Of a stretch of 64,000 nucleotides of DNA, positions 1 to 64,000 are shown one piece after another. The stretch comes from Clostridiales bacterium. GTDB lineage: Bacteria; Bacillota; Clostridia; Christensenellales; Aristaeellaceae. The notes under the pieces were generated by a model. It was not told where the DNA came from and ran no database searches. It saw only the letters and a program-made list of their open reading frames with translations. Each line of letters opens with the position of its first letter. Positions within the stretch are counted from its first letter, which is position 1. The DNA is taken from assembly GCA_012729115.1 (NCBI GenBank), contig JAAYDR010000001.1:1-64000 (forward strand). Direction: 5' to 3'. Made by a program: the position numbers and the translations under genes.

Positions 1-1
1 A

Positions 2-151
2 CCATTTCCATTCGTTAGATGCGATTATTACGTTGTTTCTGGCAAACTTTATTTTGGAGAGCTTACTTTTACGCCTGCCTGTGGATTGTATTTATCAAAA
101 ACAGAAGTTGATGGGAAAGATATGTCCGAGTATCTGCATGTGCCAAACTGA
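2..151 (+). CDS. TupA-like ATP-grasp protein, C-terminal fragment (runs off the left edge)
   Basis: An open frame enters from the window edge and ends at TGA 149-151, leaving 49 residues. It contains RCDYYVVSGKLYFGELTFTP, which matches the end of TupA-like ATP-grasp proteins (V-R-x-D-x-Y then YFGELTFTP). These proteins ligate amino acids or similar groups during capsule, teichuronic-acid or exopolysaccharide synthesis. The Asp of the first motif and the Glu of GELTF are the usual metal/ATP ligands. The rest of the gene is outside the window, so completeness cannot be judged. The DNA from 1 to about 380 is visibly more AT-rich than what follows. Bases 152-388 hold no gene I can support. Confidence 0.72.
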   Translation, partial: PFPFVRCDYYVVSGKLYFGELTFTPACGLYLSKTEVDGKDMSEYLHVPN

Positions 152-388
152 CAACGGATGAATAGATCCAGCGTTCAATAACACTTTGCATCTCTCAGGA
201 CGAGCTGCTTCCATATGCATTGATTCCTGGTTAATGAAGAGATCTTTGCCTGGATGATGTGGCGGAAAAGGTATATGCAAGGGATCTGTTCAGGAGGGAC
301 CAAGACCCTTTCACCCCGTCATATGCATCTCTTGTGAAGAATATGGTAAGATAGTGCATAGAATGTCTCATCAAAGGGAGGCGATGGA

Positions 389-1783
389 TTGGGTATCCTA
401 AGCGCCATCATGGTTCCGCATCCGCCGCTGATCCTCCCCCCCGTTGGGCGCGGCGAAGAACAGAAGATCCAGGCCACCATCGACGCCTACCGTCAGGCGG
501 CGCGCTCGATTTTCGAGGCCAGGCCAGGCACCATCATCCTCATCACCCCTCATAGCGCCATTTACGCCGATTGGTTTCACATCTCCCCCGGCCCGTCTGC
601 CAAGGGGAATTTTGCTCAATTTGGGGCCGGCAGCCTGAAGGTGGAGGCTCGGTATGATGAGACTTTTGTGGCGGAACTTTGCGCCATGGCCCGGGAGGTG
701 CACCTGCCTGCCGGAACACAAGGCCAACAGGATGCCGCCCTTGATCATGCCACCATGATTCCCCTGCACTTTCTGCGGGAAGCCTTTGGGACAAGACCGC
801 TGCCGCCCATTGTGCGGGTGGGGCTGGCCGGGTTACCGCTGAGTGAGCATTACAGGCTGGGCATGCTGATCCGCGATACGGCCGGGAAGCTGGCGCGGCG
901 TGTCTGCGTGGTGGCAAGCGGCGATTTATCCCATCGGCTGAAGGCCGACGGGCCCTATGGCTTCCGTCCGGAGGGACCCCAGTACGATGAGCGGATCATG
1001 GACGTGATGGGACGCGCCGCCTTCGGCGAACTGCTGGACTTTTCCGACACTTTCTGCGAAGCTGCGGGCGAATGCGGCCACCGCTCCTTCTCCATCCTGG
1101 CGGGCTGCTTTGATGGGGTAGCGGTGGATGCTAAGGCACTCTCCTATGAAGGGCCCTTTGGTGTGGGATATGGTGTATGTGTGTTCACTGCAGGTCACAA
1201 GGACGACTCCCGCCGTTATTTGGACGCGGCCTTAGCGAAACAGGCCCAGCGGTTGAAAGAGCACGTTGAAAACGAGGATGCCTATGTGCGCCTGGCGCGG
1301 CTAACCGTGGAAACCTATGTGACCCGGGGCCATCCGCCGAAGCTGCCTGAAGGTCTGCCGGATGACATGACGGGCCGCCGAGCCGGGGTCTTTGTGTCCC
1401 TGCACAAAGACGGACAATTGCGGGGCTGCATCGGCACCACCTCAGCCACCACGCCCAGTGTGGCCGAGGAGATTCTTCAAAACGCCGTGGGTGCCTGTGC
1501 CCGGGACCCGCGCTTTGACCCGTTAACAACACAGGAGCTTCCCCTGCTGGAATACAGCGTGGACGTGCTGGGCGCGGCGGAGCCCATTGCTTCACCGGAG
1601 CAGCTGGATGTGAAGCGCTATGGGGTGATTGTGTCCAGCGGCCGCCGCCTGGGGCTGTTGCTGCCCGACCTGGATGGTGTGGACACGGTGGAGGAGCAGA
1701 TTGCCATCGCCAAGCGCAAGGCGGGCATCCGGCCAAACGAAAAGGTGGACTTGCAGCGCTTTGAGGTGGTGCGCCATGGCTGA
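389..1783 (+). CDS. AmmeMemoRadiSam system fusion protein (MEMO + AMMECR1)
   Basis: Residues 1 to about 265 form a MEMO/LigB-like class III extradiol-dioxygenase fold. Candidate metal ligands are H11 (PHPPL), H55 (TPHSA), H120, H127 and the ECGH stretch near 228-231. Residues about 285-464 form an AMMECR1 domain with its hallmark LRGCIGT (344-350). In many bacteria these are two separate proteins found with a radical-SAM enzyme (AmmeMemoRadiSam system), whose biochemical role is not established. The start is TTG at 389, eight bases after AAAGGGAGG; the nearby ATG at 384 is out of frame and stops after five codons. The last eight bases overlap the radical-SAM gene, so the two are translated together. 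Confidence 0.88.
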   Translation: MGILSAIMVPHPPLILPPVGRGEEQKIQATIDAYRQAARSIFEARPGTIILITPHSAIYADWFHISPGPSAKGNFAQFGAGSLKVEARYDETFVAELCAMAREVHLPAGTQGQQDAALDHATMIPLHFLREAFGTRPLPPIVRVGLAGLPLSEHYRLGMLIRDTAGKLARRVCVVASGDLSHRLKADGPYGFRPEGPQYDERIMDVMGRAAFGELLDFSDTFCEAAGECGHRSFSILAGCFDGVAVDAKALSYEGPFGVGYGVCVFTAGHKDDSRRYLDAALAKQAQRLKEHVENEDAYVRLARLTVETYVTRGHPPKLPEGLPDDMTGRRAGVFVSLHKDGQLRGCIGTTSATTPSVAEEILQNAVGACARDPRFDPLTTQELPLLEYSVDVLGAAEPIASPEQLDVKRYGVIVSSGRRLGLLLPDLDGVDTVEEQIAIAKRKAGIRPNEKVDLQRFEVVRHG

Positions 1784-2606
1784 GGTGGTATGTCCGGTCT
1801 GCTTCCGGCATTGTTGCCTGAAGGAAGGGCAGACCGGCTTTTGCCACGCCCGCAAAAATGAGGATGGGCTAAGCGTCTGCCAAAATTACAGCAAAATCAC
1901 CTCCATCGCCCTGGACCCCATCGAAAAAAAGCCTCTGGCCCGGTTTCATCCAGGAACCATGGTGCTGTCCGTGGGCAGCTTTGGCTGCAACATGGACTGC
2001 CCCTTTTGCCAAAATGATACGATCTCCTGCGCCAATGAGCAATCGGCAAGCTGGCGCTTTCTGGCCCCTGGGGAGCTGGCGGACATGGCGGAGCGCCTGC
2101 GCCCCCGGGGGAATATCGGCGTGGCATTCACATATAACGAACCTATGATCGGATATGAGTTTGTCCGCGACACGGCAAAGGAAGTGCGCGGCAGAGGCAT
2201 GAAGAATGTGGTGGTAACCGGCGGCTCCGTCAGCCTGGATGCCCTGGGTGAAGTTCTTCCTTATGTGGACGCCTTCAATATTGACCTGAAAGGCTTTACC
2301 GACCCCTGGTATCATACCCTGGGCGGAGATCTGCCCACGGTGAAAGCATTTATTGGGGAGGCGGCAAAGCACGCCCATGTGGAGCTGACCACCCTCATTG
2401 TGCCCGGCGGGAACGATTCCCCGGAGGAAATGGAGGCCCTGTCCGCCTGGGTGGCAACGGTGGACAAGTCCATCCCCCTGCACATCACCCGGTTTTTCCC
2501 CCATCGCAGGATGAAGGACCGTCCGCCTACGGATATTGCAGTCCTTGGGCAACTGGCACAAATTGCCCGCGGGCACCTGGACACCGTGCTGCTGGGTAAT
2601 GTATGA
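1776..2606 (+). CDS. AmmeMemoRadiSam system radical SAM enzyme
   Basis: This 276-residue protein carries the radical-SAM cluster motif CNMDCPFC (C71, C75, C78), which binds a 4Fe-4S cluster and S-adenosylmethionine. The N-terminus is unusually rich in cysteine (C6, C9, C13, C14, C23, C35), suggesting an extra metal site. It resembles pyruvate-formate-lyase-activating-enzyme relatives assigned to the AmmeMemoRadiSam group. ATG 1776 lies inside the end of the upstream MEMO-AMMECR1 gene (8-bp overlap). The frame is open further upstream but has no better start. The family placement is secure; substrate and product are unknown. Confidence 0.88.
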   Translation: MAEVVCPVCFRHCCLKEGQTGFCHARKNEDGLSVCQNYSKITSIALDPIEKKPLARFHPGTMVLSVGSFGCNMDCPFCQNDTISCANEQSASWRFLAPGELADMAERLRPRGNIGVAFTYNEPMIGYEFVRDTAKEVRGRGMKNVVVTGGSVSLDALGEVLPYVDAFNIDLKGFTDPWYHTLGGDLPTVKAFIGEAAKHAHVELTTLIVPGGNDSPEEMEALSAWVATVDKSIPLHITRFFPHRRMKDRPPTDIAVLGQLAQIARGHLDTVLLGNV

Positions 2607-2698
2607 CAACTGAAATGCAGACCTTATATTCAACAGGATCGACGTCAATTTCCGGTGGCTTGAACTCACCGCCAGATATCCGCTCTACGAAACCATGT

Positions 2699-2740
2699 GA
2701 AGAGCCTTCCAACCGCAGGACGCGGTAGGAAGGCTCTTTC
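2699..2740. terminator. Bidirectional terminator between the radical-SAM gene and pheT
   Basis: A ten-base perfect stem, AGAGCCTTCC (2701-2710) and GGAAGGCTCT (2728-2737), is followed by TTTC on the + strand and preceded by bases that give a short U-run on the - strand. It sits between two convergent genes and could serve both. Confidence 0.75.
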
Positions 2741-2761
2741 GCATATTGGCCCATTTTCAGC

Positions 2762-5155
2762 TTATGCCCGGATCACTGCCTGATACTTCTCCCCGCACAT
2801 CTTTTGCACCTTTTCCATGGCCTTTTGAACCTCAGCCTCGGTGAGGGTGCGGTCAGGGGCCCGGAATGCCAGGGAGAAGGCCACGCTCTTTTTACCCTGG
2901 CCCAACTGCGCCCCCCGGTACACGTCAAACAGCGAGATGTTCTCCAGCAGGCTTCCCGCAGCCTTTTCCATGTCCTTCATCAGAGGGCCCACGGCCACAG
3001 CTTCATCCATCACCATGGCCAGGTCCCGGGTCATGCCGGGGAAGCGGGGCAGTGGCTTCATTTCGCCCATAGGATGGGCATCCGCCAGGATTTGCTGCAA
3101 ATCCACCTCAGCCAGCAGAGCGCGGCCCTTCATGTCAAACCGGTCGGCTACATCGGGATGCACCTCACCCAACTGGGCATAAACAGTCCCTCCAACCACC
3201 AGCCGGGCTGAGCGCCCCGGATGATAGTAGCGATCCGCCCCGGGCTGAACCTCACAGGCGATGCCAGCGCTGCGCAGCAGTGCTTCCACAACGGAGCGCA
3301 GGGTGTAGAAGTCGGCGCTGGGGCCATAGCTGCCCAGGCAGAGTTGCTGACGCTCTGTGGGCAGGCCTTCCGCCGTGGGGTGGTGGTGATCAAAGACCGC
3401 GGCGATCTCATAGAGGTTGGCAGCCTGGGTGGAATGGTTCATGTTGAAGGCCAGAGTTTTGAGCATATCGGGGGCCAGGCTGGGCCGCATCACCGCCGTG
3501 TCCTCTCCCAGGGGGTTGCGGATGGGCATGGGCTGCATGCGCAAATCGCTTTGGGGCAATCCCAGCTTGGCGATCTCCTTGATGCCCTGAAAGCTGTAGT
3601 TCATGATCTCATAATAACCCTGGCCCCGCAAGATGGCCGCCACACGGTTGCGCAGGCTCATCATGGGGTTGATGCCGCCCTGGGTAGTGACACCCACCAG
3701 AGGCGTCGCGCTGATATGGTCGTAGCCGTACAGACGCAGAACCTCCTCACACAGGTCCGCTTCCCCATCCAGGTCGCCCCGGAAGGCGGGTACCGTGGCG
3801 GTGAGATGATCCCCGGAAAGCGTCACGCCAAAGCCCAGCCGCTCCAGGATCTCCCGCATGGCCTGGGGCGGTATTTCCACCCCGGCCCGGTCCTGGATGC
3901 GCTTCACGCTGGCATGGATCACCTGGGGCTCCTTGGCACTCGGATACAGGTCGATCGCGCCGCTGACCACGTCCCCGGCATCCAGAAGGTTTACCAGCAT
4001 ACATGCCCTCTCAAGCGCCGCCATGACGGTCTGGGGCGCCACACCCCGCTCAAAGCGGCCGCTGCTTTCCGTGCGCATGCCCAGGGCTCTGCCGGTGAGG
4101 CGGATGGCAGTACGGTCAAAGCTGGCGCACTCAAACATCACAGTTTTGGTGTTTTCGGTGATCTCGCTTTCCTGGCCGCCCATGATTCCCGCCAGGCCGG
4201 TCGCTCCATCCCGGTCACAGATCACCAGGTCGTCAGGCCGAAGCTGCCGCTGGACATCGTCCAGGGTGGTGAGGGTTTCACCGTTATGAGCCCGGCGCAC
4301 AATGATCTGCTTGCCCCTCACCTGGTCCAGGTCAAAAGCGTGCATGGGGTGCCCATGTTCCAGCATCACATAGTTGGTGATGTCCACGATGTTGTTGATG
4401 GAGCGAAGGCCCGCGCTGTGCAAGTATTTGCGCAGCCACAGGGGTGAAGGACCCAGGCGGACATTGCGGATCACCCGGGCGCAGTAGCGGGGGCAGAGCT
4501 CAGGATCCTCCACCCGCACTTCCACCTCCTGATGGATGTCTCCGCCCGCCTCCTTAATGGCAATGGCAGGCTCCCGCAGCCGGGTACCCAGAGCGGCAGC
4601 GGTTTCCCGCGCAATCCCCAGGGCGCAGAGGCAATCGGGCCGGTTGGCCAGAATCTCAAAGTCAATGGCCACATCGTTAAGGCCCAGGATGGGACGCACA
4701 TCGCTACCCAGGGGGTATTCCTCCCCAAAGACCAGCAACCCCGCATCCCCTACGCTGGGGTACAACTCCTGAGGCACCATCAGCTCCGTGGCGGAGCAGA
4801 GCATGCCCTCGCTCACGATGCCCCGAAGCTTCCCCTTCTTAATCTTAACGCCGCCGGGGAGCCTTGCACCATCCAGAGCCACAGGCACCAGCAGCCCGAC
4901 GGCCACATTGGGCGCGCCGCAAACGATCTGCAGGGGCGATTCCCTGCCAACATCTACAGTGCAAAGGCTCAGGTGGTCGCTGCCCTCCACCTTTTCCCGG
5001 GTGAGCACCTTGCCCACCACCACGTTTTCAATTCCAGCGCCCAGGTCATCAATGCCCTCCACCCCGGTACCGGACATAATCATTTTCTGGGCATAAGCCT
5101 CGGGAGACAGGGGGATATCCACATACTCCCTGAGCATGGTCAGTGACAATTTCAT
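2762..5155 (-). CDS. pheT: Phenylalanine--tRNA ligase beta subunit
   Basis: This 797-residue protein has the full bacterial PheT layout: an N-terminal EMAP-type tRNA-binding domain (about 40-150), B3/B4 editing domain, B5 domain, and a C-terminal ferredoxin-fold anticodon-binding domain beginning near PLPRFPGMTRDLAMV. With PheS it forms the alpha2-beta2 enzyme that charges tRNA-Phe. It lies 35 bp after pheS. ATG 5155 is preceded by AAGGAAGGAG. Expression depends on the T-box leader ahead of pheS. Confidence 0.97.
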   Translation of the reverse strand: MKLSLTMLREYVDIPLSPEAYAQKMIMSGTGVEGIDDLGAGIENVVVGKVLTREKVEGSDHLSLCTVDVGRESPLQIVCGAPNVAVGLLVPVALDGARLPGGVKIKKGKLRGIVSEGMLCSATELMVPQELYPSVGDAGLLVFGEEYPLGSDVRPILGLNDVAIDFEILANRPDCLCALGIARETAAALGTRLREPAIAIKEAGGDIHQEVEVRVEDPELCPRYCARVIRNVRLGPSPLWLRKYLHSAGLRSINNIVDITNYVMLEHGHPMHAFDLDQVRGKQIIVRRAHNGETLTTLDDVQRQLRPDDLVICDRDGATGLAGIMGGQESEITENTKTVMFECASFDRTAIRLTGRALGMRTESSGRFERGVAPQTVMAALERACMLVNLLDAGDVVSGAIDLYPSAKEPQVIHASVKRIQDRAGVEIPPQAMREILERLGFGVTLSGDHLTATVPAFRGDLDGEADLCEEVLRLYGYDHISATPLVGVTTQGGINPMMSLRNRVAAILRGQGYYEIMNYSFQGIKEIAKLGLPQSDLRMQPMPIRNPLGEDTAVMRPSLAPDMLKTLAFNMNHSTQAANLYEIAAVFDHHHPTAEGLPTERQQLCLGSYGPSADFYTLRSVVEALLRSAGIACEVQPGADRYYHPGRSARLVVGGTVYAQLGEVHPDVADRFDMKGRALLAEVDLQQILADAHPMGEMKPLPRFPGMTRDLAMVMDEAVAVGPLMKDMEKAAGSLLENISLFDVYRGAQLGQGKKSVAFSLAFRAPDRTLTEAEVQKAMEKVQKMCGEKYQAVIRA

Positions 5156-5190
5156 GGCCTTCTTCTCCTTCCTTGCCTTGTGGGTGCGCT

Positions 5191-6219
5191 TTAACGCAAC
5201 TGGGACAGCAGCCTGACATCGCCCTCGTAGAGCAGGCGCATGTCGCGGATGCCGTAGCGCTGCATGGCAATCCGCTCCAGGCCGATGCCAAAGGCAAAGC
5301 CGCTGTATTTGTTGCTATCGATGCCGCACATCTCCAGCACCTTGGGGTTGACCATGCCGCTGCCCAGCACTTCAATCCAGCCCGTTCCCTTGCAGATGCG
5401 GCAGCCCTTGCCCCGGCAGGCTACACAGGTGAGGTCCACCTCGGCACTGGGCTCGGTGAAGGGGAAGAAGCTGGGGCGGAACCGGGTGGTGATGTCCTGG
5501 CCGTAAAGTCTTTTGGCAAATGCCTCCAGGGTACCCCGCAGGTTTGCCATGGAAACGTGCTCATCCACCACCAGGCCTTCCATCTGGTGGAACACCGGGC
5601 TATGGGTGGCGTCCACCTCGTCGGCCCGGTACACCCGCCCCGGACAGATGATCCGGATGGGCGGCTTGCGGGTAAGCATGGCCCGGGCCTGCATGGGGCT
5701 CGTATGGGTGCGCAGGACGATGTTGTCGTCCATGTAGAAGGTGTCCTGGGCGTCCCTGGCAGGATGGTTCTTGGGCAAATTCATCAGCTCAAAGTTGTAA
5801 TGGTCCAACTCCACCTCCGGGCCTTCCATCACCTCAAAACCCAGGCCGGTGAAGCAGTCCACCAACTCGTTCATCACCAGCGTGATGGGGTGAGCGCTGC
5901 CCACGGGCAGAGGGTCTCTGGGCTCGGTGACGTCAATGGTTTCCCGGCGCAGGCTTTCCTCCCGCTCCCGGGCTTGCATGGCCAGAGCAGCTTCATCCAG
6001 CCGCTGGGTCACCCACTCCCTGACCTGGTTGATCTGTGCTCCCACCTTGGGCCGCTCCTCGGGGGTGAGGCTGCCCAAGGTTTTCATCAGCGCGGTCAGT
6101 TCCCCCTTCTTGCCCAGCAGGCGCAGCCGCAGTGTTTCCACCGCCGCTGTGCTGCCAAGGCCGGGCAGTTCTTCCTTCACCTGATTTTCAATGTCCTGCA
6201 GGGTCTGAAAAATGTTCAT
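5191..6219 (-). CDS. pheS: Phenylalanine--tRNA ligase alpha subunit
   Basis: This 342-residue class II synthetase catalytic subunit activates phenylalanine with ATP. Visible signatures include FRPSFFPFTEPSAEVD (class II motif 2 region), a Cys-rich CVACRGKGCRIC loop, and GIGLERIAM (motif 3). The reading frame is open 37 codons upstream into the T-box terminator, but ATG 6219 has AAAGGAGGAAAG at good spacing and matches the usual PheS start. It is co-transcribed with pheT. Confidence 0.97.
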   Translation of the reverse strand: MNIFQTLQDIENQVKEELPGLGSTAAVETLRLRLLGKKGELTALMKTLGSLTPEERPKVGAQINQVREWVTQRLDEAALAMQAREREESLRRETIDVTEPRDPLPVGSAHPITLVMNELVDCFTGLGFEVMEGPEVELDHYNFELMNLPKNHPARDAQDTFYMDDNIVLRTHTSPMQARAMLTRKPPIRIICPGRVYRADEVDATHSPVFHQMEGLVVDEHVSMANLRGTLEAFAKRLYGQDITTRFRPSFFPFTEPSAEVDLTCVACRGKGCRICKGTGWIEVLGSGMVNPKVLEMCGIDSNKYSGFAFGIGLERIAMQRYGIRDMRLLYEGDVRLLSQLR

Positions 6220-6266
6220 CTGGCTTTCCTCCTTTTGAGGCTTGTTGTCTGGGGCGGCTTCCGCAC

Positions 6267-6620
6267 AAAAAAGCCTTCGCCCCATCATGGGACGAAGGCA
6301 TCGCTCCGTTGTACCACCCAAATTCCGCACGGGCGGGAATTTTCCCAGAGGCCGCTTGTGCCCCTTTAACCGATGCGCTCTACCCCGATATCGGAGGGGA
6401 ACCGCCGCTTCCTACCGGCGGACAAGCAGATGGGCTGTCTTTAAGCCTGCCTGCTGCCGCTTTGAGAAGCGATGCTCGGAAGCGAATTTCCCGTTACCCC
6501 TGTGGCGGCTTCCAGCCCGCTTGTCGCGTGCCGCCTTCTCTTGCCAAGGGCCCTGTGCCGGGCTTTGGTCTTCGTCATCGCGGGCCTTTCGGCCTATGCC
6601 TCGGAGCAGTGCTCCGAATT
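6267..6620 (-). promoter_or_regulatory. T-box leader of pheST (tRNA-Phe sensing)
   Basis: A 350-base leader lies between the promoter and pheS. On the - strand it holds the T-box element TGGGTGGTAC (6311-6320), followed by the intrinsic terminator stem 6273-6299 (GCCTTCG...CGAAGGC) with a U-run at 6267-6272. Uncharged tRNA-Phe should pair with the T-box bulge and favour antitermination. After GGTAC the sequence reads AACGG rather than the common CGCGG, so the element is divergent. TTC triplets suitable as a Phe specifier occur in the 5' part, but I could not fix which one is used. Confidence 0.85.
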
Positions 6621-6626
6621 GCAAGC

Positions 6627-6655
6627 ATTATAGCACGAGCCAGCTGGGATTGCAA
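6627..6655 (-). promoter_or_regulatory. SigA-type promoter of pheST
   Basis: The -35 TTGCAA (6650-6655) and -10 TATAAT (6627-6632) are separated by 17 bp. It begins only about 20 bp after the stop of the ABC permease gene. I saw no terminator between them, so some read-through into the T-box leader is possible. Confidence 0.8.
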
Positions 6656-6675
6656 GGTAGTCTCCGCCTATCTTT

Positions 6676-7959
6676 CTACCTTCCCGACCGGCCGGCACGC
6701 TGAGGGCTGGCATTCTCCTTGGCGCCGCGCCAGGCGTACATGACCAGGGCCAGGGCGATGACACCGTAGCAGAGGAAGACCCGGAAGAACTCACCAATGT
6801 TTGGATCACCAAAGAGGTTACTGCCGGCGTCCTGGGCTACGACGAACAGAGTGTGGAAGAGCAGGCAGCCGATGATCGCCTGTCCGTTGGTGGCTCTGTC
6901 AATGGAGGCACCGCCAACCAGAATGGCCGCGCCTGCATACAGGCCTACCATTTCATGGGCTGCATACGTCTGAAGCGTACCCAGGTTCTGAATAAAGATG
7001 ATCTGTCCCAGGCCTGCCAGAATGGTGGAAATCATAATGGCGATGATGCGCACCCGGTTCACATTGATGCCCGCCGCATTGGCCACCACGCGGCTCTGGC
7101 CCACAGCGCGGAACTTCTGCCCCAGCCTGGTGCGCATGATGATCACGTTAAAGACGCACAGAAGCGCGATAACAACGAAGGTGATGACAGGCACGGTGAT
7201 ACTGCGCAGGCTGCTGTTTACCGCCGGGATGGCATAAATCAGACAGAAGCCCACGGCCATGCCGACCCATACCAATGCGCGTTTCAGCGGAATCTTGCGC
7301 AGCAGGAGCAGCACCACGGCTCCCACAAGCACCAGGGCGGAAACGCCATACAGGGCCTGGGCAAAGCTTACGCGAACCAGGTTATCCAGAGCGCTTTGAA
7401 GACCCACGGAGCCTGTCAGGTTCAGGGTGTTGGCCACGCCGGTAGCGCCCACAATGGTAACGGACTCACTGAGGGGAATCAGTTTTCCAAAGACGAACAG
7501 GAACAACAGCTGATACGCGCCATTGGCGAAAAAGCCCAGGATCAGGGATCCGATGGTCTCCTGGCCTTTCATTTTGTTCAGCAGCGAGCCAATCAGAAAG
7601 CCGAAACCTCCCGCCAGGGGTATTGTGATGGCGGCGGCCAGCAATAAGCCGCCTATGCCCTTGACGCCCCAGCTGATCACCAGCAGCAGGCCCACCTGGG
7701 CCGCCATGGCGCCGATGGTGATGGCAAAGTTGATGCCCATGCCCGCCACAATGGGGATAATCAGTGCCAGCACAATGAACAGGTTGCGGGTGAGGCGGCT
7801 CATCAGCTGATAGAAGATATCCGTCATCGGGCGGCCCGAGTACGCTACAAACAAAACACTCAGCGCCAGAAAGATATAGGTAACGATATATTCCCGCAAA
7901 TTCGCGCCCAGCCTTTGGCCCGCACGCTTCATCAAATCCTTCTCAGACACGAGACTCAC
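6676..7959 (-). CDS. ABC transporter permease (second permease of the DUF3798 importer)
   Basis: This 427-residue, strongly hydrophobic protein has about ten predicted membrane segments and belongs to the sugar/nucleoside branched permease type (BPD_transp_2). The GQETIGSLILGFFANG region is the kind of cytoplasmic loop that contacts the ATPase. It overlaps the upstream permease gene by 17 bp and is the last gene of the importer operon. Together the two permeases would form the heterodimeric channel. The solute cannot be read from the sequence. Confidence 0.85.
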   Translation of the reverse strand: MSLVSEKDLMKRAGQRLGANLREYIVTYIFLALSVLFVAYSGRPMTDIFYQLMSRLTRNLFIVLALIIPIVAGMGINFAITIGAMAAQVGLLLVISWGVKGIGGLLLAAAITIPLAGGFGFLIGSLLNKMKGQETIGSLILGFFANGAYQLLFLFVFGKLIPLSESVTIVGATGVANTLNLTGSVGLQSALDNLVRVSFAQALYGVSALVLVGAVVLLLLRKIPLKRALVWVGMAVGFCLIYAIPAVNSSLRSITVPVITFVVIALLCVFNVIIMRTRLGQKFRAVGQSRVVANAAGINVNRVRIIAIMISTILAGLGQIIFIQNLGTLQTYAAHEMVGLYAGAAILVGGASIDRATNGQAIIGCLLFHTLFVVAQDAGSNLFGDPNIGEFFRVFLCYGVIALALVMYAWRGAKENASPQRAGRSGR

Positions 7960-9856
7960 CTCCAGACTGGGTCAGCGCGTAGAGGATGATGCCGTTGGAG
8001 ATCAGGATCCGCATCACCTCTGACAGGCCGCCTTCCGAAATCGCTGCATTGGCCACCTGAATGCCCAGGGCCAGCACACCCTGGAACAGGAATGTGCCCA
8101 GGATTACGTTGGATACCTTTGCCCTGGAGACGGTAGCCCCGCCGATCAGGATCGCGCTGGCGGCAATAAAGCCCATTTGCCTTGGGCCGCTGTAGAGCTG
8201 CATGAAGCCGAAGCTTTGGGAGTACACAATGATACCCACGGCCGCGATTACCGAGGAAATCGTGGTGCCGATGGTACGCATGCGGTTGACATTGATGCCG
8301 GCTGCCTCTGCGAACCTGGGATTGGAGCCTGCGGCGATCATGGCGGTACCGGTTTTGGAGCGGGAGAACAGCCACATGATCGCACAGCTTAGGAAGAAGA
8401 ACAGCAGCAGGCCTGTTGGGACCACGACCCCAAAGAGTTTAAATGACAGGAAGTTGTTGAGGATGGATCCAAAGGAACCTTCCATATTATGCATCACCCG
8501 CAAACCGGTGCCCAGTGCCCAGGTGATCTTTGGGTTTCTGAAGGGAAGCATCATCCAGGCGATGCACATCAGGCTCACAAAGGAAAAGCCTACATAGGTG
8601 GAAACCGTCATCTCATTGCCCTTGAGCCTGTTGAGCAGCTTTGCGTACAGCCATCCGATGGGCACGGCAAAGAGACAGCCCACCCCTACGGAGAAGAAAA
8701 ACGCACCCCAGCCTGTCATGTTGTATTCCAGGGCAATCAGGGTAGACAGAAGCCCGCCGATGATGCCCGAGGTCATGCCCATGTTCAGGGTGATGCCGCA
8801 CTGGATGCCGGGGAGCATGGCCAGAGCCAGGACGCCGAACATGCCCGTGCGCTTTAGTACATTGCCTACCATGGCCGGAACGGAAATGCCATACAGACCC
8901 GCCGCCACGCACAGGAATACGAGGAAGGCTAAAATCACCAGGCGGGGCATTCCCAGCTTGGTAACCAGGGGCTTATAATAGAACAGCCCCAGGGATAGAA
9001 TGAACAGACCTATGCCGATGGTGATCATATCATCGCCACGGCGCGCCAGGTTCATTTGCAGCCCTTCGCCGGCGCTGAAGTTGGACAAAGCCCCCATGGT
9101 TTCATAACGGTCATATTCCTGCTCAAAGCCGGAGTTATGCTGGTAAACGATGTCGAGAATGGGCTTTTTCACGCTGTCACCCATCTCCTCCGTCAGCCCG
9201 GTGAGGGTTGTCACCAGCTCCGTCCAGAGGGCCTGATAACGGGGATGAATATCGGCTTGCAGGGCAAGCAGCGCATCGCTGGCAATAAAGCCTGAATAAT
9301 CTATGGTTTCTTCCTGAGTCTGCTCCAGGTCGGCTTCATCAATGATCTCGCCCTCACCCTCCACCGTATCCGTAAGGCTGGCAAGATCCTCCTCATGGGC
9401 CGCCTCCTGCTGCCGGATTTCCCCCAGCTGCTGGGCATAGACAGCCTTCTCCCGAGATTCAAGCTCCGCATAGGCACGCTGAGCTGCCTGAAGCTCATCA
9501 ATCCTGGCGTTGATGCCGGCGGTATTGATGCCATCAAACTGCGCGTACTGGGCGGCAGCCTGGGCCCGGGCCTCGGCTTCCTTTTCGGAGGCATAGGCCG
9601 CGCGCGCATTCCGGCTGAACTTGTTGGCGTCCGCATATTCCCGCGCTGCTTTCTTGGCCTCCAAAGCGATCTGGTCGATGAGGGCTCCGGCTGCGGTGCG
9701 CATCACAGCGTAGGTGCGCATGTCACTCATGGCCTTCCGGGTAAAGTCGTTGCTGCGCATCCAATACCCGGCAATGCCCGCTACCACCATCACCACAGAC
9801 AGAAGGACGAGGACACCCGAGATAATCCATTGCGTCTTGGAATGCTTATGCCTCAT
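7943..9856 (-). CDS. ABC transporter permease with a long helical extracytoplasmic insertion
   Basis: This 637-residue permease has one N-terminal membrane helix (about 10-32), then about 240 residues (35-275) rich in Ala, Glu, Arg and Gln that read as coiled coil, then a normal BPD_transp_2-type membrane region to the C-terminus. The usual family length is about 320-430, so the insertion is the odd part; it should face outward and could dock the binding protein. It overlaps the ATPase gene by an ATGA at 9853-9856 and the second permease by 17 bp. Confidence 0.85.
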   Translation of the reverse strand: MRHKHSKTQWIISGVLVLLSVVMVVAGIAGYWMRSNDFTRKAMSDMRTYAVMRTAAGALIDQIALEAKKAAREYADANKFSRNARAAYASEKEAEARAQAAAQYAQFDGINTAGINARIDELQAAQRAYAELESREKAVYAQQLGEIRQQEAAHEEDLASLTDTVEGEGEIIDEADLEQTQEETIDYSGFIASDALLALQADIHPRYQALWTELVTTLTGLTEEMGDSVKKPILDIVYQHNSGFEQEYDRYETMGALSNFSAGEGLQMNLARRGDDMITIGIGLFILSLGLFYYKPLVTKLGMPRLVILAFLVFLCVAAGLYGISVPAMVGNVLKRTGMFGVLALAMLPGIQCGITLNMGMTSGIIGGLLSTLIALEYNMTGWGAFFFSVGVGCLFAVPIGWLYAKLLNRLKGNEMTVSTYVGFSFVSLMCIAWMMLPFRNPKITWALGTGLRVMHNMEGSFGSILNNFLSFKLFGVVVPTGLLLFFFLSCAIMWLFSRSKTGTAMIAAGSNPRFAEAAGINVNRMRTIGTTISSVIAAVGIIVYSQSFGFMQLYSGPRQMGFIAASAILIGGATVSRAKVSNVILGTFLFQGVLALGIQVANAAISEGGLSEVMRILISNGIILYALTQSGGESRV

Positions 9857-11451
9857 GCCTGATCGCCTCCTTCCACCTTCAAACCCGACATGGCAAGACC
9901 AAAACTTGCGTCGGAGCTGTCCGGCTTGAGTATGTCCGCAATCTCTCCCTCGGCGACGATGGCGATTCTGTCACAGACGGAGCGCAGTTCCATCAGCTCC
10001 GAGGATACCATGACAATGGTCAGCCCGGTTTCCCGGTTCAGCTTGACCAGGGTTTCCAGCACCAATTGCTTTGCCCCAATGTCAATTCCCCGGGTGGGTT
10101 CGGACACGAACAGGAACTTGGGATGCAGGGCCAGCGCACGGGCAACGCACACCTTCTGCTGGTTGCCGCCGGAAAGGGTGCCTGTATGCTGGGCAGGGGA
10201 TTGGCAGCGGATGTCCAACTCCTTGATCATCTTTTTGGCAAAGGTGCGGATTGCCTTGCCATTGCGAAGGCGCATGAACTTGGGTCCCACCAAAAAGTCC
10301 CCGTGGACCTGCATAGCGTTGAAGACGATGTTGTCCTCTATGGGCTGGTCCAACAGAAGCCCAACGCCCCGCCTGTCCTCGGATACCATGGCCAGGCCGC
10401 GCTTCAGGGCAATCCTGGCATCATTCAGCGGCAGTGACTCTCCAAAGAGCTCCACCTCACCCTGGGCGGGGTACAGCCCCATGATCCCGTTGGGAAGCCC
10501 CACCTTGCCCTGACCGGCCAGGCCGCCGATGCCCAGAATCTCGCCCTCATAAACGTCCAAATCGATGCCGTGCACAGCCTCGCCCGGCATATCCACGGTG
10601 AGACCCCGCACCTTCAAGGCCACATTCCCTTGATGAGCCTGCTGCCTGGGGGGAAGATTGATCATCCCCTCCTCGCCCCGACCGATCATCAGCGACGCCA
10701 TCTCTACCAGGGATGTCTCCTTTTTTTCACGCACAGCCACCAGCTTGCCATCCCTAAGGATGGTGATGGTGTCTGCCGCGCTCATCACCTCATCCAGGCG
10801 ATGGGTGATAAAGATGATAGCAATGTTGTGGGAAGCGATCTCCCGCATCACGGAGATCAGCTGGCTGGCCTCGCTCTCCGTCAAAACAGCGGTAGGCTCG
10901 TCAAAGACCAGGAGCTTGATGCCTGTCTTGTCGATCTCCCTGGCAATCTCCACAAACTGCATATAGCCCACGGGAAGCCCTTTGATGGGTGTATCCTCGC
11001 TGATGGCTATTCCGACGCTGCCCAGGGCCTTGCGGGCATCCGCCCGCATGGCAGCCATGTCCAGGGATTCCAGTTCTCGGCCAAAGATACGGCTGACCAC
11101 ATTGGCCCGGGAAATCTCCCGGTTGAGCTTGATGTTCTCCGTGATGGTAAAGCCGGGAATCAGCATGAACTCCTGATGGACCATACCGATGCCTTTCAAC
11201 ATGGCATCCTGGGGAGAAATGACACTGGTTTTTTCGCCCTCCAGCAGCATCTCTCCCTTGTAACCGCCCGTAGATTGGATAACAGGCATACCAAAAAGGA
11301 TATTCATCAGAGTGGATTTTCCCGCGCCGTTCTCACCCAGCAGCGCGTGGATTTCACCGGGCCTGACGCGCAGGCTCACGTCCCTGAGCACGGCGTTTTG
11401 CCCGTACTCCTTGGTGATATTGTTCATTTCCAGCACATATTCCGATGACAA
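9853..11451 (-). CDS. ABC transporter ATP-binding protein (two nucleotide-binding domains)
   Basis: This 532-residue protein carries tandem ABC domains as in ribose/nucleoside importers. The first has Walker A GENGAGKST and Walker B LLVFDEPTA. The second keeps the signature LSGGNQQ but has GLAGQGKVG in place of a standard Walker A and FVSEPTRG as its Walker B region. I chose TTG 11451, seven bases after GGGAGGGG, because the frame upstream runs into the terminator. It powers import through the two downstream permeases. Confidence 0.9.
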   Translation of the reverse strand: MSSEYVLEMNNITKEYGQNAVLRDVSLRVRPGEIHALLGENGAGKSTLMNILFGMPVIQSTGGYKGEMLLEGEKTSVISPQDAMLKGIGMVHQEFMLIPGFTITENIKLNREISRANVVSRIFGRELESLDMAAMRADARKALGSVGIAISEDTPIKGLPVGYMQFVEIAREIDKTGIKLLVFDEPTAVLTESEASQLISVMREIASHNIAIIFITHRLDEVMSAADTITILRDGKLVAVREKKETSLVEMASLMIGRGEEGMINLPPRQQAHQGNVALKVRGLTVDMPGEAVHGIDLDVYEGEILGIGGLAGQGKVGLPNGIMGLYPAQGEVELFGESLPLNDARIALKRGLAMVSEDRRGVGLLLDQPIEDNIVFNAMQVHGDFLVGPKFMRLRNGKAIRTFAKKMIKELDIRCQSPAQHTGTLSGGNQQKVCVARALALHPKFLFVSEPTRGIDIGAKQLVLETLVKLNRETGLTIVMVSSELMELRSVCDRIAIVAEGEIADILKPDSSDASFGLAMSGLKVEGGDQA

Positions 11452-11499
11452 GGGGACACCCCTCCCAGGTTCGACAAGTAAGACTGCCGATGTTTCGAG

Positions 11500-11538
11500 A
11501 AAAAAGGCCCGCTCGCCATTAAGCGGGCGGGCCTTTTT
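11500..11538 (-). terminator. Internal terminator between the binding-protein and ATPase genes
   Basis: A GC-rich stem, GGCCCGC...GCGGGCC (about 11506-11533), is flanked by A and T runs, so it can work on either strand. On the - strand it sits 17 bp after the binding-protein stop and before the ATPase. Partial termination here would give more binding protein than membrane components, a common arrangement in importers. Confidence 0.8.
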
Positions 11539-11554
11539 GAGGTCGCACCATGCG

Positions 11555-12694
11555 TTACTTGAGGTAGTCGTTGAAATCCAGGTTGTCAAAGAGAAGCATG
11601 AAGTAGTTGGAAACTTCCTTGCCGTTGCCGTCCACATAGGTGGAAAGAGCGGCTTCGGCTCCGGCGGCGCTGGACAGGGCCTTTTTCAGTTCATCGATAT
11701 TGGTCTTCTCGGAGAAGCCGCCCTCGATATAGGCCTTGGCATACTCAAAGCCGCCGTAGATCATGCTCATGTTTACGGGAACAGCCCAGGTGGAGAAGCG
11801 GCTCAGAGCGTTCTTTTCTTTAAGAACCGCAGCGCTCTTGGTCAGATAGGCATCGATGTTGCCGTAATCTTCAGGTTCTACAGCCAGACCAAAGGAGGCC
11901 GGGAAGCCGTGGAAGGGGCTGGGGCAGCAGGGCAGCGGATAGTAAGCATTTTCCTGAGCCAGCACAGCAGCCTGCAAGGCTTCCTGCATGCCGCAGTTGG
12001 TGCAGAAGAAAGCAACCTTCTTGCCGGCATACTCCTGCATTACCAGGGGCACGTCCTCCAGGATGAACTGTTGGGCACCCGTCATGCCGGCATCGCCGGT
12101 GGGGTCGGGAGCATCACGGAACACAAACTCAATACCCGCGTCCTCGCACTGTTCCACGAGGATGTTGTAGCGGGCTACAATGGTTTCATAGCCCATGTGA
12201 CGGGCAAAGGAATAGTGCACCAGCACGTCGCAGCCCCATTCCTTGATGGTTTCTACGATCTGGTAGCCGCCGTTGATCTCGTCAACGCCCATTACCACAT
12301 CAGCAGCGCCTGCGATGTCCGCCGGGTCTTCCGCGGGAACACCGGCCAGGAACAGGATGTCATCACGGCCCAAGTCGTTCTTGATCTGGGTGATGGCGGC
12401 GGTGGTGCCCTGAACGGATTGCACCATGATAATCGCCTTCACCTGCGGGTCGGCGGCAAACTGCAGGATCTTGCCAATGGTGGTTTCTACTTCAGAGGAG
12501 AAGTTGTCCGGATAGGTATCGGTAATGACCATGCCCGGATATTGCTCCTTCAGCTTTTCTGCGGCACGGAACTCTTCTTCACCCTGGGTGGTGGTTCCGG
12601 TGAGGATGGCGATCTTGTAATCGGCCGCCAGAGCGGAAGTAGCCAGCCCCAAAACCAAGACGAGAGCCAAAAGGATGCTTACCATTTTTCTCAT
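11555..12694 (-). CDS. DUF3798-type substrate-binding lipoprotein-like/secreted protein
   Basis: This 379-residue protein begins with a signal peptide (MRKMVSILLALVLVLGLATS then ALAAD). It is not a lipoprotein, because there is no lipobox Cys. The mature part reads as a periplasmic-binding fold similar to DUF3798 proteins of Clostridia, with KIAILTG at its start and a Cys-containing segment CTNCGMQEAL. It heads the four-gene importer operon and would capture the solute. ATG 12694 follows GGGAGG. The ligand is unknown; the neighbouring permease type suggests a sugar, nucleoside or similar small molecule. Confidence 0.82.
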   Translation of the reverse strand: MRKMVSILLALVLVLGLATSALAADYKIAILTGTTTQGEEEFRAAEKLKEQYPGMVITDTYPDNFSSEVETTIGKILQFAADPQVKAIIMVQSVQGTTAAITQIKNDLGRDDILFLAGVPAEDPADIAGAADVVMGVDEINGGYQIVETIKEWGCDVLVHYSFARHMGYETIVARYNILVEQCEDAGIEFVFRDAPDPTGDAGMTGAQQFILEDVPLVMQEYAGKKVAFFCTNCGMQEALQAAVLAQENAYYPLPCCPSPFHGFPASFGLAVEPEDYGNIDAYLTKSAAVLKEKNALSRFSTWAVPVNMSMIYGGFEYAKAYIEGGFSEKTNIDELKKALSSAAGAEAALSTYVDGNGKEVSNYFMLLFDNLDFNDYLK

Positions 12695-12723
12695 GCGATT
12701 ATACCTCCCTGAACGTTTTTTAC

Positions 12724-12752
12724 AGTATACAGGATACACCTCATTCCGTCAA
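12724..12752 (-). promoter_or_regulatory. Promoter of the DUF3798 importer operon
   Basis: The -35 TTGACG (12747-12752) and -10 TATACT (12724-12729) are spaced by 17 bp, giving a 5' leader of about 25 bases. Between this promoter and the rnpB terminator (12753-12924) I see only a small GGCGG/CCGCC hairpin near 12897 and no gene. Confidence 0.75.
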
Positions 12753-12924
12753 CAACAAAAGGGCTTTAAAATGAACCATTTCTGATTCTGTGATGCACTA
12801 AAATTGTATAAGCAGGTCTTCCATGGGCGTTTTTCATCCAGGCGGGACAAGCGGCTGAAGGATACATTCCGTTCAAATGCAATCCGCTGCCGGGCCTGGC
12901 GGGGTCCGCCAAAGGGAAAAATAT

Positions 12925-12965
12925 GAAAAGCGCTTCATGCATATCGCGTTCAGCGCTCTTTTTAT
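12925..12965. terminator. Terminator downstream of rnpB
   Basis: The stem AAAAGCGCT...AGCGCTCTTTTT has A and T tracts on both sides. It lies about 50 bases beyond the 3' end of RNase P RNA on the - strand. Confidence 0.65.
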
Positions 12966-13012
12966 GGTTTGTTTCCTTCTAAATATCTGATTTTGGATCA
13001 TACCCAAGGTGC

Positions 13013-13349
13013 AAACCAGCGCGGTCATAAGCCGAGTTCTGTCGTTGAACGATCATCTATCTAGGCCGCGCGTCACCGCGTGGCTCAAGCGATCTCTTTG
13101 AGGCACGGCGGGCAGCCGTATCGCCTCGTTCGGATCTTGCATCGGGTGGGGTTTACAGCGCCTGCCTGTCACCAGGCCGCGGGTGAGCTCTTACCTCGCC
13201 TTTCCATCCTTACCCTGGCTAGCCAGGGCGGTTTATTTCTGTTGCACTTTCCTTGGAGTCGCCCCCACCGGTCGTTAACCGGCACCCTGCCCTGTGATGC
13301 TCGGACTTTCCTCATGGCCAAGCCATGCGATCGTTTGGCCGCCTGGTTT
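13013..13349 (-). ncRNA. rnpB: RNase P RNA component
   Basis: Read on the - strand, this 337-base RNA has the conserved blocks of bacterial RNase P RNA: GAGGAAAGTCCGAGC near the 5' end, AGGGCAGGGTGCC, GGAAAGTGCAACAGAAA, and GACAGAACTCGGCTTATGACC-type sequence near the 3' end. The ends AAACCAG and CTGGTTT pair as helix P1, which sets the coordinates to within a few bases. It is the catalytic RNA that removes 5' leaders from tRNA precursors. Confidence 0.95.
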
Positions 13350-13357
13350 ACATGCAT

Positions 13358-13386
13358 AGGGTATCATGAAGGAACAGGGTTGTCAA
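13358..13386 (-). promoter_or_regulatory. Promoter of rnpB
   Basis: The -35 TTGACA (13381-13386) is a perfect consensus and lies 17 bp from -10 TACCCT (13358-13363). The predicted start of transcription falls within a few bases of the P1 helix. Confidence 0.75.
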
Positions 13387-13477
13387 GGGACAGCGACGGC
13401 CGCAGATTGACAAAACAAGCCAAAACGCTTATGATTAAGAATACTCGACCCATTGAGACCCTTCGAAAGGAGCCGTC

Positions 13478-14569
13478 ATGCAAGTCGCTACCGTTGCCCA
13501 TCCTTTAAAGCGCATCGGCCTGCTTGTTTTCAGCCTGGCCCTGTCGCTGGCATGCATTGTGCTCTGTCCGCCCCTGGCGACCCCCATGGCCTTTCTCCTG
13601 CCTGTGGCGGTATGTCCTGCCTGGTTCAGCCATGGCTTATGGTATTCGATGCTGCTATCCATCATTCCCTGCACAGGAGCACTGCTGACCGGAAGCGACC
13701 TGCCTCTGAGCCTGCTCTTGCTACCCTGCCCCTATCTTTGCCTGCTGGCAACTCAAATCTCCTCCCGGCGCAAACTGCCCTTCTTGTGGGTAGCCGGGAT
13801 TCTTTCGGGAATTGTGATGCTGACTCAGACCTTTTGGATGGGACGGGTTATGCAGCTTCTTGGGGGAGATCTGTTTACCGAACTTGCCAAGCAAACGGTG
13901 ACGTATCTTTCTGAACTGCCCAACTCCGGCAATCTGCTCTACAGCCTGGTCCAGGTTGGATTTCTGAAGATCCCGGCGCAGTTTGAACACGCCATCGGTT
14001 TTCCCATTGGCGGCCTCATCATCCTCAACCCCGCTCTGCGCTGGGAACTGCTCAACGCGCTGCGCTTTAGGCTTTATGACCTGCTGAAGGCGGCCATTCC
14101 CTCCCTGCTGATCCAAAGCAGCCTGATCACCGGGCTGTTTACGGCGCTTCGCTCTGCCAGGGAGATCGGAAGACGGTCCGCCCCTGTGGAGCTCGAGCCT
14201 GCCCACAAAACGGTTCCCACCGGCCAGGTACCCTACCCCCTGTTTCGAACCCTCCGCCTGCCCCATGCCGACCGGCGATACGTTGCTTTTCTCGCTTTGG
14301 TGGCTCTGGGCTTGGGGCTGGTGGACGGAGAAATTCCTGCCCTGATGAGCAGTTTGATGATGGCGGCCTTTGCTACCATCTGCCGCCTTATGGGAGCCTC
14401 CACGCTGGTTTTCTTCCTTTGCCGCAGGCATCCGGCGCGAAGCCTCTTCGCGGGCCTCCTGACTGGGGCTGTGTACCTGCTCTTTCCAACCCTTCTTCTT
14501 ATCCTGGGTATGGCCGATCAATTCATGGATCTGCGAAATGCCACATTTCATCATCATGAGGGGGACTAA
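13478..14569 (+). CDS. YybS-like polytopic membrane protein (DUF2232 type)
   Basis: This 363-residue hydrophobic protein has about eight membrane segments and a polar loop around residues 225-260. I assign it to the YybS/DUF2232 group mainly from its position immediately before rplI (3-bp gap) and its topology, since this neighbourhood is standard in Bacillota. In Bacillus the order is yybS-gdpP-rplI-dnaC; here no gdpP-like gene lies between. It may be a transport or envelope protein, but function is not established. The start follows GAAAGGAG. Confidence 0.6.
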   Translation: MQVATVAHPLKRIGLLVFSLALSLACIVLCPPLATPMAFLLPVAVCPAWFSHGLWYSMLLSIIPCTGALLTGSDLPLSLLLLPCPYLCLLATQISSRRKLPFLWVAGILSGIVMLTQTFWMGRVMQLLGGDLFTELAKQTVTYLSELPNSGNLLYSLVQVGFLKIPAQFEHAIGFPIGGLIILNPALRWELLNALRFRLYDLLKAAIPSLLIQSSLITGLFTALRSAREIGRRSAPVELEPAHKTVPTGQVPYPLFRTLRLPHADRRYVAFLALVALGLGLVDGEIPALMSSLMMAAFATICRLMGASTLVFFLCRRHPARSLFAGLLTGAVYLLFPTLLLILGMADQFMDLRNATFHHHEGD

Positions 14570-14572
14570 ACC

Positions 14573-15022
14573 ATGAAAGTTATTCTGTTGTGCGACGTCA
14601 AAGGGACCGGGAAAAAGAATGAAATCCTCAATGTATCCGACGGATTTGCCCGAAACTACCTGTTTCCCCGGAAGTGGGCCATGGAAGCCACTCCCGGAGC
14701 GGTGAAGGAGATCGAGCGCAAACACGCCCTGGAGGCCAAGCAGGAGCAGGAACGACGGGAAGCAGCCATGGAAAAAGCTGCCGCTCTGCGGGGCAAGGTA
14801 ATCCATATCACCGCCAAGGGTGGTGAAAAAGGTCGTCTTTACGGCAGCATCACCAGCCAGGAAATTGCAGAGGCCTTGAAAGCCCAACACGGCATTGAGA
14901 TCGATAAGCGCAAGATCGAATGCGAACCCATCCGTCATGCAGGTGATATGGAAATCTCCGTGTGGATCTACAGTGGGATTACCACCCCCATGACCGTGCA
15001 TGTGGAGGCTGTGGCAAAGTAA
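14573..15022 (+). CDS. rplI: Large ribosomal subunit protein bL9
   Basis: This 149-residue protein opens with [19 protein letters not shown] and contains [18 protein letters not shown], the canonical bL9 N-terminal domain. A long connecting helix rich in E, K and A (about 42-75) leads to the C-terminal rRNA-binding domain. It is the usual length. It follows the YybS-like gene by 3 bp and precedes dnaB by 72 bp. Confidence 0.97.
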
Positions 15023-15094
15023 CGGGAGATGCGGTGCGCTTGTTAAAGGAAAACCTCATCCATATTACGCAAAGCTTCACGGGGAGGAATTGTA

Positions 15095-16468
15095 ATGGAA
15101 GGACAGGAATTGCTTCGTGCCCTGCCGCCCAATAACATCGACGCGGAACGCTCGGTGCTGGGGGCCATGCTCCAAGACTCCTCTGCTGCCACCCTGTCCT
15201 TTGAACTTCTCTCTCCCGGTGACTTTTACTCCCCGGAACACAAAGAAATTTTTGACGCCATGAAAACCCTCCATGTGTCGGGATCCCCCATTGATGTGAT
15301 GACCGTGAGCAACGAGCTCTCCCGCCGGGGCACCCTGGAGGGCGTGGGCGGCGCTTCCTATCTTTTGCAAGCATTCCGCTTTGTGCCTACCACCGCCAAC
15401 ACCCGCACCTATGTGGAGATCGTCCTGGAAAAATCCACCCTGCGCAAGCTCATCGCTGCCTGCCAGAAAATCATGGAGCAATGCTACAGCCAGCTGGAAC
15501 CCCTGCCCGAGATCCTGCACGGAGCGGAGCGGGAGATCTTCAATATTGTGATGAAGCGGGGTGGCGCGGATACCCTCAAACCCCTGAGCACCGTGCTCAG
15601 CGTAACCTTCGACAAAATCGAGGAACTCAGCCGCCTGAAGGGCCGCCTATCGGGGGTGCCCTCGGGATTGTATGACCTGGACCGGATGCTCACGGGCTTC
15701 CACGGCGGTGAGTTCATTCTCATCGGGGCCCGCCCCGCCATGGGCAAAACCTCGGCCGCCCTGGGCATTAGCCTGTTCGCGGCGGATAAAGGCCATAAAA
15801 CCGTAGCAATCTTTTCCATGGAGATGCCCAGTGAGCAGATTGGCATGCGTATCCTCTGCTCCGCATCCAATATCAATATGCAGCGGGTTCGCACAGGGAT
15901 GCTCAGTGATGAGGAGTGGATCAAGCTGGGGGATTCCCTCAACTACTTGAGCTCCTGCCCCATTTATATCGATGACACCCCGGCCCTCACCCCATCCCAG
16001 CTGCGCAGCCGCTGCCGCAGGTTGATGATGGAACAGGGGCTGGATCTGGTGGTGGTGGACTACCTCGGCCTGATGGGCAGCGACAAGCGCACGGAAAACC
16101 GGCAGCTGGAAGTCAGTGAAATCAGCCGGCAACTTAAGTCCATTGCCCTGGAGTTGAAAATACCGGTGCTGGCTTGCGCCCAGCTGTCCCGTGCTCCCGC
16201 CAACCGAACGGACAAGCGTCCCCTGCTCAGTGACCTGCGGGATTCCGGCAGCATTGAGCAGGATGCTGACGTAGTGTTGTTTCTCCACCGGGAGGGATAC
16301 TATGCCACAGCCGAGACCGGCGGAAAGCCTGACGACAGCGAAGGCGAGATCCATATCGCCAAGCAACGCAACGGTCCCGTGGGAACGGTGATGGTGGAGT
16401 GGCAGGCGGAGTTTGCCCGCTACACCAACCTGCCGGGTACCCGCGTTCCCCTATATGCCGAGGATTAA
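15095..16468 (+). CDS. dnaB: Replicative DNA helicase
   Basis: This 457-residue protein has the N-terminal DnaB collar domain (about 12-115), a linker helix, and a RecA-like C-terminal domain with Walker A GARPAMGKTS (211-220) and Walker B VVVDYLGLM. The segment beginning SDLRDSGSIEQDADVVLFLH is typical of DnaB motif 4. It is the hexameric helicase that unwinds DNA ahead of the replisome. GGGGAGGAATTGTA precedes the ATG. No intein is present. Confidence 0.97.
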   Translation: MEGQELLRALPPNNIDAERSVLGAMLQDSSAATLSFELLSPGDFYSPEHKEIFDAMKTLHVSGSPIDVMTVSNELSRRGTLEGVGGASYLLQAFRFVPTTANTRTYVEIVLEKSTLRKLIAACQKIMEQCYSQLEPLPEILHGAEREIFNIVMKRGGADTLKPLSTVLSVTFDKIEELSRLKGRLSGVPSGLYDLDRMLTGFHGGEFILIGARPAMGKTSAALGISLFAADKGHKTVAIFSMEMPSEQIGMRILCSASNINMQRVRTGMLSDEEWIKLGDSLNYLSSCPIYIDDTPALTPSQLRSRCRRLMMEQGLDLVVVDYLGLMGSDKRTENRQLEVSEISRQLKSIALELKIPVLACAQLSRAPANRTDKRPLLSDLRDSGSIEQDADVVLFLHREGYYATAETGGKPDDSEGEIHIAKQRNGPVGTVMVEWQAEFARYTNLPGTRVPLYAED

Positions 16469-16485
16469 AGACTGGAGAGCCGAAT

Positions 16486-17460
16486 ATGCAGCAACCACCC
16501 GTTTGTGAATTTGTAAAGGATATCCGCTTTGAAGGCTTCCTTCTGGTGCGCATGAGCGAGCAGCGCACCGGTGGCAATGGTGCAAAATACCTGGATATGT
16601 CCCTGGCGGACCGCACCGGAGAGGTGAGCGCCAAGCTTTGGGATGGCAATGTAGCGCCGCCTGCTGTAGGCACCGTGGTGAAGGTTCGGGGCGGTACGCT
16701 GGAATACAATGGCCGTTTGCAGCTGCGCATTGAAAAGCTGCGTGGGCTGGAGCCTGCGGATGAGGTGGATATCGCCCAGCTTACTCCCAGCGCTCCGGAA
16801 AGCCCTGAGGATATGCTTGTGGAGCTGCGAACTGCTATTGAAGAGATGACAAGCGCACCCCTGCGAAAGCTCACCGGAGCACTCGTCGATCAATACCAGG
16901 ATAAGCTGATCTATTACCCGGCCGCCCAAAAAATCCATCACGCGGAACGCAGCGGGCTTTTGCATCACACCACGGGCATGCTCCGGGCCGCCCGGGCCAT
17001 CCTTGCGGTATACCCCTGGCTGAACAGGGACCTTGTATTTGCCGGGGTGATCGTCCATGACCTGTGCAAGACAGAGGAAATGGAAAGCGATCTCCTGGGC
17101 GTGGTGCGGGATTACTCGCAAAACGGCCTTCTGCTCGGTCATCTGACCCTTGGTGTTACCCGCATCGCCCAAGCAGCGGACAGGATTGGCGTCAGCGGTG
17201 AGCCGGTGCTGCTCCTGCAGCACATGATGCTCAGCCACCATGGGGAGGAGGCCTTCGGAAGCCCCCGCAAGCCTATGTTTCCGGAAGCGGAACTGCTCCA
17301 CTGGCTGGACCTGCTGGATGCCCGAATGAACGAAATGCAAACCGCCTTGGGTAAGGTCTCCCCAGGGGTTTTCTCCGAAAAAATCTGGTCCCTGGACCGC
17401 CGCCTCTATCGCCCCAAGTATGAGGAACTCACACAGGAGCCTTCCTTGCCCGAAGGTTGA
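16486..17460 (+). CDS. YhaM-like 3'-5' exoribonuclease (OB fold + HD domain)
   Basis: This 324-residue protein has an N-terminal OB-fold nucleic-acid-binding domain (about 12-90) and a C-terminal HD phosphohydrolase domain with HHAERSGLLHHT and the metal pair in VIVHDLCKTE. Length and domain order match YhaM, a 3'-5' exonuclease that trims RNA (and DNA) in Bacillota. ATG 16486 follows GGAGAG and starts 17 bp after dnaB, so the two are probably co-transcribed. Confidence 0.88.
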   Translation: MQQPPVCEFVKDIRFEGFLLVRMSEQRTGGNGAKYLDMSLADRTGEVSAKLWDGNVAPPAVGTVVKVRGGTLEYNGRLQLRIEKLRGLEPADEVDIAQLTPSAPESPEDMLVELRTAIEEMTSAPLRKLTGALVDQYQDKLIYYPAAQKIHHAERSGLLHHTTGMLRAARAILAVYPWLNRDLVFAGVIVHDLCKTEEMESDLLGVVRDYSQNGLLLGHLTLGVTRIAQAADRIGVSGEPVLLLQHMMLSHHGEEAFGSPRKPMFPEAELLHWLDLLDARMNEMQTALGKVSPGVFSEKIWSLDRRLYRPKYEELTQEPSLPEG

Positions 17461-17603
17461 CGAGAGGTCCCCAAAAATGTTACAATCTCATTGCATAATG
17501 ACGAAAACCGCTTTGTTCATCGTTGGATCATTGTAACGCAATGCGGGCATAAACCCGTGATCGGAAACAACCGCAGCGAGGGCTGCCCACCGGAGGAGAG
17601 CAT

Positions 17604-18452
17604 ATGAAGCGCCATTGGAAGCTGATTCTATCCCTGTTGGTGATCCTGGCTACCCTTTCCAGTTGCTCAGGACAGCAGAACCCGCCCCAGCAGTTTGCCG
17701 AGGTCACCCAATACATCGGTCCAGTGGCCGAGAATACCCCTGATCCCCAGCAGCAAGCGGATACCTCCGGCAGCAGTGACAGCATCTTCTCCAACAATCC
17801 TTTTGACGTTAGCTCTGATGGTGAAGAACTTACCGGTGCCGAAGAGGAAGGTTTTGGCGACGAAGAAATAATCGATTTCGCTGCCCAGGCCGAGGCAAGC
17901 ACGCCCTATCCCTATGCAGGCAGCACACCCATTCCTCTGGATCCTGTGGATATGCCCTCGCCCACGCCCCGCACAGAGCTGGTCTTTGCCTACGACACCT
18001 ATACCACGTCACTGAAACTCACCTTTGAGGGACCCCGGGGCTGGGTACCGGATGAGAGCATACCCGAGCAGTTTATCCTCACGGAGCCCGACACCCAGGT
18101 CAAGGACAAGCAGCCAGGCATCGTGAAGGTATATGCCATCCCTGTCAACAACGACTATTCGGAGAGCAACCTGAAAACCGAGGTACTGGAACGCCTCAGG
18201 GCCATCAGTTCCACCAACTTCGAAGAGTGGTCCCCCAGTCTGACTGCCAGCAGGTATCTCATGGGCAGCAAGGGTGTGTACGCAAACTACAGCGGCACCA
18301 TGGCCGATGGTGTGAAGGTGGGCGGGCGGATCCACTGCACCACGATTGACAAGGTGCTCTATTGCATTGAAATCGTCTACCCACTGGCCTACAAGGATGA
18401 CTACCTGAACATCTTTTCCAAGGTGAGGGAGACCATCAAGCGGGTACAGTAA
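17604..18452 (+). CDS. Predicted lipoprotein of unknown function
   Basis: This 282-residue protein has a type II signal peptide ending in lipobox LSSC (Cys near residue 21). Then comes about 110 residues of acidic, Pro/Ser/Thr-rich sequence (many E, D, S, Q) and a compact C-terminal domain from about residue 125 (VFAYDTYTTSLKLTFEG onward). I do not recognise the C-terminal domain; the pattern suggests an anchored extracytoplasmic domain on a flexible stalk. It has its own RBS (GGAGGAGAG) and a strong terminator directly after it. Confidence 0.75.
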   Translation: MKRHWKLILSLLVILATLSSCSGQQNPPQQFAEVTQYIGPVAENTPDPQQQADTSGSSDSIFSNNPFDVSSDGEELTGAEEEGFGDEEIIDFAAQAEASTPYPYAGSTPIPLDPVDMPSPTPRTELVFAYDTYTTSLKLTFEGPRGWVPDESIPEQFILTEPDTQVKDKQPGIVKVYAIPVNNDYSESNLKTEVLERLRAISSTNFEEWSPSLTASRYLMGSKGVYANYSGTMADGVKVGGRIHCTTIDKVLYCIEIVYPLAYKDDYLNIFSKVRETIKRVQ

Positions 18453-18461
18453 TTGTAACGT

Positions 18462-18495
18462 AAAAGGCCCTCCATGTGGAGGGCCTTTTATCGTA
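18462..18495. terminator. Terminator after the lipoprotein gene
   Basis: The perfect 12-bp stem AAAAGGCCCTCC/GGAGGGCCTTTT (18462-18473 and 18478-18489) encloses a four-base ATGT loop. It lies between convergent genes and can serve both. Confidence 0.85.
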
Positions 18496-18520
18496 TCCCT
18501 TTCTTTCAAGGGAAACAAGC

Positions 18521-18811
18521 TTAATACTGGTTCTGACGGTTGCGCTCGAAGCAGTCGCGGCAGTATACGGGCCGATCTCCGCGGGGCTGGAAGGGCACCT
18601 GGGTGGTGGCTCCGCAACCATCGCAAATCACTTCATACATCTGGCGTTCGCCACGATTGGGGTTCTGGCTGTTGCGGCGGGCGCTGCGGCAACCGGGGCA
18701 GCGGCTGGGCTCGTTCTGGAACCCTTTGTCAGCAAAGAATTGTTGCTCAGAAGCGGAAAAAACGAACTCGGCGCCACAATCACGGCAGGTTAGGGTCTTG
18801 TCTTCAAACAT
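18521..18811 (-). CDS. Zinc-ribbon protein with CxxC-x17-CxxC domain
   Basis: This 96-residue protein contains four CxxC pairs in two modules: CRDC and CPGC (N-terminal probable zinc ribbon), then CDGC and CRDC spaced by about 17 residues around VPFQPRGDRPVY. Such small proteins are widespread in Clostridia and candidate phyla, with no defined role; binding of zinc and nucleic acid or protein is inferred. A second reader should treat function as unknown. ATG 18811 is preceded by TTGGAGGTAACCTAACC. Confidence 0.85.
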   Translation of the reverse strand: MFEDKTLTCRDCGAEFVFSASEQQFFADKGFQNEPSRCPGCRSARRNSQNPNRGERQMYEVICDGCGATTQVPFQPRGDRPVYCRDCFERNRQNQY

Positions 18812-19189
18812 GGTTAGGTTACCTCCAAAATAGATGATCTGTGTCCCAAGCGCCTCTCGTTGATTGGTTCATGGATTTCCAGCTCTCGGACATCAAGAAC
18901 GAAGGAGGAAGGAACCTAAACCGAAACCACATTTGGCTGGGTCAACATGGTCATTATAGCATGAAAACAACTCCTTGCATAGTCGTTTCCAAAATATATT
19001 TTACAAGTCTCTTTGCCGGACTGTGATGAACCGTGCTGTACTCCAATGCATACCCAAAAATGCTTCTAAATGGATAATTTGATACTTCCAGGCGTATAAA
19101 TTACTTCTGGTCTCTTGCAAAATTCTTTCTTTTTCGATATTTTATTCCTTAAGATTTGTGACAGGTTCATTATGAATGAAGGTGCAAGG
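18812..19189. other. AT-rich intergenic region between the zinc-ribbon and XRE genes
   Basis: No coding sequence is supported here. On the - strand an extended -10 box TGCTATAAT (18953-18961) would start a 135-base leader for the zinc-ribbon gene. The leader has no clear riboswitch or terminator. The right half (about 18960-19160) is markedly AT-rich and holds the XRE promoter. Confidence 0.55.
19115..19143 (+). promoter_or_regulatory. Promoter of the XRE regulator gene
   Basis: The -35 TTGCAA (19115-19120), a 17-bp spacer and -10 TATTTT (19138-19143) would start transcription near 19150. Confidence 0.5.
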
Positions 19190-19516
19190 ATGGATTATGT
19201 GGATTTAGGCAGACGTATTCGTAGACGGCGCCAGGAGTTCAGCTTTACCCAGGAAGCCTTGGCGGAACGCGTCAACGTAAGCACCTCTTTCATCGGCCAT
19301 GTGGAGCGCGGTACGCGCAAAGCCAGCCTGGAAACATTGGTTTCCATCGCCAATGTACTGAACGTCAGCCTGGACTATTTGCTGGCGGGCAGTCTGAAAA
19401 GCAGCATCATCGGCCCGATGCCCCAGAGCCTGAACCCAAAGCAGCGCATTGCATTGCAGGAAATACTCGCCACCATACAGGACAATTTATCCGCCTGGTC
19501 CGACGAAACCCAGTAA
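19190..19516 (+). CDS. XRE-family helix-turn-helix transcriptional regulator
   Basis: This 108-residue protein has an N-terminal HTH domain (about 5-62) with the recognition region QEALAERVNVSTSFIGHVER, matching Cro/C1-type regulators. A short C-terminal tail shows no ligand-binding domain. I chose ATG 19190 because GAAGG lies seven bases upstream; ATG 19172, six codons earlier, is possible. It has no obvious target next door and ends at a terminator shared with dapB. Confidence 0.85.
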   Translation: MDYVDLGRRIRRRRQEFSFTQEALAERVNVSTSFIGHVERGTRKASLETLVSIANVLNVSLDYLLAGSLKSSIIGPMPQSLNPKQRIALQEILATIQDNLSAWSDETQ

Positions 19517-19547
19517 ACATGGACCGTATGCTTACGATAAGATTGTA

Positions 19548-19591
19548 AAAGGGCCCAAGGAGCGCTGATTCCGGCGATTCCTGGGCCCTTT
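19548..19591. terminator. Shared terminator between the XRE gene and dapB
   Basis: The stem AAAGGGCCCA...TGGGCCCTTT extends through AGGA/TCCT and encloses a GC-rich loop. It is placed between convergent genes with A and T tracts on both sides. Confidence 0.8.
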
Positions 19592-19607
19592 GGTTCATCC
19601 TGAGACC

Positions 19608-20369
19608 TCAGGCCAGCATTTGAGCAACCACATCCCGCATGGAATAGAGCCCTGCAGGCTTACCGGCCAAAAAGCGGCCTGCCTTCAGCGCCCCCTGGGC
19701 AAACAGGGACCGGTTTTCCGCCCGGTGGATGAGCAGCAGCTGCTCCCCTTCCCCATAAAAACCCACCTCATGCTCTCCGGTCATGCTGCCGCCCCGGACA
19801 GCATGGATCCCCACATCGCCCGGTTGGCGCTGCTCCATGCGTCCATAGCGACCATAGACAGGCTTGATTCCCCCGCCCATCTCCCGTCTGGCCGTATCAT
19901 ACAGCATCAGTGCAGTCCCGCTGGGGCTGTCCGCCTTCATGCGATGGTGCCGCTCCACAATCTCAATGTCATAACCCTCTCCCAGGACCTTGCATGCCAG
20001 AGCCATCATCTGTTCCAGCACATGTACGCCCAGGCTCATGTTGGCGCTGCGCAACAGCGGTATCTCCTGACTGGCCTTGTGGATGCTTGCCAGTTCAACG
20101 TCGGTATAGCCCGTGGTGCAGAGAACGGCGGGCAACCTCCGGCTCCGGCAAAAGGCGAGGATCTCCGGCAAGGCATCGGGTCTTGAAAAATCAATCAGCA
20201 CGTCTGCCTGCTGGGTGACCCGCTCGTAGCCTGCCACCATGGGAAAGTCTGCAGGCTGCCCTGCATAAGCCACATCCACACCACAGGCAACCTGAATCCC
20301 CTGAGCCTGCGCGGCGGAGGCAAGCTCCTGACCCATACGCCCCAAAGCACCGCCAATCACGATCCGCAT
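19608..20369 (-). CDS. dapB: 4-hydroxy-tetrahydrodipicolinate reductase
   Basis: This 253-residue enzyme has the N-terminal dinucleotide-binding motif GALGRMGQ (about 7-14) and ERHHRMKADSPSGTA, the DapB substrate-binding signature with the catalytic His. It reduces the DapA product with NAD(P)H in the diaminopimelate/lysine pathway, supplying peptidoglycan. It is the last gene of asd-dapA-dapB, 82 bp after dapA, with GAAAGGAGGA before ATG 20369. Confidence 0.96.
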   Translation of the reverse strand: MRIVIGGALGRMGQELASAAQAQGIQVACGVDVAYAGQPADFPMVAGYERVTQQADVLIDFSRPDALPEILAFCRSRRLPAVLCTTGYTDVELASIHKASQEIPLLRSANMSLGVHVLEQMMALACKVLGEGYDIEIVERHHRMKADSPSGTALMLYDTARREMGGGIKPVYGRYGRMEQRQPGDVGIHAVRGGSMTGEHEVGFYGEGEQLLLIHRAENRSLFAQGALKAGRFLAGKPAGLYSMRDVVAQMLA

Positions 20370-20451
20370 GCTTGTCCTCCTTTCAGTTGAAGGGGTTGTG
20401 ACCCCTCCAAACTTCCGGCTTTGGATGATCTCCCTGGTATCATCCCCTCGT

Positions 20452-21342
20452 CTACCATTCTACACCCATACCGGCCAAGGCTTGCTCCAGCCGATCCCGA
20501 TTATCCTGGCCGATGGATACCAATGGCAGGCGCACCTCGCCACTGCACAGGCCCATCATCTCCACCGCTGCCTTGACGGGGATGGGGTTGACTTCGGTAA
20601 ACAGGGCCTGGATCACCGGCATCAGCCGCAGCTGGAGATCCCGGGATGTCTTGATATCGCCCGTTAGCCAGCATTGCACCATGTCCGCCATATCCCGGGG
20701 CAGTACATTGGCTACCACGGAGATCACGCCCTGGGCTCCCAGCGCCATCAGAGGCACCACGGTATCGTCATTGCCGCTGAATAGAGTCATCCGACCGGCA
20801 ATCCGGCGGATTTTCTCCATCACATAGGGAATGTTATAACTGCTTTCCTTGATACCGATAAACTTTTCGCAGGAGGCCAGCCTTTCCAGTGTTTCCGGGC
20901 CCAAATCAATGGTGGTGCGGCTGGGTACATTGTAAATGATGATGGGAAGGGCTGTTTTGTCGGCGATTTCCATGAAATGGCGATACAGCCCCTCTGTGGA
21001 GGTCTTGTTGTAATAGGGGGTATTCACCAACTGGGCCGCGCAGCCCAGATCCTCATAACGGTTGGCCGTGTCGATTACATGCCGGGTACAGTTGCTGCCG
21101 GTACCCGCGATGACCGGAACACGTCCCGCCACCGCCTTCACCACTTCCCGTACCACCACCTCCTGCTCCTCATCGGTCATGGTGGTGGGTTCACCTGTGG
21201 TACCACAGGCAACGATGGCAGCAGTGCCGTTTTGCACTTGAAACTCCACCAGGCGGTGGATGGCAGGCACATCCACCTGCCCGTTGGCAAAGGGAGTGAC
21301 CAGCGCTACCGCGCTGCCTTGAAACAAAGCCTTCGTCGCCAT
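20452..21342 (-). CDS. dapA: 4-hydroxy-tetrahydrodipicolinate synthase
   Basis: This 296-residue TIM-barrel enzyme condenses aspartate semialdehyde with pyruvate. Signatures include GTTGEPTTMT (substrate loop), the Tyr in IIYNVPSRT and the Schiff-base Lys in FIGIKESS. ATG 21342 follows GAAGGAGG, although the frame is open further upstream. It lies 25 bp after asd in the same operon. Confidence 0.97.
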   Translation of the reverse strand: MATKALFQGSAVALVTPFANGQVDVPAIHRLVEFQVQNGTAAIVACGTTGEPTTMTDEEQEVVVREVVKAVAGRVPVIAGTGSNCTRHVIDTANRYEDLGCAAQLVNTPYYNKTSTEGLYRHFMEIADKTALPIIIYNVPSRTTIDLGPETLERLASCEKFIGIKESSYNIPYVMEKIRRIAGRMTLFSGNDDTVVPLMALGAQGVISVVANVLPRDMADMVQCWLTGDIKTSRDLQLRLMPVIQALFTEVNPIPVKAAVEMMGLCSGEVRLPLVSIGQDNRDRLEQALAGMGVEW

Positions 21343-21367
21343 GGAAAGCCTCCTTCTGTTCCCGGTT

Positions 21368-22450
21368 TTACTGCGGCGTGATGTAACCCAACTTGCACAG
21401 GTATTCGGCGCTGAGCACACCGCCGCCCGCGGCACCGCGCAGGGTGTTATGGCTCAGAGCCACGAACTTGTAGTCCAACACGGCATCCTCCCTCAGGCGA
21501 CCTATGGTGATGCCCATACCGTTTTCATAGTCCCGGTCCAGCCTGGTTTGCGGGCGGGCGGGGTCTGTAAAATAATAAAGAAACTTTGCGGGGGACGAGG
21601 GCAGGCCCAACCCCTGGGTGGCGGGTACTGCGTTCTCCCAGCGCTCCAGGATCTGCGGTATCGTGGGCTTTTTTCGGAAGCCCACGCTCACGGCGGCCAT
21701 GTGGCCGTCGGAGCAGGCCACCCGCAGGCATTGGGCACTGATCACCGGCCAGGCAGCCAACTCAATTCCCTTTTCCCCAACTGTGCCAAAGATCTTCAAG
21801 GGCTCCTTCTCGCTCTTCTCATCCTCGCCGCCAATGTAGGGAATCACATTGTCCACCATCTCCGGCCAGGAGGCGAAAGTTTTTCCCGCACCACTGATGG
21901 CCTGATAGGTGCAGGCAATGACCTGATAAGGCTCAAAATCCATCAGGGGCCACAGTGCGGGCACATAGCTCTGTATGCTGCAATTGGGCTTGATGGCAAT
22001 AAATCCCCGCTTCGTGCCCAGGCGTTCACGCTGGGCTTTGATGATTCCGGCATGATCCCCGTTGATTTCCGGAATCATCATGGGCACATCCGGAACCATA
22101 CGGTTGGCACTGTTGTTGCTGATAACGGGGATCTCCGCCTTGGCATAGCGCTCCTCCAGGGCCAGGACCTCGTCCTTCTTCATATCCACAGCGCAAAAGA
22201 TGAAATCCACCAGGGGAGCAATCTTCTCCACCTGAGCGGCATCCATCACGGGCAAATTGGCAATCTTCTCCGGAACGGGGGCCTCAAAAGCCCAACGGCC
22301 CTGGGTCGCTTCCCGGTAGGTCTTGCCGGCACTGCGGCTGCTGGCCGCCAGGCAAGTGACCGTAAACCACGGATGATCCTTGAGCAGCAACACAAAGCGC
22401 TGCCCCACCATACCTGTGGCACCGATGATCCCCACTCGAAATTGCTCCAT
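21368..22450 (-). CDS. asd: Aspartate-semialdehyde dehydrogenase (long archaeal/fungal-like type)
   Basis: This 360-residue enzyme has the nucleotide motif GATGMVGQRF (residues about 9-18) and catalytic Cys in NCSIQSYVP. The length and the SAGKTYREA segment place it with the longer Asd branch rather than the E. coli form. It converts aspartyl phosphate to the semialdehyde feeding lysine/DAP, threonine and methionine. ATG 22450 follows GAGGGCGG. Confidence 0.93.
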   Translation of the reverse strand: MEQFRVGIIGATGMVGQRFVLLLKDHPWFTVTCLAASSRSAGKTYREATQGRWAFEAPVPEKIANLPVMDAAQVEKIAPLVDFIFCAVDMKKDEVLALEERYAKAEIPVISNNSANRMVPDVPMMIPEINGDHAGIIKAQRERLGTKRGFIAIKPNCSIQSYVPALWPLMDFEPYQVIACTYQAISGAGKTFASWPEMVDNVIPYIGGEDEKSEKEPLKIFGTVGEKGIELAAWPVISAQCLRVACSDGHMAAVSVGFRKKPTIPQILERWENAVPATQGLGLPSSPAKFLYYFTDPARPQTRLDRDYENGMGITIGRLREDAVLDYKFVALSHNTLRGAAGGGVLSAEYLCKLGYITPQ

Positions 22451-22544
22451 GATACCGCCCTCTTTCCTGATGTTGATGCCAGGAGAAAGTTGCTTCCTTG
22501 CAACAGTATGCTCCAAAAGGCGCATTGTGCGCGCCTATTGTCAA

Positions 22545-22573
22545 AGAATACATCAACAGGAAAGCCTTGTCAA
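22545..22573 (-). promoter_or_regulatory. Promoter of asd-dapA-dapB
   Basis: The -35 TTGACA (22568-22573), a 17-bp spacer and -10 TATTCT (22545-22550) start a leader of about 90 bases. A small stem (AGGCGC/GCGCCT, 22518-22536) would sit almost at the mRNA 5' end. The leader is too short for a lysine riboswitch. Confidence 0.7.
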
Positions 22574-22586
22574 TCCGCCCCAGGCG

Positions 22587-22615
22587 TTGCACGGGTTCAA
22601 GCAACATGGTACAAT
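22587..22615 (+). promoter_or_regulatory. Promoter of the WG-repeat gene
   Basis: The -35 TTGCAC (22587-22592) and -10 TACAAT (22610-22615) have a 17-bp spacer. It is divergent from, and 13 bp away from, the asd promoter. Confidence 0.65.
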
Positions 22616-22659
22616 GGGCATAAAAACAGAGCAACCACCTGAAACAAAAGAAGCGGGGC

Positions 22660-24285
22660 ATGTTCATGAAGAGATTCACAGGAATTGTTTTGGTATTGAT
22701 CCTGGTGCTATCCCGGGGTATCGCTCTGGCAAGCGATTTTCTGGTGGTAGAGCAGGAGCCTTCCCACACGGCCGCCGGGGCCATACAGGCCGGGGGTCCC
22801 CTGGCCGCTGCGTATGAAGCCGCCTGCCGCATGGCGGAAAGCGGCGATCTGATTACGTCTATCAACACTTTTGCCAAGATGGGAAAGTACCAGGACGCGC
22901 CCCTGTATACAGCCTATCTGGAGGCTAAACTGCACCTGCTGCGCAATGACCCTGCCAAGGCGGCGGGGGGTTTCTCCAAATTGGGAGATTTTCTGGACAG
23001 CGCAGCCCTGGCGGCCAAGGCCCAAGCCCTGTTCTGTCACCGCTTCCAACAGGAGGACCTTTTCGGTTATGTGAGCGGCAATGGGCAGGTCATCATAGAG
23101 GCACAGTTTGATTGGGCAGAGCGAAGCTTCCGTCCGGAAAGTGTGTGGCTGTCAGACAAGGACCGGGAAGCACTGCCTGTGGCGGCGGTATTCATGGGCA
23201 GCACCTTCTGCGACGGCACCAATCTGCTGCCCCAGGAGGGAAAATACGGATTGCTTCGACGGGACGGGAAATTGGTGGCACCTATCGCCTATGACGAGAT
23301 TCTTTGGACTGCAGATGGCATCGGGGCTCTGCGGACCGGTCAGGTTTTCACCCTGATGTATCTGCAGACCGGCGAGTCCCTGGGCGGAGAGTATGAGGAC
23401 ATCGGGGCCTATGCCGAGGGTTTTGTCCCCGTGAAGTCCTATGGAAAATGGGGTTACCTCAGCCGGGAGGGTCGGATGCTGCCGGGTGATTTCGCCTGGG
23501 ACAGCGCCCTTCCCTTCCGCGAAGGGATGGCAGGGGTATCTCAGGACAAGCGCGCCGGGTTCATCAATACCGACGGCCAGGTAACAATCCCCCTGACCTA
23601 CGATGACGTACATTCATTTGGCGGCGGCCTGGCAGGAGTCAAGCAGGGCAAGAAATGGGGCTTTATCAATACCCAAGGGGAACTGGTCATCAAGCCCGCC
23701 TATTCCCAGGTAGGAATCTTTGCCATGGAGCGCTGCCCGGCAAAGCGTGGTGACAAATGGGGGGTCATCAATGGACAGGGGGAATGGGTCATCTCCAACA
23801 AGTATGACGAGATCACAGAGTTTGATCCCATCTATCACAGGGCCTGGATGCGAAACAACAAGCTTTGGGGCCTCCTGTCCCTGGACAGCGTTGTGCTGAA
23901 GCCATCCTGGGCCACCTTCACGCCATTTGCCGCCGACGGCATATCTGCGGTAAGTTACAAAGGCCTATACGGCTACATCGACACCCGGGGAGTGAACCGG
24001 ATCCCCAGCGGCTTTGACATGGCCTCTGCCTTTTCCGCAGGCCTGGGCGGGGTATCCGCAGGTGAGGGTGCCGTGCAGTATCTTAACAAGCTGGGGCGTG
24101 GATTTTCTGTCATGAGCGATGTGCCCACCCAGCCTCTGAACGGCTTCATCGAAGGCCGAATCATAACGGAAAACCCCATCATCCAGGCGGAGACGGACAC
24201 AGGTCTGGAAACCCGGAAAATCACTTATTCCATTTCCTTCGTGCTGTATGATCTGGAGGGGAATCCCATGGAGTTTCAGGTATAA
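22660..24285 (+). CDS. WG-repeat protein, predicted secreted
   Basis: This 541-residue protein has an N-terminal hydrophobic signal segment (about 5-26). A helical region with TPR-like spacing (about 45-125) is followed by a run of WG repeats (about 190-470). Each repeat has a core such as KWGYLS, KWGFIN, KWGVIN, LWGLLS or LYGYID, followed by a strand of the form L-V-I-P-x-x-Y. WG repeats form extracellular beta-propeller-like binding surfaces; the ligand is unknown. ATG 22660 has only a weak RBS (AAGCGGGG), and ATG 22666 is an alternative start. Its last ten bases overlap the end of the convergent glycosyltransferase gene. Confidence 0.85.
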   Translation: MFMKRFTGIVLVLILVLSRGIALASDFLVVEQEPSHTAAGAIQAGGPLAAAYEAACRMAESGDLITSINTFAKMGKYQDAPLYTAYLEAKLHLLRNDPAKAAGGFSKLGDFLDSAALAAKAQALFCHRFQQEDLFGYVSGNGQVIIEAQFDWAERSFRPESVWLSDKDREALPVAAVFMGSTFCDGTNLLPQEGKYGLLRRDGKLVAPIAYDEILWTADGIGALRTGQVFTLMYLQTGESLGGEYEDIGAYAEGFVPVKSYGKWGYLSREGRMLPGDFAWDSALPFREGMAGVSQDKRAGFINTDGQVTIPLTYDDVHSFGGGLAGVKQGKKWGFINTQGELVIKPAYSQVGIFAMERCPAKRGDKWGVINGQGEWVISNKYDEITEFDPIYHRAWMRNNKLWGLLSLDSVVLKPSWATFTPFAADGISAVSYKGLYGYIDTRGVNRIPSGFDMASAFSAGLGGVSAGEGAVQYLNKLGRGFSVMSDVPTQPLNGFIEGRIITENPIIQAETDTGLETRKITYSISFVLYDLEGNPMEFQV

Positions 24286-25424
24286 GTGGCAAGCCAGTCC
24301 CGCCGAACCGCCTCCCAGGAATAACGGGATCCCAACTCCATCCGCCGCCGCTCCCTCTCCTGGTGGGGAATCGGGCTCATGAGGACGCTTACAAGCAAAG
24401 AGGGAAGCTCGTCATAATCCGCAAAATGAGTGGTCTGAATCCTGGACTCCAAGAGCTGGGGGTAGTGCAGCCAATCTCCTGTGATCACCTGGGCGCCGGC
24501 ATAGAGGTACTCTCTCATGCTGGCAGAAAAAGCATCCGTCTGAACGGCCAAAATGAAAACATCCGCCGCCTTGCGCAGCTTTGCGCTTTCCTCCCCATCC
24601 AGAAACTCCCGTAAGAACACGCACCGGCAGGGAAGCGCAGCAGCCTTCTCCTCCACCTGCCGCACATAGTCTTCGTCGTGGCCTCCATAGGTCATCTGCA
24701 GTACGATGGTAATGGTGGACAGCTCCTCAGGAGGGATCTGCGCCAAGGCGCTGAGCACCTCCGGCTGGTGCTGGGCAGGAGAAGCATTGGAGCCCACGCA
24801 GACAACACGCTGCTCCTGCCCAATCCCAAAATGAGCCTTGCACTGGGCTTTGGTCATGGTCTCCTCAATTTTGTCGATCTCCTTAAAGACCGTCACCCCA
24901 AACTGGACCAGAACCGTTTTCCGGGTCACAGCCTCTCCGTAAACCTTTTGGAGCAGTTCCTCATGCAAAGTCGATTGAACGGTGACGGCGTGGCAGCGAC
25001 GCAGATAAGGTCCCATTTCTTTCAGTGCCTTGCGGGAGGCCCGCAGCAGATCACTGCCCCAAAACGTACACACCCACCGGGCCTTGGGAAAAGCTCTTGC
25101 CAGAGCCTGGCCCAGGGCAAGGTCGCGCCGGGACAGATAGTGGTTATGGATGATGTCAAAGGGCCCCAGCTTCCGCAAAGATCTGCCGTTGAGCCAGATC
25201 CTCACCCACATCCGCAGCCGGGGAATATGTCGGATGAGAGGCATCCTGTGCCGGTCCTGATAGACCTTGATGCCGTGCTGCCGATAAAACCCGGCATTGG
25301 TTCCCTGATCCCCCCAGATCGGGAAAACCACCACCTGGTGACCCTCGGGCAGGAGCACATGCTCGATATACCGGCGTGTCCAAAAACTGTCCGCGTCCGT
25401 AAGCATCAGGATCCGCTTGCTCAT
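24276..25424 (-). CDS. Glycosyltransferase (GT-B fold, family 4-like)
   Basis: This 382-residue protein opens with KRILMLTDADSFWTRRYIEH and shows a GT-B layout: N-terminal Rossmann half, then a second half with VVCVGSNASPAQHQPE and a donor-binding region around SMREYLYAGAQVITGDW. It probably adds a sugar to a lipid-linked glycan at the inner face of the membrane. Its ATG overlaps the flippase stop (ATGA at 25421-25424), so the pair acts in one pathway. Donor and acceptor are unknown. The REYLYAGAQVI segment also recalls Fuc4NAc-transferase-like enzymes. Confidence 0.82.
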   Translation of the reverse strand: MSKRILMLTDADSFWTRRYIEHVLLPEGHQVVVFPIWGDQGTNAGFYRQHGIKVYQDRHRMPLIRHIPRLRMWVRIWLNGRSLRKLGPFDIIHNHYLSRRDLALGQALARAFPKARWVCTFWGSDLLRASRKALKEMGPYLRRCHAVTVQSTLHEELLQKVYGEAVTRKTVLVQFGVTVFKEIDKIEETMTKAQCKAHFGIGQEQRVVCVGSNASPAQHQPEVLSALAQIPPEELSTITIVLQMTYGGHDEDYVRQVEEKAAALPCRCVFLREFLDGEESAKLRKAADVFILAVQTDAFSASMREYLYAGAQVITGDWLHYPQLLESRIQTTHFADYDELPSLLVSVLMSPIPHQERERRRMELGSRYSWEAVRRDWLATYT

Positions 25425-26926
25425 GGTTCTTCCTCCCCGTGACGAGGCCGGTTTTGCCCGGAGCTTGGCCCAGGCCGATGACGGAGCACCTTCTGTCCCT
25501 CCCTGAGCACCTGGAGGGCTGTCCGCCAAAGGGTGGCGATCTCACCGCGAAACAGAATGCAGGCCAGGACCAGGGTTCCTGAAAGCAGTGCATACCGGGC
25601 CAGAGTATTTGACCGCAGCAGCCAGTTGCCAAAGGAGGCAAACAGCATCAGCCCGATGGAACAGGCCAGAGAACGGTAATTGTCAATGGCTTTGTAGTAC
25701 TTCTCCCCAATCCAGGTACGCAGCAGCAGGAAAGCCACAGCGGCCGCGGCGGCAGCCAAAGCGGCCCCCGTTTCTCCCAGCACAGGGATCAGCAGGAGAC
25801 AAAGACCCAGGTTCAGCAGCACGGACACCAAAAAGATGAGGGTGTTCCAATAGGTCTTTTTTGCGATGCTGATGCCCATGCCTGTGGTTTCGCTGAGACA
25901 ATAGCAAATGGGTGAAAGAAACAGAAAGGGAAAAAACACCACGGAGCTTCGGTAATTGGGCCCGAGCAGCAAAAACACAGGGCCCTGAAGCAGCGTCACA
26001 CCCAGGCCAAAGAGCGTCAGAGCACAGGCCATCAGACGGTGAACGGTGAAGAATCTTCCCTTGTTGCCGCTTTGGTAGTTTTCATACACATAGGGTGCCC
26101 AATAGGTATTAAAGCCGGTTTGTATGATATTCACCGTGGAAGCCAGGACCAGCGCGCTGGTATAAATCCCAATGGCGGAGAAATCCATCAGCTGCCGCAG
26201 AAGAATCGGGCTGACCGACGTATTGAGCCAGCTGATCAGGGTCATGGGAATCAGCGGCACGGCAAAACCGGACATATCCTTCAGGAAGGGCTTGTCCACC
26301 TGCATGGCGAATCCGATGTCAAAGCGCCTGCGCTGCAGCAAAACGAATATGAAGGTGAAAATCCCCATCAACGCCGTCAGTGCCAGGATGGCAACTTTGC
26401 CCTGGGGCTTTACAAAGCCCACGGCCAGATAGGCGATCTTGGTCACCAGGACATATAGAACCCCCTGGATGGTATACAGCTTCGCGTTTTGCTCCATCCG
26501 GTAACACAGGGACAGGTAGCGGAACAGCACAGAGCAGAGGCTGAACAGGCACAGGCACAGAAAGATGGAGCGATCCATCTCTCCCGCTACCTGGACGCTG
26601 ATGCCGCGCCAGCCAAGATACAGCACTGCCGAGGATAAAAGGCTGAAGCCCACGGACGTAGCGGCGCAAAAGGTAAGCATCCCTGCGGCCGTGCTCCTTC
26701 CCGGCGGCTCCCGATAAAAGCGCACAAATGCCTGATCCAGCCCCAAATAGCACACCGAGGCCAGAAGGGTAGCGTAGGTATTAAAAAGGTTCAGCTTTCC
26801 CAGTTCCTCCGGCAGAAACAGCCGGGTGGCGATGGGGGACGCAATAAACCCGATCGCAAAGGAAATCCACGCGGTCATGGAAAAGCCTACCATATTCTTA
26901 AGAAAATGCTTCTTTGTTTGCTCCAT
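25421..26926 (-). CDS. Oligosaccharide flippase (Wzx/MATE-like, polysaccharide biosynthesis protein)
   Basis: This 501-residue protein has about twelve to fourteen predicted membrane helices and the start FLKNMVGFSMTAWISFAIGF, typical of the MOP-superfamily PST flippases. It would move a lipid-linked glycan across the membrane, acting with the overlapping glycosyltransferase. I selected ATG 26926; an in-frame GTG at 26941 is directly abutted by AAAGGAG and so is too close to use that site. The 14-base spacing to ATG is long, so the start is uncertain by five codons. Confidence 0.85.
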   Translation of the reverse strand: MEQTKKHFLKNMVGFSMTAWISFAIGFIASPIATRLFLPEELGKLNLFNTYATLLASVCYLGLDQAFVRFYREPPGRSTAAGMLTFCAATSVGFSLLSSAVLYLGWRGISVQVAGEMDRSIFLCLCLFSLCSVLFRYLSLCYRMEQNAKLYTIQGVLYVLVTKIAYLAVGFVKPQGKVAILALTALMGIFTFIFVLLQRRRFDIGFAMQVDKPFLKDMSGFAVPLIPMTLISWLNTSVSPILLRQLMDFSAIGIYTSALVLASTVNIIQTGFNTYWAPYVYENYQSGNKGRFFTVHRLMACALTLFGLGVTLLQGPVFLLLGPNYRSSVVFFPFLFLSPICYCLSETTGMGISIAKKTYWNTLIFLVSVLLNLGLCLLLIPVLGETGAALAAAAAAVAFLLLRTWIGEKYYKAIDNYRSLACSIGLMLFASFGNWLLRSNTLARYALLSGTLVLACILFRGEIATLWRTALQVLREGQKVLRHRPGPSSGQNRPRHGEEEP

Positions 26927-27019
26927 CGCTTCGGCGGGCACTCCTTTGACAAGGGGCTATGCCCCCGATTCCTTTTACGTGTTTCATCCGATCAAGAGGT
27001 GGAAGCATGGCCAGAGAGC

Positions 27020-27907
27020 TTAGTTGGCTCCCTTGGGCAAGGTCAACCGAAAGACCGTCTCCTCCTCATTGCTGAAGAAATCAATCTGCCCTCCGTAATC
27101 CTCCAGGGTCTGCCGGACAATGGAAAGACCCAGGCCCCGACCCTCTCCCTTGGAACTGACACCGGGCTCGAAGATTCGCTCCCCCATCTCCCTGGGAATG
27201 ACCGGGCCATTGTTGCGGACGCTCATCAGGAAGCCACGCAGATTCTCGGTGATTTCCAGGCGGATCAGGGGCGCTTGCGCAGCCTGGCACGCCTCCATGG
27301 CATTGTCCAGCAGGTTGCCCAGGACTCGGCAAAACTCCCACCTGGGCATGGCCAACTCCTCCAGGCTGCTTTGAATACTGAGCTCCAAGGCAATGCCCGC
27401 CTCCTGGCAAGCCGCGGCCTTTACCTGAAGCAGCGCGTTCACGGCCGCGCTTTGGGTACGCATCACGGAGGACACGGCACGAATCTCCTGGTACACCTTC
27501 TCCAAATAGTCCGTGGCTTCGTCGTATTCATGCATCTCCATCAGGCTGTAAACCACCTGGAGGTGGTTTAAGAAGTCATGGCGCTGGGCTCTGAGGGTAT
27601 GGTTGAGAGCATCCATCTGCGTGTTGGTTTGCTCAAGATCCACCATAGCTCGTGCCTGACGGCGGGCCAGCATCCCCTGGCGAATGTCAATGACCGCTCC
27701 CCAGGTGGCCGTCAGCGCACAAATCACCGCCAGAATCTGAATCCTGCTCAGGCTCACCTCCCCAAGGGGAACGATCAGGAGCATATACACCACAAAAATC
27801 GCCAGCACTCCGATTTGCAAAGCGTTGATGATGATGGCATACATGGATGCCTTTGCGATGTCGATGTTCCGGGTGGGTTTGCGGGCGGGCTTACGGGTGA
27901 GGGTCAT
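27020..27907 (-). CDS. Sensor histidine kinase (orphan, Spo0B/GHKL-type)
   Basis: This 295-residue protein has two N-terminal membrane helices (about 22-48 and 55-78), a short linker, and a dimerisation helix with RAQRHDFLNHLQ (H110 as the likely phosphoacceptor). A HATPase domain follows, with NLLDNAMEAC (N-box) and GRGLGLSIV (G-box). The extracellular part is almost absent, so it may sense a membrane or intracellular cue. No response regulator is adjacent. ATG 27907 follows GGAGAGAGG and overlaps the end of rarA by 17 bp, linking their translation. Confidence 0.87.
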   Translation of the reverse strand: MTLTRKPARKPTRNIDIAKASMYAIIINALQIGVLAIFVVYMLLIVPLGEVSLSRIQILAVICALTATWGAVIDIRQGMLARRQARAMVDLEQTNTQMDALNHTLRAQRHDFLNHLQVVYSLMEMHEYDEATDYLEKVYQEIRAVSSVMRTQSAAVNALLQVKAAACQEAGIALELSIQSSLEELAMPRWEFCRVLGNLLDNAMEACQAAQAPLIRLEITENLRGFLMSVRNNGPVIPREMGERIFEPGVSSKGEGRGLGLSIVRQTLEDYGGQIDFFSNEEETVFRLTLPKGAN

Positions 27908-29243
27908 GCCTCTCTCCAAATCTACGCGCCATGCGCTGCTTGATCTTGGCCTCATGGCCCTGGTCGGAGGGGAAATAGTAGCGGACATTTTCATAGCCCG
28001 GAGGTAAATAGGTCTGCTTCACAAAATGCTCCGGATAATCGTGGGGGTATTTGTAGTCCGGGGTTTTCTCATGGGGCAGGGCATAGCTCTGGTCCCGCAG
28101 GTAGGGAGGCACCGGGGAAAAGTTCCCCTTTTGGGCGTCCGTCATGGCCGCGCCAATGGCCTGCACGACGGAGTTGCTCTTTTCCGCCTGGCAGATGGCG
28201 ATGATGGCCTGGGCGATGGGAATCTGTGCCTCGGGCATGCCCACGAACTCCAGGGCTTTGACGGCAGCATGGGCCTGGAGCATGGCGATGGGATCCGCCA
28301 GGCCCACATCCTCGCTGGCGTGGACCACGATCCGCCGGACAATCAGCTTGGGATCCACCCCCGCGTAGATCATACGGCTGAACCAAAGCAGTGCGGCATC
28401 CGCATCGCTGCCCCGCATGCTCTTGATGAAGGCGGAGAGCATGTCGTAATACAGGTCCTCATCCAGCTTCATGACGGGCTTTTGCACACTCTCCTGGGCG
28501 GCGGCCAGGGTGATGAAACGGGTGGGTCTGCCGTAGCCCTCAACCGTGGTTTCCTCAGTGGTCAGAAAGGCCAGTTCCAGCGCCCCCAAGGCGGTGCGCA
28601 CATCCCCCTCCGACATCCGCGCAATGTAGCGAAGAGCACCTGGTTCGCACTCCACAGCATACTGGCCATAGCCCCGCTCCCGGTCGGCCAGGGCCCTTTG
28701 CAGCGCCTCCTCCACCTCATCCACGGATAAGGCTTCAAAGTGGAACACCCGGCAGCGGCTCACGATAGCCGGGGTCATGCTGGCCATGGGGTTTTCCGTT
28801 GTGGAGCCGATGAAGCGGATCAACCCGCTTTCAATGGCGGGCAGAATGCTGTCGCTCTGGGCCTTGCTCCAGCGGTGGCACTCATCCAGCAGCAGATAGG
28901 TGGCCTGACCCTGACGCATACGGCGTTCCTGGGCCGTGGCAAGGACCTTGCGCACGTCCGCCACTCCGCTGGTGACTGCATTGAGCTTTTCAAAGGCGCT
29001 GCCGGTCATGTTGGCGATGACGAAGGCCAAGGTGGTTTTGCCGCAACCCGGAGGGCCCCAGAAAATGCTGCTCTGGAGCCTATCCGCCACAATGGCACGG
29101 CGAAGGAGTTTGCCCTCTCCCAAAAGCGTCTTCTGGCCGATAAACTCATCCAATGTCCGTGGGCGCATCCGGTCCGCCAGGGGCGGCTGAGTGGAGTGCC
29201 CCGCAAATCCGCTCCACAGGGTCTGTTGATCCGGATGATTCAT
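27891..29243 (-). CDS. rarA: Replication-associated recombination protein RarA (MgsA)
   Basis: This 450-residue AAA+ ATPase is related to clamp loaders and RuvB. It has the signature RMRPRTLDEFIGQ, Walker A GPPGCGKTT, Walker B LLLDECHRW, sensor-1 GSTTENP, and the C-terminal tetramerisation domain ending near ARRFGERHDP. It acts at stalled replication forks. ATG 29243 has no Shine-Dalgarno of its own; the preceding bases are instead the end of a 23-codon ORF whose TGA overlaps this ATG. The frame is open further upstream but lacks a supported start. Confidence 0.93.
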   Translation of the reverse strand: MNHPDQQTLWSGFAGHSTQPPLADRMRPRTLDEFIGQKTLLGEGKLLRRAIVADRLQSSIFWGPPGCGKTTLAFVIANMTGSAFEKLNAVTSGVADVRKVLATAQERRMRQGQATYLLLDECHRWSKAQSDSILPAIESGLIRFIGSTTENPMASMTPAIVSRCRVFHFEALSVDEVEEALQRALADRERGYGQYAVECEPGALRYIARMSEGDVRTALGALELAFLTTEETTVEGYGRPTRFITLAAAQESVQKPVMKLDEDLYYDMLSAFIKSMRGSDADAALLWFSRMIYAGVDPKLIVRRIVVHASEDVGLADPIAMLQAHAAVKALEFVGMPEAQIPIAQAIIAICQAEKSNSVVQAIGAAMTDAQKGNFSPVPPYLRDQSYALPHEKTPDYKYPHDYPEHFVKQTYLPPGYENVRYYFPSDQGHEAKIKQRMARRFGERHDPHP

Positions 29244-29311
29244 GGCAGCAAAGGAGCGACGCTTTGGCCGCCGGTATGATAAAACCCTTTCAAGGCATAG
29301 GTTCCAGGCAT
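29240..29311 (-). CDS. Candidate 23-residue leader peptide upstream of rarA
   Basis: On the - strand ATG 29311 is preceded by AAGGAGGAGAG at ideal spacing, a much better RBS than rarA has. The frame is open for 23 codons and ends with TGA overlapping the rarA ATG (ATGA, 29240-29243). The peptide (starting MPGTYALKG, ending APLLP) resembles nothing I know. The arrangement suggests translational coupling. A sequencing or annotation error that hides an extended rarA N-terminus is the main alternative. Confidence 0.5.
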   Translation of the reverse strand: MPGTYALKGFYHTGGQSVAPLLP

Positions 29312-29346
29312 CGACTCTCCTCCTTGATGCGTCTGTCCATTTTCGT

Positions 29347-29375
29347 AGTATACTCTTTTGAGGTTGATTTCGCAA
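29347..29375 (-). promoter_or_regulatory. Promoter of rarA and the histidine kinase gene
   Basis: The -35 TTGCGA (29370-29375), a 17-bp spacer and -10 TATACT (29347-29352) place transcription start near 29340, about 30 bases before the leader ORF. Confidence 0.7.
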
Positions 29376-29438
29376 GACGAGCAGAGGGATGGGGAAGGTC
29401 CTGCCACAGATACCATAGCAATTGTATTACCGGCGCAT

Positions 29439-29466
29439 CAAAAAAGCGGCCTATTACGACCGCTTC
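29439..29466 (-). terminator. Terminator of the spoIIGA-sigE operon
   Basis: On the - strand the stem AAGCGG...CCGCTT is followed by a run of T (29440-29445 in complement). It lies 40 bp beyond the sigE stop. Confidence 0.75.
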
Positions 29467-29505
29467 ACTGAGTCCCCTATGGCAATCCCTTGCCTGGTCC
29501 TTCTT

Positions 29506-30225
29506 TTACCCAATCCTCTCCAGCTCTGTATGCAGACGGCTCAAAATCCTTTTCTCCAGCCTGGAGATATAGCTCTGGGAAATGCCGAGCAAATCCGCCA
29601 CTTCCTTCTGGGTCATTTCCTCCCGGCCTCCCAACCCGAACCTCAGCGTGATGATCCGCTTCTCCCTGGATCCCAGATGGGAGAGAGCATCCCTGAGCAA
29701 ATCCCGCTCTATCTCTTGCTCCAGGTTCTGGGACACCGTGTCCGGCTGGGTGCCCAGCACGTCGCTCAGCAAAAGCTCGTTCCCGTCCCAATCGGTTTTC
29801 AGGGGTTCATCCAGGCTGACCTCCAGGCGCAGCTTGTTGGTCTTGCGCAAAAACATGAGGATCTCATTCTCAATGCAGCGGCTCGCATAGGTGGCCAGTT
29901 TGATCTTTTTGTCCGGGTCAAAGGTACCCACTGCCTTGATCAGGCCGATGGTACCGATGGAAATCAGATCCTCCAGGGGAACCCCGGTATTCTCAAAGCG
30001 CCGGGCGATAAACACCACCAGGCGGAGGTTATGCTCAATCAGGCGCGCCCGGGCACCCTCGTCCTGAGCCAGGAGCCGCCGCACCAACTCCTGTTCCTCT
30101 TGCAGGGTCAGGGGCGCGGGCAGAGGATCCGGCCCGCCGATGTAGAGCAGCTCCTTGGAGAAAAGCCTGGCCAACAACCTTTGCAAAGCGTGATGAATGC
30201 CGGAAAGCTCCTCAAAATAGCCCAT
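29506..30225 (-). CDS. sigE: Sporulation sigma factor SigE (pro-form)
   Basis: This 239-residue sigma-70 family protein matches mother-cell sigma-E across regions 2 and 4: [49 protein letters not shown] and [12 protein letters not shown]. The N-terminal segment before YIGG (about 1-33) is the pro-sequence removed by SpoIIGA. ATG 30225 has GAGGAGGAGA upstream; the earlier ATG at 30240 overlaps that RBS. It follows spoIIGA by 16 bp, the standard spoIIG arrangement. Confidence 0.97.
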
Positions 30226-30241
30226 GATTCTCCTCCTCATT

Positions 30242-31096
30242 CTACTTTTGTGACATCAGGGGAAGCTCCCCTCCTACCGGTTGGATCGTTGCCGGACTGC
30301 CCGGAAGGGCGGCCGGTGAAGGCATGGCGGCCAGGGGTACCAGAGCCTGCACCCCTTCGTAGGCCGGGCCCGCGACCGCCACCATTACCTTAGCCTCGCA
30401 GGCCTTCCCATCCAAATATATCCGGCAGCTTTCCGGGCGGAACACCGGCCATAGCCCCCGTCCTGCCGCCGTGCGGACGCTGAGCAGCCGAAAGCCCACG
30501 GGCAAATCCTCCAAGCTGCCCAAGCCCGGATGCTCCGGGAAAAGCACCCTGGCCGCCCGCAGCGAAATTACCATCACAGGCATGGATGTGATCGAATCGC
30601 GCAGCAGGTTTCCACTGTCCAGGATGGCTGGAAGCAGCACGCTCTGGCCGTTGGCCACCAACTCCACCTGCTGCACCCGCTGCATGACTGTGGGTAACAA
30701 GGCGCTTAATGTCCACAGAAGAAGCGTCAACAGCAGCGCCATGGCCATGGACAGGGCCGGGGAACAGCCCATACCAAGCAAGGCTATGGCCGATCCGCCC
30801 GGCAGGAGGGCGGCGCATACGGTGGTGACCAGTGCCCTGGCAAAAGCCGTCAGCCCTTCTCTGCCATAGCAGATCCCAACGGAAATCAAGCACAAAAAAA
30901 GCGCCAACTCTCCCTCACCAGGATTCATCAACTGCCACAGGGAACCCCCGGCTCCCAGCAGAGCGCAGATGAGCAGCCTGGCCTTCCCCGGTGTGGGCAG
31001 CCCGGCCAGTTTGCCCCCCAGAAGCAGGCTCACGGCGCACAATGCCCCGTTCCACAACCCGTAGGCCTCCCCGTGAACCATTCTAGCGCCCCCCAT
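30242..31096 (-). CDS. spoIIGA: Sigma-E processing peptidase SpoIIGA
   Basis: This 284-residue protein has an N-terminal block of about five membrane helices (1-140) and a cytoplasmic aspartic-protease-like domain with [15 protein letters not shown]; the Asp of DSGN is the catalytic residue of the family. It cleaves pro-sigma-E after a signal from the forespore. ATG 31096 follows AAGGGAG, while a second ATG at 31081 is also possible. It is directly upstream of sigE. The N-terminus is less conserved, but the family call is firm from the DSGN motif and neighbourhood. Confidence 0.92.
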
Positions 31097-31163
31097 TCCG
31101 GCTCCCTTCCCTTGATCCCAGTATACGCAAATGCCGCCCGCAAACATGTCGGATTTGCGCGCG

Positions 31164-31191
31164 AAAAAAACCGCTCCTTGGCAGAGAGCGG
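31164..31191 (-). terminator. Terminator-like hairpin upstream of spoIIGA
   Basis: On the - strand the stem CCGCTC/GAGCGG (31186-31191 and 31171-31176) is followed by seven T. No - strand gene lies before it within the window, so its transcript is unclear. Confidence 0.55.
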
Positions 31192-31304
31192 CGCCAGATG
31201 TTTTCCCTCCGTTTTTTGTTTCACCCCGGCAGGGAGAGGGTATCCTTAGATTGAAATAAATCACGCAATCCTATTTCACGAGTGATGCGCTTAGGGAAGG
31301 ATGA

Positions 31305-31583
31305 ATGCACATGGCATGCTCTGTATCCGTTGTGAATGGTACATTGCCCCAGGAAGAGATCGATTCCTACATAGCCAGGGCGAAGGATAAGTTTGGCGTG
31401 GAACCCAGACACATCGACATCAAGGTGGACGGGGATGAAGTAGAGCTGAACTATGATCTTCCCCAACAACCCTTCCACCGCATCCGCCGCATTACCGGCT
31501 ATCTGGTGGGTACCTTGGAGCGCTTCAACAACGCCAAACGCAGCGAGGAAAAGGATCGGGTAAAGCATAATTGCTGTGGATGA
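31305..31583 (+). CDS. Small protein resembling the C-terminal end of anaerobic ribonucleotide reductase NrdD
   Basis: This 92-residue protein ends with RITGYLVGTLERFNNAKRSE then EKDRVKHNCCG. That matches the tail of class III ribonucleotide reductase (GYLxG...W/FN.GKRxELKDRVKH), without the glycyl-radical motif or catalytic barrel. Stand-alone proteins of this kind occur in Clostridia and are usually given the NrdD name by similarity alone. The N-terminal half is not recognisable. A role in reductase regulation is inference. GGGAAGG lies four bases before ATG 31305; ATG 31311 is an alternative. Confidence 0.65.
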   Translation: MHMACSVSVVNGTLPQEEIDSYIARAKDKFGVEPRHIDIKVDGDEVELNYDLPQQPFHRIRRITGYLVGTLERFNNAKRSEEKDRVKHNCCG

Positions 31584-31623
31584 GCCAGATAAATGGTCCC
31601 ATGGGACATATGATACCGGCACC

Positions 31624-31652
31624 TTGACAAGTGCCGTAAAAGAGTTTATGAT
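31624..31652 (+). promoter_or_regulatory. Promoter of serS
   Basis: The consensus -35 TTGACA (31624-31629) and -10 TATGAT (31647-31652) have a 17-bp spacer. Transcription would start at about 31659, at the beginning of the T-box leader. Confidence 0.8.
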
Positions 31653-31658
31653 CAGTTC

Positions 31659-31897
31659 ACGGCAATGATCGTGGCCATCGAATCCCATCGCCTTCAGAGA
31701 GCAGCCGGCCGGTGCGAGGCTGCGGCAAGGAATTCCATGTCCACCACGGGAGCCTGCAGCGAGGAACTGCGGGGAGCGCCCTGTACAGCGCAAGAAAGTG
31801 AAACACCGGGTTTGCCCGGTGTTTAAGCCGGGTGGCACCGCGGAGCAACGTCTTCCGTCCCTGTGGCTATGGAAATCCATAGCGGCAGGGCGTTTTT
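31659..31897 (+). promoter_or_regulatory. T-box leader of serS (tRNA-Ser sensing)
   Basis: The leader carries a perfect stem (AAACACCGGG with CCCGGTGTTT, 31801-31824). Next comes the T-box element CCGGGTGGCACCGCGG (31828-31843), then the terminator stem ending GGCAGGGCG with TTTTT at 31892-31896. A TCC triplet in the 5' part (about 31683-31685, within GAATCCCATC) is a plausible Ser specifier. It ends 35 bp before the serS start. Confidence 0.88.
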
Positions 31898-31931
31898 CAT
31901 TTTATTCAAGGCAGAAATCGGAGGGGTTTCC

Positions 31932-33203
31932 ATGTTGGACATCAAACGGATTCGTCAAAATCCCCAGGAACTTGTGGACGCGCTGAAGGCGCGCAACAAG
32001 GACATTTCCCTGGAGCCATTCCTTAAGGAGGACGCTGTCCGCCGAAGCCTGATGGCCGAGGCGGAGGAGAAGAAGGCTCTGCGCAATGCCACCTCCAAGC
32101 GCATTGGCGAAGCCAAGAAGCGGGGGGCCGATGACAGCGAAACTGCTGCTTTGATGGAGGAGATGCGGGAGTTGGGCGACAGGATCGCCGCCATGGATGC
32201 GGACATTGCTGAGCTGGAAGCGAACATGGAGCATTTTCTCCTGAATGTGCCCAACATACCCCATGATAGCGTACCCAAGGGCAAGGATGAAACCGGCAAC
32301 GTGGAACAGCGCTGCTGGGGCGAGCCGCGGCAATTCCCCTGGGAGCCCAAAGCCCACTGGGACATCGGCGCAGATTTGAAGATTCTGGATTTCGAGACCG
32401 CCGCCAAGGTTTCCGGAGCCCGGTTCACCTTCTACCGGGGCCTGGGTGCAAGACTGGAGCGGGCCGTTATCAACTTTTTCCTCAACACCCACGCCGCAGA
32501 CGGCTACGACGAGGTCTATCCCCCCTACATGGTAACCCGGGCCGCCATGACCGGTACCGGCCAGTTGCCCAAGTTTGAGGAGGATGCCTACAAAGTGGAT
32601 CAGGACACCTTCCTGATCCCTACGGCGGAAGTACCCGTCACCAACATGTATCGGGAGATGATCCTGGAGGGAGCCCAGCTGCCGATCCGTCACTGCGCCT
32701 ATTCCACCTGTTTTCGCGCCGAGGCGGGCAGCGCGGGCCGGGATACCCGCGGCCTTATCCGCCAGCATCAGTTTAACAAGGTGGAGCTGGTGAAGATCGC
32801 CAAACCGGAACAAAGCTACGAAGAGCTGGAATCCATGACCCGTCAGGCGGAAAAGGTGCTGGCGCTGCTGGGCCTGCCCCACCGGGTGGTGACGCTTTGC
32901 ACAGGAGACATGGGCTTTTCCGCAGCCAAAACCTACGACATCGAGGTGTGGATGCCCAGCTACGGACGCTATGTGGAAATTTCCAGCTGTTCCAATTGTG
33001 AGGACTTCCAGGCTCGCCGGGCCAATATCCGCTACCGGGAGAATCCCAAGGACAAGCCCCAGTTTGTGCATACACTAAATGGCAGCGGCGTGGCCGTGGG
33101 CCGCACCGTGGCCGCCATCCTGGAAAACTATCAAAATGAGGACGGCAGCGTCACCGTACCCGAAGCGCTTAGACCCTATATGGGGACCGATATGATCCGG
33201 TAA
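31932..33203 (+). CDS. serS: Serine--tRNA ligase
   Basis: This 423-residue class II synthetase has an N-terminal antiparallel coiled-coil arm (about 30-100) that reaches the long variable arm of tRNA-Ser. The catalytic core follows, with motif 2 [20 protein letters not shown] and motif 3 near [14 protein letters not shown] 31932 is preceded by GGAGGGG. It is expressed singly behind its T-box. Confidence 0.98.
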
Positions 33204-33222
33204 ACACCGGCAGCGTTGTCTC

Positions 33223-34362
33223 TTACTCTCCCCGAAACAGCATCGCCAGGGAATACAGAGGAATGGACGAGTAGGAGCGGGGATCATACCCCGTGATCCT
33301 GGCCAGTTTGTTGAGCTTGTATTGCAGCGAATTTTTGTGGATAAAGTGTGCGTGGGCCGTTTTTGTGATGGAGCCGTCCATCTCATACAGCGTGCCCAGA
33401 ATGGCTGCATACTCCTCGATCTCTTTTGTGCCGAGGTTGCGAAATACCCGGCTCACAAAAAGCTTTTTGGTGTTTTTATCGATTTCCTCGAGGAATAATT
33501 CATAGGTGATATCCTCGTAAAACAGAATACGCCGCCCCTCCCGTATGGGGCATGCCTGAAGCGCCTTCATCGCCTCCTGGTAAGCCTGGTGGACGGATAG
33601 GCGGTCCGTGCCAGCCCCTCCGTCCACTCCTGCCATGAGCTGGATGCCATACCTGGCCAGGACGTCCCGAAAGGTGCGGTCAATAAATTGGGTCAGTGCC
33701 TGATTTTCCTGGTAAGGCAAAAGGCAGATCATCACGGAGGGGGTTTTGGAGAAAATGGCCCCCGGGATCCGACCCAGGGCCTGCCGCACCCAGCGGTTGA
33801 TCTTGTCGATGGTCTCCTGCCCGGTGGGGCTGTCGCTGTACCTTGTGATATCCACGATGCGCATCACCACCACACGGCGAGGGAGGCTGACGTCGATTGA
33901 CTGTGCCTGGGCGCGCTGTAAAAACGCAGGGTCGGACACATCCTGTTCCGTCATGATCCAATCGTCCAGGAACCGGGTGCGGATACGGCCCTCGATTTTC
34001 TTGCGCTGCTGCTCATCATGGTCCCGCAGAAGGATCTCCGTCATTTTCTTGATGATTTGTCCATACTGGCGGACCTGCTCAAACTCGCCGGTAATCCCGA
34101 TGGCTCCCACCACCGCTTTGTCCATCACCAAAGGCAGATTGCACCCCTTGCGGGCTCCTTCATACTCATCGTCGGAATACACGATCAGCTCATCCAAGCC
34201 TTCCCGGATCAGCTTGGCCGCACCTCCATGGAAGTTGCCCACGCGCTCCGGGGTGGCGCTGGCCAAAATATAGCCCTTTTCATCAAAGAAGTTGAGCTGC
34301 TTGCTTAAGATTCCTCCTACTTCGTCGATGATCTCCTGGGCGATGTCTCTTGATATTTCCAT
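33223..34362 (-). CDS. CdaR/PucR-family transcriptional regulator (sugar diacid type)
   Basis: This 379-residue protein has an N-terminal sugar-diacid recognition domain (about 1-130), a middle GGDEF-like region, and a C-terminal PucR-type helix-turn-helix (about 315-375, with HIHKNSLQYKLNKLARITGY-like order seen as HFIHKNSLQYKLNKLARITG). CdaR proteins activate glycerate, glucarate or galactarate genes. It is divergent from a GntP permease and glycerate kinase, so control of those genes is the natural inference. GGAGGGAGAAAA precedes ATG 34362. Confidence 0.9.
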   Translation of the reverse strand: MEISRDIAQEIIDEVGGILSKQLNFFDEKGYILASATPERVGNFHGGAAKLIREGLDELIVYSDDEYEGARKGCNLPLVMDKAVVGAIGITGEFEQVRQYGQIIKKMTEILLRDHDEQQRKKIEGRIRTRFLDDWIMTEQDVSDPAFLQRAQAQSIDVSLPRRVVVMRIVDITRYSDSPTGQETIDKINRWVRQALGRIPGAIFSKTPSVMICLLPYQENQALTQFIDRTFRDVLARYGIQLMAGVDGGAGTDRLSVHQAYQEAMKALQACPIREGRRILFYEDITYELFLEEIDKNTKKLFVSRVFRNLGTKEIEEYAAILGTLYEMDGSITKTAHAHFIHKNSLQYKLNKLARITGYDPRSYSSIPLYSLAMLFRGE

Positions 34363-34407
34363 TTTTCTCCCTCCAGACGCTATCGCCAGTATACCACGCC
34401 CTGATGC

Positions 34408-34467
34408 ATTGGTACAGGGAATGGCAATTATTGTCTTTGAAAGATATTTTTTGTTCTCTGTACCAAT
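34408..34467. promoter_or_regulatory. Inverted-repeat operator candidate between cdaR and gntP genes
   Basis: ATTGGTACAG (34408-34417) is repeated exactly in inverse as CTGTACCAAT (34458-34467), with 40 bp between. The left half covers the position expected for the -35 of the cdaR promoter, whose -10 TATACT lies at 34388-34393. The right half lies upstream of candidate gntP promoters (for example TATACT 34512-34517). Paired half-sites about 50 bp apart would fit a dimer or tetramer of the regulator and DNA looping. Confidence 0.55.
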
Positions 34468-34578
34468 CCTCTTTGGTATCTATATTATAGACCCAATGGG
34501 ACCATATTAGCTATACTGAGTGAAACAAATGGGCGAATGCTTGTTTACTGATTCGCTCAATAAAAAGGAGGCTGTTCT

Positions 34579-35943
34579 ATGACCGGAATTCCTCTGCTGG
34601 TTGCTTTTGTAATTGCAATCATCCTCATGATCCTACTGATCTCCAAGTTTAAGGTTCACGCCTTCCTGTCCCTGATGCTGGTTTCCCTGCTTCTCGCCCT
34701 TGTGGCGGGTGTTGATCTGGTCCAGATTCCCACCATCATCGGGCAGGGCTTCTCCGGCACATTCACAAGCATCGGCATCGTCATTATCCTGGGTGCTTTG
34801 GTGGGCACTCTGCTGGAAAAGACAGGCGCCGCGCTGAAGATGGCGGATGTTGTGGTTAAATGGGTGGGCAAAAAGCGCCCCGAACTGGCCATGCTGATCA
34901 TGGGCTGGATTGTCTCCATCCCGGTGTTCTGCGACAGCGGTTTCGTTATCCTGAACCCCATCCGCAAAGCCCTGGTGAAGCGCACCGGCCGTTCCGCTGT
35001 CGCTTCTGCCGTGGCGCTGTCCATGGGATTGTATATCTCCCATTGCTTCATTCCCCCCACACCCGGCCCCATTGCTGCCGCCAACACCCTGTTTGAAGGA
35101 CTGGCCCAGCCGGTCAACCTGCTGCTGATTATGGCCATCGGTGTGCTTTGCTCCATCCTGCCCCTGATTGCCAGCTACATCTTCGCTCTGGTAATCGGCA
35201 AGAAGGTGAAGTCCCGCGGTGAGCAGACCGCCGACGACGGTGCCGTGGTGCAGACCTATGAGGAACTGGTTGCCAGCTATGGCAAACTGCCCGGAGCGCT
35301 TATGTCCTTTGCACCTATCGTTGTGCCCATTGTGTTGATGGGGCTGAACTCCGCCCTTAACATGGCCAAGGTCAGCATTCCCTTCTTCACCTTCCTGGGC
35401 ACTCCCATCATGGCCCTGGCGGTGGGTGTTATCCTGGGTGTAATCTTGATGGCCAGCGGCGGAAAGATGAAGGACTTCTATGCCCTTACCGATGAAACGC
35501 TGCGGGTTACCGGCCCCATCCTCTTTGTAACGGCAGCCGGCGGCGTGCTGGGCAAGGTCATTGCCAGCACCGACATGGTCAACTTCATCTCCACCAACTC
35601 AGGCGCACTATCCACGCTGGGCTATCTCTTCCCCTTCCTGCTGGCTGCCATCCTCAAAACCGCCCAAGGTAGCTCAACTGTATCCATTACCACTACGGCC
35701 GGCATTCTGGCCCCACTCATGGCCACCATTGGCTTAACCTCCCCCTTGCAAGTTGCCTTGACGGTGGTCGCCATCGGCTCCGGCGCCATGACGGTTTCCC
35801 ATGCCAATGACAGTTACTTCTGGGTAGTCACCAACTTTGGCGATCTGGAGGTAAAGGACGGTTACCGTACCCAGACCCTGGGCACCCTGGTGGTGGGCAT
35901 CGCGGGCATCCTCAACGTGCTGTTGGTCTCCCTCCTCGCGTAA
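34579..35943 (+). CDS. GntP-family permease (gluconate/glycerate-type proton symporter)
   Basis: This 454-residue protein has about twelve membrane segments and family motifs such as GALVGTLLEKTGAA, PVFCDSGFVIL, PPTPGPIAAA and AQGSSTVSITTTAG. It belongs to GntP transporters that import gluconate, glycerate or related sugar acids with protons. The neighbouring glycerate kinase and CdaR regulator favour glycerate. AAAAAGGAGG precedes the ATG. Confidence 0.93.
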   Translation: MTGIPLLVAFVIAIILMILLISKFKVHAFLSLMLVSLLLALVAGVDLVQIPTIIGQGFSGTFTSIGIVIILGALVGTLLEKTGAALKMADVVVKWVGKKRPELAMLIMGWIVSIPVFCDSGFVILNPIRKALVKRTGRSAVASAVALSMGLYISHCFIPPTPGPIAAANTLFEGLAQPVNLLLIMAIGVLCSILPLIASYIFALVIGKKVKSRGEQTADDGAVVQTYEELVASYGKLPGALMSFAPIVVPIVLMGLNSALNMAKVSIPFFTFLGTPIMALAVGVILGVILMASGGKMKDFYALTDETLRVTGPILFVTAAGGVLGKVIASTDMVNFISTNSGALSTLGYLFPFLLAAILKTAQGSSTVSITTTAGILAPLMATIGLTSPLQVALTVVAIGSGAMTVSHANDSYFWVVTNFGDLEVKDGYRTQTLGTLVVGIAGILNVLLVSLLA

Positions 35944-35980
35944 CCGGGCATTGCGCCCTTTATCACACCCAATCATCAGC

Positions 35981-36017
35981 GAGCCGGGAAATGCGCTATG
36001 CATCACCCGGCTCTTTT
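35981..36017 (+). terminator. Attenuator/terminator between gntP and glycerate kinase genes
   Basis: The stem GAGCCGGG (35981-35988)/CCCGGCTC (36006-36013) is followed by TTTT. It is only 20 bp before the kinase start, so termination must be partial or the kinase would not be expressed from the gntP promoter. Confidence 0.75.
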
Positions 36018-36036
36018 ATCAGGAGGGAAGCTCACC

Positions 36037-37272
36037 ATGAGTTTACGACAGGACGCGGATGGAATTATGCAATCGGCTCTTAGCTCGGCTTTGCCTGATA
36101 CGGCAGTGAAAGCCGCGCTGCGCGATATCCACTTTGATCCCCGAGGGCGCATCATCCTGGTGGCTCTGGGAAAGGCAGCCTGGCAGATGGCGAAAACCGC
36201 CCATGAAACCCTGGGTGATCGCGTGGATGCCGGCATTGTCATCACCAAGTACGGCCATGTGAAAGGTCCCCTGGGCAAGCTTGCCTTGCGGGAGGCCGGT
36301 CATCCCGTTCCCGATGAAAATTCCTTTTCCGCCACCCAGGAGGCCATCGGATTGGTCCGGGATCTACAACCTTGTGACAGCGTGCTGCTGCTGATTTCCG
36401 GCGGAGGTTCCGCCCTGTTTGAGCAGCCCGCCATTCCGCCTTCGGAACTGCAAAGCATCACCGACCAGCTCCTTAAATCGGGAGCCAGCATTGTGGAGAT
36501 GAACACCATCCGCAAAAGGCTAAGCCAAGTGAAGGGCGGACGTTTTGCGAAGCTGTGCGTACCGGCGCAGGTCTGGGCGGTGATTCTCTCCGATATCATC
36601 GGCGATCCTCTGGACATGATCGCTTCTGGCCCGGCCTATCCCGACAGCAGCAGCAGCGCCGATGCGCTCCAGGTTACCAGCAGGTATCGTCTGCTTTTAT
36701 CCCCGGAGGCAGAGCGCTGCCTCAGGGAAGAAACCCCTAAAGAGCTGTCCAATGTCCACAGCCTGGTTACGGGCAGCGTGAAGGGTCTGTGCGAAGCTGC
36801 TGCGCAGGAGGCCCGGCAGCTGGGTTACGATCCCTGCATCCTCACCGCCAGCCTGTCCTGTCAAGCCAGGGAGGCCGGCAGCTTCATGGCTTCCATTGCC
36901 CAATACCACCAGAATACTCCCGGAAGCCTGGCCTTCATCGCCGGTGGCGAGACAGTGGTGCGCCTCCTGGGGAATGGCAAGGGCGGGCGGAATCAGGAGC
37001 TGGCCCTCTCCGCCGCTGCAGGCCTGGATGGGCTTCGGGATACGGCTTTATTTTCCCTGGGCAGTGACGGCACCGACGGCCCCACAGACGCGGCGGGCGG
37101 CTATGTGGACCAGGATACGGCAGGCAAGCTCCGCTCGGCGGGGATCGATTTGTATGCCGTTCTGGAAAACAATGACGCGTATCATGCTCTGGAGAAAGTT
37201 GGGGGCTTGATTATCACCGGGGCAACGGGCACCAATGTGAACGATGTAAGCGTGCTGCTGATCAAACGATAG
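36037..37272 (+). CDS. Glycerate kinase, MOFRL (GckA/TtuD) type
   Basis: This 411-residue protein contains LLISGGGSALFEQP, the N-terminal DUF4147 motif of GckA-type kinases, and the C-terminal MOFRL region with GGETVVRLLGNGKGGRNQEL and GSDGTDGPTDAAGG. It phosphorylates glycerate to 2-phosphoglycerate, which enters glycolysis. ATG 36037 has AGGAGGGAAG upstream. Together with the permease and regulator it forms a glycerate-use module. Confidence 0.93.
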   Translation: MSLRQDADGIMQSALSSALPDTAVKAALRDIHFDPRGRIILVALGKAAWQMAKTAHETLGDRVDAGIVITKYGHVKGPLGKLALREAGHPVPDENSFSATQEAIGLVRDLQPCDSVLLLISGGGSALFEQPAIPPSELQSITDQLLKSGASIVEMNTIRKRLSQVKGGRFAKLCVPAQVWAVILSDIIGDPLDMIASGPAYPDSSSSADALQVTSRYRLLLSPEAERCLREETPKELSNVHSLVTGSVKGLCEAAAQEARQLGYDPCILTASLSCQAREAGSFMASIAQYHQNTPGSLAFIAGGETVVRLLGNGKGGRNQELALSAAAGLDGLRDTALFSLGSDGTDGPTDAAGGYVDQDTAGKLRSAGIDLYAVLENNDAYHALEKVGGLIITGATGTNVNDVSVLLIKR

Positions 37273-37308
37273 GCAAGGAGTACACAAGTCATTCCAAGCC
37301 CTATGAAA

Positions 37309-37343
37309 AGAGGGGCCGGTTTGCTGCCAAACCGGCCCCTCCA
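37309..37343. terminator. Bidirectional terminator between glycerate kinase and Gx transporter genes
   Basis: The perfect 13-bp stem AGGGGCCGGTTTG/CAAACCGGCCCCT (37311-37323 and 37328-37340) has a CTGC loop between. T-rich bases on both sides allow use by the two convergent genes. Confidence 0.85.
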
Positions 37344-37350
37344 TGCTTTC

Positions 37351-38004
37351 TTACTTCTTCTCAGGCTTTCCCTGCCGGGTATTGCCGGGTTTCATCCCCG
37401 CCTGGACAGCCATGCCCACCCCGGCCTTCATCACCAGTCCGGCCACCACACCGGTTAAAATTCCTGTGCCTATACCCACCAATGTCAACACAGCAGCGTA
37501 ATACAGGAGGTTTGCATTCCCCACCAGGGCCAGGGCAATCAGCATTTGACCTGCATTATGAAGCACCGCCCCCGCCACGCTGATGCCCACCACCCCCAGG
37601 GAAGCAAAGCGTTTGAGGAGCAGCATACCCGCCACGCTGAGAGCTCCCCCTGCCAAACTGAAGGCCAATGCGAAAGGGTTGCCGAAAAGCACGGCGCTGA
37701 GGAGCACCTTCACCAGCATCAGGCCTACCGTAAGCGATGGGCTCAGCAGGTAAACCGCGTAGAGCAGCACTGCGTTGGACAGCCCCAGCTTCACACCGGG
37801 AATGGCGGGCATCAGTGGAATTTGGCTTTCCACATAGCCCAGCACCAGCATAAGCGTGGTGAGCAGGCCGCACAAGGCGATGCGCTGGGCATAGAGCCGA
37901 CTCTGGGCAGCAGCATGGCCCGGGCCTCGCAGGGGCGTCTCCGGCTTCTGGGCAACCTTACGGGATACGTCCCGTGGCTCCCTGGAAGGGGCATCCTGGC
38001 TCAC
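37351..38004 (-). CDS. Gx transporter family protein (Hpre_diP_synt_I type)
   Basis: This 217-residue membrane protein has a long polar N-terminus (1-38), then about five or six helices. Motifs such as GLLTTLMLVLGYVES, GVKLGLSNAVLLYA and GNPFALAFSLAGGALS match the family once annotated as heptaprenyl-diphosphate synthase component I, now seen as an ECF-like transporter. It starts with GTG (38004), which overlaps the NusG-II gene stop (GTGA). The pairing with a NusG domain II protein is common in Clostridia and the substrate is unknown. Confidence 0.87.
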   Translation of the reverse strand: MSQDAPSREPRDVSRKVAQKPETPLRGPGHAAAQSRLYAQRIALCGLLTTLMLVLGYVESQIPLMPAIPGVKLGLSNAVLLYAVYLLSPSLTVGLMLVKVLLSAVLFGNPFALAFSLAGGALSVAGMLLLKRFASLGVVGISVAGAVLHNAGQMLIALALVGNANLLYYAAVLTLVGIGTGILTGVVAGLVMKAGVGMAVQAGMKPGNTRQGKPEKK

Positions 38005-38420
38005 GGTGACTCACCTCCCACCTCACCGGCCGGAAGCAATTCCGCCACCACCCGATGGGGAGCGCAAACCACCATGTTCATCAAAGGGCGGCTGTCCATG
38101 TTGTCCGCCGTTACTTCTCCCTGATAGACGCAGAGCTGATTATGGCAGGTGGAGGACAGCATAAAAAAGCCCGTGGGCGACAGATGAAGGATATTGATCA
38201 CTCCGTCCCCCTGGTCAATCTGCAGGTCCTTTTCCTCAGTGAGTGGCAACGTGGCGACGGTTTCGCCGCCTATGCTGTAGCGAAGATACAGCGACGCTTC
38301 CCCTGCGGCGGGCCCGGCCTGAGGCATAGCGCCCTTTCGCAGCAGGGGCATGAGCAATAGCACACCTCCCGCTACCACAGCAAGCAAAAAAATAAGAAGG
38401 ATGTCCTTCTTGCGAAACAT
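38001..38420 (-). CDS. NusG domain II-containing membrane-anchored protein
   Basis: This 139-residue protein has a single N-terminal membrane helix (about 5-25) and an outer NusG_II-like domain. That domain has the two-Cys pattern C-HNQLC...VVCAPHRVV, where homologues have CPDKICV and CLPNRLVV. The Cys residues could bind metal or form a disulfide. I chose ATG 38420, preceded by GGAGGAACAG, over an ATG 13 codons upstream. It overlaps the Gx transporter gene by four bases, so the two likely form one system. Confidence 0.88.
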   Translation of the reverse strand: MFRKKDILLIFLLAVVAGGVLLLMPLLRKGAMPQAGPAAGEASLYLRYSIGGETVATLPLTEEKDLQIDQGDGVINILHLSPTGFFMLSSTCHNQLCVYQGEVTADNMDSRPLMNMVVCAPHRVVAELLPAGEVGGESP

Positions 38421-38499
38421 CACCTGTTCCTCCCTCGCAAGGCCACATGGATATCTCATAAATGCAGCCCCACCTCCGCCTTATGGAGGATTTCAGTTG

Positions 38500-38527
38500 A
38501 TTATACCATAGTTTTTCATGATGTCAA
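38500..38527 (-). promoter_or_regulatory. Promoter of the NusG-II/Gx transporter operon
   Basis: The -35 TTGACA (38522-38527), a 16-bp spacer and -10 TATAAT (38500-38505). The -35 is separated by one base from the -35 of the divergent yebC promoter. Confidence 0.7.
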
Positions 38528-38528
38528 A

Positions 38529-38557
38529 TTGACCGGGGTGAAAAGATATGGTACAAT
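38529..38557 (+). promoter_or_regulatory. Promoter of yebC
   Basis: The -35 TTGACC (38529-38534), a 17-bp spacer and -10 TACAAT (38552-38557). It is back to back with the NusG-II promoter, so the two cannot be bound by RNA polymerase at once. Confidence 0.7.
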
Positions 38558-38651
38558 CTCCCCGTACATCTACGGGCAAGCCCGGTGCGGTGGTATTGAA
38601 GGGATGCGCTCTCCCGCCGCGGCAGGGCCCAGGCCCGGAAAGGCTGATTTG

Positions 38652-39398
38652 ATGTCTGGACACAGCAAATGGGCGAATATCAAGATCAAAAAAGGCAAGA
38701 CCGACGCGGCACGAGGCCAGATTTTTACCAAGATAGGCCGCGAAATCGCCATCGCGGTGCGGGAGGGCGGCAGCAATCCCGACAGCAACTCCAAACTGCG
38801 GGACGTAATCGCCAAGGCCAAAAGCAACAACATGCCCAACGACAACATCCAGCGCTCCATCAAAAAAGCGGCTGGGGAACTGGGCGTGGTAAACTATGAA
38901 GAAATTACCTACGAAGGGTATGGGGCCGGAGGCGTCGCCGTCATCGTGGAAACCATCACCGACTCCCGTAACCGTACCGCAAGCGACATCCGTCATTGCT
39001 TTGCCAAACATGGCGGCCAGCTGGGTGTCACGGGCAGCGTGGGCTTCCTGTTTGACAAAAAGGGTATGATTGTTATCGAACGCACGGCCAGGATGGATGA
39101 GGACGAGGTCATGATGACCGTGCTGGAGGCGGGTGCCGAGGACATGCGCACCCTGGAGGATGCCTTTGAGGTGATTACCGATCCCAGCGAATTCTCCTCC
39201 GTCCGGGAGAAGCTGGAGGCCCAGGGCTTCTCCTTCCTAAGCGCCCAGGTGCAGATGCTGCCCCAGAACTTCATCACCCCCCCGGATGAGGAAGCGCTGA
39301 CCAAGGTGCAAAAGCTGCTGGATATGCTGGAAGAAAACGACGACGTGCAAAACGTTTGGCACAATGCCCAGCTCCCGGAAGAGGAGGAAGAGGAGTAA
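38652..39398 (+). CDS. yebC: YebC/PmpR-family translation or transcription factor
   Basis: This 248-residue protein opens with MSGHSKWANIKIKKGKTDAA, the invariant YebC start, and contains RDVIAKAKSNNMPNDNIQR and YEGYGAGGVAVIVE. YebC proteins were first described as DNA-binding regulators and more recently tied to ribosomes stalled at proline runs. It is a full-length member. The frame is open upstream to the promoter but ATG 38652 is the conserved start. Confidence 0.96.
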   Translation: MSGHSKWANIKIKKGKTDAARGQIFTKIGREIAIAVREGGSNPDSNSKLRDVIAKAKSNNMPNDNIQRSIKKAAGELGVVNYEEITYEGYGAGGVAVIVETITDSRNRTASDIRHCFAKHGGQLGVTGSVGFLFDKKGMIVIERTARMDEDEVMMTVLEAGAEDMRTLEDAFEVITDPSEFSSVREKLEAQGFSFLSAQVQMLPQNFITPPDEEALTKVQKLLDMLEENDDVQNVWHNAQLPEEEEEE

Positions 39399-39444
39399 CC
39401 TTTTCATCAATACCCATCGGCTGCATGGGACATGGTCAACAGAT

Positions 39445-39478
39445 GGGCCCGGGGAGCGAAATCCCTGGGCTCTTTTTC
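39445..39478 (+). terminator. Terminator of yebC
   Basis: An imperfect GC-rich stem (GGGCCCGGGG with CCCTGGGCTC) is followed by TTTTT. It lies about 50 bp after the stop. Confidence 0.65.
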
Positions 39479-39484
39479 GGCTTC

Positions 39485-39512
39485 TTGACATCCCCCCCTC
39501 ATCCTGTATAAT
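39485..39512 (+). promoter_or_regulatory. Promoter of the 2-oxoacid:ferredoxin oxidoreductase operon
   Basis: Consensus -35 TTGACA (39485-39490) and -10 TATAAT (39507-39512) are spaced by 16 bp. The short leader contains a GGCCG/CGGCC hairpin just before the RBS. Confidence 0.8.
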
Positions 39513-39577
39513 GAAATGAATCCGCTTTGCCCCTAGGCTTCGGCCGTCCGCAAGGCGGCCTCAAAGGAGGGAAAGCC

Positions 39578-39784
39578 ATGGCGGTCATCATCGTTAACGA
39601 GGATGTATGCAAGGGCTGCGGCCTGTGCAAGGATGCGTGCCCCAAAAAAATTATGGAACTGCCCAAGGACAGGCTGAACAGGAAGGGATACCACCCCGCC
39701 CGATGCGTGGATGAGAATGCCTGTATCGCCTGTGCTTTTTGTGCCACCATGTGCCCCGACTCGGCCATCACCATCGAAAAATGA
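39578..39784 (+). CDS. 2-oxoacid:ferredoxin oxidoreductase, ferredoxin-like delta subunit
   Basis: This 68-residue protein has two 4Fe-4S motifs, CKGCGLCKDACP and CIACAFCATMCP. It carries electrons from the catalytic subunits to ferredoxin. AAAGGAGGGAAAG precedes ATG 39578. It is the first of four oxidoreductase genes in the order delta-alpha-beta-gamma, as in Vor or Kor enzymes of anaerobes. Confidence 0.93.
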   Translation: MAVIIVNEDVCKGCGLCKDACPKKIMELPKDRLNRKGYHPARCVDENACIACAFCATMCPDSAITIEK

Positions 39785-39858
39785 TGCATGGACCTTGCCG
39801 GGGCACGTTAATATGGGAATGATTCCTTTGAAGGATTGAAGAAGGGAAGGTACATTTC

Positions 39859-41250
39859 ATGAAAATGCTCATGAAGGGCAATGAGGCCATCGCCGAGGCC
39901 GCCGTCCTGGCCGGCTGCCGCTATTTTTTTGGCTATCCCATTACGCCCCAGAACCAGATTCCCGAATATATGAGCAAGCGCATGCCCCAGGTGGGCGGCT
40001 GTTTTTTGCAGGCGGAAAGCGAGGTTGCCGCCATCAACATGGTTTATGGTGCGGCAGGTGCCGGTGCCCGGGTTATGACCAGCTCCTCCTCCCCTGGAAT
40101 CAGCTTAAAGCAGGAGGGCATCAGCTACATGGTGGGGGCTGAACTGCCCTGTGTCATCGTGAATATCGTCCGTGCAGGTCCGGGTCTGGGAGGCATCCAG
40201 CCCGCCCAAAGCGACTATTACCAGGCCACCCGGGGAGGCGGCCACGGAGACTACCGTATGTGCGTACTGGCTCCCAGCTCCGTCCAGGAAGCGGTGACCT
40301 TGACCCAGGAGGCCTTTGATATCGCGGATCGCTACCGTAACCCCGTAATGGTCCTGGGAGACGGATTGATCGGCCAGATGATGGAGCCCGTGGACATGGA
40401 CTCTGCAAAAGCATATCAGCCTGCGGAGGATCTGCCCCCCAAGGACTGGGCTGCCACCGGCCACGTCTCCAACGCCGACGCGCCCAGAGCCGTTATCAAC
40501 AGCCTGTACATCGACCCCGCTGCCTTGGAGCGGCACAACCTGAAGCTGCAGGAAAAGTATGACGCCATCACCACCAGGGAATGCCGCTGGCAGGAGGAGA
40601 ACCTTCAGGACGCGGAGATCGTGCTGCTGGCCTATGGCACCACCAGCCGCATCGCCCGCAGCGCCATGCGCAAATGCCGGGAGATGGGCATCAAGGTGGG
40701 TCTTCTGCGGCCGATCACTCTATGGCCCTTCCCCACAGCCGCCATCCAGAAAACCCTGTCCACTGCCCGCCAGTACCTGTGCCTGGAGATGAGCACGGGG
40801 CAGATGGTGGACGATGTCCGCCTGGCGGTGAACGGCGTGCGTCCGGTGCATTTCTTTGGCCGCACAGGCGGCATGGTGCCTACCGTTGCCCAAGTGGTGG
40901 AACAGATCCAAGCGTTAGCGGAAAGGAGCAATCCCATGGATGATCTGGAAAAGAAGCTGGATGAACTGGCCGGTCAGGTAGATAAAACCATGAGCCAACT
41001 GGGAGACAAGCTCGACGCCATGGGGAAGAAGCTGGAAGAGAAGCTGCAAAGCCCCCAGACGCAGCAAAAGGTACAGGATATCAAGCAGGGGGTGGCCTCT
41101 GCCGCCGAAAAGGCGAAAACCGGCGTGCTGAAGGGCGTGGAATACCTCACCGACACGCTGGGCGATGTGGTGGCAGGCATCCGCTCCCAGGCTGCTGCCC
41201 CGGAACAGAAACCGGATGATGGCGATTCCGGGAAGGGAGCGGAGGAATAA
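39859..41250 (+). CDS. vorB: 2-oxoacid:ferredoxin oxidoreductase alpha subunit (VorB/KorA) with a helical C-terminal extension
   Basis: Residues 1 to about 355 match VorB/Kor[37 protein letters not shown] and [20 protein letters not shown]. The family normally ends near 355. Here the frame continues for 104 residues (360-463) rich in K, E, Q and A, with periodic helices such as [20 protein letters not shown]. The tail looks like a YtxH-type or apolipoprotein-like amphipathic helix. An in-frame ATG at 40936 inside it has a perfect SD. The enzyme oxidises 2-oxoacids to acyl-CoA; branched-chain 2-oxoacids or 2-oxoglutarate are the likely substrates. Confidence 0.92.
40936..41250 (+). CDS. Possible internally started helical protein (tail of VorB)
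   Basis: ATG 40936 lies in frame within vorB and has AAAGGAG (40922-40928) seven bases upstream, as good as any start in the window. Translation from here would give a separate 104-residue, highly charged helical protein ([14 protein letters not shown] at the start). Its end overlaps the beta-subunit ATG (TAATG). Either a once separate gene fused to vorB by loss of a stop codon, or both products are made. I keep it as a candidate only. Confidence 0.4.
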
Positions 41251-41999
41251 TGGCCGTTGTCTTTGCCAAAACGAACATGCTCACCGACAAGCCCTTGCAT
41301 TACTGCCCCGGCTGCACCCACGGCATTATCCACAGGCTGGTGGCTGAATCCCTCCAGGAACTGGGCATCGGGGAAACCGCTATTGGTGTGGCTCCGGTGG
41401 GCTGCGCAGTGTTCGCCTATGATTATTTCAACTGCGATATGATGGAAGCTGCCCATGGCCGCGCCCCGGCGGTGGCCACGGGCATCAAACGGGTACACCC
41501 GGACAAAGCGGTTTTCACCTACCAGGGAGATGGAGATCTGGCAAGCATAGGCGCAGCGGAGATCCTCCATGCGGCCACCCGGGGAGAGAAGATCACCACC
41601 ATTTTTGTAAACAACGCCATTTACGGCATGACCGGCGGCCAAATGGCCCCCACCACCCTGCCAGGTCAGGTGACCACCACCAGCCCCTATGGGCGGGACG
41701 TGAATCACTGCGGCTACCCGGTAAAGGTGAGCGAAATGCTGTCCACCCTGGATGGCCCCGCCTACATCGAAAGGGTCAGCGTCCACAACGTTCCCGCGGT
41801 GAAGAAGGCAAAGGCCGCCATTAAAAAGGCCTTTCAGCTGCAAATGGAGGGCAAGGGATTTACGTTGGTGGAGGTCCTCTCCACCTGCCCCACCAACTGG
41901 GGCATGACCCCTCAGGAGGCCATGGCCTGGGTAGAGAGTAACATGATCCCCCACTATCCCCTGGGGGTATACAAGGACGTGACAGGGGGGAAGGCCTGA
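41250..41999 (+). CDS. 2-oxoacid:ferredoxin oxidoreductase beta subunit (TPP-binding)
   Basis: This 249-residue subunit has [10 protein letters not shown] and the thiamine-diphosphate motif [16 protein letters not shown]...[11 protein letters not shown]. It holds the reactive TPP and pairs with the alpha subunit. The ATG shares bases with the upstream stop (TAATG). It is a normal-length KorB/VorA. Confidence 0.95.
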
Positions 42000-42538
42000 T
42001 GGAAAAACAGTTTTTAATCGCGGGGTTTGGCGGCCAGGGGGTGCTGCTCATCGGCACGCTGATTGCCAAAGCAGCCATGCTTCAGGGATATGAAGTGAGC
42101 TGGATGCCCAGCTATGGCCCGGAGATGCGCGGAGGCGAGGCCAACTGCGCCGTAGTGGTGAGTGACGAGCCCATCGGCAGCCCCCTGGTGAGCGAGCCTC
42201 CCGTGCTGGTGGCCATGAACAAGCCCAGCCTGGTGAAATTTATGCCTGCCATGGCCCCGGGTGGAACCCTGCTGTATAACGCCTCCCTGATAGAGGGGGT
42301 GGAACTGCGGCAGGACATCAACGCCATCCCCGTACACTGCAACGAGATTGCGGAAAGGTTGCAAAGCAGCCGGGTCGCCAACATGGTGATGCTGGGAGCA
42401 GTTCAGGCCGCTACGGATGTGGTAACCGGCGAGACCCTGTCCCGAACCCTCCAGGACTGGCTGGGGGAGGAAAAAGCCGGAATGCTGCAGATTAATGAGA
42501 AGGCCATTGAGGCCGGCAGAGAACTTGTAAAAGGGTAA
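41999..42538 (+). CDS. 2-oxoacid:ferredoxin oxidoreductase gamma subunit
   Basis: This 179-residue protein begins [20 protein letters not shown] and has SYGPEMRGGEANCAVVVSDE, typical of the gamma (KorC/VorC) subunit that binds CoA or assists electron transfer. Its ATG overlaps the beta stop by one base (TGATGG). It ends the operon at a strong terminator. Confidence 0.95.
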   Translation: MEKQFLIAGFGGQGVLLIGTLIAKAAMLQGYEVSWMPSYGPEMRGGEANCAVVVSDEPIGSPLVSEPPVLVAMNKPSLVKFMPAMAPGGTLLYNASLIEGVELRQDINAIPVHCNEIAERLQSSRVANMVMLGAVQAATDVVTGETLSRTLQDWLGEEKAGMLQINEKAIEAGRELVKG

Positions 42539-42551
42539 ACATGTGGAATTC

Positions 42552-42593
42552 AAAGGGCTGCCGTCATCGCCTTGGCGAAAACGGCAGCCCTTG
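42552..42593. terminator. Bidirectional terminator between oxidoreductase and arabinofuranosidase genes
   Basis: The 11-bp stem AAGGGCTGCCG/CGGCAGCCCTT (42553-42563 and 42582-42592) separates convergent genes, with TTGTTGTG on the + side. Confidence 0.8.
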
Positions 42594-42604
42594 TTGTGTT
42601 TCAC

Positions 42605-46158
<3,554 letters not shown>

Positions 46159-46188
46159 GGTCAATCCCCTTTCTTTTCTCTGGGGACG

Positions 46189-46410
46189 AAAAAACGCCCC
46201 CACATCTCTGCGGGGGCGGACGAAATTCGTTCGCGGTTCCACCCTGCTTGGAAGCGGCTGGCCGCTTCCCCTCATTGATGCGCTGTATCGCTCGCCATGC
46301 GTCCCCATCGGCGGGTGGTGTCCGCTACTGTTTCCGGCCCGCCGCTTTCAGCCGGGGCGGCGGTCTCTTTGGCCGTTCTCATACAGGGCGCGTCCCGCGT
46401 CATCTGAGTC
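46189..46410 (-). promoter_or_regulatory. T-box leader of thrS (tRNA-Thr sensing)
   Basis: On the - strand it has the canonical T-box AGGGTGGAACCGCG (46232-46245 in complement). This is followed by a strong terminator stem (CGCCCCCGC/GTGGGGGCG, 46195-46218) and a six-base U-run (46189-46194). An ACC triplet in GCGGACACCACCCG (about 46312-46325 in complement) is a plausible Thr specifier, with AGTA shortly before it. Confidence 0.9.
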
Positions 46411-46416
46411 AGGGAC

Positions 46417-46445
46417 AGCATAACATCGGTTGGGCAGGATGTCAA
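46417..46445 (-). promoter_or_regulatory. Promoter of thrS
   Basis: Consensus -35 TTGACA (46440-46445), a 17-bp spacer and -10 TATGCT (46417-46422). Confidence 0.78.
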
Positions 46446-46482
46446 GAGCCGCTTCATTCCCTTTTCCCTTTTCAGAAATTCA

Positions 46483-46491
46483 TGCTATAAT
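46483..46491 (+). promoter_or_regulatory. Extended -10 promoter of the nucleotidyltransferase operon
   Basis: TGCTATAAT is an extended -10 box; the -35 region (about 46463-46468, TTTCCC) is poor. Transcription would start about 55 bases before the nucleotidyltransferase gene. Confidence 0.5.
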
Positions 46492-46551
46492 ACAACCCGA
46501 AGCATCCCCGATCGGCCCATGGGCCATCCACGCGAAAGGAAAGGCAAAGCA

Positions 46552-47469
46552 ATGGCTAGCGATAAACCCATTCTCCTCATCATGGCGGCCGGCATGGGCA
46601 GCCGGTATGGCGGCCTGAAACAGATGGACCCCGTGGGCCCGGACGGCGAGCTCATACTGGATTACTCCCTTTATGATGCCAGGCAGGCCGGCTTTGAGCG
46701 GGCGGTCATCATCATCAAGCGGGATATGGAGCAGGATTTCCGGGAGATTCTTGGTGACCGGGTATCCCGGCATATGCAGATCGATTACGCCTTTCAGGAT
46801 CTGACCAACCTGCCTGCGGGCTTTGCCTTGCCATCGGGGCGGACCAAGCCCTGGGGAACAGGCCACGCTGTGCTTTCCGCCGCCTCTTTGGTGGACGCGC
46901 CCTTTTGCGCCATCAACGCCGACGACTACTACGGAGCGGAAGCCTTCCGCTTGTGCTATGATCATCTGGCAGGCCTTACGAAGGATACGGACTTTGCCAT
47001 GGTGGGCTATCTGCTGAAAAACACCCTCAGCGAAACAGGCTATGTAGCCCGCGGTGTATGCACTCTGGATGAGCAAAACCAGCTGATGGACATTGTGGAA
47101 CGCACCCACATCATCTCCACCGTGGACGGCCCCATGATGAGCGACGACATGCACACCTATACCCGTCTCCCCCCCGATACCGTGGTGAGCATGAACATGT
47201 GGGGCTTCCCTGCCGTGATGATGGAGCATTTGAAGGAGGCCTTCCCACCCTTTTTACGCAAAGCCATGGTGGACAATCCCCAAAAAGCGGAGTTTTTCCT
47301 GCCCACGGTGGTGGATCAGCTGCTGGGCAGTGAAAAGGCCCGGGTCACCGTGCACATTACCAGGGACAAATGGTATGGCGTGACATACCATCAGGACAAG
47401 GGGGCCATTGAGGCCGCCCTGCTGCGACTTGCCCAGGAAGGCAAGTATCCCAGGCCCTTGTGGTCCTAG
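46552..47469 (+). CDS. NTP-transferase family nucleotidyltransferase (sugar-phosphate type)
   Basis: This 305-residue protein begins with LLIMAAGMGSRYGGLKQMDP, the pyrophosphorylase signature that binds the nucleotide, and has NADDYYG as the metal-binding pair. It probably makes a nucleotide-activated sugar. The exact sugar cannot be read from sequence. It lies just upstream of a VanY-like peptidase, mnmG and a DMT transporter, probably co-transcribed. GAAAGGAAAGG precedes ATG 46552. Confidence 0.85.
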   Translation: MASDKPILLIMAAGMGSRYGGLKQMDPVGPDGELILDYSLYDARQAGFERAVIIIKRDMEQDFREILGDRVSRHMQIDYAFQDLTNLPAGFALPSGRTKPWGTGHAVLSAASLVDAPFCAINADDYYGAEAFRLCYDHLAGLTKDTDFAMVGYLLKNTLSETGYVARGVCTLDEQNQLMDIVERTHIISTVDGPMMSDDMHTYTRLPPDTVVSMNMWGFPAVMMEHLKEAFPPFLRKAMVDNPQKAEFFLPTVVDQLLGSEKARVTVHITRDKWYGVTYHQDKGAIEAALLRLAQEGKYPRPLWS

Positions 47470-47499
47470 ACCGCACCGGTCATGATAAGCGAGGACGAC

Positions 47500-48786
47500 A
47501 TGCGAAAACATGCCTTCTCCCCCTTTGGGGTCATACTCTGGCTACTGCTGATCGCTTCCACGGTGATCGTGGTGATTCTGTTGCCCCGGACGCTGGACAG
47601 CTATGGGCAGCTTCAGACCGAACAAAACGCCACCCCCACTCCCACGGCCAATGTGGAAAGCATGCTGCTCATCACCGCCGACCCCAACCATATCCCCACC
47701 CCTACGCCGCTGATCCTGCGCACAGGCAGTCAGGGGGAGGAGGTAAAGCGCCTGCAGCAGCGGCTTCTGGAACTGGGTTTTTACACGGGGCTGGTGGACG
47801 GCCAGTTCGGGCAGGGAACCGCCGAGGCTGTAAAACTCTTCCAGGCCCAACACGGCCTTACAGCCGATGGCCTTGCAGGGAATGACACCCGCAGCCTGCT
47901 TTTTGGCGACAGCGTGTCCACCTACATCCCTACCCCCGTACCCTCCCCAACCCCCTCCAGCCTGGCCATGGGAGACAAGAACAGCGCGGTAAAGGCCCTT
48001 CAGCAGCGGCTGAAGGATCTGGGCTTTTACACCTCCAGCGTGGACGGGGACTACGGCGCCGGTACCCAGGAGGCCGTAAGGCTGTTTCAAAGCCAGCACG
48101 GGCTTGCAGCGGATGGTCAGGCCGGGCCGGAAACCCTGGCGGCCGTATTCAGCCAGAACGCCAAAAAGGTGGTAGCCACTCCTACTCCGGATCCGGCGCT
48201 GCTGCCGCTGCTCATCAACGCGGATCATCCGGTGGCAGATGGATACAGGCCCTCCAATCTGGTCAATTTGCGCAAGACCTTGCCCGCCAGCCTGGTGTAC
48301 GTGAAGGGCAGCGAGATAGAGGGAGACAAGGCAGCGGCGGCGGCTCTGCAAACCATGTTTGAAGCCGCCAGGGCAGACGGAGTCACAGGATTTCAAATCA
48401 GTGCCGGGTATCGGAGCGTTGGTTATCAGCAGAAGCTTTTTGACGAAAAGGTGGCCGAGTACCTGAAGGATGGCCGCACCCGGGAAAGCGCCATATCTGC
48501 CACCAAACTCACCGTGGCCGTCCCCGGGGCCAGCGAGCATCACAGCGGCCTGGCCTTTGACATTACCGTTCAGGGTACCATCTTCAAGGGCACCCCCCAG
48601 CAAATATGGCTCCACAAGCACTGCTGGGATTACGGCTTCATCATCCGCTACCAGGCGGACAAGGAGAAGATCACCGGCATTCTGGCCGAGGACTGGCATA
48701 TCCGCTATGTGGGGGTGCAGCACAGCATCATCATGCGGGATCAAAACCTCTGCCTGGAAGAATATTTGGAAAGGTTGACGCAATAA
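47500..48786 (+). CDS. VanY-like D-Ala-D-Ala carboxypeptidase with two peptidoglycan-binding domains
   Basis: This 428-residue protein has an N-terminal membrane helix (about 10-30), a Thr/Pro-rich linker, and two peptidoglycan-binding repeats (about 70-135 and 145-210, each with LKDLGFYTSSVDGDYG-like cores). A C-terminal VanY peptidase domain holds the zinc motif SEHHSGLAFD and EDWHIRYV. It would trim D-alanine from peptidoglycan stem peptides at the outer face of the membrane. The first frame ATG (47482) lacks an RBS, so I chose ATG 47500 after GAGG. It begins 30 bp after the nucleotidyltransferase gene. Confidence 0.9.
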   Translation: MRKHAFSPFGVILWLLLIASTVIVVILLPRTLDSYGQLQTEQNATPTPTANVESMLLITADPNHIPTPTPLILRTGSQGEEVKRLQQRLLELGFYTGLVDGQFGQGTAEAVKLFQAQHGLTADGLAGNDTRSLLFGDSVSTYIPTPVPSPTPSSLAMGDKNSAVKALQQRLKDLGFYTSSVDGDYGAGTQEAVRLFQSQHGLAADGQAGPETLAAVFSQNAKKVVATPTPDPALLPLLINADHPVADGYRPSNLVNLRKTLPASLVYVKGSEIEGDKAAAAALQTMFEAARADGVTGFQISAGYRSVGYQQKLFDEKVAEYLKDGRTRESAISATKLTVAVPGASEHHSGLAFDITVQGTIFKGTPQQIWLHKHCWDYGFIIRYQADKEKITGILAEDWHIRYVGVQHSIIMRDQNLCLEEYLERLTQ

Positions 48787-48801
48787 GTGGGAGCAAACCC
48801 A

Positions 48802-50724
48802 ATGGAACATGAGTTGATTGTGATTGGAGGCGGCCACGCGGGATGCGAGGCCGCTCTTGCCGCTGCCCGGATGGGCATCCGCACCCTGATGCTGACCATG
48901 GACCTGGGCAGCATCGCTCTCATGCCCTGCAACCCCTCCGTAGGTGGCACAGGCAAGGGCCATCTGGTGCGGGAAGTGGACGCCCTGGGCGGCCAGATGG
49001 GCCTTTGCATCGACCGCTCCTTTCTGCAAAGCCGCATGCTCAACCGGGGCAAAGGTCCGGCTGTTCACTCCCTGCGGGCTCAGGCAGACAAGGCCTGCTA
49101 CCAGCAGGAAATGCTGAAAACCTTGTTTACCACCGACAATCTGGTTGTTCGCCAGGGAGAGGCCGCGGATTTGTTGACATGCGGAGAGGCCATTTCCGGC
49201 GTGGTCACCGCCACAGGTGAGAAAATTTCCTGCCGGGCGGTGATCCTCTGCGCCGGGGTGTATCTGAAAAGCCGCATCATCATCGGCGAGTACAGCCGGG
49301 AAAGCGGGCCCCAGGGCTTGCAGCGGGCGGTCGGGTTATCGCCGGCGCTGGAGAGGCTGGGCTTTTCCCTGAGGCGGTTTAAAACCGGCACACCTGCACG
49401 GATTGACGCCCGTTCCATCGATTTTGACCGGATGGAACCTCAGGAGGGGGACGATCCCATCATCCCCTTCTCCTTTTTGACAGCCGCGCATCTGCCCTCC
49501 AGCGGGGTATCCTTCCCCATGGAAAACAAGGCCAAATGCTATCTCACCTACACCAACGAAACAACGCATCAGGTCATCCGGGATCATCTTCATCTGTCCC
49601 CCATGGTTACCGGCGATATCAAGGGTACCGGAGCCCGATATTGCCCCAGCATCGAGGACAAGATTCGCCGCTTCGCGGATAAAGACCGTCACCAGCTTTT
49701 TCTGGAGCCGGAGGGGCTGGCCAGCCCCGAGTGGTATGTCCAGGGGATGAGCAGTTCCATGCCGGAGTTTGTCCAGTGGCAAATGTATCGCAGTGTCCGG
49801 GGCCTGGAGCGTGCTGTGCTCACCCGACTGGCCTACGCCATTGAGTACGATTGCATTGACCCCACCGAGCTCACCCTCACCCTGGGGAGCCGCCGGATCA
49901 GCGGCCTGTATTTCGCAGGACAGATCAACGGCACCTCCGGTTACGAGGAGGCCGCCGCCCAGGGCATCCTGGCGGGGATCAACGCCGCCTGCTTCCTGCA
50001 GGAAAAGGAACCCCTGGTGGTCACCCGGGACATGGGCTACATTGGGGTGATGGTGGACGATCTGTGCGTGAAGGGCGTGGACGAGCCCTACCGGATGATG
50101 ACCAGCCGCAGCGAGTACCGCCTGCTGCTGCGCCAGGACAACGCGGATCTGAGGCTGACAGCCCTCAGCCACGCCCGCGGCCTTGCCAGTGATGAAAGAA
50201 TGGCCCTGTGCGAGAAAAAACGCCGGGACGCCGATTCCCTGCTGGATGCCCTGAAATGCGCCAAATTGCCACCCAGTCCCTCCCGTGCCGCCTGGCTTGC
50301 CGCCCATGCCCAGCCCGATACGGAGAGCACACTATCCGCCCAGGAGCTGCTGCGCCGCCCGGAGATCGACATTCAGGCCCTGGGAGAAATCTGTCCTGAG
50401 CTGGCCGCCAATTCCGATGACCCCTCCTTCCAGTCCGCAAGGGAGCAGGTGGAACTCCAGATAAAATACGAGGGGTATCTGAAAAAGCAGCAGGCCCAGG
50501 TGATTCGGGCCAAGGCCATGGAGGATTGGATATTCCCCAGAGATATGGATTACAGCGCCATTCAAAGCCTGCGGATCGAGGCCCGGATAAAGCTGCAGCA
50601 GAAGCAGCCCCAGAGCCTCAGCCAGGCAGCCCGCATCCCCGGTGTGAATCCGGCGGACATCGCCGTGTTGATGGTATGGCTGAAAAAGCGACAGAGTGAG
50701 GACAGCCAGGGATTACAACCCTGA
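48802..50724 (+). CDS. mnmG: tRNA uridine-5-carboxymethylaminomethyl(34) synthesis enzyme
   Basis: This 640-residue flavoprotein has the FAD motif [19 protein letters not shown], the [19 protein letters not shown] segment and [18 protein letters not shown]. With MnmE it modifies the wobble uridine of several tRNAs. Length is normal. ATG 48802 follows GTGGGAG; the GTG at 48787 is less well placed. It lies in the same run as the VanY gene (15 bp). MnmE is not in the window. Confidence 0.96.
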
Positions 50725-50770
50725 ACCCATGTTAGGCCGCGTTTTGCGCGGCAAAAAGGAGGACGGCCTT

Positions 50771-51760
50771 ATGAACATCCCCCCCAGGTCCTCTTCCAAA
50801 CGCTCCGCTATGTTTTTATTGGTCTTCGGTGTTTGCATGGTGAGCTATTCAGGACCCATGGTGAAGGGGGCTTTGCTGGCGGGAGCTACCCCCGTTGCCA
50901 TCGCACTGGTCCGGATGGCAAGCGCAGGACTGATTCTCCTGCCCTCCCTGGCAAGGGCCATAACCAAAAACCGGCTTCCCTCCGCAATAAACCCGGGCCA
51001 ATGGCTTTGGGTAACCTTGGCGGCCCTCTTCCTGGCCGGGCATTACCTGACCTGGATCACATCCCTTACCGGTACCAGCACCTTTGCCTCCGTGGCCCTG
51101 GTCTGCACCCAGCCTCTTTTTGTGGCTTTTTTCAGTTATCTGCTCTTTGGCGAGACGATTCCCCAAAAAGCGCTGCCCGGTGCCATCCTGGCCCTGGCAG
51201 GCGCCGCGCTGATTGCTCTCAGCGGGTCCGCAGGCGACGGGAACTCCCTGTCCCCTGACTCTGCCGGCAGCCCCGGCCAGGGCCTGACAAGCAATTTGCT
51301 GGCGCTGTCAGGCGCGGTCCTGATGGCCGCCCATTGGCTCACTGCCCGTCATGTTCGAGGGTCCCTGCCCGCCCAGGTTTACACTCCTGTTCTCTATCTG
51401 ATTACCGCCCTGATTCTGGCCTGCTCCCTGCCCCTGATGGGTTCCTTTTCCATGCCCCTGGCCGCTCTGCCCTATATGGCGGGGCTGGTTCTGGGCAGTA
51501 CCCTGCTGGGCCATGCCATGCTGTCCCGCACCCTGTCCCAGGTGTCTGCGGGGGTGGTGAGTTTTGCGTTGCTGGCCGAGCCTGTGGGGGCCATGGTCTT
51601 TGCGATGATTATCTTTCACGAGATCCCCTCCTCCGGCGTGCTTGCCGGAGGAGGTTTGACACTGCTGGGGCTGAGCCTGTACCTGTCCTGTGAAAGCAGG
51701 CGCAGGAGAATCAAACAGGAGGGCACCCTGTCCGCCCATAGCGAAGGGGAGCCCTCCTGA
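50771..51760 (+). CDS. EamA/DMT-superfamily transporter
   Basis: This 329-residue protein has about ten membrane helices in two EamA repeats; the second begins near SNLLALSGAVLMAAHWL. It probably exports small metabolites or amino acids. AAAGGAGG precedes ATG 50771, 46 bp after mnmG. A GC-rich stem within the last 45 bases (AGGAGGGC/GCCCTCCT, 51718-51760) may also act as terminator for the convergent AEC gene. Confidence 0.9.
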   Translation: MNIPPRSSSKRSAMFLLVFGVCMVSYSGPMVKGALLAGATPVAIALVRMASAGLILLPSLARAITKNRLPSAINPGQWLWVTLAALFLAGHYLTWITSLTGTSTFASVALVCTQPLFVAFFSYLLFGETIPQKALPGAILALAGAALIALSGSAGDGNSLSPDSAGSPGQGLTSNLLALSGAVLMAAHWLTARHVRGSLPAQVYTPVLYLITALILACSLPLMGSFSMPLAALPYMAGLVLGSTLLGHAMLSRTLSQVSAGVVSFALLAEPVGAMVFAMIIFHEIPSSGVLAGGGLTLLGLSLYLSCESRRRRIKQEGTLSAHSEGEPS

Positions 51761-51783
51761 AGAAATCGAATCCGCCCGGTTGA

Positions 51784-52725
51784 TCAGCGTAAGAATCCAA
51801 GGCTACTGCACAACAACACCCACAGGAAGATTGTGAACACGGAAAAGGCAGTGCTGAAGACCACCATGGCGGCGGCCAGGTCCTCATCCCCTCCAAATTG
51901 CTGGGCCATGGCATAGGTACTCACGCCGATGGGGGATGCAAGTACCGCGATCATCGTCGCCAAGGCTATATCCCGGATACCCAGTATCACAGCCGCGCTG
52001 AGGCCGATCAGGGGGATCAGCACCAACCTGCCAAAAACCCCTGCCACCAACAGGCGGATGTTTCCCTTCCCTTGACCAAAATCCAAGGATGCGCCCAGGG
52101 CGAACAGCGCCACCGGTGTGGCAATGCTCCCCAATTGACGAAGAGGCCTGTCCAGAAGCGGGGGCAATGTGACCTCCAGCCACCAGAGCAAAAGGCCCAT
52201 AATGGTGCCCACAATGAGCGGGTTAAAGATAATCTTTCTGATGATCTGCCATGGGCGGACATCTCCGCTTCCAAAGTGGATCAAAGCCAGGGTGGACATG
52301 GCGTTGGTCACCGGCACGGCCACCAGGGTCATCATGGCCGCCACACCGACGTCCGAGTGAGGATACATGGATAACACCAGGGGGATGCCGAAAATTCCAT
52401 AATTGCTGTATCCAATGGCCTGAACCAGCGTCCCCCAGGCCTCCCGCCGCTTGCACAGTATCGGCACAAGCAAAAAGAGCAGCCCGTAAACCGCCATCAT
52501 GCCCACAAAACCAAACAGCAGCGTCCAGCCATCCACCGGCAAATGCCGGTCCGTATCCATGACAAAGAAGCAAAGCTGCAGGGGCAAAAAGAGCCGGAAT
52601 ACGCACTGGGTGATTTGCCGGGCAGTGTTTCTCTCCAGCCAGTGAAGCCGCCGCGCTCCAAAACCCGCCGCCATGAGCATCAGCAACGGAAAAATGGTGT
52701 TAACGGAAAAAAGCAGAGCCTCCAA
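51784..52725 (-). CDS. AEC (auxin efflux carrier) family transporter
   Basis: This 313-residue protein has about ten membrane helices and typical AEC features: LMLMAAGFGARRLHWL at the start, NYGIFGIPLVLSMYP and a C-terminal half with ALGASLDFGQGKGN. Such carriers move organic acids such as malate or lactate. It starts with TTG at 52725. It stands alone, convergent to the EamA gene. Confidence 0.9.
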   Translation of the reverse strand: MEALLFSVNTIFPLLMLMAAGFGARRLHWLERNTARQITQCVFRLFLPLQLCFFVMDTDRHLPVDGWTLLFGFVGMMAVYGLLFLLVPILCKRREAWGTLVQAIGYSNYGIFGIPLVLSMYPHSDVGVAAMMTLVAVPVTNAMSTLALIHFGSGDVRPWQIIRKIIFNPLIVGTIMGLLLWWLEVTLPPLLDRPLRQLGSIATPVALFALGASLDFGQGKGNIRLLVAGVFGRLVLIPLIGLSAAVILGIRDIALATMIAVLASPIGVSTYAMAQQFGGDEDLAAAMVVFSTAFSVFTIFLWVLLCSSLGFLR

Positions 52726-52790
52726 CGTCCCTACCGCCCCTTCTTCTTCGGAATGAAGCCAGCCGCAAGGAATGGACAGGCCTGCCCAGT

Positions 52791-52819
52791 ATCATACGCC
52801 CTTTGGGATGGCCTGTCAA
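52791..52819 (-). promoter_or_regulatory. Promoter of the AEC transporter gene
   Basis: Consensus -35 TTGACA (52814-52819), a 17-bp spacer and -10 TATGAT (52791-52796). Confidence 0.75.
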
Positions 52820-52839
52820 AGGGTATCGCTAAGGCAGGA

Positions 52840-52860
52840 CCGGAAGGAAAAACCTTCCGG
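52840..52860. promoter_or_regulatory. Perfect hairpin in the 5' region of the M20-like gene
   Basis: CCGGAAGG (52840-52847)/CCTTCCGG (52853-52860) encloses an AAAAA loop. It sits 46 bp before the M20-like start. I could not match it to a known riboswitch class. Confidence 0.45.
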
Positions 52861-52906
52861 AGCGGCGAAGTGTAAATATTCAGTACGATTTGGGAGGCAG
52901 CTTGCT

Positions 52907-54217
52907 ATGAGCCAGTTTCTTGCTCCCCTCAACTATGGCCGCGCCTTTGACGTGTTGCGCAAGCTGGATACCTATACAACCTACACCCCCCAAGGGGCCC
53001 AGGCGGTACACCATATGCTCAGGGAAAGCTATCCCCTGATCTTCCAGAAGACAGAGCAGAACGTGTTTGCCAACCATGCCCTGCTGCTGGAAATGCCGGG
53101 AGCTTCCGTAACCGATCCCCTGGTCTTTGTATCCCATCTGGACAGTCCTTCCGTGACCGGTTCCCCGGCTGAACCCCCTCTTCCGGAACCTGGCAAGCCC
53201 TTTGGCAAGCCTCGGGTCACCTCCCTCCAGCGGGCTCATGTCATCATGCTGTTGGAAGCCCTGGAAGCGCTTCTCTCTGAAGGATACCGTCCAGGAGGCG
53301 ACCTGATGCTGGCTCTGTCCATGGACGGGCTCAGCGGCGGGGAAGGGGCCAAAAGCATCGCAACACATCTGAAGGTCCGTAAGATCAGCCCCTGCTTTGT
53401 GCTGGATTTTGGCGGCTATGTTACCCACTCCGCCTTCTGCACCTACCTGCCCAAAAACGCCCCTCTGGCCTTTATCGGCATCTCTGAGAAAGGCATGCTC
53501 CAGGGGCAGGTGACCGCCGACAGCTCTTCCGCGAAGGCCAGGTCCCAGAACTCACTGACCCTCCTGCTGCGGGCCGGAGCCCGACTCAGCCGCTTTGGGC
53601 AGGTTCCCTCCCTGTGTAAAAGCAGCGAGGCCATGCTTCAGGCATTGGCGAAGAACGCCCCGCTTCTGCAGCGCTTGCTGGTGTCCAGGCCGAGGCTCAC
53701 CTTTCCCCTGCTGACCCTCCTTTGGCGCAAGCGGGCCATCATGAACCAGTTCTTTGTTTCCCAGCGAACCCTCACCGGGATCTCTACCAGCGGCTCCCTG
53801 CAGAACACCTCCGGGGAACATGTACCCGCGTCTGCTACCCTATCCTTCCGGCAGACCACGGTACCCGGCCGCAAACTTCAGCATTGGAAGCGGGTCCTGC
53901 GGCGGCGTATGGCAAATGAAAACCTGCGCATGAATATGGAGGTGGAGTTGGAGCACAGCGCCCGCAGCAGCACGGGAGGCGAAGCCTGGGATGCGCTGGA
54001 AACCGCGATCGAAATCCTCTTTGACCGGGTGGTCATCGCCCCATGTCTCTCCCCCTATGTGACCGATGGCCGCTTCTACACCGCACTGAGGGGCAATGTC
54101 TACCGCTTCTCTCCCTTCCTGCTCACTACCCAGGAAGCCTTAAGCGGAGAATGCGCGTTAACAGAGGGAGCCCTGCAAACCGCCGTGCAGTTCTTCCGCC
54201 AGATGCTCAGCGTATAG
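52907..54217 (+). CDS. M20-family peptidase homologue lacking most metal ligands
   Basis: This 436-residue protein aligns by eye along its whole length with M20 metallopeptidases. HLDS (H77, D79) sits where HxD is expected. The bridging-Asp region (canonical ALDDKG) is replaced by VTSLQRA (104-110). The catalytic DEE is replaced by DGL (D140-G141-L142) and the ligand Glu in DEGG by Phe (D167-F168-G-G). The C-terminal TDGRFYTAL matches TDSRxY, but the last His is not found. It is thus probably inactive as a peptidase. It lies directly before a large membrane protein. RBS is GGGAGG. Confidence 0.75.
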   Translation: MSQFLAPLNYGRAFDVLRKLDTYTTYTPQGAQAVHHMLRESYPLIFQKTEQNVFANHALLLEMPGASVTDPLVFVSHLDSPSVTGSPAEPPLPEPGKPFGKPRVTSLQRAHVIMLLEALEALLSEGYRPGGDLMLALSMDGLSGGEGAKSIATHLKVRKISPCFVLDFGGYVTHSAFCTYLPKNAPLAFIGISEKGMLQGQVTADSSSAKARSQNSLTLLLRAGARLSRFGQVPSLCKSSEAMLQALAKNAPLLQRLLVSRPRLTFPLLTLLWRKRAIMNQFFVSQRTLTGISTSGSLQNTSGEHVPASATLSFRQTTVPGRKLQHWKRVLRRRMANENLRMNMEVELEHSARSSTGGEAWDALETAIEILFDRVVIAPCLSPYVTDGRFYTALRGNVYRFSPFLLTTQEALSGECALTEGALQTAVQFFRQMLSV

Positions 54218-54228
54218 GAGGCCATCCC

Positions 54229-56247
54229 TTGCTTTCCATCCTTTACCTATCCTTCTTCCTGGCCTGCGGTCTGGTCATGGCCCATTTTCTCTTGCCCCGT
54301 CTGCGGCCTCTGCTCAGGGGATACGTGGGCCTGTCCCTGGGCGTGCTGCTGATGATGTGGCTGCCGGTGCTATTGGCCTATGCCATTTCTTTTACGCTCA
54401 CCGCCCACTTGGCAGCCGCCGGAGTCATGACCCTGCTGACCCTGCTGTGCTACTTCCTGCGGGACAAGCGGCCTGCCCTTCCTTTTGACAAAGCGGAGAA
54501 GAGCCTTCTGCTGACGCTCCTGATCCTGATTGTCCCCATGGCGCTGCTTTCGGGATATCTGCAGTATACCCACAGCCTCCGCCCCGCTGCCGACGGCTCC
54601 TATCATGTTGGACAGAGTACCTACGGCGACCTGTCCCTTCATCTGGCGGTGACCACCAGCATTGTCAATGCCCCCTTCCCGCTGCATAACAGCCTGATGC
54701 TGGGGGCCACCATGGCCTATCCCTATCTGTCCGATTCCTTTGCCGCCAGCATGTTGATGATGGGGATGAGCCTGCCTGTTGCCATGGCCTTTACCGGAAC
54801 CCTGATGATGGCCTTGGTCTACTCGGGCTATACCCTGCTTTGCGCCCAGCTTTGCCGAAGGAAGGGCGCCTTTGTTCTGGCAGTTTGCCTGTTGTTTTTC
54901 AACGGCGGGCTGGGCTTTTTCTATACCCTCAGCGGCAGGGTGGAAAGCGGAGTCCTGACCAATGTCCTTGATAACCTGAACGAGGTTCTCAGCGGCTACT
55001 ACAAGACCCCCACCAATCAGCCTGATCCCAACAACCTGCGCTGGTCCAACATCATCTGCGACATGCTGATCCCCCAGCGGGGCATTTTGGGAGGCTGGAC
55101 AATCCTCATGCCCTGCCTGAATCTGCTGGTGCCGCCTTTGGCCCGCCGGGAGAAACATGATGTCCGCGCGTTGGTCCTGCTGGGAATCATGGCCGGGGGG
55201 ATGCCCCTTTTGCATACCCATAGCTTCCTGGCCCTGGGACTTTCCAGCATCGGTTTTTGCGCTTATTCCCTTTGCACCGCGCCCAGGGGAACGCGTGGAG
55301 AGGCAATCCTGCCCTGGCTGCTGTACGGCGGTATCTCCCTTGTGCTGGCCCTTCCTCAGCTGATTGGATTTACCTTTGTACAGGCCACCGGAAGCGACCA
55401 TTTCCTGCGCTTTCAGTTCAACTGGTGCAACAACCGCGGGGGTCAGGGGCTGGTGGATCCCTATGTGTGGTTTTACATCAAAAACATCGGTCTGCCCTAC
55501 CTGCTGATTCTCCTGGCCCTTTGCCGCCGCAAGGACAAGACCGCGGAACCCAGCGAAAGCTCCCTCCGGCACAATGACGAAATTTTCCGGCATCGGCTTC
55601 TGGCGGCAGGTGCCTTTACAATCTATGTTGTAGCGGAATTGATCCTGTTCCAGCCCAATGAGTATGACAACAACAAGCTTTTCTATGTCTGGTTTCTGCT
55701 CTGTCTCCCCATGGCCGCGGATTACAGTCTGGAGCTCTTTGAGAAGCTGCGGGGAGTGGCGGGGCGACGGGCGATCGCAGCCCTGTTTCTGATCACCTGT
55801 TTCCTCTCCGCCGGGCTCACCGTAATCCGGGAATGTATCAGCGACATCCCGGCTTATGACAAGAAGGCCATTGCCACCGCTGATTTTGTGAAGGCATATA
55901 CCCCGGAGCATGCGATCTTTGTCACCGGCAACCAGCACCTGAACCCCATCAGTTCCCTGGCCGGACGCACCATCCTGTGTTCCGCCGATCTGTACCTGTA
56001 CTACCACGGCTTTGACACCCGGCAGCGCCGCGCGGAAATCGCCGCCTTCTATGCAGACCCTGCCAGCCATCTTGCTTTCCTCCGGCAGTACGGTGTACAA
56101 TACATCTACGTGTCCCCCTATGAGCGGAGCAACCCCTCCCTGTGGGTCAATGAAGCGGCCTTGGAAGCACTGTTTCCCTTGGCCTATGAAAGTGAGGACG
56201 GGAGCGAGCGGATTTTTTCCGTGCCCGATCCCCTGCCGGTTTCCTGA
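54229..56247 (+). CDS. Large polytopic membrane protein, GT-C glycosyltransferase-like
   Basis: This 672-residue protein has about twelve or more membrane segments and a C-terminal soluble region (about 570-672). An outer loop motif TYGDLSLHLAV (D134, H138) lies after early helices, like the catalytic Asp motif of GT-C enzymes; a lipid-linked sugar donor is plausible. I do not recognise a named family. The start is TTG 54229, seven bases after AGGAGG that overlaps the upstream stop. It is followed by a 71-residue protein and GtrA. Confidence 0.75.
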   Translation: MLSILYLSFFLACGLVMAHFLLPRLRPLLRGYVGLSLGVLLMMWLPVLLAYAISFTLTAHLAAAGVMTLLTLLCYFLRDKRPALPFDKAEKSLLLTLLILIVPMALLSGYLQYTHSLRPAADGSYHVGQSTYGDLSLHLAVTTSIVNAPFPLHNSLMLGATMAYPYLSDSFAASMLMMGMSLPVAMAFTGTLMMALVYSGYTLLCAQLCRRKGAFVLAVCLLFFNGGLGFFYTLSGRVESGVLTNVLDNLNEVLSGYYKTPTNQPDPNNLRWSNIICDMLIPQRGILGGWTILMPCLNLLVPPLARREKHDVRALVLLGIMAGGMPLLHTHSFLALGLSSIGFCAYSLCTAPRGTRGEAILPWLLYGGISLVLALPQLIGFTFVQATGSDHFLRFQFNWCNNRGGQGLVDPYVWFYIKNIGLPYLLILLALCRRKDKTAEPSESSLRHNDEIFRHRLLAAGAFTIYVVAELILFQPNEYDNNKLFYVWFLLCLPMAADYSLELFEKLRGVAGRRAIAALFLITCFLSAGLTVIRECISDIPAYDKKAIATADFVKAYTPEHAIFVTGNQHLNPISSLAGRTILCSADLYLYYHGFDTRQRRAEIAAFYADPASHLAFLRQYGVQYIYVSPYERSNPSLWVNEAALEALFPLAYESEDGSERIFSVPDPLPVS

Positions 56248-56260
56248 AGGAGAAATGGCC

Positions 56261-56476
56261 ATGGAGCGGTTTTTACAGTACTCCCTCCAGCATGGGCGTC
56301 CCATACGGGGAGTGCTTATGATAAACGGCGTCCTTGTACAGAAAACCTTCACCGTACTTAACTATTCCTGCGAGTGTGTCTCCGTCCTTTTGGGGTCCAA
56401 GGGTACGCCCCTTCTTTTGCCCCTTTCCGATATATTAAGCTGTGATTACGCCCGGGGCGATCACGGCGAAACCTGA
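56261..56476 (+). CDS. Small hypothetical protein (71 residues)
   Basis: It starts at ATG 56261 with AAGGAG at eight bases; the ATG at 56255 is too close. The sequence MERFLQYSLQHGRPIRGVLM leads into a short beta-rich stretch (KTFTVLNYSCECVSVLLGSK), with no signal peptide. It resembles small SH3-like or WYL-fold-like fragments but I do not recognise it. It lies between the membrane protein and GtrA, likely in one operon. Confidence 0.65.
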   Translation: MERFLQYSLQHGRPIRGVLMINGVLVQKTFTVLNYSCECVSVLLGSKGTPLLLPLSDILSCDYARGDHGET

Positions 56477-56488
56477 GGAGTGTTTCGG

Positions 56489-57004
56489 ATGATCCGCAAG
56501 ATCAGAGACTATCTGGATTCTCATCCCAAGGAGTATGAGCTTGTCCGCTATGTGATCGCGGGGGGCTTGACTACCTTGCTCAGCCTGGCGGTTTTCAGCC
56601 TGTTTTGCATCGCTGTCTCAGTGGATCATACCGTGGACGGCGCCACCGATCTTCAGGCCAATATAGGCCAGATCCTCTCCTGGATCATCGCGGTGCTGTT
56701 TGCCTTTTGGATCAACCGCCGCATGGTCTTTCAGGTGCAGGGAGGCAGCCGGGGAGGCATACTCAAGGAATTGACGCAGTTTGTGCTCAGCCGCCTGGTC
56801 AGCGGGGTGGTCTTTGAGCTGGGCCTGTTTAACCTGCTGCTGGCCATGGATATAAGCAACACGGTCAGCAAGGTCATCGTTCTGGTTTTTGTGATGGTGT
56901 TCAACTATGTGGTGAGCAAGTTTTGGATTTTTTCCAAGAAAAAGCGGCAAGCAGCAGAAATGCCCCCAGAGAAAGCACCCCAGCCCAAGGAACCCCGGGA
57001 ATGA
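56489..57004 (+). CDS. GtrA-family membrane protein
   Basis: This 171-residue protein has four membrane helices and GtrA-like motifs (YVIAGGLTTLLSLAVF, FWINRRMVFQ). GtrA proteins help flip polyprenyl-linked glucose or other sugars across the membrane. Its presence supports a cell-surface glycosylation role for the preceding membrane protein. ATG 56489 follows GAGGAG. The last 104 bases overlap the end of the convergent YlbJ-like gene. Confidence 0.9.
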   Translation: MIRKIRDYLDSHPKEYELVRYVIAGGLTTLLSLAVFSLFCIAVSVDHTVDGATDLQANIGQILSWIIAVLFAFWINRRMVFQVQGGSRGGILKELTQFVLSRLVSGVVFELGLFNLLLAMDISNTVSKVIVLVFVMVFNYVVSKFWIFSKKKRQAAEMPPEKAPQPKEPRE

Positions 57005-58058
57005 GGTCTGAAGAACCTCCTGCAGGCCCAAAACCCGCTTCCAGTGCCGGGGAAGAGGCCAACTGAGGCCAGATCTGCAAAACAGCCCAACTGATCCCAA
57101 AGCTCAATGCCCCGTGGACAGCCCGGTAGAGGAGCAGTGCCGCGGGGCGTATGCTTTGCCCCGTATAAGCCAGGTTTTGGAGCCAAATGGACAGTCCTCC
57201 AAAACTGCAGGCCGCGCATAGCAGCGGATATAGAATATGGCTTGGGACACAACCCTTTTGGCCCGCCTCCAGCAAGGCGTAAGCCCCGCCGCCGATCTCC
57301 AGCAGGGCATGGAGAAAAGCCATGGGCAGCTCACCGCCACCCTTGCCGACGAACCGCAGCTGCAGCAACAGTCCCCGCAGCACCGCTGCCGCCACCGCAA
57401 AGAGCATCATGGCCCCGCAGACCATAAGCAACGCCTGCGTCCCGGAAGCGATCGCCTGCGGAAGTGCTCTCCAAAGGGAAATGGGCCGGTGGCCAGCGGT
57501 CTTTTCTCCGGGGCAGCCCTTTCTTGCCTGTATGGGAGGTTGCATAGCAATCACAGGGCTGGGACAGTCTAATGGAAAAGGAGGCGCTGCATGCCTGCTC
57601 TGTCTCCTGTTCCCAGAATGCTTTTCCACGCCCCTGGCCACACTCCCCGAAGCCAGAGCAGTCAGCCAATGGATTGCCAGCAAAATGGCCATCATTTCCT
57701 TGCTTCCCGTCCAGCCCGCCAGGGTACCCAGAAAAAACAAAGGACTCATGACTCCGGCGGTGACAAACAATGGAGCTGTTGAACCCTCCTGGACTGCTGC
57801 CCGTCTGGCACCTGCCGGAGAGCCCGCCGCAAAGGCAAACAGCACCACCTCCACATTCTCCCGCCAGCCTCTTTTCCCCACAGCATTCCTCCCCAGGGGC
57901 AGCCCGGCCAATACCATCATGGGAAACAGGCCGGGCATCACGCCGGAGGCAAACACGGCCGCTGTCTCCCTGGCCGCTGCCAGGCATTCCTGAGAAAACC
58001 ACAGCAGCAATCCCACTGAAACTGCAAGACCCCATCCCGACAAGGCCACGCCCCTCAT
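56901..58058 (-). CDS. YlbJ-like sporulation integral membrane protein
   Basis: This 385-residue protein has about eight to ten membrane segments. Motifs such as FASGVMPGLFPMMVLAGLPL and GSPAGARRAAVQEG match YlbJ, a nucleoside-recognition (Gate-domain) protein made in the mother cell under sigma-E. It could carry a small solute during spore formation. GGGGAGGA precedes ATG 58058. Its C-terminal coding region overlaps 104 bp of gtrA on the opposite strand. Confidence 0.75.
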   Translation of the reverse strand: MRGVALSGWGLAVSVGLLLWFSQECLAAARETAAVFASGVMPGLFPMMVLAGLPLGRNAVGKRGWRENVEVVLFAFAAGSPAGARRAAVQEGSTAPLFVTAGVMSPLFFLGTLAGWTGSKEMMAILLAIHWLTALASGSVARGVEKHSGNRRQSRHAAPPFPLDCPSPVIAMQPPIQARKGCPGEKTAGHRPISLWRALPQAIASGTQALLMVCGAMMLFAVAAAVLRGLLLQLRFVGKGGGELPMAFLHALLEIGGGAYALLEAGQKGCVPSHILYPLLCAACSFGGLSIWLQNLAYTGQSIRPAALLLYRAVHGALSFGISWAVLQIWPQLASSPALEAGFGPAGGSSDLIPGVPWAGVLSLGAFLLLAAFSWKKSKTCSPHS

Positions 58059-58219
58059 CTGCCATCCTCCCCACCCATGGTCAGGAAAACCTGTACGTTT
58101 TTGACAAACTTCCCTAAAATCTGCGCTTTCACCCGTTTCGCTCTTCTCAGAAAGTGTTTTTTACGCTATACTGAACGTGTAACATTGGGCAAGCACCATG
58201 GTGACAAAGGAGCATGAAT

Positions 58220-59434
58220 GTGACGGATTTTGTAAGCAACTGGAATTCGGATCTATTGACGGTGCCCTTGGCGCCCCTTGGGCTGATCGCCATGGCCGGC
58301 TGTGAAGAACTGGGCCAAAAAATCAACACCTGGCTGTTGAAATGGCACGAACAGCAGGAGGCCCTGGATGAGACTCCTCTTTTTACCTTGATGGGGCACA
58401 ATCGGCATGACTTTCTTATAGAGGCCGACTGTCCCCGCTTTGGCACCGGTGAGGCCAAGGGCATGCTCCACAGCAGTGTACGCGGCTACGATATCTATAT
58501 TCTCACGGACATAGGCGCATACGACGTCACCTATAAAATGTATGGCAAGGAAGTACCCATGTCCCCGGACGATCACTACCAGGACCTCAAGCGGGTTATA
58601 TCGGCCATCGGAGGGCGTGCCAAGCGGGTGAATGTCATCATGCCTCTGCTTTACGAGGGGCGGCAGCACAAGCGCTCCACAAGGGAAAGCCTGGACTGTG
58701 CCCTGGCGCTCCAGGAACTGCAGAACATGGGCGTTTCCAACATCATTACCTTTGATGCACACGACCCCCGGGTTCAAAACGCCATCCCCCTGATCGGCTT
58801 TGACAGCGTCAAGCCCTCCTATCAAATATTGAAGGCCCTCTTCCGTGAGGAGCCGGCATTGTACCTGGACAAGGAACACATGATGATCGTCAGCCCCGAC
58901 GAAGGGGCCATTGACCGCAATATCTTTTACAGCTCCGTGCTGGGTCTGAACATGGGCATGTTCTACAAGCGCCGGGATTACACCCGTGTGGAAAATGGCC
59001 GGAATCCCATTGTTGCCCATGAGTACCTGGGCGAGAGCGTGGAAGGCAAGGACATTTTTGTCTCCGACGACATCCTGGCCTCGGGGGAAAGCATGCTGGA
59101 TCTGGCCCGGGAGCTGAAAAAGCGCAATGCAGCGCGCATTTTTGCCAGCGCAACCTTCGCGCTGTTTACCAGCGGACTGGAACCCTTCCACAAAGCCTAC
59201 GCGGACGGCATCATCTCCCGGATTATCTCCACCAACCTCACCTACCGCACCCCGGAGCTGAAGACTGCCCCCTGGTTTATTGAAGCGGACATGAGCAAGT
59301 ATATCTCCTACATCGTCGCCTCCCTGAACCATGACCGGAGCCTCAGCAAATTGCTCAACCCCTATGATCGCATCAGGAGTCTGGTATCCTGCTACAACCA
59401 AAGGCAGGCGGAGGCAGGCATCCGGTTGGTGTGA
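58220..59434 (+). CDS. Ribose-phosphate pyrophosphokinase, long form
   Basis: This 404-residue protein has the PRPP synthetase fold but is about 90 residues longer than housekeeping Prs. Motifs are altered: TFDAHDPRVQN in place of the ribose-phosphate site, and VSDDILASGESML as the PRPP loop, where Prs has DDMIDTGGT. Catalytic DD is kept. It makes PRPP from ribose 5-phosphate and ATP, or has become a related enzyme. GTG 58220 has AGGAG at seven bases; ATG 58214 is only one base from it and therefore less likely. Confidence 0.82.
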   Translation: MTDFVSNWNSDLLTVPLAPLGLIAMAGCEELGQKINTWLLKWHEQQEALDETPLFTLMGHNRHDFLIEADCPRFGTGEAKGMLHSSVRGYDIYILTDIGAYDVTYKMYGKEVPMSPDDHYQDLKRVISAIGGRAKRVNVIMPLLYEGRQHKRSTRESLDCALALQELQNMGVSNIITFDAHDPRVQNAIPLIGFDSVKPSYQILKALFREEPALYLDKEHMMIVSPDEGAIDRNIFYSSVLGLNMGMFYKRRDYTRVENGRNPIVAHEYLGESVEGKDIFVSDDILASGESMLDLARELKKRNAARIFASATFALFTSGLEPFHKAYADGIISRIISTNLTYRTPELKTAPWFIEADMSKYISYIVASLNHDRSLSKLLNPYDRIRSLVSCYNQRQAEAGIRLV

Positions 59435-59457
59435 GGAAAAACATCCCTTAATACGCA

Positions 59458-59499
59458 AACCCCGGCCAGGAAGCCTGTGCGCTTCATGACCGGGGTTCT
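59458..59499. terminator. Terminator between PRPP synthetase and SDR genes
   Basis: The stem AACCCCGG/CCGGGGTT (59458-59465 and 59490-59497) lies between convergent genes. Confidence 0.7.
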
Positions 59500-59518
59500 A
59501 TGTTTGGCGATGGAACAC

Positions 59519-60379
59519 TCAGTTAATCACCGTTCCGCCGTTTACGTGGAGAACCTGTCCGGATACATTGGAGGAATCGTCGCATCCCAAGAAAACATAA
59601 GCAGGAGCCAGTTCATAGGGTTGTGCCGCTCTTTTCATCGGGCTGGCGGAACCAAAGGTCTGTACCTCCTGAGATGAGAAGCTGGATACCGTGAGCGGTG
59701 TCCAAACCGGGCCAGGAGCAACCGCGTTGACACGAATCCCCATGTTCATCAGGGAAAGTGCCATGGACCGCGTGAAGGAGACGATCGCGCCTTTGGTGGA
59801 GGAATAATCTATGAGCGTTGGATCCCCCTCAAAGGCGGTAATGGATGCGGTGTTGATGATGGCGCTGCCCTTCGCAAGATGGGGCAACGCGGCCTTTGTC
59901 ATATAGAAGCAGGAAAAGAAGTTGCTTTCAAAGGTGGTCAGAAGCTGTTCCGCCGTGGTATCCAACAGGCTGTTTTGTGGGTACTGCACGGCGGCGTTAT
60001 TAATTAATACATCCAGTCCTCCCAGCATGGTTACGGCCTTCTGCACCGCATCGGCGGCATTCTTTTCCAACCGGAGATCCGCCTGAATAACAACGCATTG
60101 TCTGCCCACACCCTGGACAGCCCGGGCAGTTTCCTGCGCATCGCTGTTTTCGCAAAGATGGACAATGGCCACGTCCGCGCCTTCCTTTGCGTAGGTCAGC
60201 GCGATGGCGCGGCCAATGCCGCTGTCGCCGCCTGTAATAAGCGCCTTTTTCCCGGCAAGTTTGTCGGAGGGCTTGTATGCAGGATTGTCATAAATGGGAG
60301 GCGGATTCATTTCCGACTCCCGGCCGGGCTGACGGTTTTGATGCTGGGGGGGAAATATGTTTTGGGGTTGTGATTGCAT
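59519..60379 (-). CDS. Short-chain dehydrogenase/reductase (YghA/GsiB-neighbour type)
   Basis: This 286-residue SDR has the nucleotide motif TGGDSGIGRAIA, NNAA, and active-site YxxxK in DYSSTKGA. The 40-residue N-terminal extension with PPQHQNRQPGRESEMNPPP is the mark of the stress-linked YhdF/YdaD/YghA branch. It likely reduces aldehydes or ketones with NADP(H). GGAAGGGAG precedes ATG 60379. Bases 60380-60612 upstream hold no gene. Confidence 0.9.
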   Translation of the reverse strand: MQSQPQNIFPPQHQNRQPGRESEMNPPPIYDNPAYKPSDKLAGKKALITGGDSGIGRAIALTYAKEGADVAIVHLCENSDAQETARAVQGVGRQCVVIQADLRLEKNAADAVQKAVTMLGGLDVLINNAAVQYPQNSLLDTTAEQLLTTFESNFFSCFYMTKAALPHLAKGSAIINTASITAFEGDPTLIDYSSTKGAIVSFTRSMALSLMNMGIRVNAVAPGPVWTPLTVSSFSSQEVQTFGSASPMKRAAQPYELAPAYVFLGCDDSSNVSGQVLHVNGGTVIN

Positions 60380-60612
60380 GAGCGTTGCTCCCTTCCGCGC
60401 CTTTGTGTATCACCGATGGTAGCATGCCCTTATCCGACAGAAGTATGAGTTTATTTCCGGTAAGGCTGCAACCATAAGTTTGAGGGTGAATGTCAGCACG
60501 AAGAGGAGAAGTGACTCATCCCGGATCCTGTGTGATTTCTGATGCCGAGGGGTGGCAAAGGAGGAAGTGGGCGCAAACAGGCGCACAGGTACGCTGGAAA
60601 TGGCTGTGGAGA

Positions 60613-61254
60613 TCAGTGATCCTTCCCGCCGGCAATGATCAAATCCTCATCATTCTCAATGATTGCCTCAATCGCTGCCTCCAACGCCTTCACGATATCG
60701 TCCGTGGACAGTGAGGGCGTGTTCGCGCGGGTAAGCACCTGCTCGTGGATGAATGGGACATGGATAAAGCCGCCGCGCATCTTGGGGAATTCCCTGTCGA
60801 TGTGGTACAGCACGCCGTACATCAGATGGTTGCATACATAGGTGCCGGCTGTGTTGGATACACTGGCGGGGACCCCGGCGGTACGTATCTTCTGAACCAT
60901 GGCTTTGATGGGCAGATTTGAGAAGTAAGCGGGAGCACCGTCCGCAAAGATGGGCACATCGACGGGTTGGTTTCCTTCGTTGTCGGGAATCCGGCCATCG
61001 TCCACGTTCACGGCAACCCGTTCGGGGGTGATCTCAAAGCGCCCGCCGGCCTGGCCGATACAAAGCGTTACGTCCGGCTGTGCAGCTTTCATCGCCGCGT
61101 ATACCGTATCGATGGATTTGTGAAAAACCACCGGCACGTCTACCTTGATAATCTGTGCGCCTCCAATGGTATCCCGAACCTTTCGGACGGCTTCCTGAGC
61201 GGGGTTTATCCTGTCACCGCCAAAGGGATCGAAGGCTGTCAGGAGAATTTTCAT
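60613..61254 (-). CDS. pcp: Pyroglutamyl-peptidase I
   Basis: This 213-residue cysteine peptidase has all three catalytic positions: E78 in [11 protein letters not shown]141 in [11 protein letters not shown] and H165 in [11 protein letters not shown]. It removes N-terminal pyroglutamate from peptides in the cytoplasm. It is the last gene of an operon with DUF979 and DUF969, a known pairing thought to handle 5-oxoproline or its peptides. GAGGAGG precedes ATG 61254. Confidence 0.96.
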
Positions 61255-61271
61255 TCAATACACCTCCTCAT

Positions 61272-61313
61272 GAAAAATATGCCGCGCACAATGCGAACAC
61301 TATACGCGGCATG
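61272..61313 (-). terminator. Internal attenuator between DUF979 and pcp genes
   Basis: On the - strand the stem ATGCCGCG/CGCGGCAT (61305-61312 and 61279-61286) is followed by ATTTTT. It lies within the operon, 18 bases before the pcp start, so it may reduce pcp expression. Confidence 0.55.
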
Positions 61314-61334
61314 GTTGCGTCAACCCAATCAGGA

Positions 61335-62276
61335 TCAGAACGCGAACGTGTACAACAGAGCGATGTGAATCACCAGCATTACCAGCGATACAGGAATCTG
61401 GGACTTGATGATAGCGTACTTGTCGCGCACCTCAAGCAGCGCCGCAGGCATGATGTTGAAATTCGCGGCCATGGGGGTGCACAGGGTTCCACAATAGCCG
61501 GCGGTCAGGCCCAGTGCGCCCACCACCACGGGATTCGCGCCCTGCATAATCAGGAAGGGAATGCCGATGCCGACGGTAATGACGGAGAACGCGGCAAAGC
61601 CGTTGCCCATGATGATGGTGAACAGAGCCATGGCAACACAGTATACGATGCAGGCGATCAGATGATTTCCCTGGGGAATAATCGCGCTTACGCCATTGGC
61701 GATCACATTGCCCACTCCGGCAGCGGTAAACAGCGCGCCCAACGCGGACAGCAGCTGCGGTAGAATACCAATGGGACCTACGTTGTCCATCAGACGGGAA
61801 CCATCGGTTACGGCAAATTTGGGGCTGCACTTCACCAGCAAAATGGCGATCACCAGCGAGCAGATACCTGAGATGCCAATGGCGTTGTTGGAGGTCATCC
61901 ATTTCAGGTCGGGCACCTTGTCGCCCAACGTGGCAACCACAACGGCGATCAGCGCGAGGCATAGGGCGGGGATGAAAATTTTATAACCAATTTTATCAGC
62001 TCTCTGACGCACCTGCTCAGGATCGGGCACATCGCTCTTGGATTGAACGACGCCCTTGATGCCGGTCAGCACCGCAATCGCGATGACGCACAGGCCGGTA
62101 ACCCATTTGGGCAGCCAGTAGCCAAGTATAAAGGTGAACGCAAGAACAAACCAGAAGGCGGCAGTGGTAGGCTTTTTTTGGCAGGAGGGATCCTTGAGAG
62201 CCTTTACACCCACGGCTACAAACACAAGACCGATGATAATGTAGAAGATTTCAGCAAGAATGGTACTGAATGTCAT
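61335..62276 (-). CDS. DUF979 family membrane protein
   Basis: This 313-residue protein has about nine membrane helices and is of the DUF979 type, with GALGLTAGYCGTLCTPMAAN and GNGFAAFSVITVGIG. It forms a likely two-component transporter with DUF969. The ATG overlaps the DUF969 stop (62273-62276). Location with pcp makes pyroglutamate or pyroglutamyl peptides the favoured substrate, but this is inference. Confidence 0.92.
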   Translation of the reverse strand: MTFSTILAEIFYIIIGLVFVAVGVKALKDPSCQKKPTTAAFWFVLAFTFILGYWLPKWVTGLCVIAIAVLTGIKGVVQSKSDVPDPEQVRQRADKIGYKIFIPALCLALIAVVVATLGDKVPDLKWMTSNNAIGISGICSLVIAILLVKCSPKFAVTDGSRLMDNVGPIGILPQLLSALGALFTAAGVGNVIANGVSAIIPQGNHLIACIVYCVAMALFTIIMGNGFAAFSVITVGIGIPFLIMQGANPVVVGALGLTAGYCGTLCTPMAANFNIMPAALLEVRDKYAIIKSQIPVSLVMLVIHIALLYTFAF

Positions 62277-62959
62277 AGCGCAACGCCCCCTTCCTTTTTG
62301 ATGTCTTTCTCAATCTTTTTGTCCAGCATAAGATTGCGCGCCACGCCGACAACAATGGAGATCACCGCGATGGGAATCGACCAGGTCGCGATCTGCATCG
62401 CGGTGACTTCATAGCCTTGAGCCACCAGCGTGGACACGATCAGCAGCGTACCGGAAGCGCCCATAAAGCAGTTCTGGGCAAAGAAGTTTCCGTAGTTTTC
62501 CGCAGCGGCCGAGGCTCCGCGAATGGTATCGGAAACCTTATCCGTGATTTCGCCATACTTGGAGGCTGCGCCTTCCGCCATGGGAACCACAACGGGGCGA
62601 ACAAACTGCGGATGGCCGCCAAGACGCACAGAGAAGGCAGCCGCGAGCGTGCGGATCGCTTGATAGATCAGGATGACGCGGCCTGTTGTGGCGTTCTTGA
62701 TACTGCGGATAAAGTCGATTGCCTTTTCCTTCAAGCCATAACGCTCGCAGATGCCGATGACGGGCAAAGTGAGCACAAAGAGTGTGGCGGTACGGTTGGT
62801 GATAAAAGAATTGCCTAAGGTTTCCAGAATTTCCAACGGCGACATGCCGGCTACGAGACCCGTGACCAGACCCGCGATCACGACGGTTGCAATCGTGTCA
62901 AATTTGATGGCAAAGCCAATGACCACGATCACAACACCAATGAGTTTCAGGATTTCCAT
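62273..62959 (-). CDS. DUF969 family membrane protein
   Basis: This 228-residue protein has about six membrane helices and the DUF969 motif SVRLGGHPQFVRPVVVPMAE. It partners DUF979 by an ATGA overlap. AAAGGAGGAGC precedes ATG 62959. Confidence 0.92.
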   Translation of the reverse strand: MEILKLIGVVIVVIGFAIKFDTIATVVIAGLVTGLVAGMSPLEILETLGNSFITNRTATLFVLTLPVIGICERYGLKEKAIDFIRSIKNATTGRVILIYQAIRTLAAAFSVRLGGHPQFVRPVVVPMAEGAASKYGEITDKVSDTIRGASAAAENYGNFFAQNCFMGASGTLLIVSTLVAQGYEVTAMQIATWSIPIAVISIVVGVARNLMLDKKIEKDIKKEGGVAL

Positions 62960-62986
62960 GCGGTACGCTCCTCCTTTATTTGGCTA

Positions 62987-63439
62987 TTACTTTGGCGTTT
63001 CCTGATCTCGGTCCAAGGAAACGCTATCGCCCTGGGTTTTGAGGCATCTTTCGTCCACCACGAAAGAGCTTTCCAACACACGTGTGATCATCCGCTCTGT
63101 CTGCGCCCTGTCCTTACCGGTGAGCGACATCAGTTCCTCGATGCTCCACGTGCTCTTTTTCAGCAGCTTCTTCGTATATATGCGCAGCTCCCGAAGCAAG
63201 GATTGCATCAGGAGCGCCAGCAGAATCAGCGGGATGGAAATCAAGACCCTGGCGATTGTCAAATGCGGCTGAAATTTGCCTTGATAAAAGAACAGGAGAA
63301 AAATAACCGCTGTAACACATAAGCCCAGCAGCGCCGAGTAAAACATGATATCCAGGCCGGACGGGCGATAACGCAGGATACGAATGGGTTCGTTAAAATC
63401 ATACGCGGCATTGCGGCTTGATAATCTATTTATCTTCAC
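62987..63439 (-). CDS. Unknown two-helix membrane protein with a C-terminal winged-helix-like tail
   Basis: This 150-residue protein has two membrane helices (about 30-52 and 62-80) and a soluble C-terminal part with STWSIEELMSLTGKDRAQTE, which looks helix-turn-helix-like. It starts with GTG 63439 after GGAGGGC. It is the first gene of the DUF969-DUF979-pcp operon, 27 bp ahead of DUF969. I do not recognise a family. A membrane-tethered regulator or transporter accessory are both possible. Confidence 0.7.
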   Translation of the reverse strand: MKINRLSSRNAAYDFNEPIRILRYRPSGLDIMFYSALLGLCVTAVIFLLFFYQGKFQPHLTIARVLISIPLILLALLMQSLLRELRIYTKKLLKKSTWSIEELMSLTGKDRAQTERMITRVLESSFVVDERCLKTQGDSVSLDRDQETPK

Positions 63440-63490
63440 ATTATGCCCTCCTCACGCACCTGCCTGCATTCGGAAGAATTTACAAGTCAA

Positions 63491-63519
63491 AGTATAGCAT
63501 AAAAGAGTGCTGTCGTCAT
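63491..63519 (-). promoter_or_regulatory. Promoter of the pcp operon
   Basis: Extended -10 TGCTATACT (63491-63499) with a -35-like ATGACG (63514-63519) at 17 bp. A TGTCG/CGACA inverted repeat (63511-63532) overlaps the -35 and may be an operator. Confidence 0.6.
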
Positions 63520-63551
63520 CTGTCTTTCGACATGAAAATACGAAAACACAA

Positions 63552-63580
63552 TTGAAAAACCGACTCAGGCGCTGTATATT
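63552..63580 (+). promoter_or_regulatory. Promoter of the aminopeptidase-like gene
   Basis: The -35 TTGAAA (63552-63557), a 17-bp spacer and -10 TATATT (63575-63580), divergent from the pcp operon. Confidence 0.65.
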
Positions 63581-63619
63581 CATGTAAGCGTATCAACGCT
63601 TGCGAGGGAGAAGGATTGG

Positions 63620-64000
63620 ATGGACATCGAAACCGGAATTGGCATCGTGATGAATCATTGGGTCAAGGTACAGCCTGAGGAACTGATTCATCTGATAACG
63701 GATGAAACCCATATGGCCGAGGCGGAAGCCATGGAGCGTTGGGCCACAAGCCATGGCGCGATCCTCAAGACCACGATGGTTCCCTCCGCGCTTGTTCAAA
63801 ACGGCGACATCCTCGAAAACCTGGCCCATCAGTTGTCCTTTGCCGACGTCATCATCGGAGCGACGGACTACTCTTTCATCACAACGGATGCGGTACGTCA
63901 GGCCACGGCCAAAGGCGCACGGTTCCTTTCCCTGCCCCTGTCCTGCACCGACGGCTCCTCTCTTCTGGAGCAGGATTTTATCGCCATGGACACCCGCTGG
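63620..64000 (+). CDS. Leucyl-aminopeptidase (M29/NicX)-like protein, N-terminal part, cut by the window end
   Basis: ATG 63620 follows GGGAGAAGGATTGG, and the frame stays open for 127 codons to the window edge. The sequence has VKVQPEELIHLITDETHMAE, then GAILKTTMVPS and SFADVIIGATDYSFITTDAV. This is the N-terminal half of the aminopeptidase T/2,5-dihydroxypyridine-dioxygenase-like fold. The catalytic part is not in the window. Position next to the pcp operon fits peptide use. Confidence 0.7.
   Translation, partial: MDIETGIGIVMNHWVKVQPEELIHLITDETHMAEAEAMERWATSHGAILKTTMVPSALVQNGDILENLAHQLSFADVIIGATDYSFITTDAVRQATAKGARFLSLPLSCTDGSSLLEQDFIAMDTRW

Follow-up and report, generated by a model that had tools for sequence, protein, structure and literature searches.

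Teichoic acids and polysaccharides of the cell wall receive sugars from multi-component transmembrane glycosylation systems, for which the review PMC8035078 names as parts a GT-A enzyme, a GtrA-type flippase and a GT-C protein. The same review states that more than three proteins can take part, and it carries the speculation that extra partners bind the acceptor. To go by its passages on CsbB-GtcA-YfhO of B. subtilis, the genome considered here has the counterparts: it encodes a GT-C protein and GtrA, with genes that share one operon as in other systems of that type, as well as a GT2 protein with two C-terminal hydrophobic segments. The differences from CsbB-GtcA-YfhO as presented there are that the GT-C protein lacks a YfhO or PMT_2 Pfam match, that the GT2 gene is outside the operon, and that an M20-like protein (M20x) and a 71-residue protein (p71) are added.

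M20 peptidases and deacylases such as DapE, ArgE and CPG2 have their whole-length fold and the Asp of the HxD motif in common with M20x, which differs from them in lacking the bridging Asp, both Glu residues of the EE pair, the Glu ligand and the last His. Nicastrin is a dead relative of the clan MH aminopeptidases and the partner of a membrane enzyme, but it is eukaryotic, extracytoplasmic and M28-like, its partner is a protease, and M20x differs from it in having no hydrophobic segment. PepV of S. aureus is likewise a cytosolic M20 protein, a SecA ligand for which a regulatory role in surface display has been proposed. It is, however, described as an active Mn-dependent dipeptidase, and the portion of PMC12004944 that deals with these properties gives no link to GT-C proteins or GtrA. 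In open-licence PubMed Central, no paper was found that joins an M20 peptidase pseudoenzyme with a glycosyltransferase, and none that treats nicastrin as an inactive aminopeptidase pseudoenzyme; GtrA, M20 peptidase and glycosyltransferase came together only in a paper on the positioning of peripheral membrane proteins.

The operon and its probable sugar-transfer genes

The window, the whole stretch of DNA analysed, comprises the 64,000 nucleotides at positions 1 to 64,000 (forward strand) of contig JAAYDR010000001.1 in Clostridiales bacterium assembly GCA_012729115.1. The four genes are on the plus strand, and the order and close spacing given in the preliminary description, an M20-like protein, a GT-C membrane protein, a 71-residue protein and GtrA, are as it had them. 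M20x (436 aa; 52907..54217) is separated by 11 bp from the gene for the membrane protein (GTC), whose Shine-Dalgarno-like sequence overlaps the M20x stop codon; 13 bp separate GTC from p71. The gap before GtrA is 12 bp from the likely start, ATG 56489, or 3 bp from GTG 56480, which is possible, though a GAGGAG sequence is better spaced for the ATG.

GTC (54229..56247, 672 aa, TTG start) had been called GT-C-like, and its predicted structure bears this out. The AlphaFold model (pLDDT 77.9, pTM 0.83) matches DPY19 in Foldseek with E 7.3e-9 and, by VIA, yeast OST (8age_A) and PMT (6p25_B) with Z 18.4 and ArnT with Z 14.9. The kinds of transferase that the review names in its treatment of the group (STT3, AglB, ArnT, AftD, PglB; PMC8035078) are among the structural matches. 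A simple hydropathy scan gives ten hydrophobic segments. Asp134, within a STYGDLSLH motif, is invariant in 17/17 aligned members, and though there is no strict DxD motif at this site, GTC has in its fold and this acidic residue what is expected of a GT-C membrane transferase. The Asp134 loop would be extracytoplasmic and Asp134 itself catalytic. Fold comparison alone placed the protein: its profile matched none of the PDB sequences at E 1, and none of the 17 members matched YfhO or PMT_2 in Pfam at E 0.01, the other Pfam matches being weak and limited to one member each (MFS_1, Hemotin, DUF6541). GTC matches no Pfam glycosyltransferase family and NCBIfam only weakly, yet of 150 genomes sampled from the bacterial family 140 carry it; it may thus represent a new family of GT-C glycosyltransferases.

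The p71 gene (56261..56476) directly follows GTC in 18/18 loci of two genera, in most with a 4-bp overlap, and p71 is found in 81/150 family genomes. It has a conserved end (DYxRGDxGE), and hydropathy reveals no hydrophobic segment. No clear match for the family was found in Pfam, NCBIfam, PHROGs or PDB sequences, the best PDB value, E 0.096, being taken as chance. The last gene (56489..57004) is GtrA as had been proposed: its product matches PF04138 with 66.6 bits (E 2.9e-18), has four hydrophobic segments, and would supply the GtrA-type or Wzx-type flippase of such a system, presumably acting on a lipid-linked sugar.

The GT-A enzyme for C55-P is represented by a GT2 protein (PF00535, 307 aa, with two C-terminal hydrophobic segments) encoded away from the window's operon at G000:C3:12261-13181 of the same genome. 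It is 79% identical to the GT2 encoded divergently beside M20x in three loci (L034, L081, L082), that is, in 3/6 loci of g14 or g14-like type, the second genus type. No GT2 gene was found beside the operon in the other three (L031, L033, L039) within the sequence covered, nor in any of the 17 loci of the window's genus, and at E 1e-100 an ortholog was not found in 4/17 genus genomes, three of which have M20x. We infer that the GT2 of the window's own genome serves the M20x-GTC operon. With it, genes for all three components, GT2, GtrA and GT-C, are present. Family membership supports the transfer of lipid-linked sugar by the operon's products, which would probably attach sugars to the outside of the cell. 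The envelope glycosylation operon earlier suggested is thus well supported by the GT-C fold, GtrA and the conserved gene order, with the glycosylation function itself deduced from GT-C fold and gene context.

The M20-like protein and its active site

Pfam recognises M20x barely, at 25.1 bits against a cut-off of 24.6 for PF01546 (M20), and 14 of the 19 members of its alignment match that family at E 0.001. Its profile matched no PDB sequence at E 0.001, and again only fold comparison succeeded. The AlphaFold model (pLDDT 83.5) aligns by VIA with DapE (8f8o_B) at Z 28.9, 3.2 A over 340 residues, and with CPG2 (1cg2_A) at Z 24.9. The matches span the whole length, with Z 28.9 to 22.0 among the best 47 listed, and M20x is predicted to have the M20 fold of catalytic plus lid domain. 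No membrane-type hydrophobic segment was found by hydropathy scan, which would place the protein in the cytosol.

The active site is another matter. In a residue table of 22 M20x sequences, including that of the window, the EE pair is G-L in all, the Glu ligand is replaced by F, Y or H in all, and every sequence shows a gap where the bridging Asp should align. The last-His column is without His in 21/21, one further sequence stopping short of it. [Shifting the last-His loop by three residues, as read from the alignment, puts 'HG' there in two of the 21, L070 and L075.] The Asp of HxD is retained in 22/22 and its metal His in 19/22, with R in three. We take the ligand and general-base set of active M20 enzymes to be His, bridging Asp, Glu-Glu, Asp/Glu and His; only the first His of this set is left, which sets M20x apart by its residues from active M20 proteins. 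All residues lost in M20x are kept in the 13 intact relatives that served as controls (3/3 intermediate and 10/10 paralogue-type M20 proteins), one of which is from the same genome as M20x. The preliminary description of an inactive M20 homologue, with bridging Asp, EE pair, ligand Glu and last His gone, therefore holds across the 22 sequences and with the predicted fold. Most likely M20x has lost metal catalysis while keeping the catalytic-domain fold.

M20x is not a simple pseudogene, nor a case of recent decay, because each of the 22 sequences has an open frame (L075 and L039 are truncated where their contigs stop) and dN/dS values are low in close pairs. The three pairs with the smallest GT-C synonymous difference give 0.071, 0.187 and 0.237, near the 0.105, 0.146 and 0.233 of the GT-C gene in the same pairs. 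The dead sequences form one clade with support 100/100. M20x has the look of a genuine accessory component, maintained by selection, in a sugar-transfer machine of known type.

What is being conserved was approached with circular shifts. Over the whole of M20x, 12/435 shifts reach the mean conservation observed for the dead-site motifs (20/435 and 16/435 with narrower and wider windows). Compared with the rest of the catalytic domain alone, however, the motifs are not clearly more conserved (58/277), so the whole-protein signal comes mostly from the variable lid domain and the test lends no support to ligand binding having been kept in the old cleft. The neighbourhood of the intact intermediate clade (G030, G056, G011) is uninformative on function; a divergent gene beside its M20 gene presumably encodes a phosphofructokinase.

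Gene neighbourhood and the possible role of M20x

In the scheme proposed, the GT2 encoded elsewhere in the genome would charge undecaprenyl phosphate with a sugar, GtrA would flip the charged lipid, and GTC would transfer the sugar, outside the cell, to an acceptor in the envelope. M20x, cytosolic and non-catalytic, would be produced with the transferase as a regulator that binds a small molecule or peptide, or as a scaffold. As a whole the scheme is evenly poised between right and wrong. That M20x touches the sugar-transfer machinery is a guess, as is the ligand it might bind, and its partnership with the transferase is our inference. A stronger version is rather improbable: a zinc-peptidase fold would have been recruited and stripped of catalysis to become a cytosolic subunit reserved for regulation or sensing in a GT-C/GtrA machine, with p71 as a partner. 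For the accessory subunits of such systems, the conserved pseudoenzyme heading the operon offers a concrete candidate, albeit a cytosolic one. In some uncultured Firmicutes a zinc-peptidase-like protein without its catalytic machinery is kept as the first gene of an operon.

The neighbourhood is conserved; a lack of such conservation in relatives, which would have told against the earlier proposal, did not occur. In 20/20 testable genomes the first conserved gene downstream of M20x is GTC (gaps 11 to 325 bp), and the full four-gene order is present in all 18 genomes with contigs that reach that far. GTC-p71-GtrA is also present in 11/58 loci of other genera (8/39 genera), and GtrA comes after GTC in ten genera. 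Neighbourhood counts were taken from six-frame translations searched with profiles. Could M20x nonetheless be a passenger of the operon, doing something unrelated in the cytosol and staying next to GTC through descent and translational coupling? This is rather doubtful, though it has several points on its side. M20x is confined, among the sampled genomes, to two genera and to MAG contigs with no genus assignment. One species of the window's genus, G066, has GTC-p71-GtrA with no M20x, and no remnant was seen by eye in its 137-bp gap; there is no lengthening of its terminal GTC branch (0.042, compared with 0.066 for L077, the closest relative), so no effect on GTC is visible, though the p71 branch is longer (0.092 against 0.044). 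In 58 loci from 39 other genera the search gave no M20 gene immediately before GTC, and in 52 of these more than 900 bp were available for one. G066 and these 58 loci count against a strict need for M20x. A Shine-Dalgarno-like sequence lying over the preceding stop codon can by itself hold two genes together. Against the passenger reading, M20x-GTC adjacency persists in 20/20 although the linked proteins have diverged to 50-60% identity with those of the window and the genes upstream of M20x vary between genomes.

Other genes precede GTC in the wider family, an M42 triplet for instance, which also suits a passenger. These tandem M42 peptidases belong to the same clan, and their position would hint that the clan MH fold has become tied to the transferase twice. 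They are almost all intact: of the 45 M42 proteins beside GTC, 44 retain every residue tested, namely two His, one Asp and the Glu pair (at residue numbers we assume to be correct), which disposes of dead M42 proteins as the general case. The sole exception is the middle copy of L164, with Glu to Lys, and a neighbouring Asp varies in 4/45.

Unlikely, and a little more so than a passenger, is that M20x is a redesigned enzyme acting in the cytosol on a sugar or acyl compound, with a new one-metal or metal-free site built for example from His77, Asp79, Asp140, Asp167, Asp387 and Cys416. The four Asp residues are invariant in 22/22 M20x sequences, but the intact relatives conserve Asp79, Asp167 and Asp387 just as well and Asp140 almost as well (9/13), and for that reason the role of these residues may be structural; Arg replaces His77 in 3/22. 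Near the old site, Cys416 is the only possible new ligand that is invariant: it is present in 21/21 M20x sequences, one residue from the aligned position of the lost His, and its place is taken by R, S, N or G in the 13 intact relatives. Cys163 is also invariant (22/22) and rare in the intact relatives (1/13), but it precedes the old Glu ligand by five residues on a single strand and is probably far from the site.

Very improbable is a pentofuranose system, with PRPP synthase supplying a pathway to polyprenyl phosphoribose and GTC attaching sugars derived from ribose. A PRPP synthase gene (58214-59434 in the window) does lie downstream of the operon in every sufficiently long locus of the two genera, but GT2 adjoins the operon in three loci, and for the polyprenyl phosphoribose synthase, which we would expect to be UbiA-like, a search of the window's own genome (95.9% complete) gave no PF01040 match, while 14/14 control genomes match; the synthase might also come from outside UbiA. 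Three-component systems fed by PRPP do exist, but the flippase of the one presented in PMC11127046 is, in that account, of MATE type, while here it is GtrA. Elsewhere in the neighbourhood, one gene was matched to YlbJ by NCBIfam. Others nearby presumably encode RapZ, WhiA and RarA.

Gene layout and the degenerate M20 protein

The M20-like gene (52907-54217) is followed, in the same direction, by genes for a 672-aa membrane protein (GTC, 54229-56247), a 71-aa protein (p71, 56261-56476) and GtrA, which probably starts at ATG 56489 and ends at 57004. Shine-Dalgarno-like sequences are present at the operon gene starts, and that of the GTC gene overlaps the stop codon of the M20-like gene. On the upstream flank is an auxin-efflux-carrier-like gene on the opposite strand; downstream are genes for a YlbJ-like membrane protein (56901-58058, minus strand) and a 406-aa PRPP synthase of the PRK06827 type (58214-59434). 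The YlbJ-like gene is convergent with GtrA and overlaps its 3′ end by ~100 bp. Most loci from the window's genus have convergent neighbours of this kind, and a long PRPP synthase gene follows the operon in all loci of sufficient length from this genus (g1) and from g14, the second genus with an M20-like protein of this type. [The source genome is 3.15 Mb in 124 contigs, with 95.9% completeness.]

Structure prediction and alignment both point to an inactive M20 fold, as the preliminary description had proposed. The match to Pfam PF01546 is marginal (25.1 bits, cut-off 24.6), and 14 of 19 alignment members match it at E 0.001. The AlphaFold model (pLDDT 83.5, pTM 0.83) aligns with DapE (Z 28.9, 3.2 Å, 340 residues) and CPG2 (Z 24.9, 4.7 Å, 344 residues). 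All 22 sequences of this type, among them that of the window, have Gly-Leu instead of the EE pair, F, Y or H at the Glu ligand position and a gap where the bridging Asp would align. The final-His column is without His in 21/21, the remaining sequence stopping short of it, and L070 and L075 show 'HG' there if the last loop is moved three residues. The HxD motif retains its Asp in 22/22 and its His in 19/22. [These counts leave out L032 and L035-L038, second copies of genomes already in, and include both of the near-identical L066 and L068.] Every catalytic-site residue is intact in the 13 relatives inspected (three intermediate, ten of paralogue type), one of which is encoded on contig C39 of the source genome itself.

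Age of the loss and conservation of the neighbourhood

Comparison of the sequences indicates that loss of the site is old and selected. With the paralogue group as outgroup and L068 omitted as a near-copy, the dead sequences (n=21) form a single clade with 100/100 support, on a long stem for which the tree program gives a long-branch warning; the nearest group is the three intact intermediates (own support 94/88). When pairs are ranked by GT-C synonymous difference, the closest three have dN/dS values of 0.071, 0.187 and 0.237 for the M20-like gene, near those for their GT-C genes (0.105, 0.146 and 0.233, respectively), and the highest M20-like value among the 14 pairs listed is 0.543, at dS 0.82. 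There are 104 invariant positions in 19 sequences, and conservation is higher in the catalytic domain (0.77 and 0.80) than in the lid (0.62), the former-site motifs being not clearly more conserved than the remaining catalytic domain.

The dead protein is present in 16/17 genomes of the window's genus and in five of 60 sampled family genomes, three of them from that genus and two being both of the g14 genomes sampled. Scores of the other matches, in samples of 60 genomes from the family and 200 from the order, are far below its own, and the 13 of these inspected for residues are all intact. L033, L034 and L039, three more dead orthologs, come from MAG contigs not placed in a genus here.

The four-gene order first described from the window holds in relatives: GTC is the next conserved gene in 20/20 genomes with enough downstream contig, at a distance of 11 to 325 bp, and the complete order is found in 18/18 whose contigs are long enough. 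Two of the 22 genomes are outside the adjacency count, L039, where the contig ends inside the M20-like gene, and L072, with no GT-C match in the 327 bp before its contig end. In most loci the GTC and p71 genes share 4 bp. Gaps of ~144 to 325 bp separate the M20-like gene from GTC in L069, L070, L081 and L082, and apparent long inverted repeats are present 3′ of the M20-like gene in L072:1-327.

One genome of the genus, G066, is without the M20-like gene, and this absence shows that the protein is not strictly needed for GTC persistence. There, 137 bp lie between a PgsA-like gene and GTC, and inspection by eye revealed no remnant in them. In quick trees the G066 end branches of GTC, GtrA and PRPP synthase are not notably long, and that of p71 is ~2x that of L077.

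The membrane protein and a putative glycosylation system

By predicted fold GTC is a GT-C glycosyltransferase, in agreement with its initial description as GT-C-like; the best structural matches are DPY19, OST STT3, PMT, AglB, AftA and ArnT (Foldseek E down to 7.3e-9; VIA Z 18.4 to 14.9). Asp134, in the motif STYGDLSLH, is invariant in 17/17 sequences. GTC fits no Pfam GT family despite its presence in 140/150 family genomes (usually as a single match) and is a candidate for a GT-C family without a name so far; in NCBIfam its one domain match is weak. In the class sample, 21 of 291 genomes, the source genome counted, have GTC. The protein reaches 852 to 923 aa in three g14 relatives, where one inserted stretch accounts for most of the extra length. 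p71, for which database searches found no known family, has the conserved end DYxRGDxGE; it follows GTC in 30/58 loci of other genera and is elsewhere in some genomes (e.g. G135, G006, G054, G085).

All three components of a transmembrane glycosylation system are present. The multi-component systems described in PMC8035078 (section 8) comprise a GT-A enzyme, a flippase and a GT-C, to which GT2, GtrA and GTC would correspond here. Besides g1 and g14, GtrA follows p71 in 11/58 sampled loci of other genera (8/39 genera). A divergent GT2 gene adjoins the M20-like gene in L034, L081 and L082; none is beside it in L031, L033, L039 or the 17 window-genus loci, the window included. An ortholog 79% identical to the adjoining GT2 is encoded elsewhere in the source genome (C3:12261-13181); it matches PF00535 and has two hydrophobic segments at its C-terminal end. 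At E 1e-100 it is found in 13/17 window-genus genomes and not in G057, G066, G013 and G068. In two loci of another genus, g7 (L167, L238), a GT2 is upstream of GTC, non-adjacent. Judging from the families, GT2 would load a lipid carrier with sugar, GtrA would flip the loaded carrier and GTC would carry out transfer outside the cell. A PRPP-fed pentofuranose system, like that in PMC11127046, appears less likely, the source genome having no UbiA match.

Possible role of the M20-like protein

As a hydropathy scan found no hydrophobic segment (maximum 19-residue value 0.06 in the first 60 residues), the M20-like protein should be cytosolic, and a role as acceptor-binding partner outside the cell is unlikely. 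The best fit is a role as non-catalytic regulator, sensor or scaffold, with a precedent in S. aureus PepV, for which a regulatory function of an M20 protein at the envelope has been proposed (PMC12004944).

In another group, live clan relatives take the dead protein's place before GTC. M42 peptidases, of the same clan as M20, are directly upstream of GTC in 16/58 loci from 13/39 other genera (L161, L163-L166, L170, L172, L213, L217-L220, L222, L226, L231, L232), with up to three genes and, in most such loci, three tandem copies. GtrA follows p71 in none of these 16, and the adjacency may reflect an inherited neighbourhood only. The residues tested are retained in 44/45 M42 copies; in the middle copy of L164 one Glu of the EE pair is Lys, and in L172 the copy adjoining GTC is broken into two frames.
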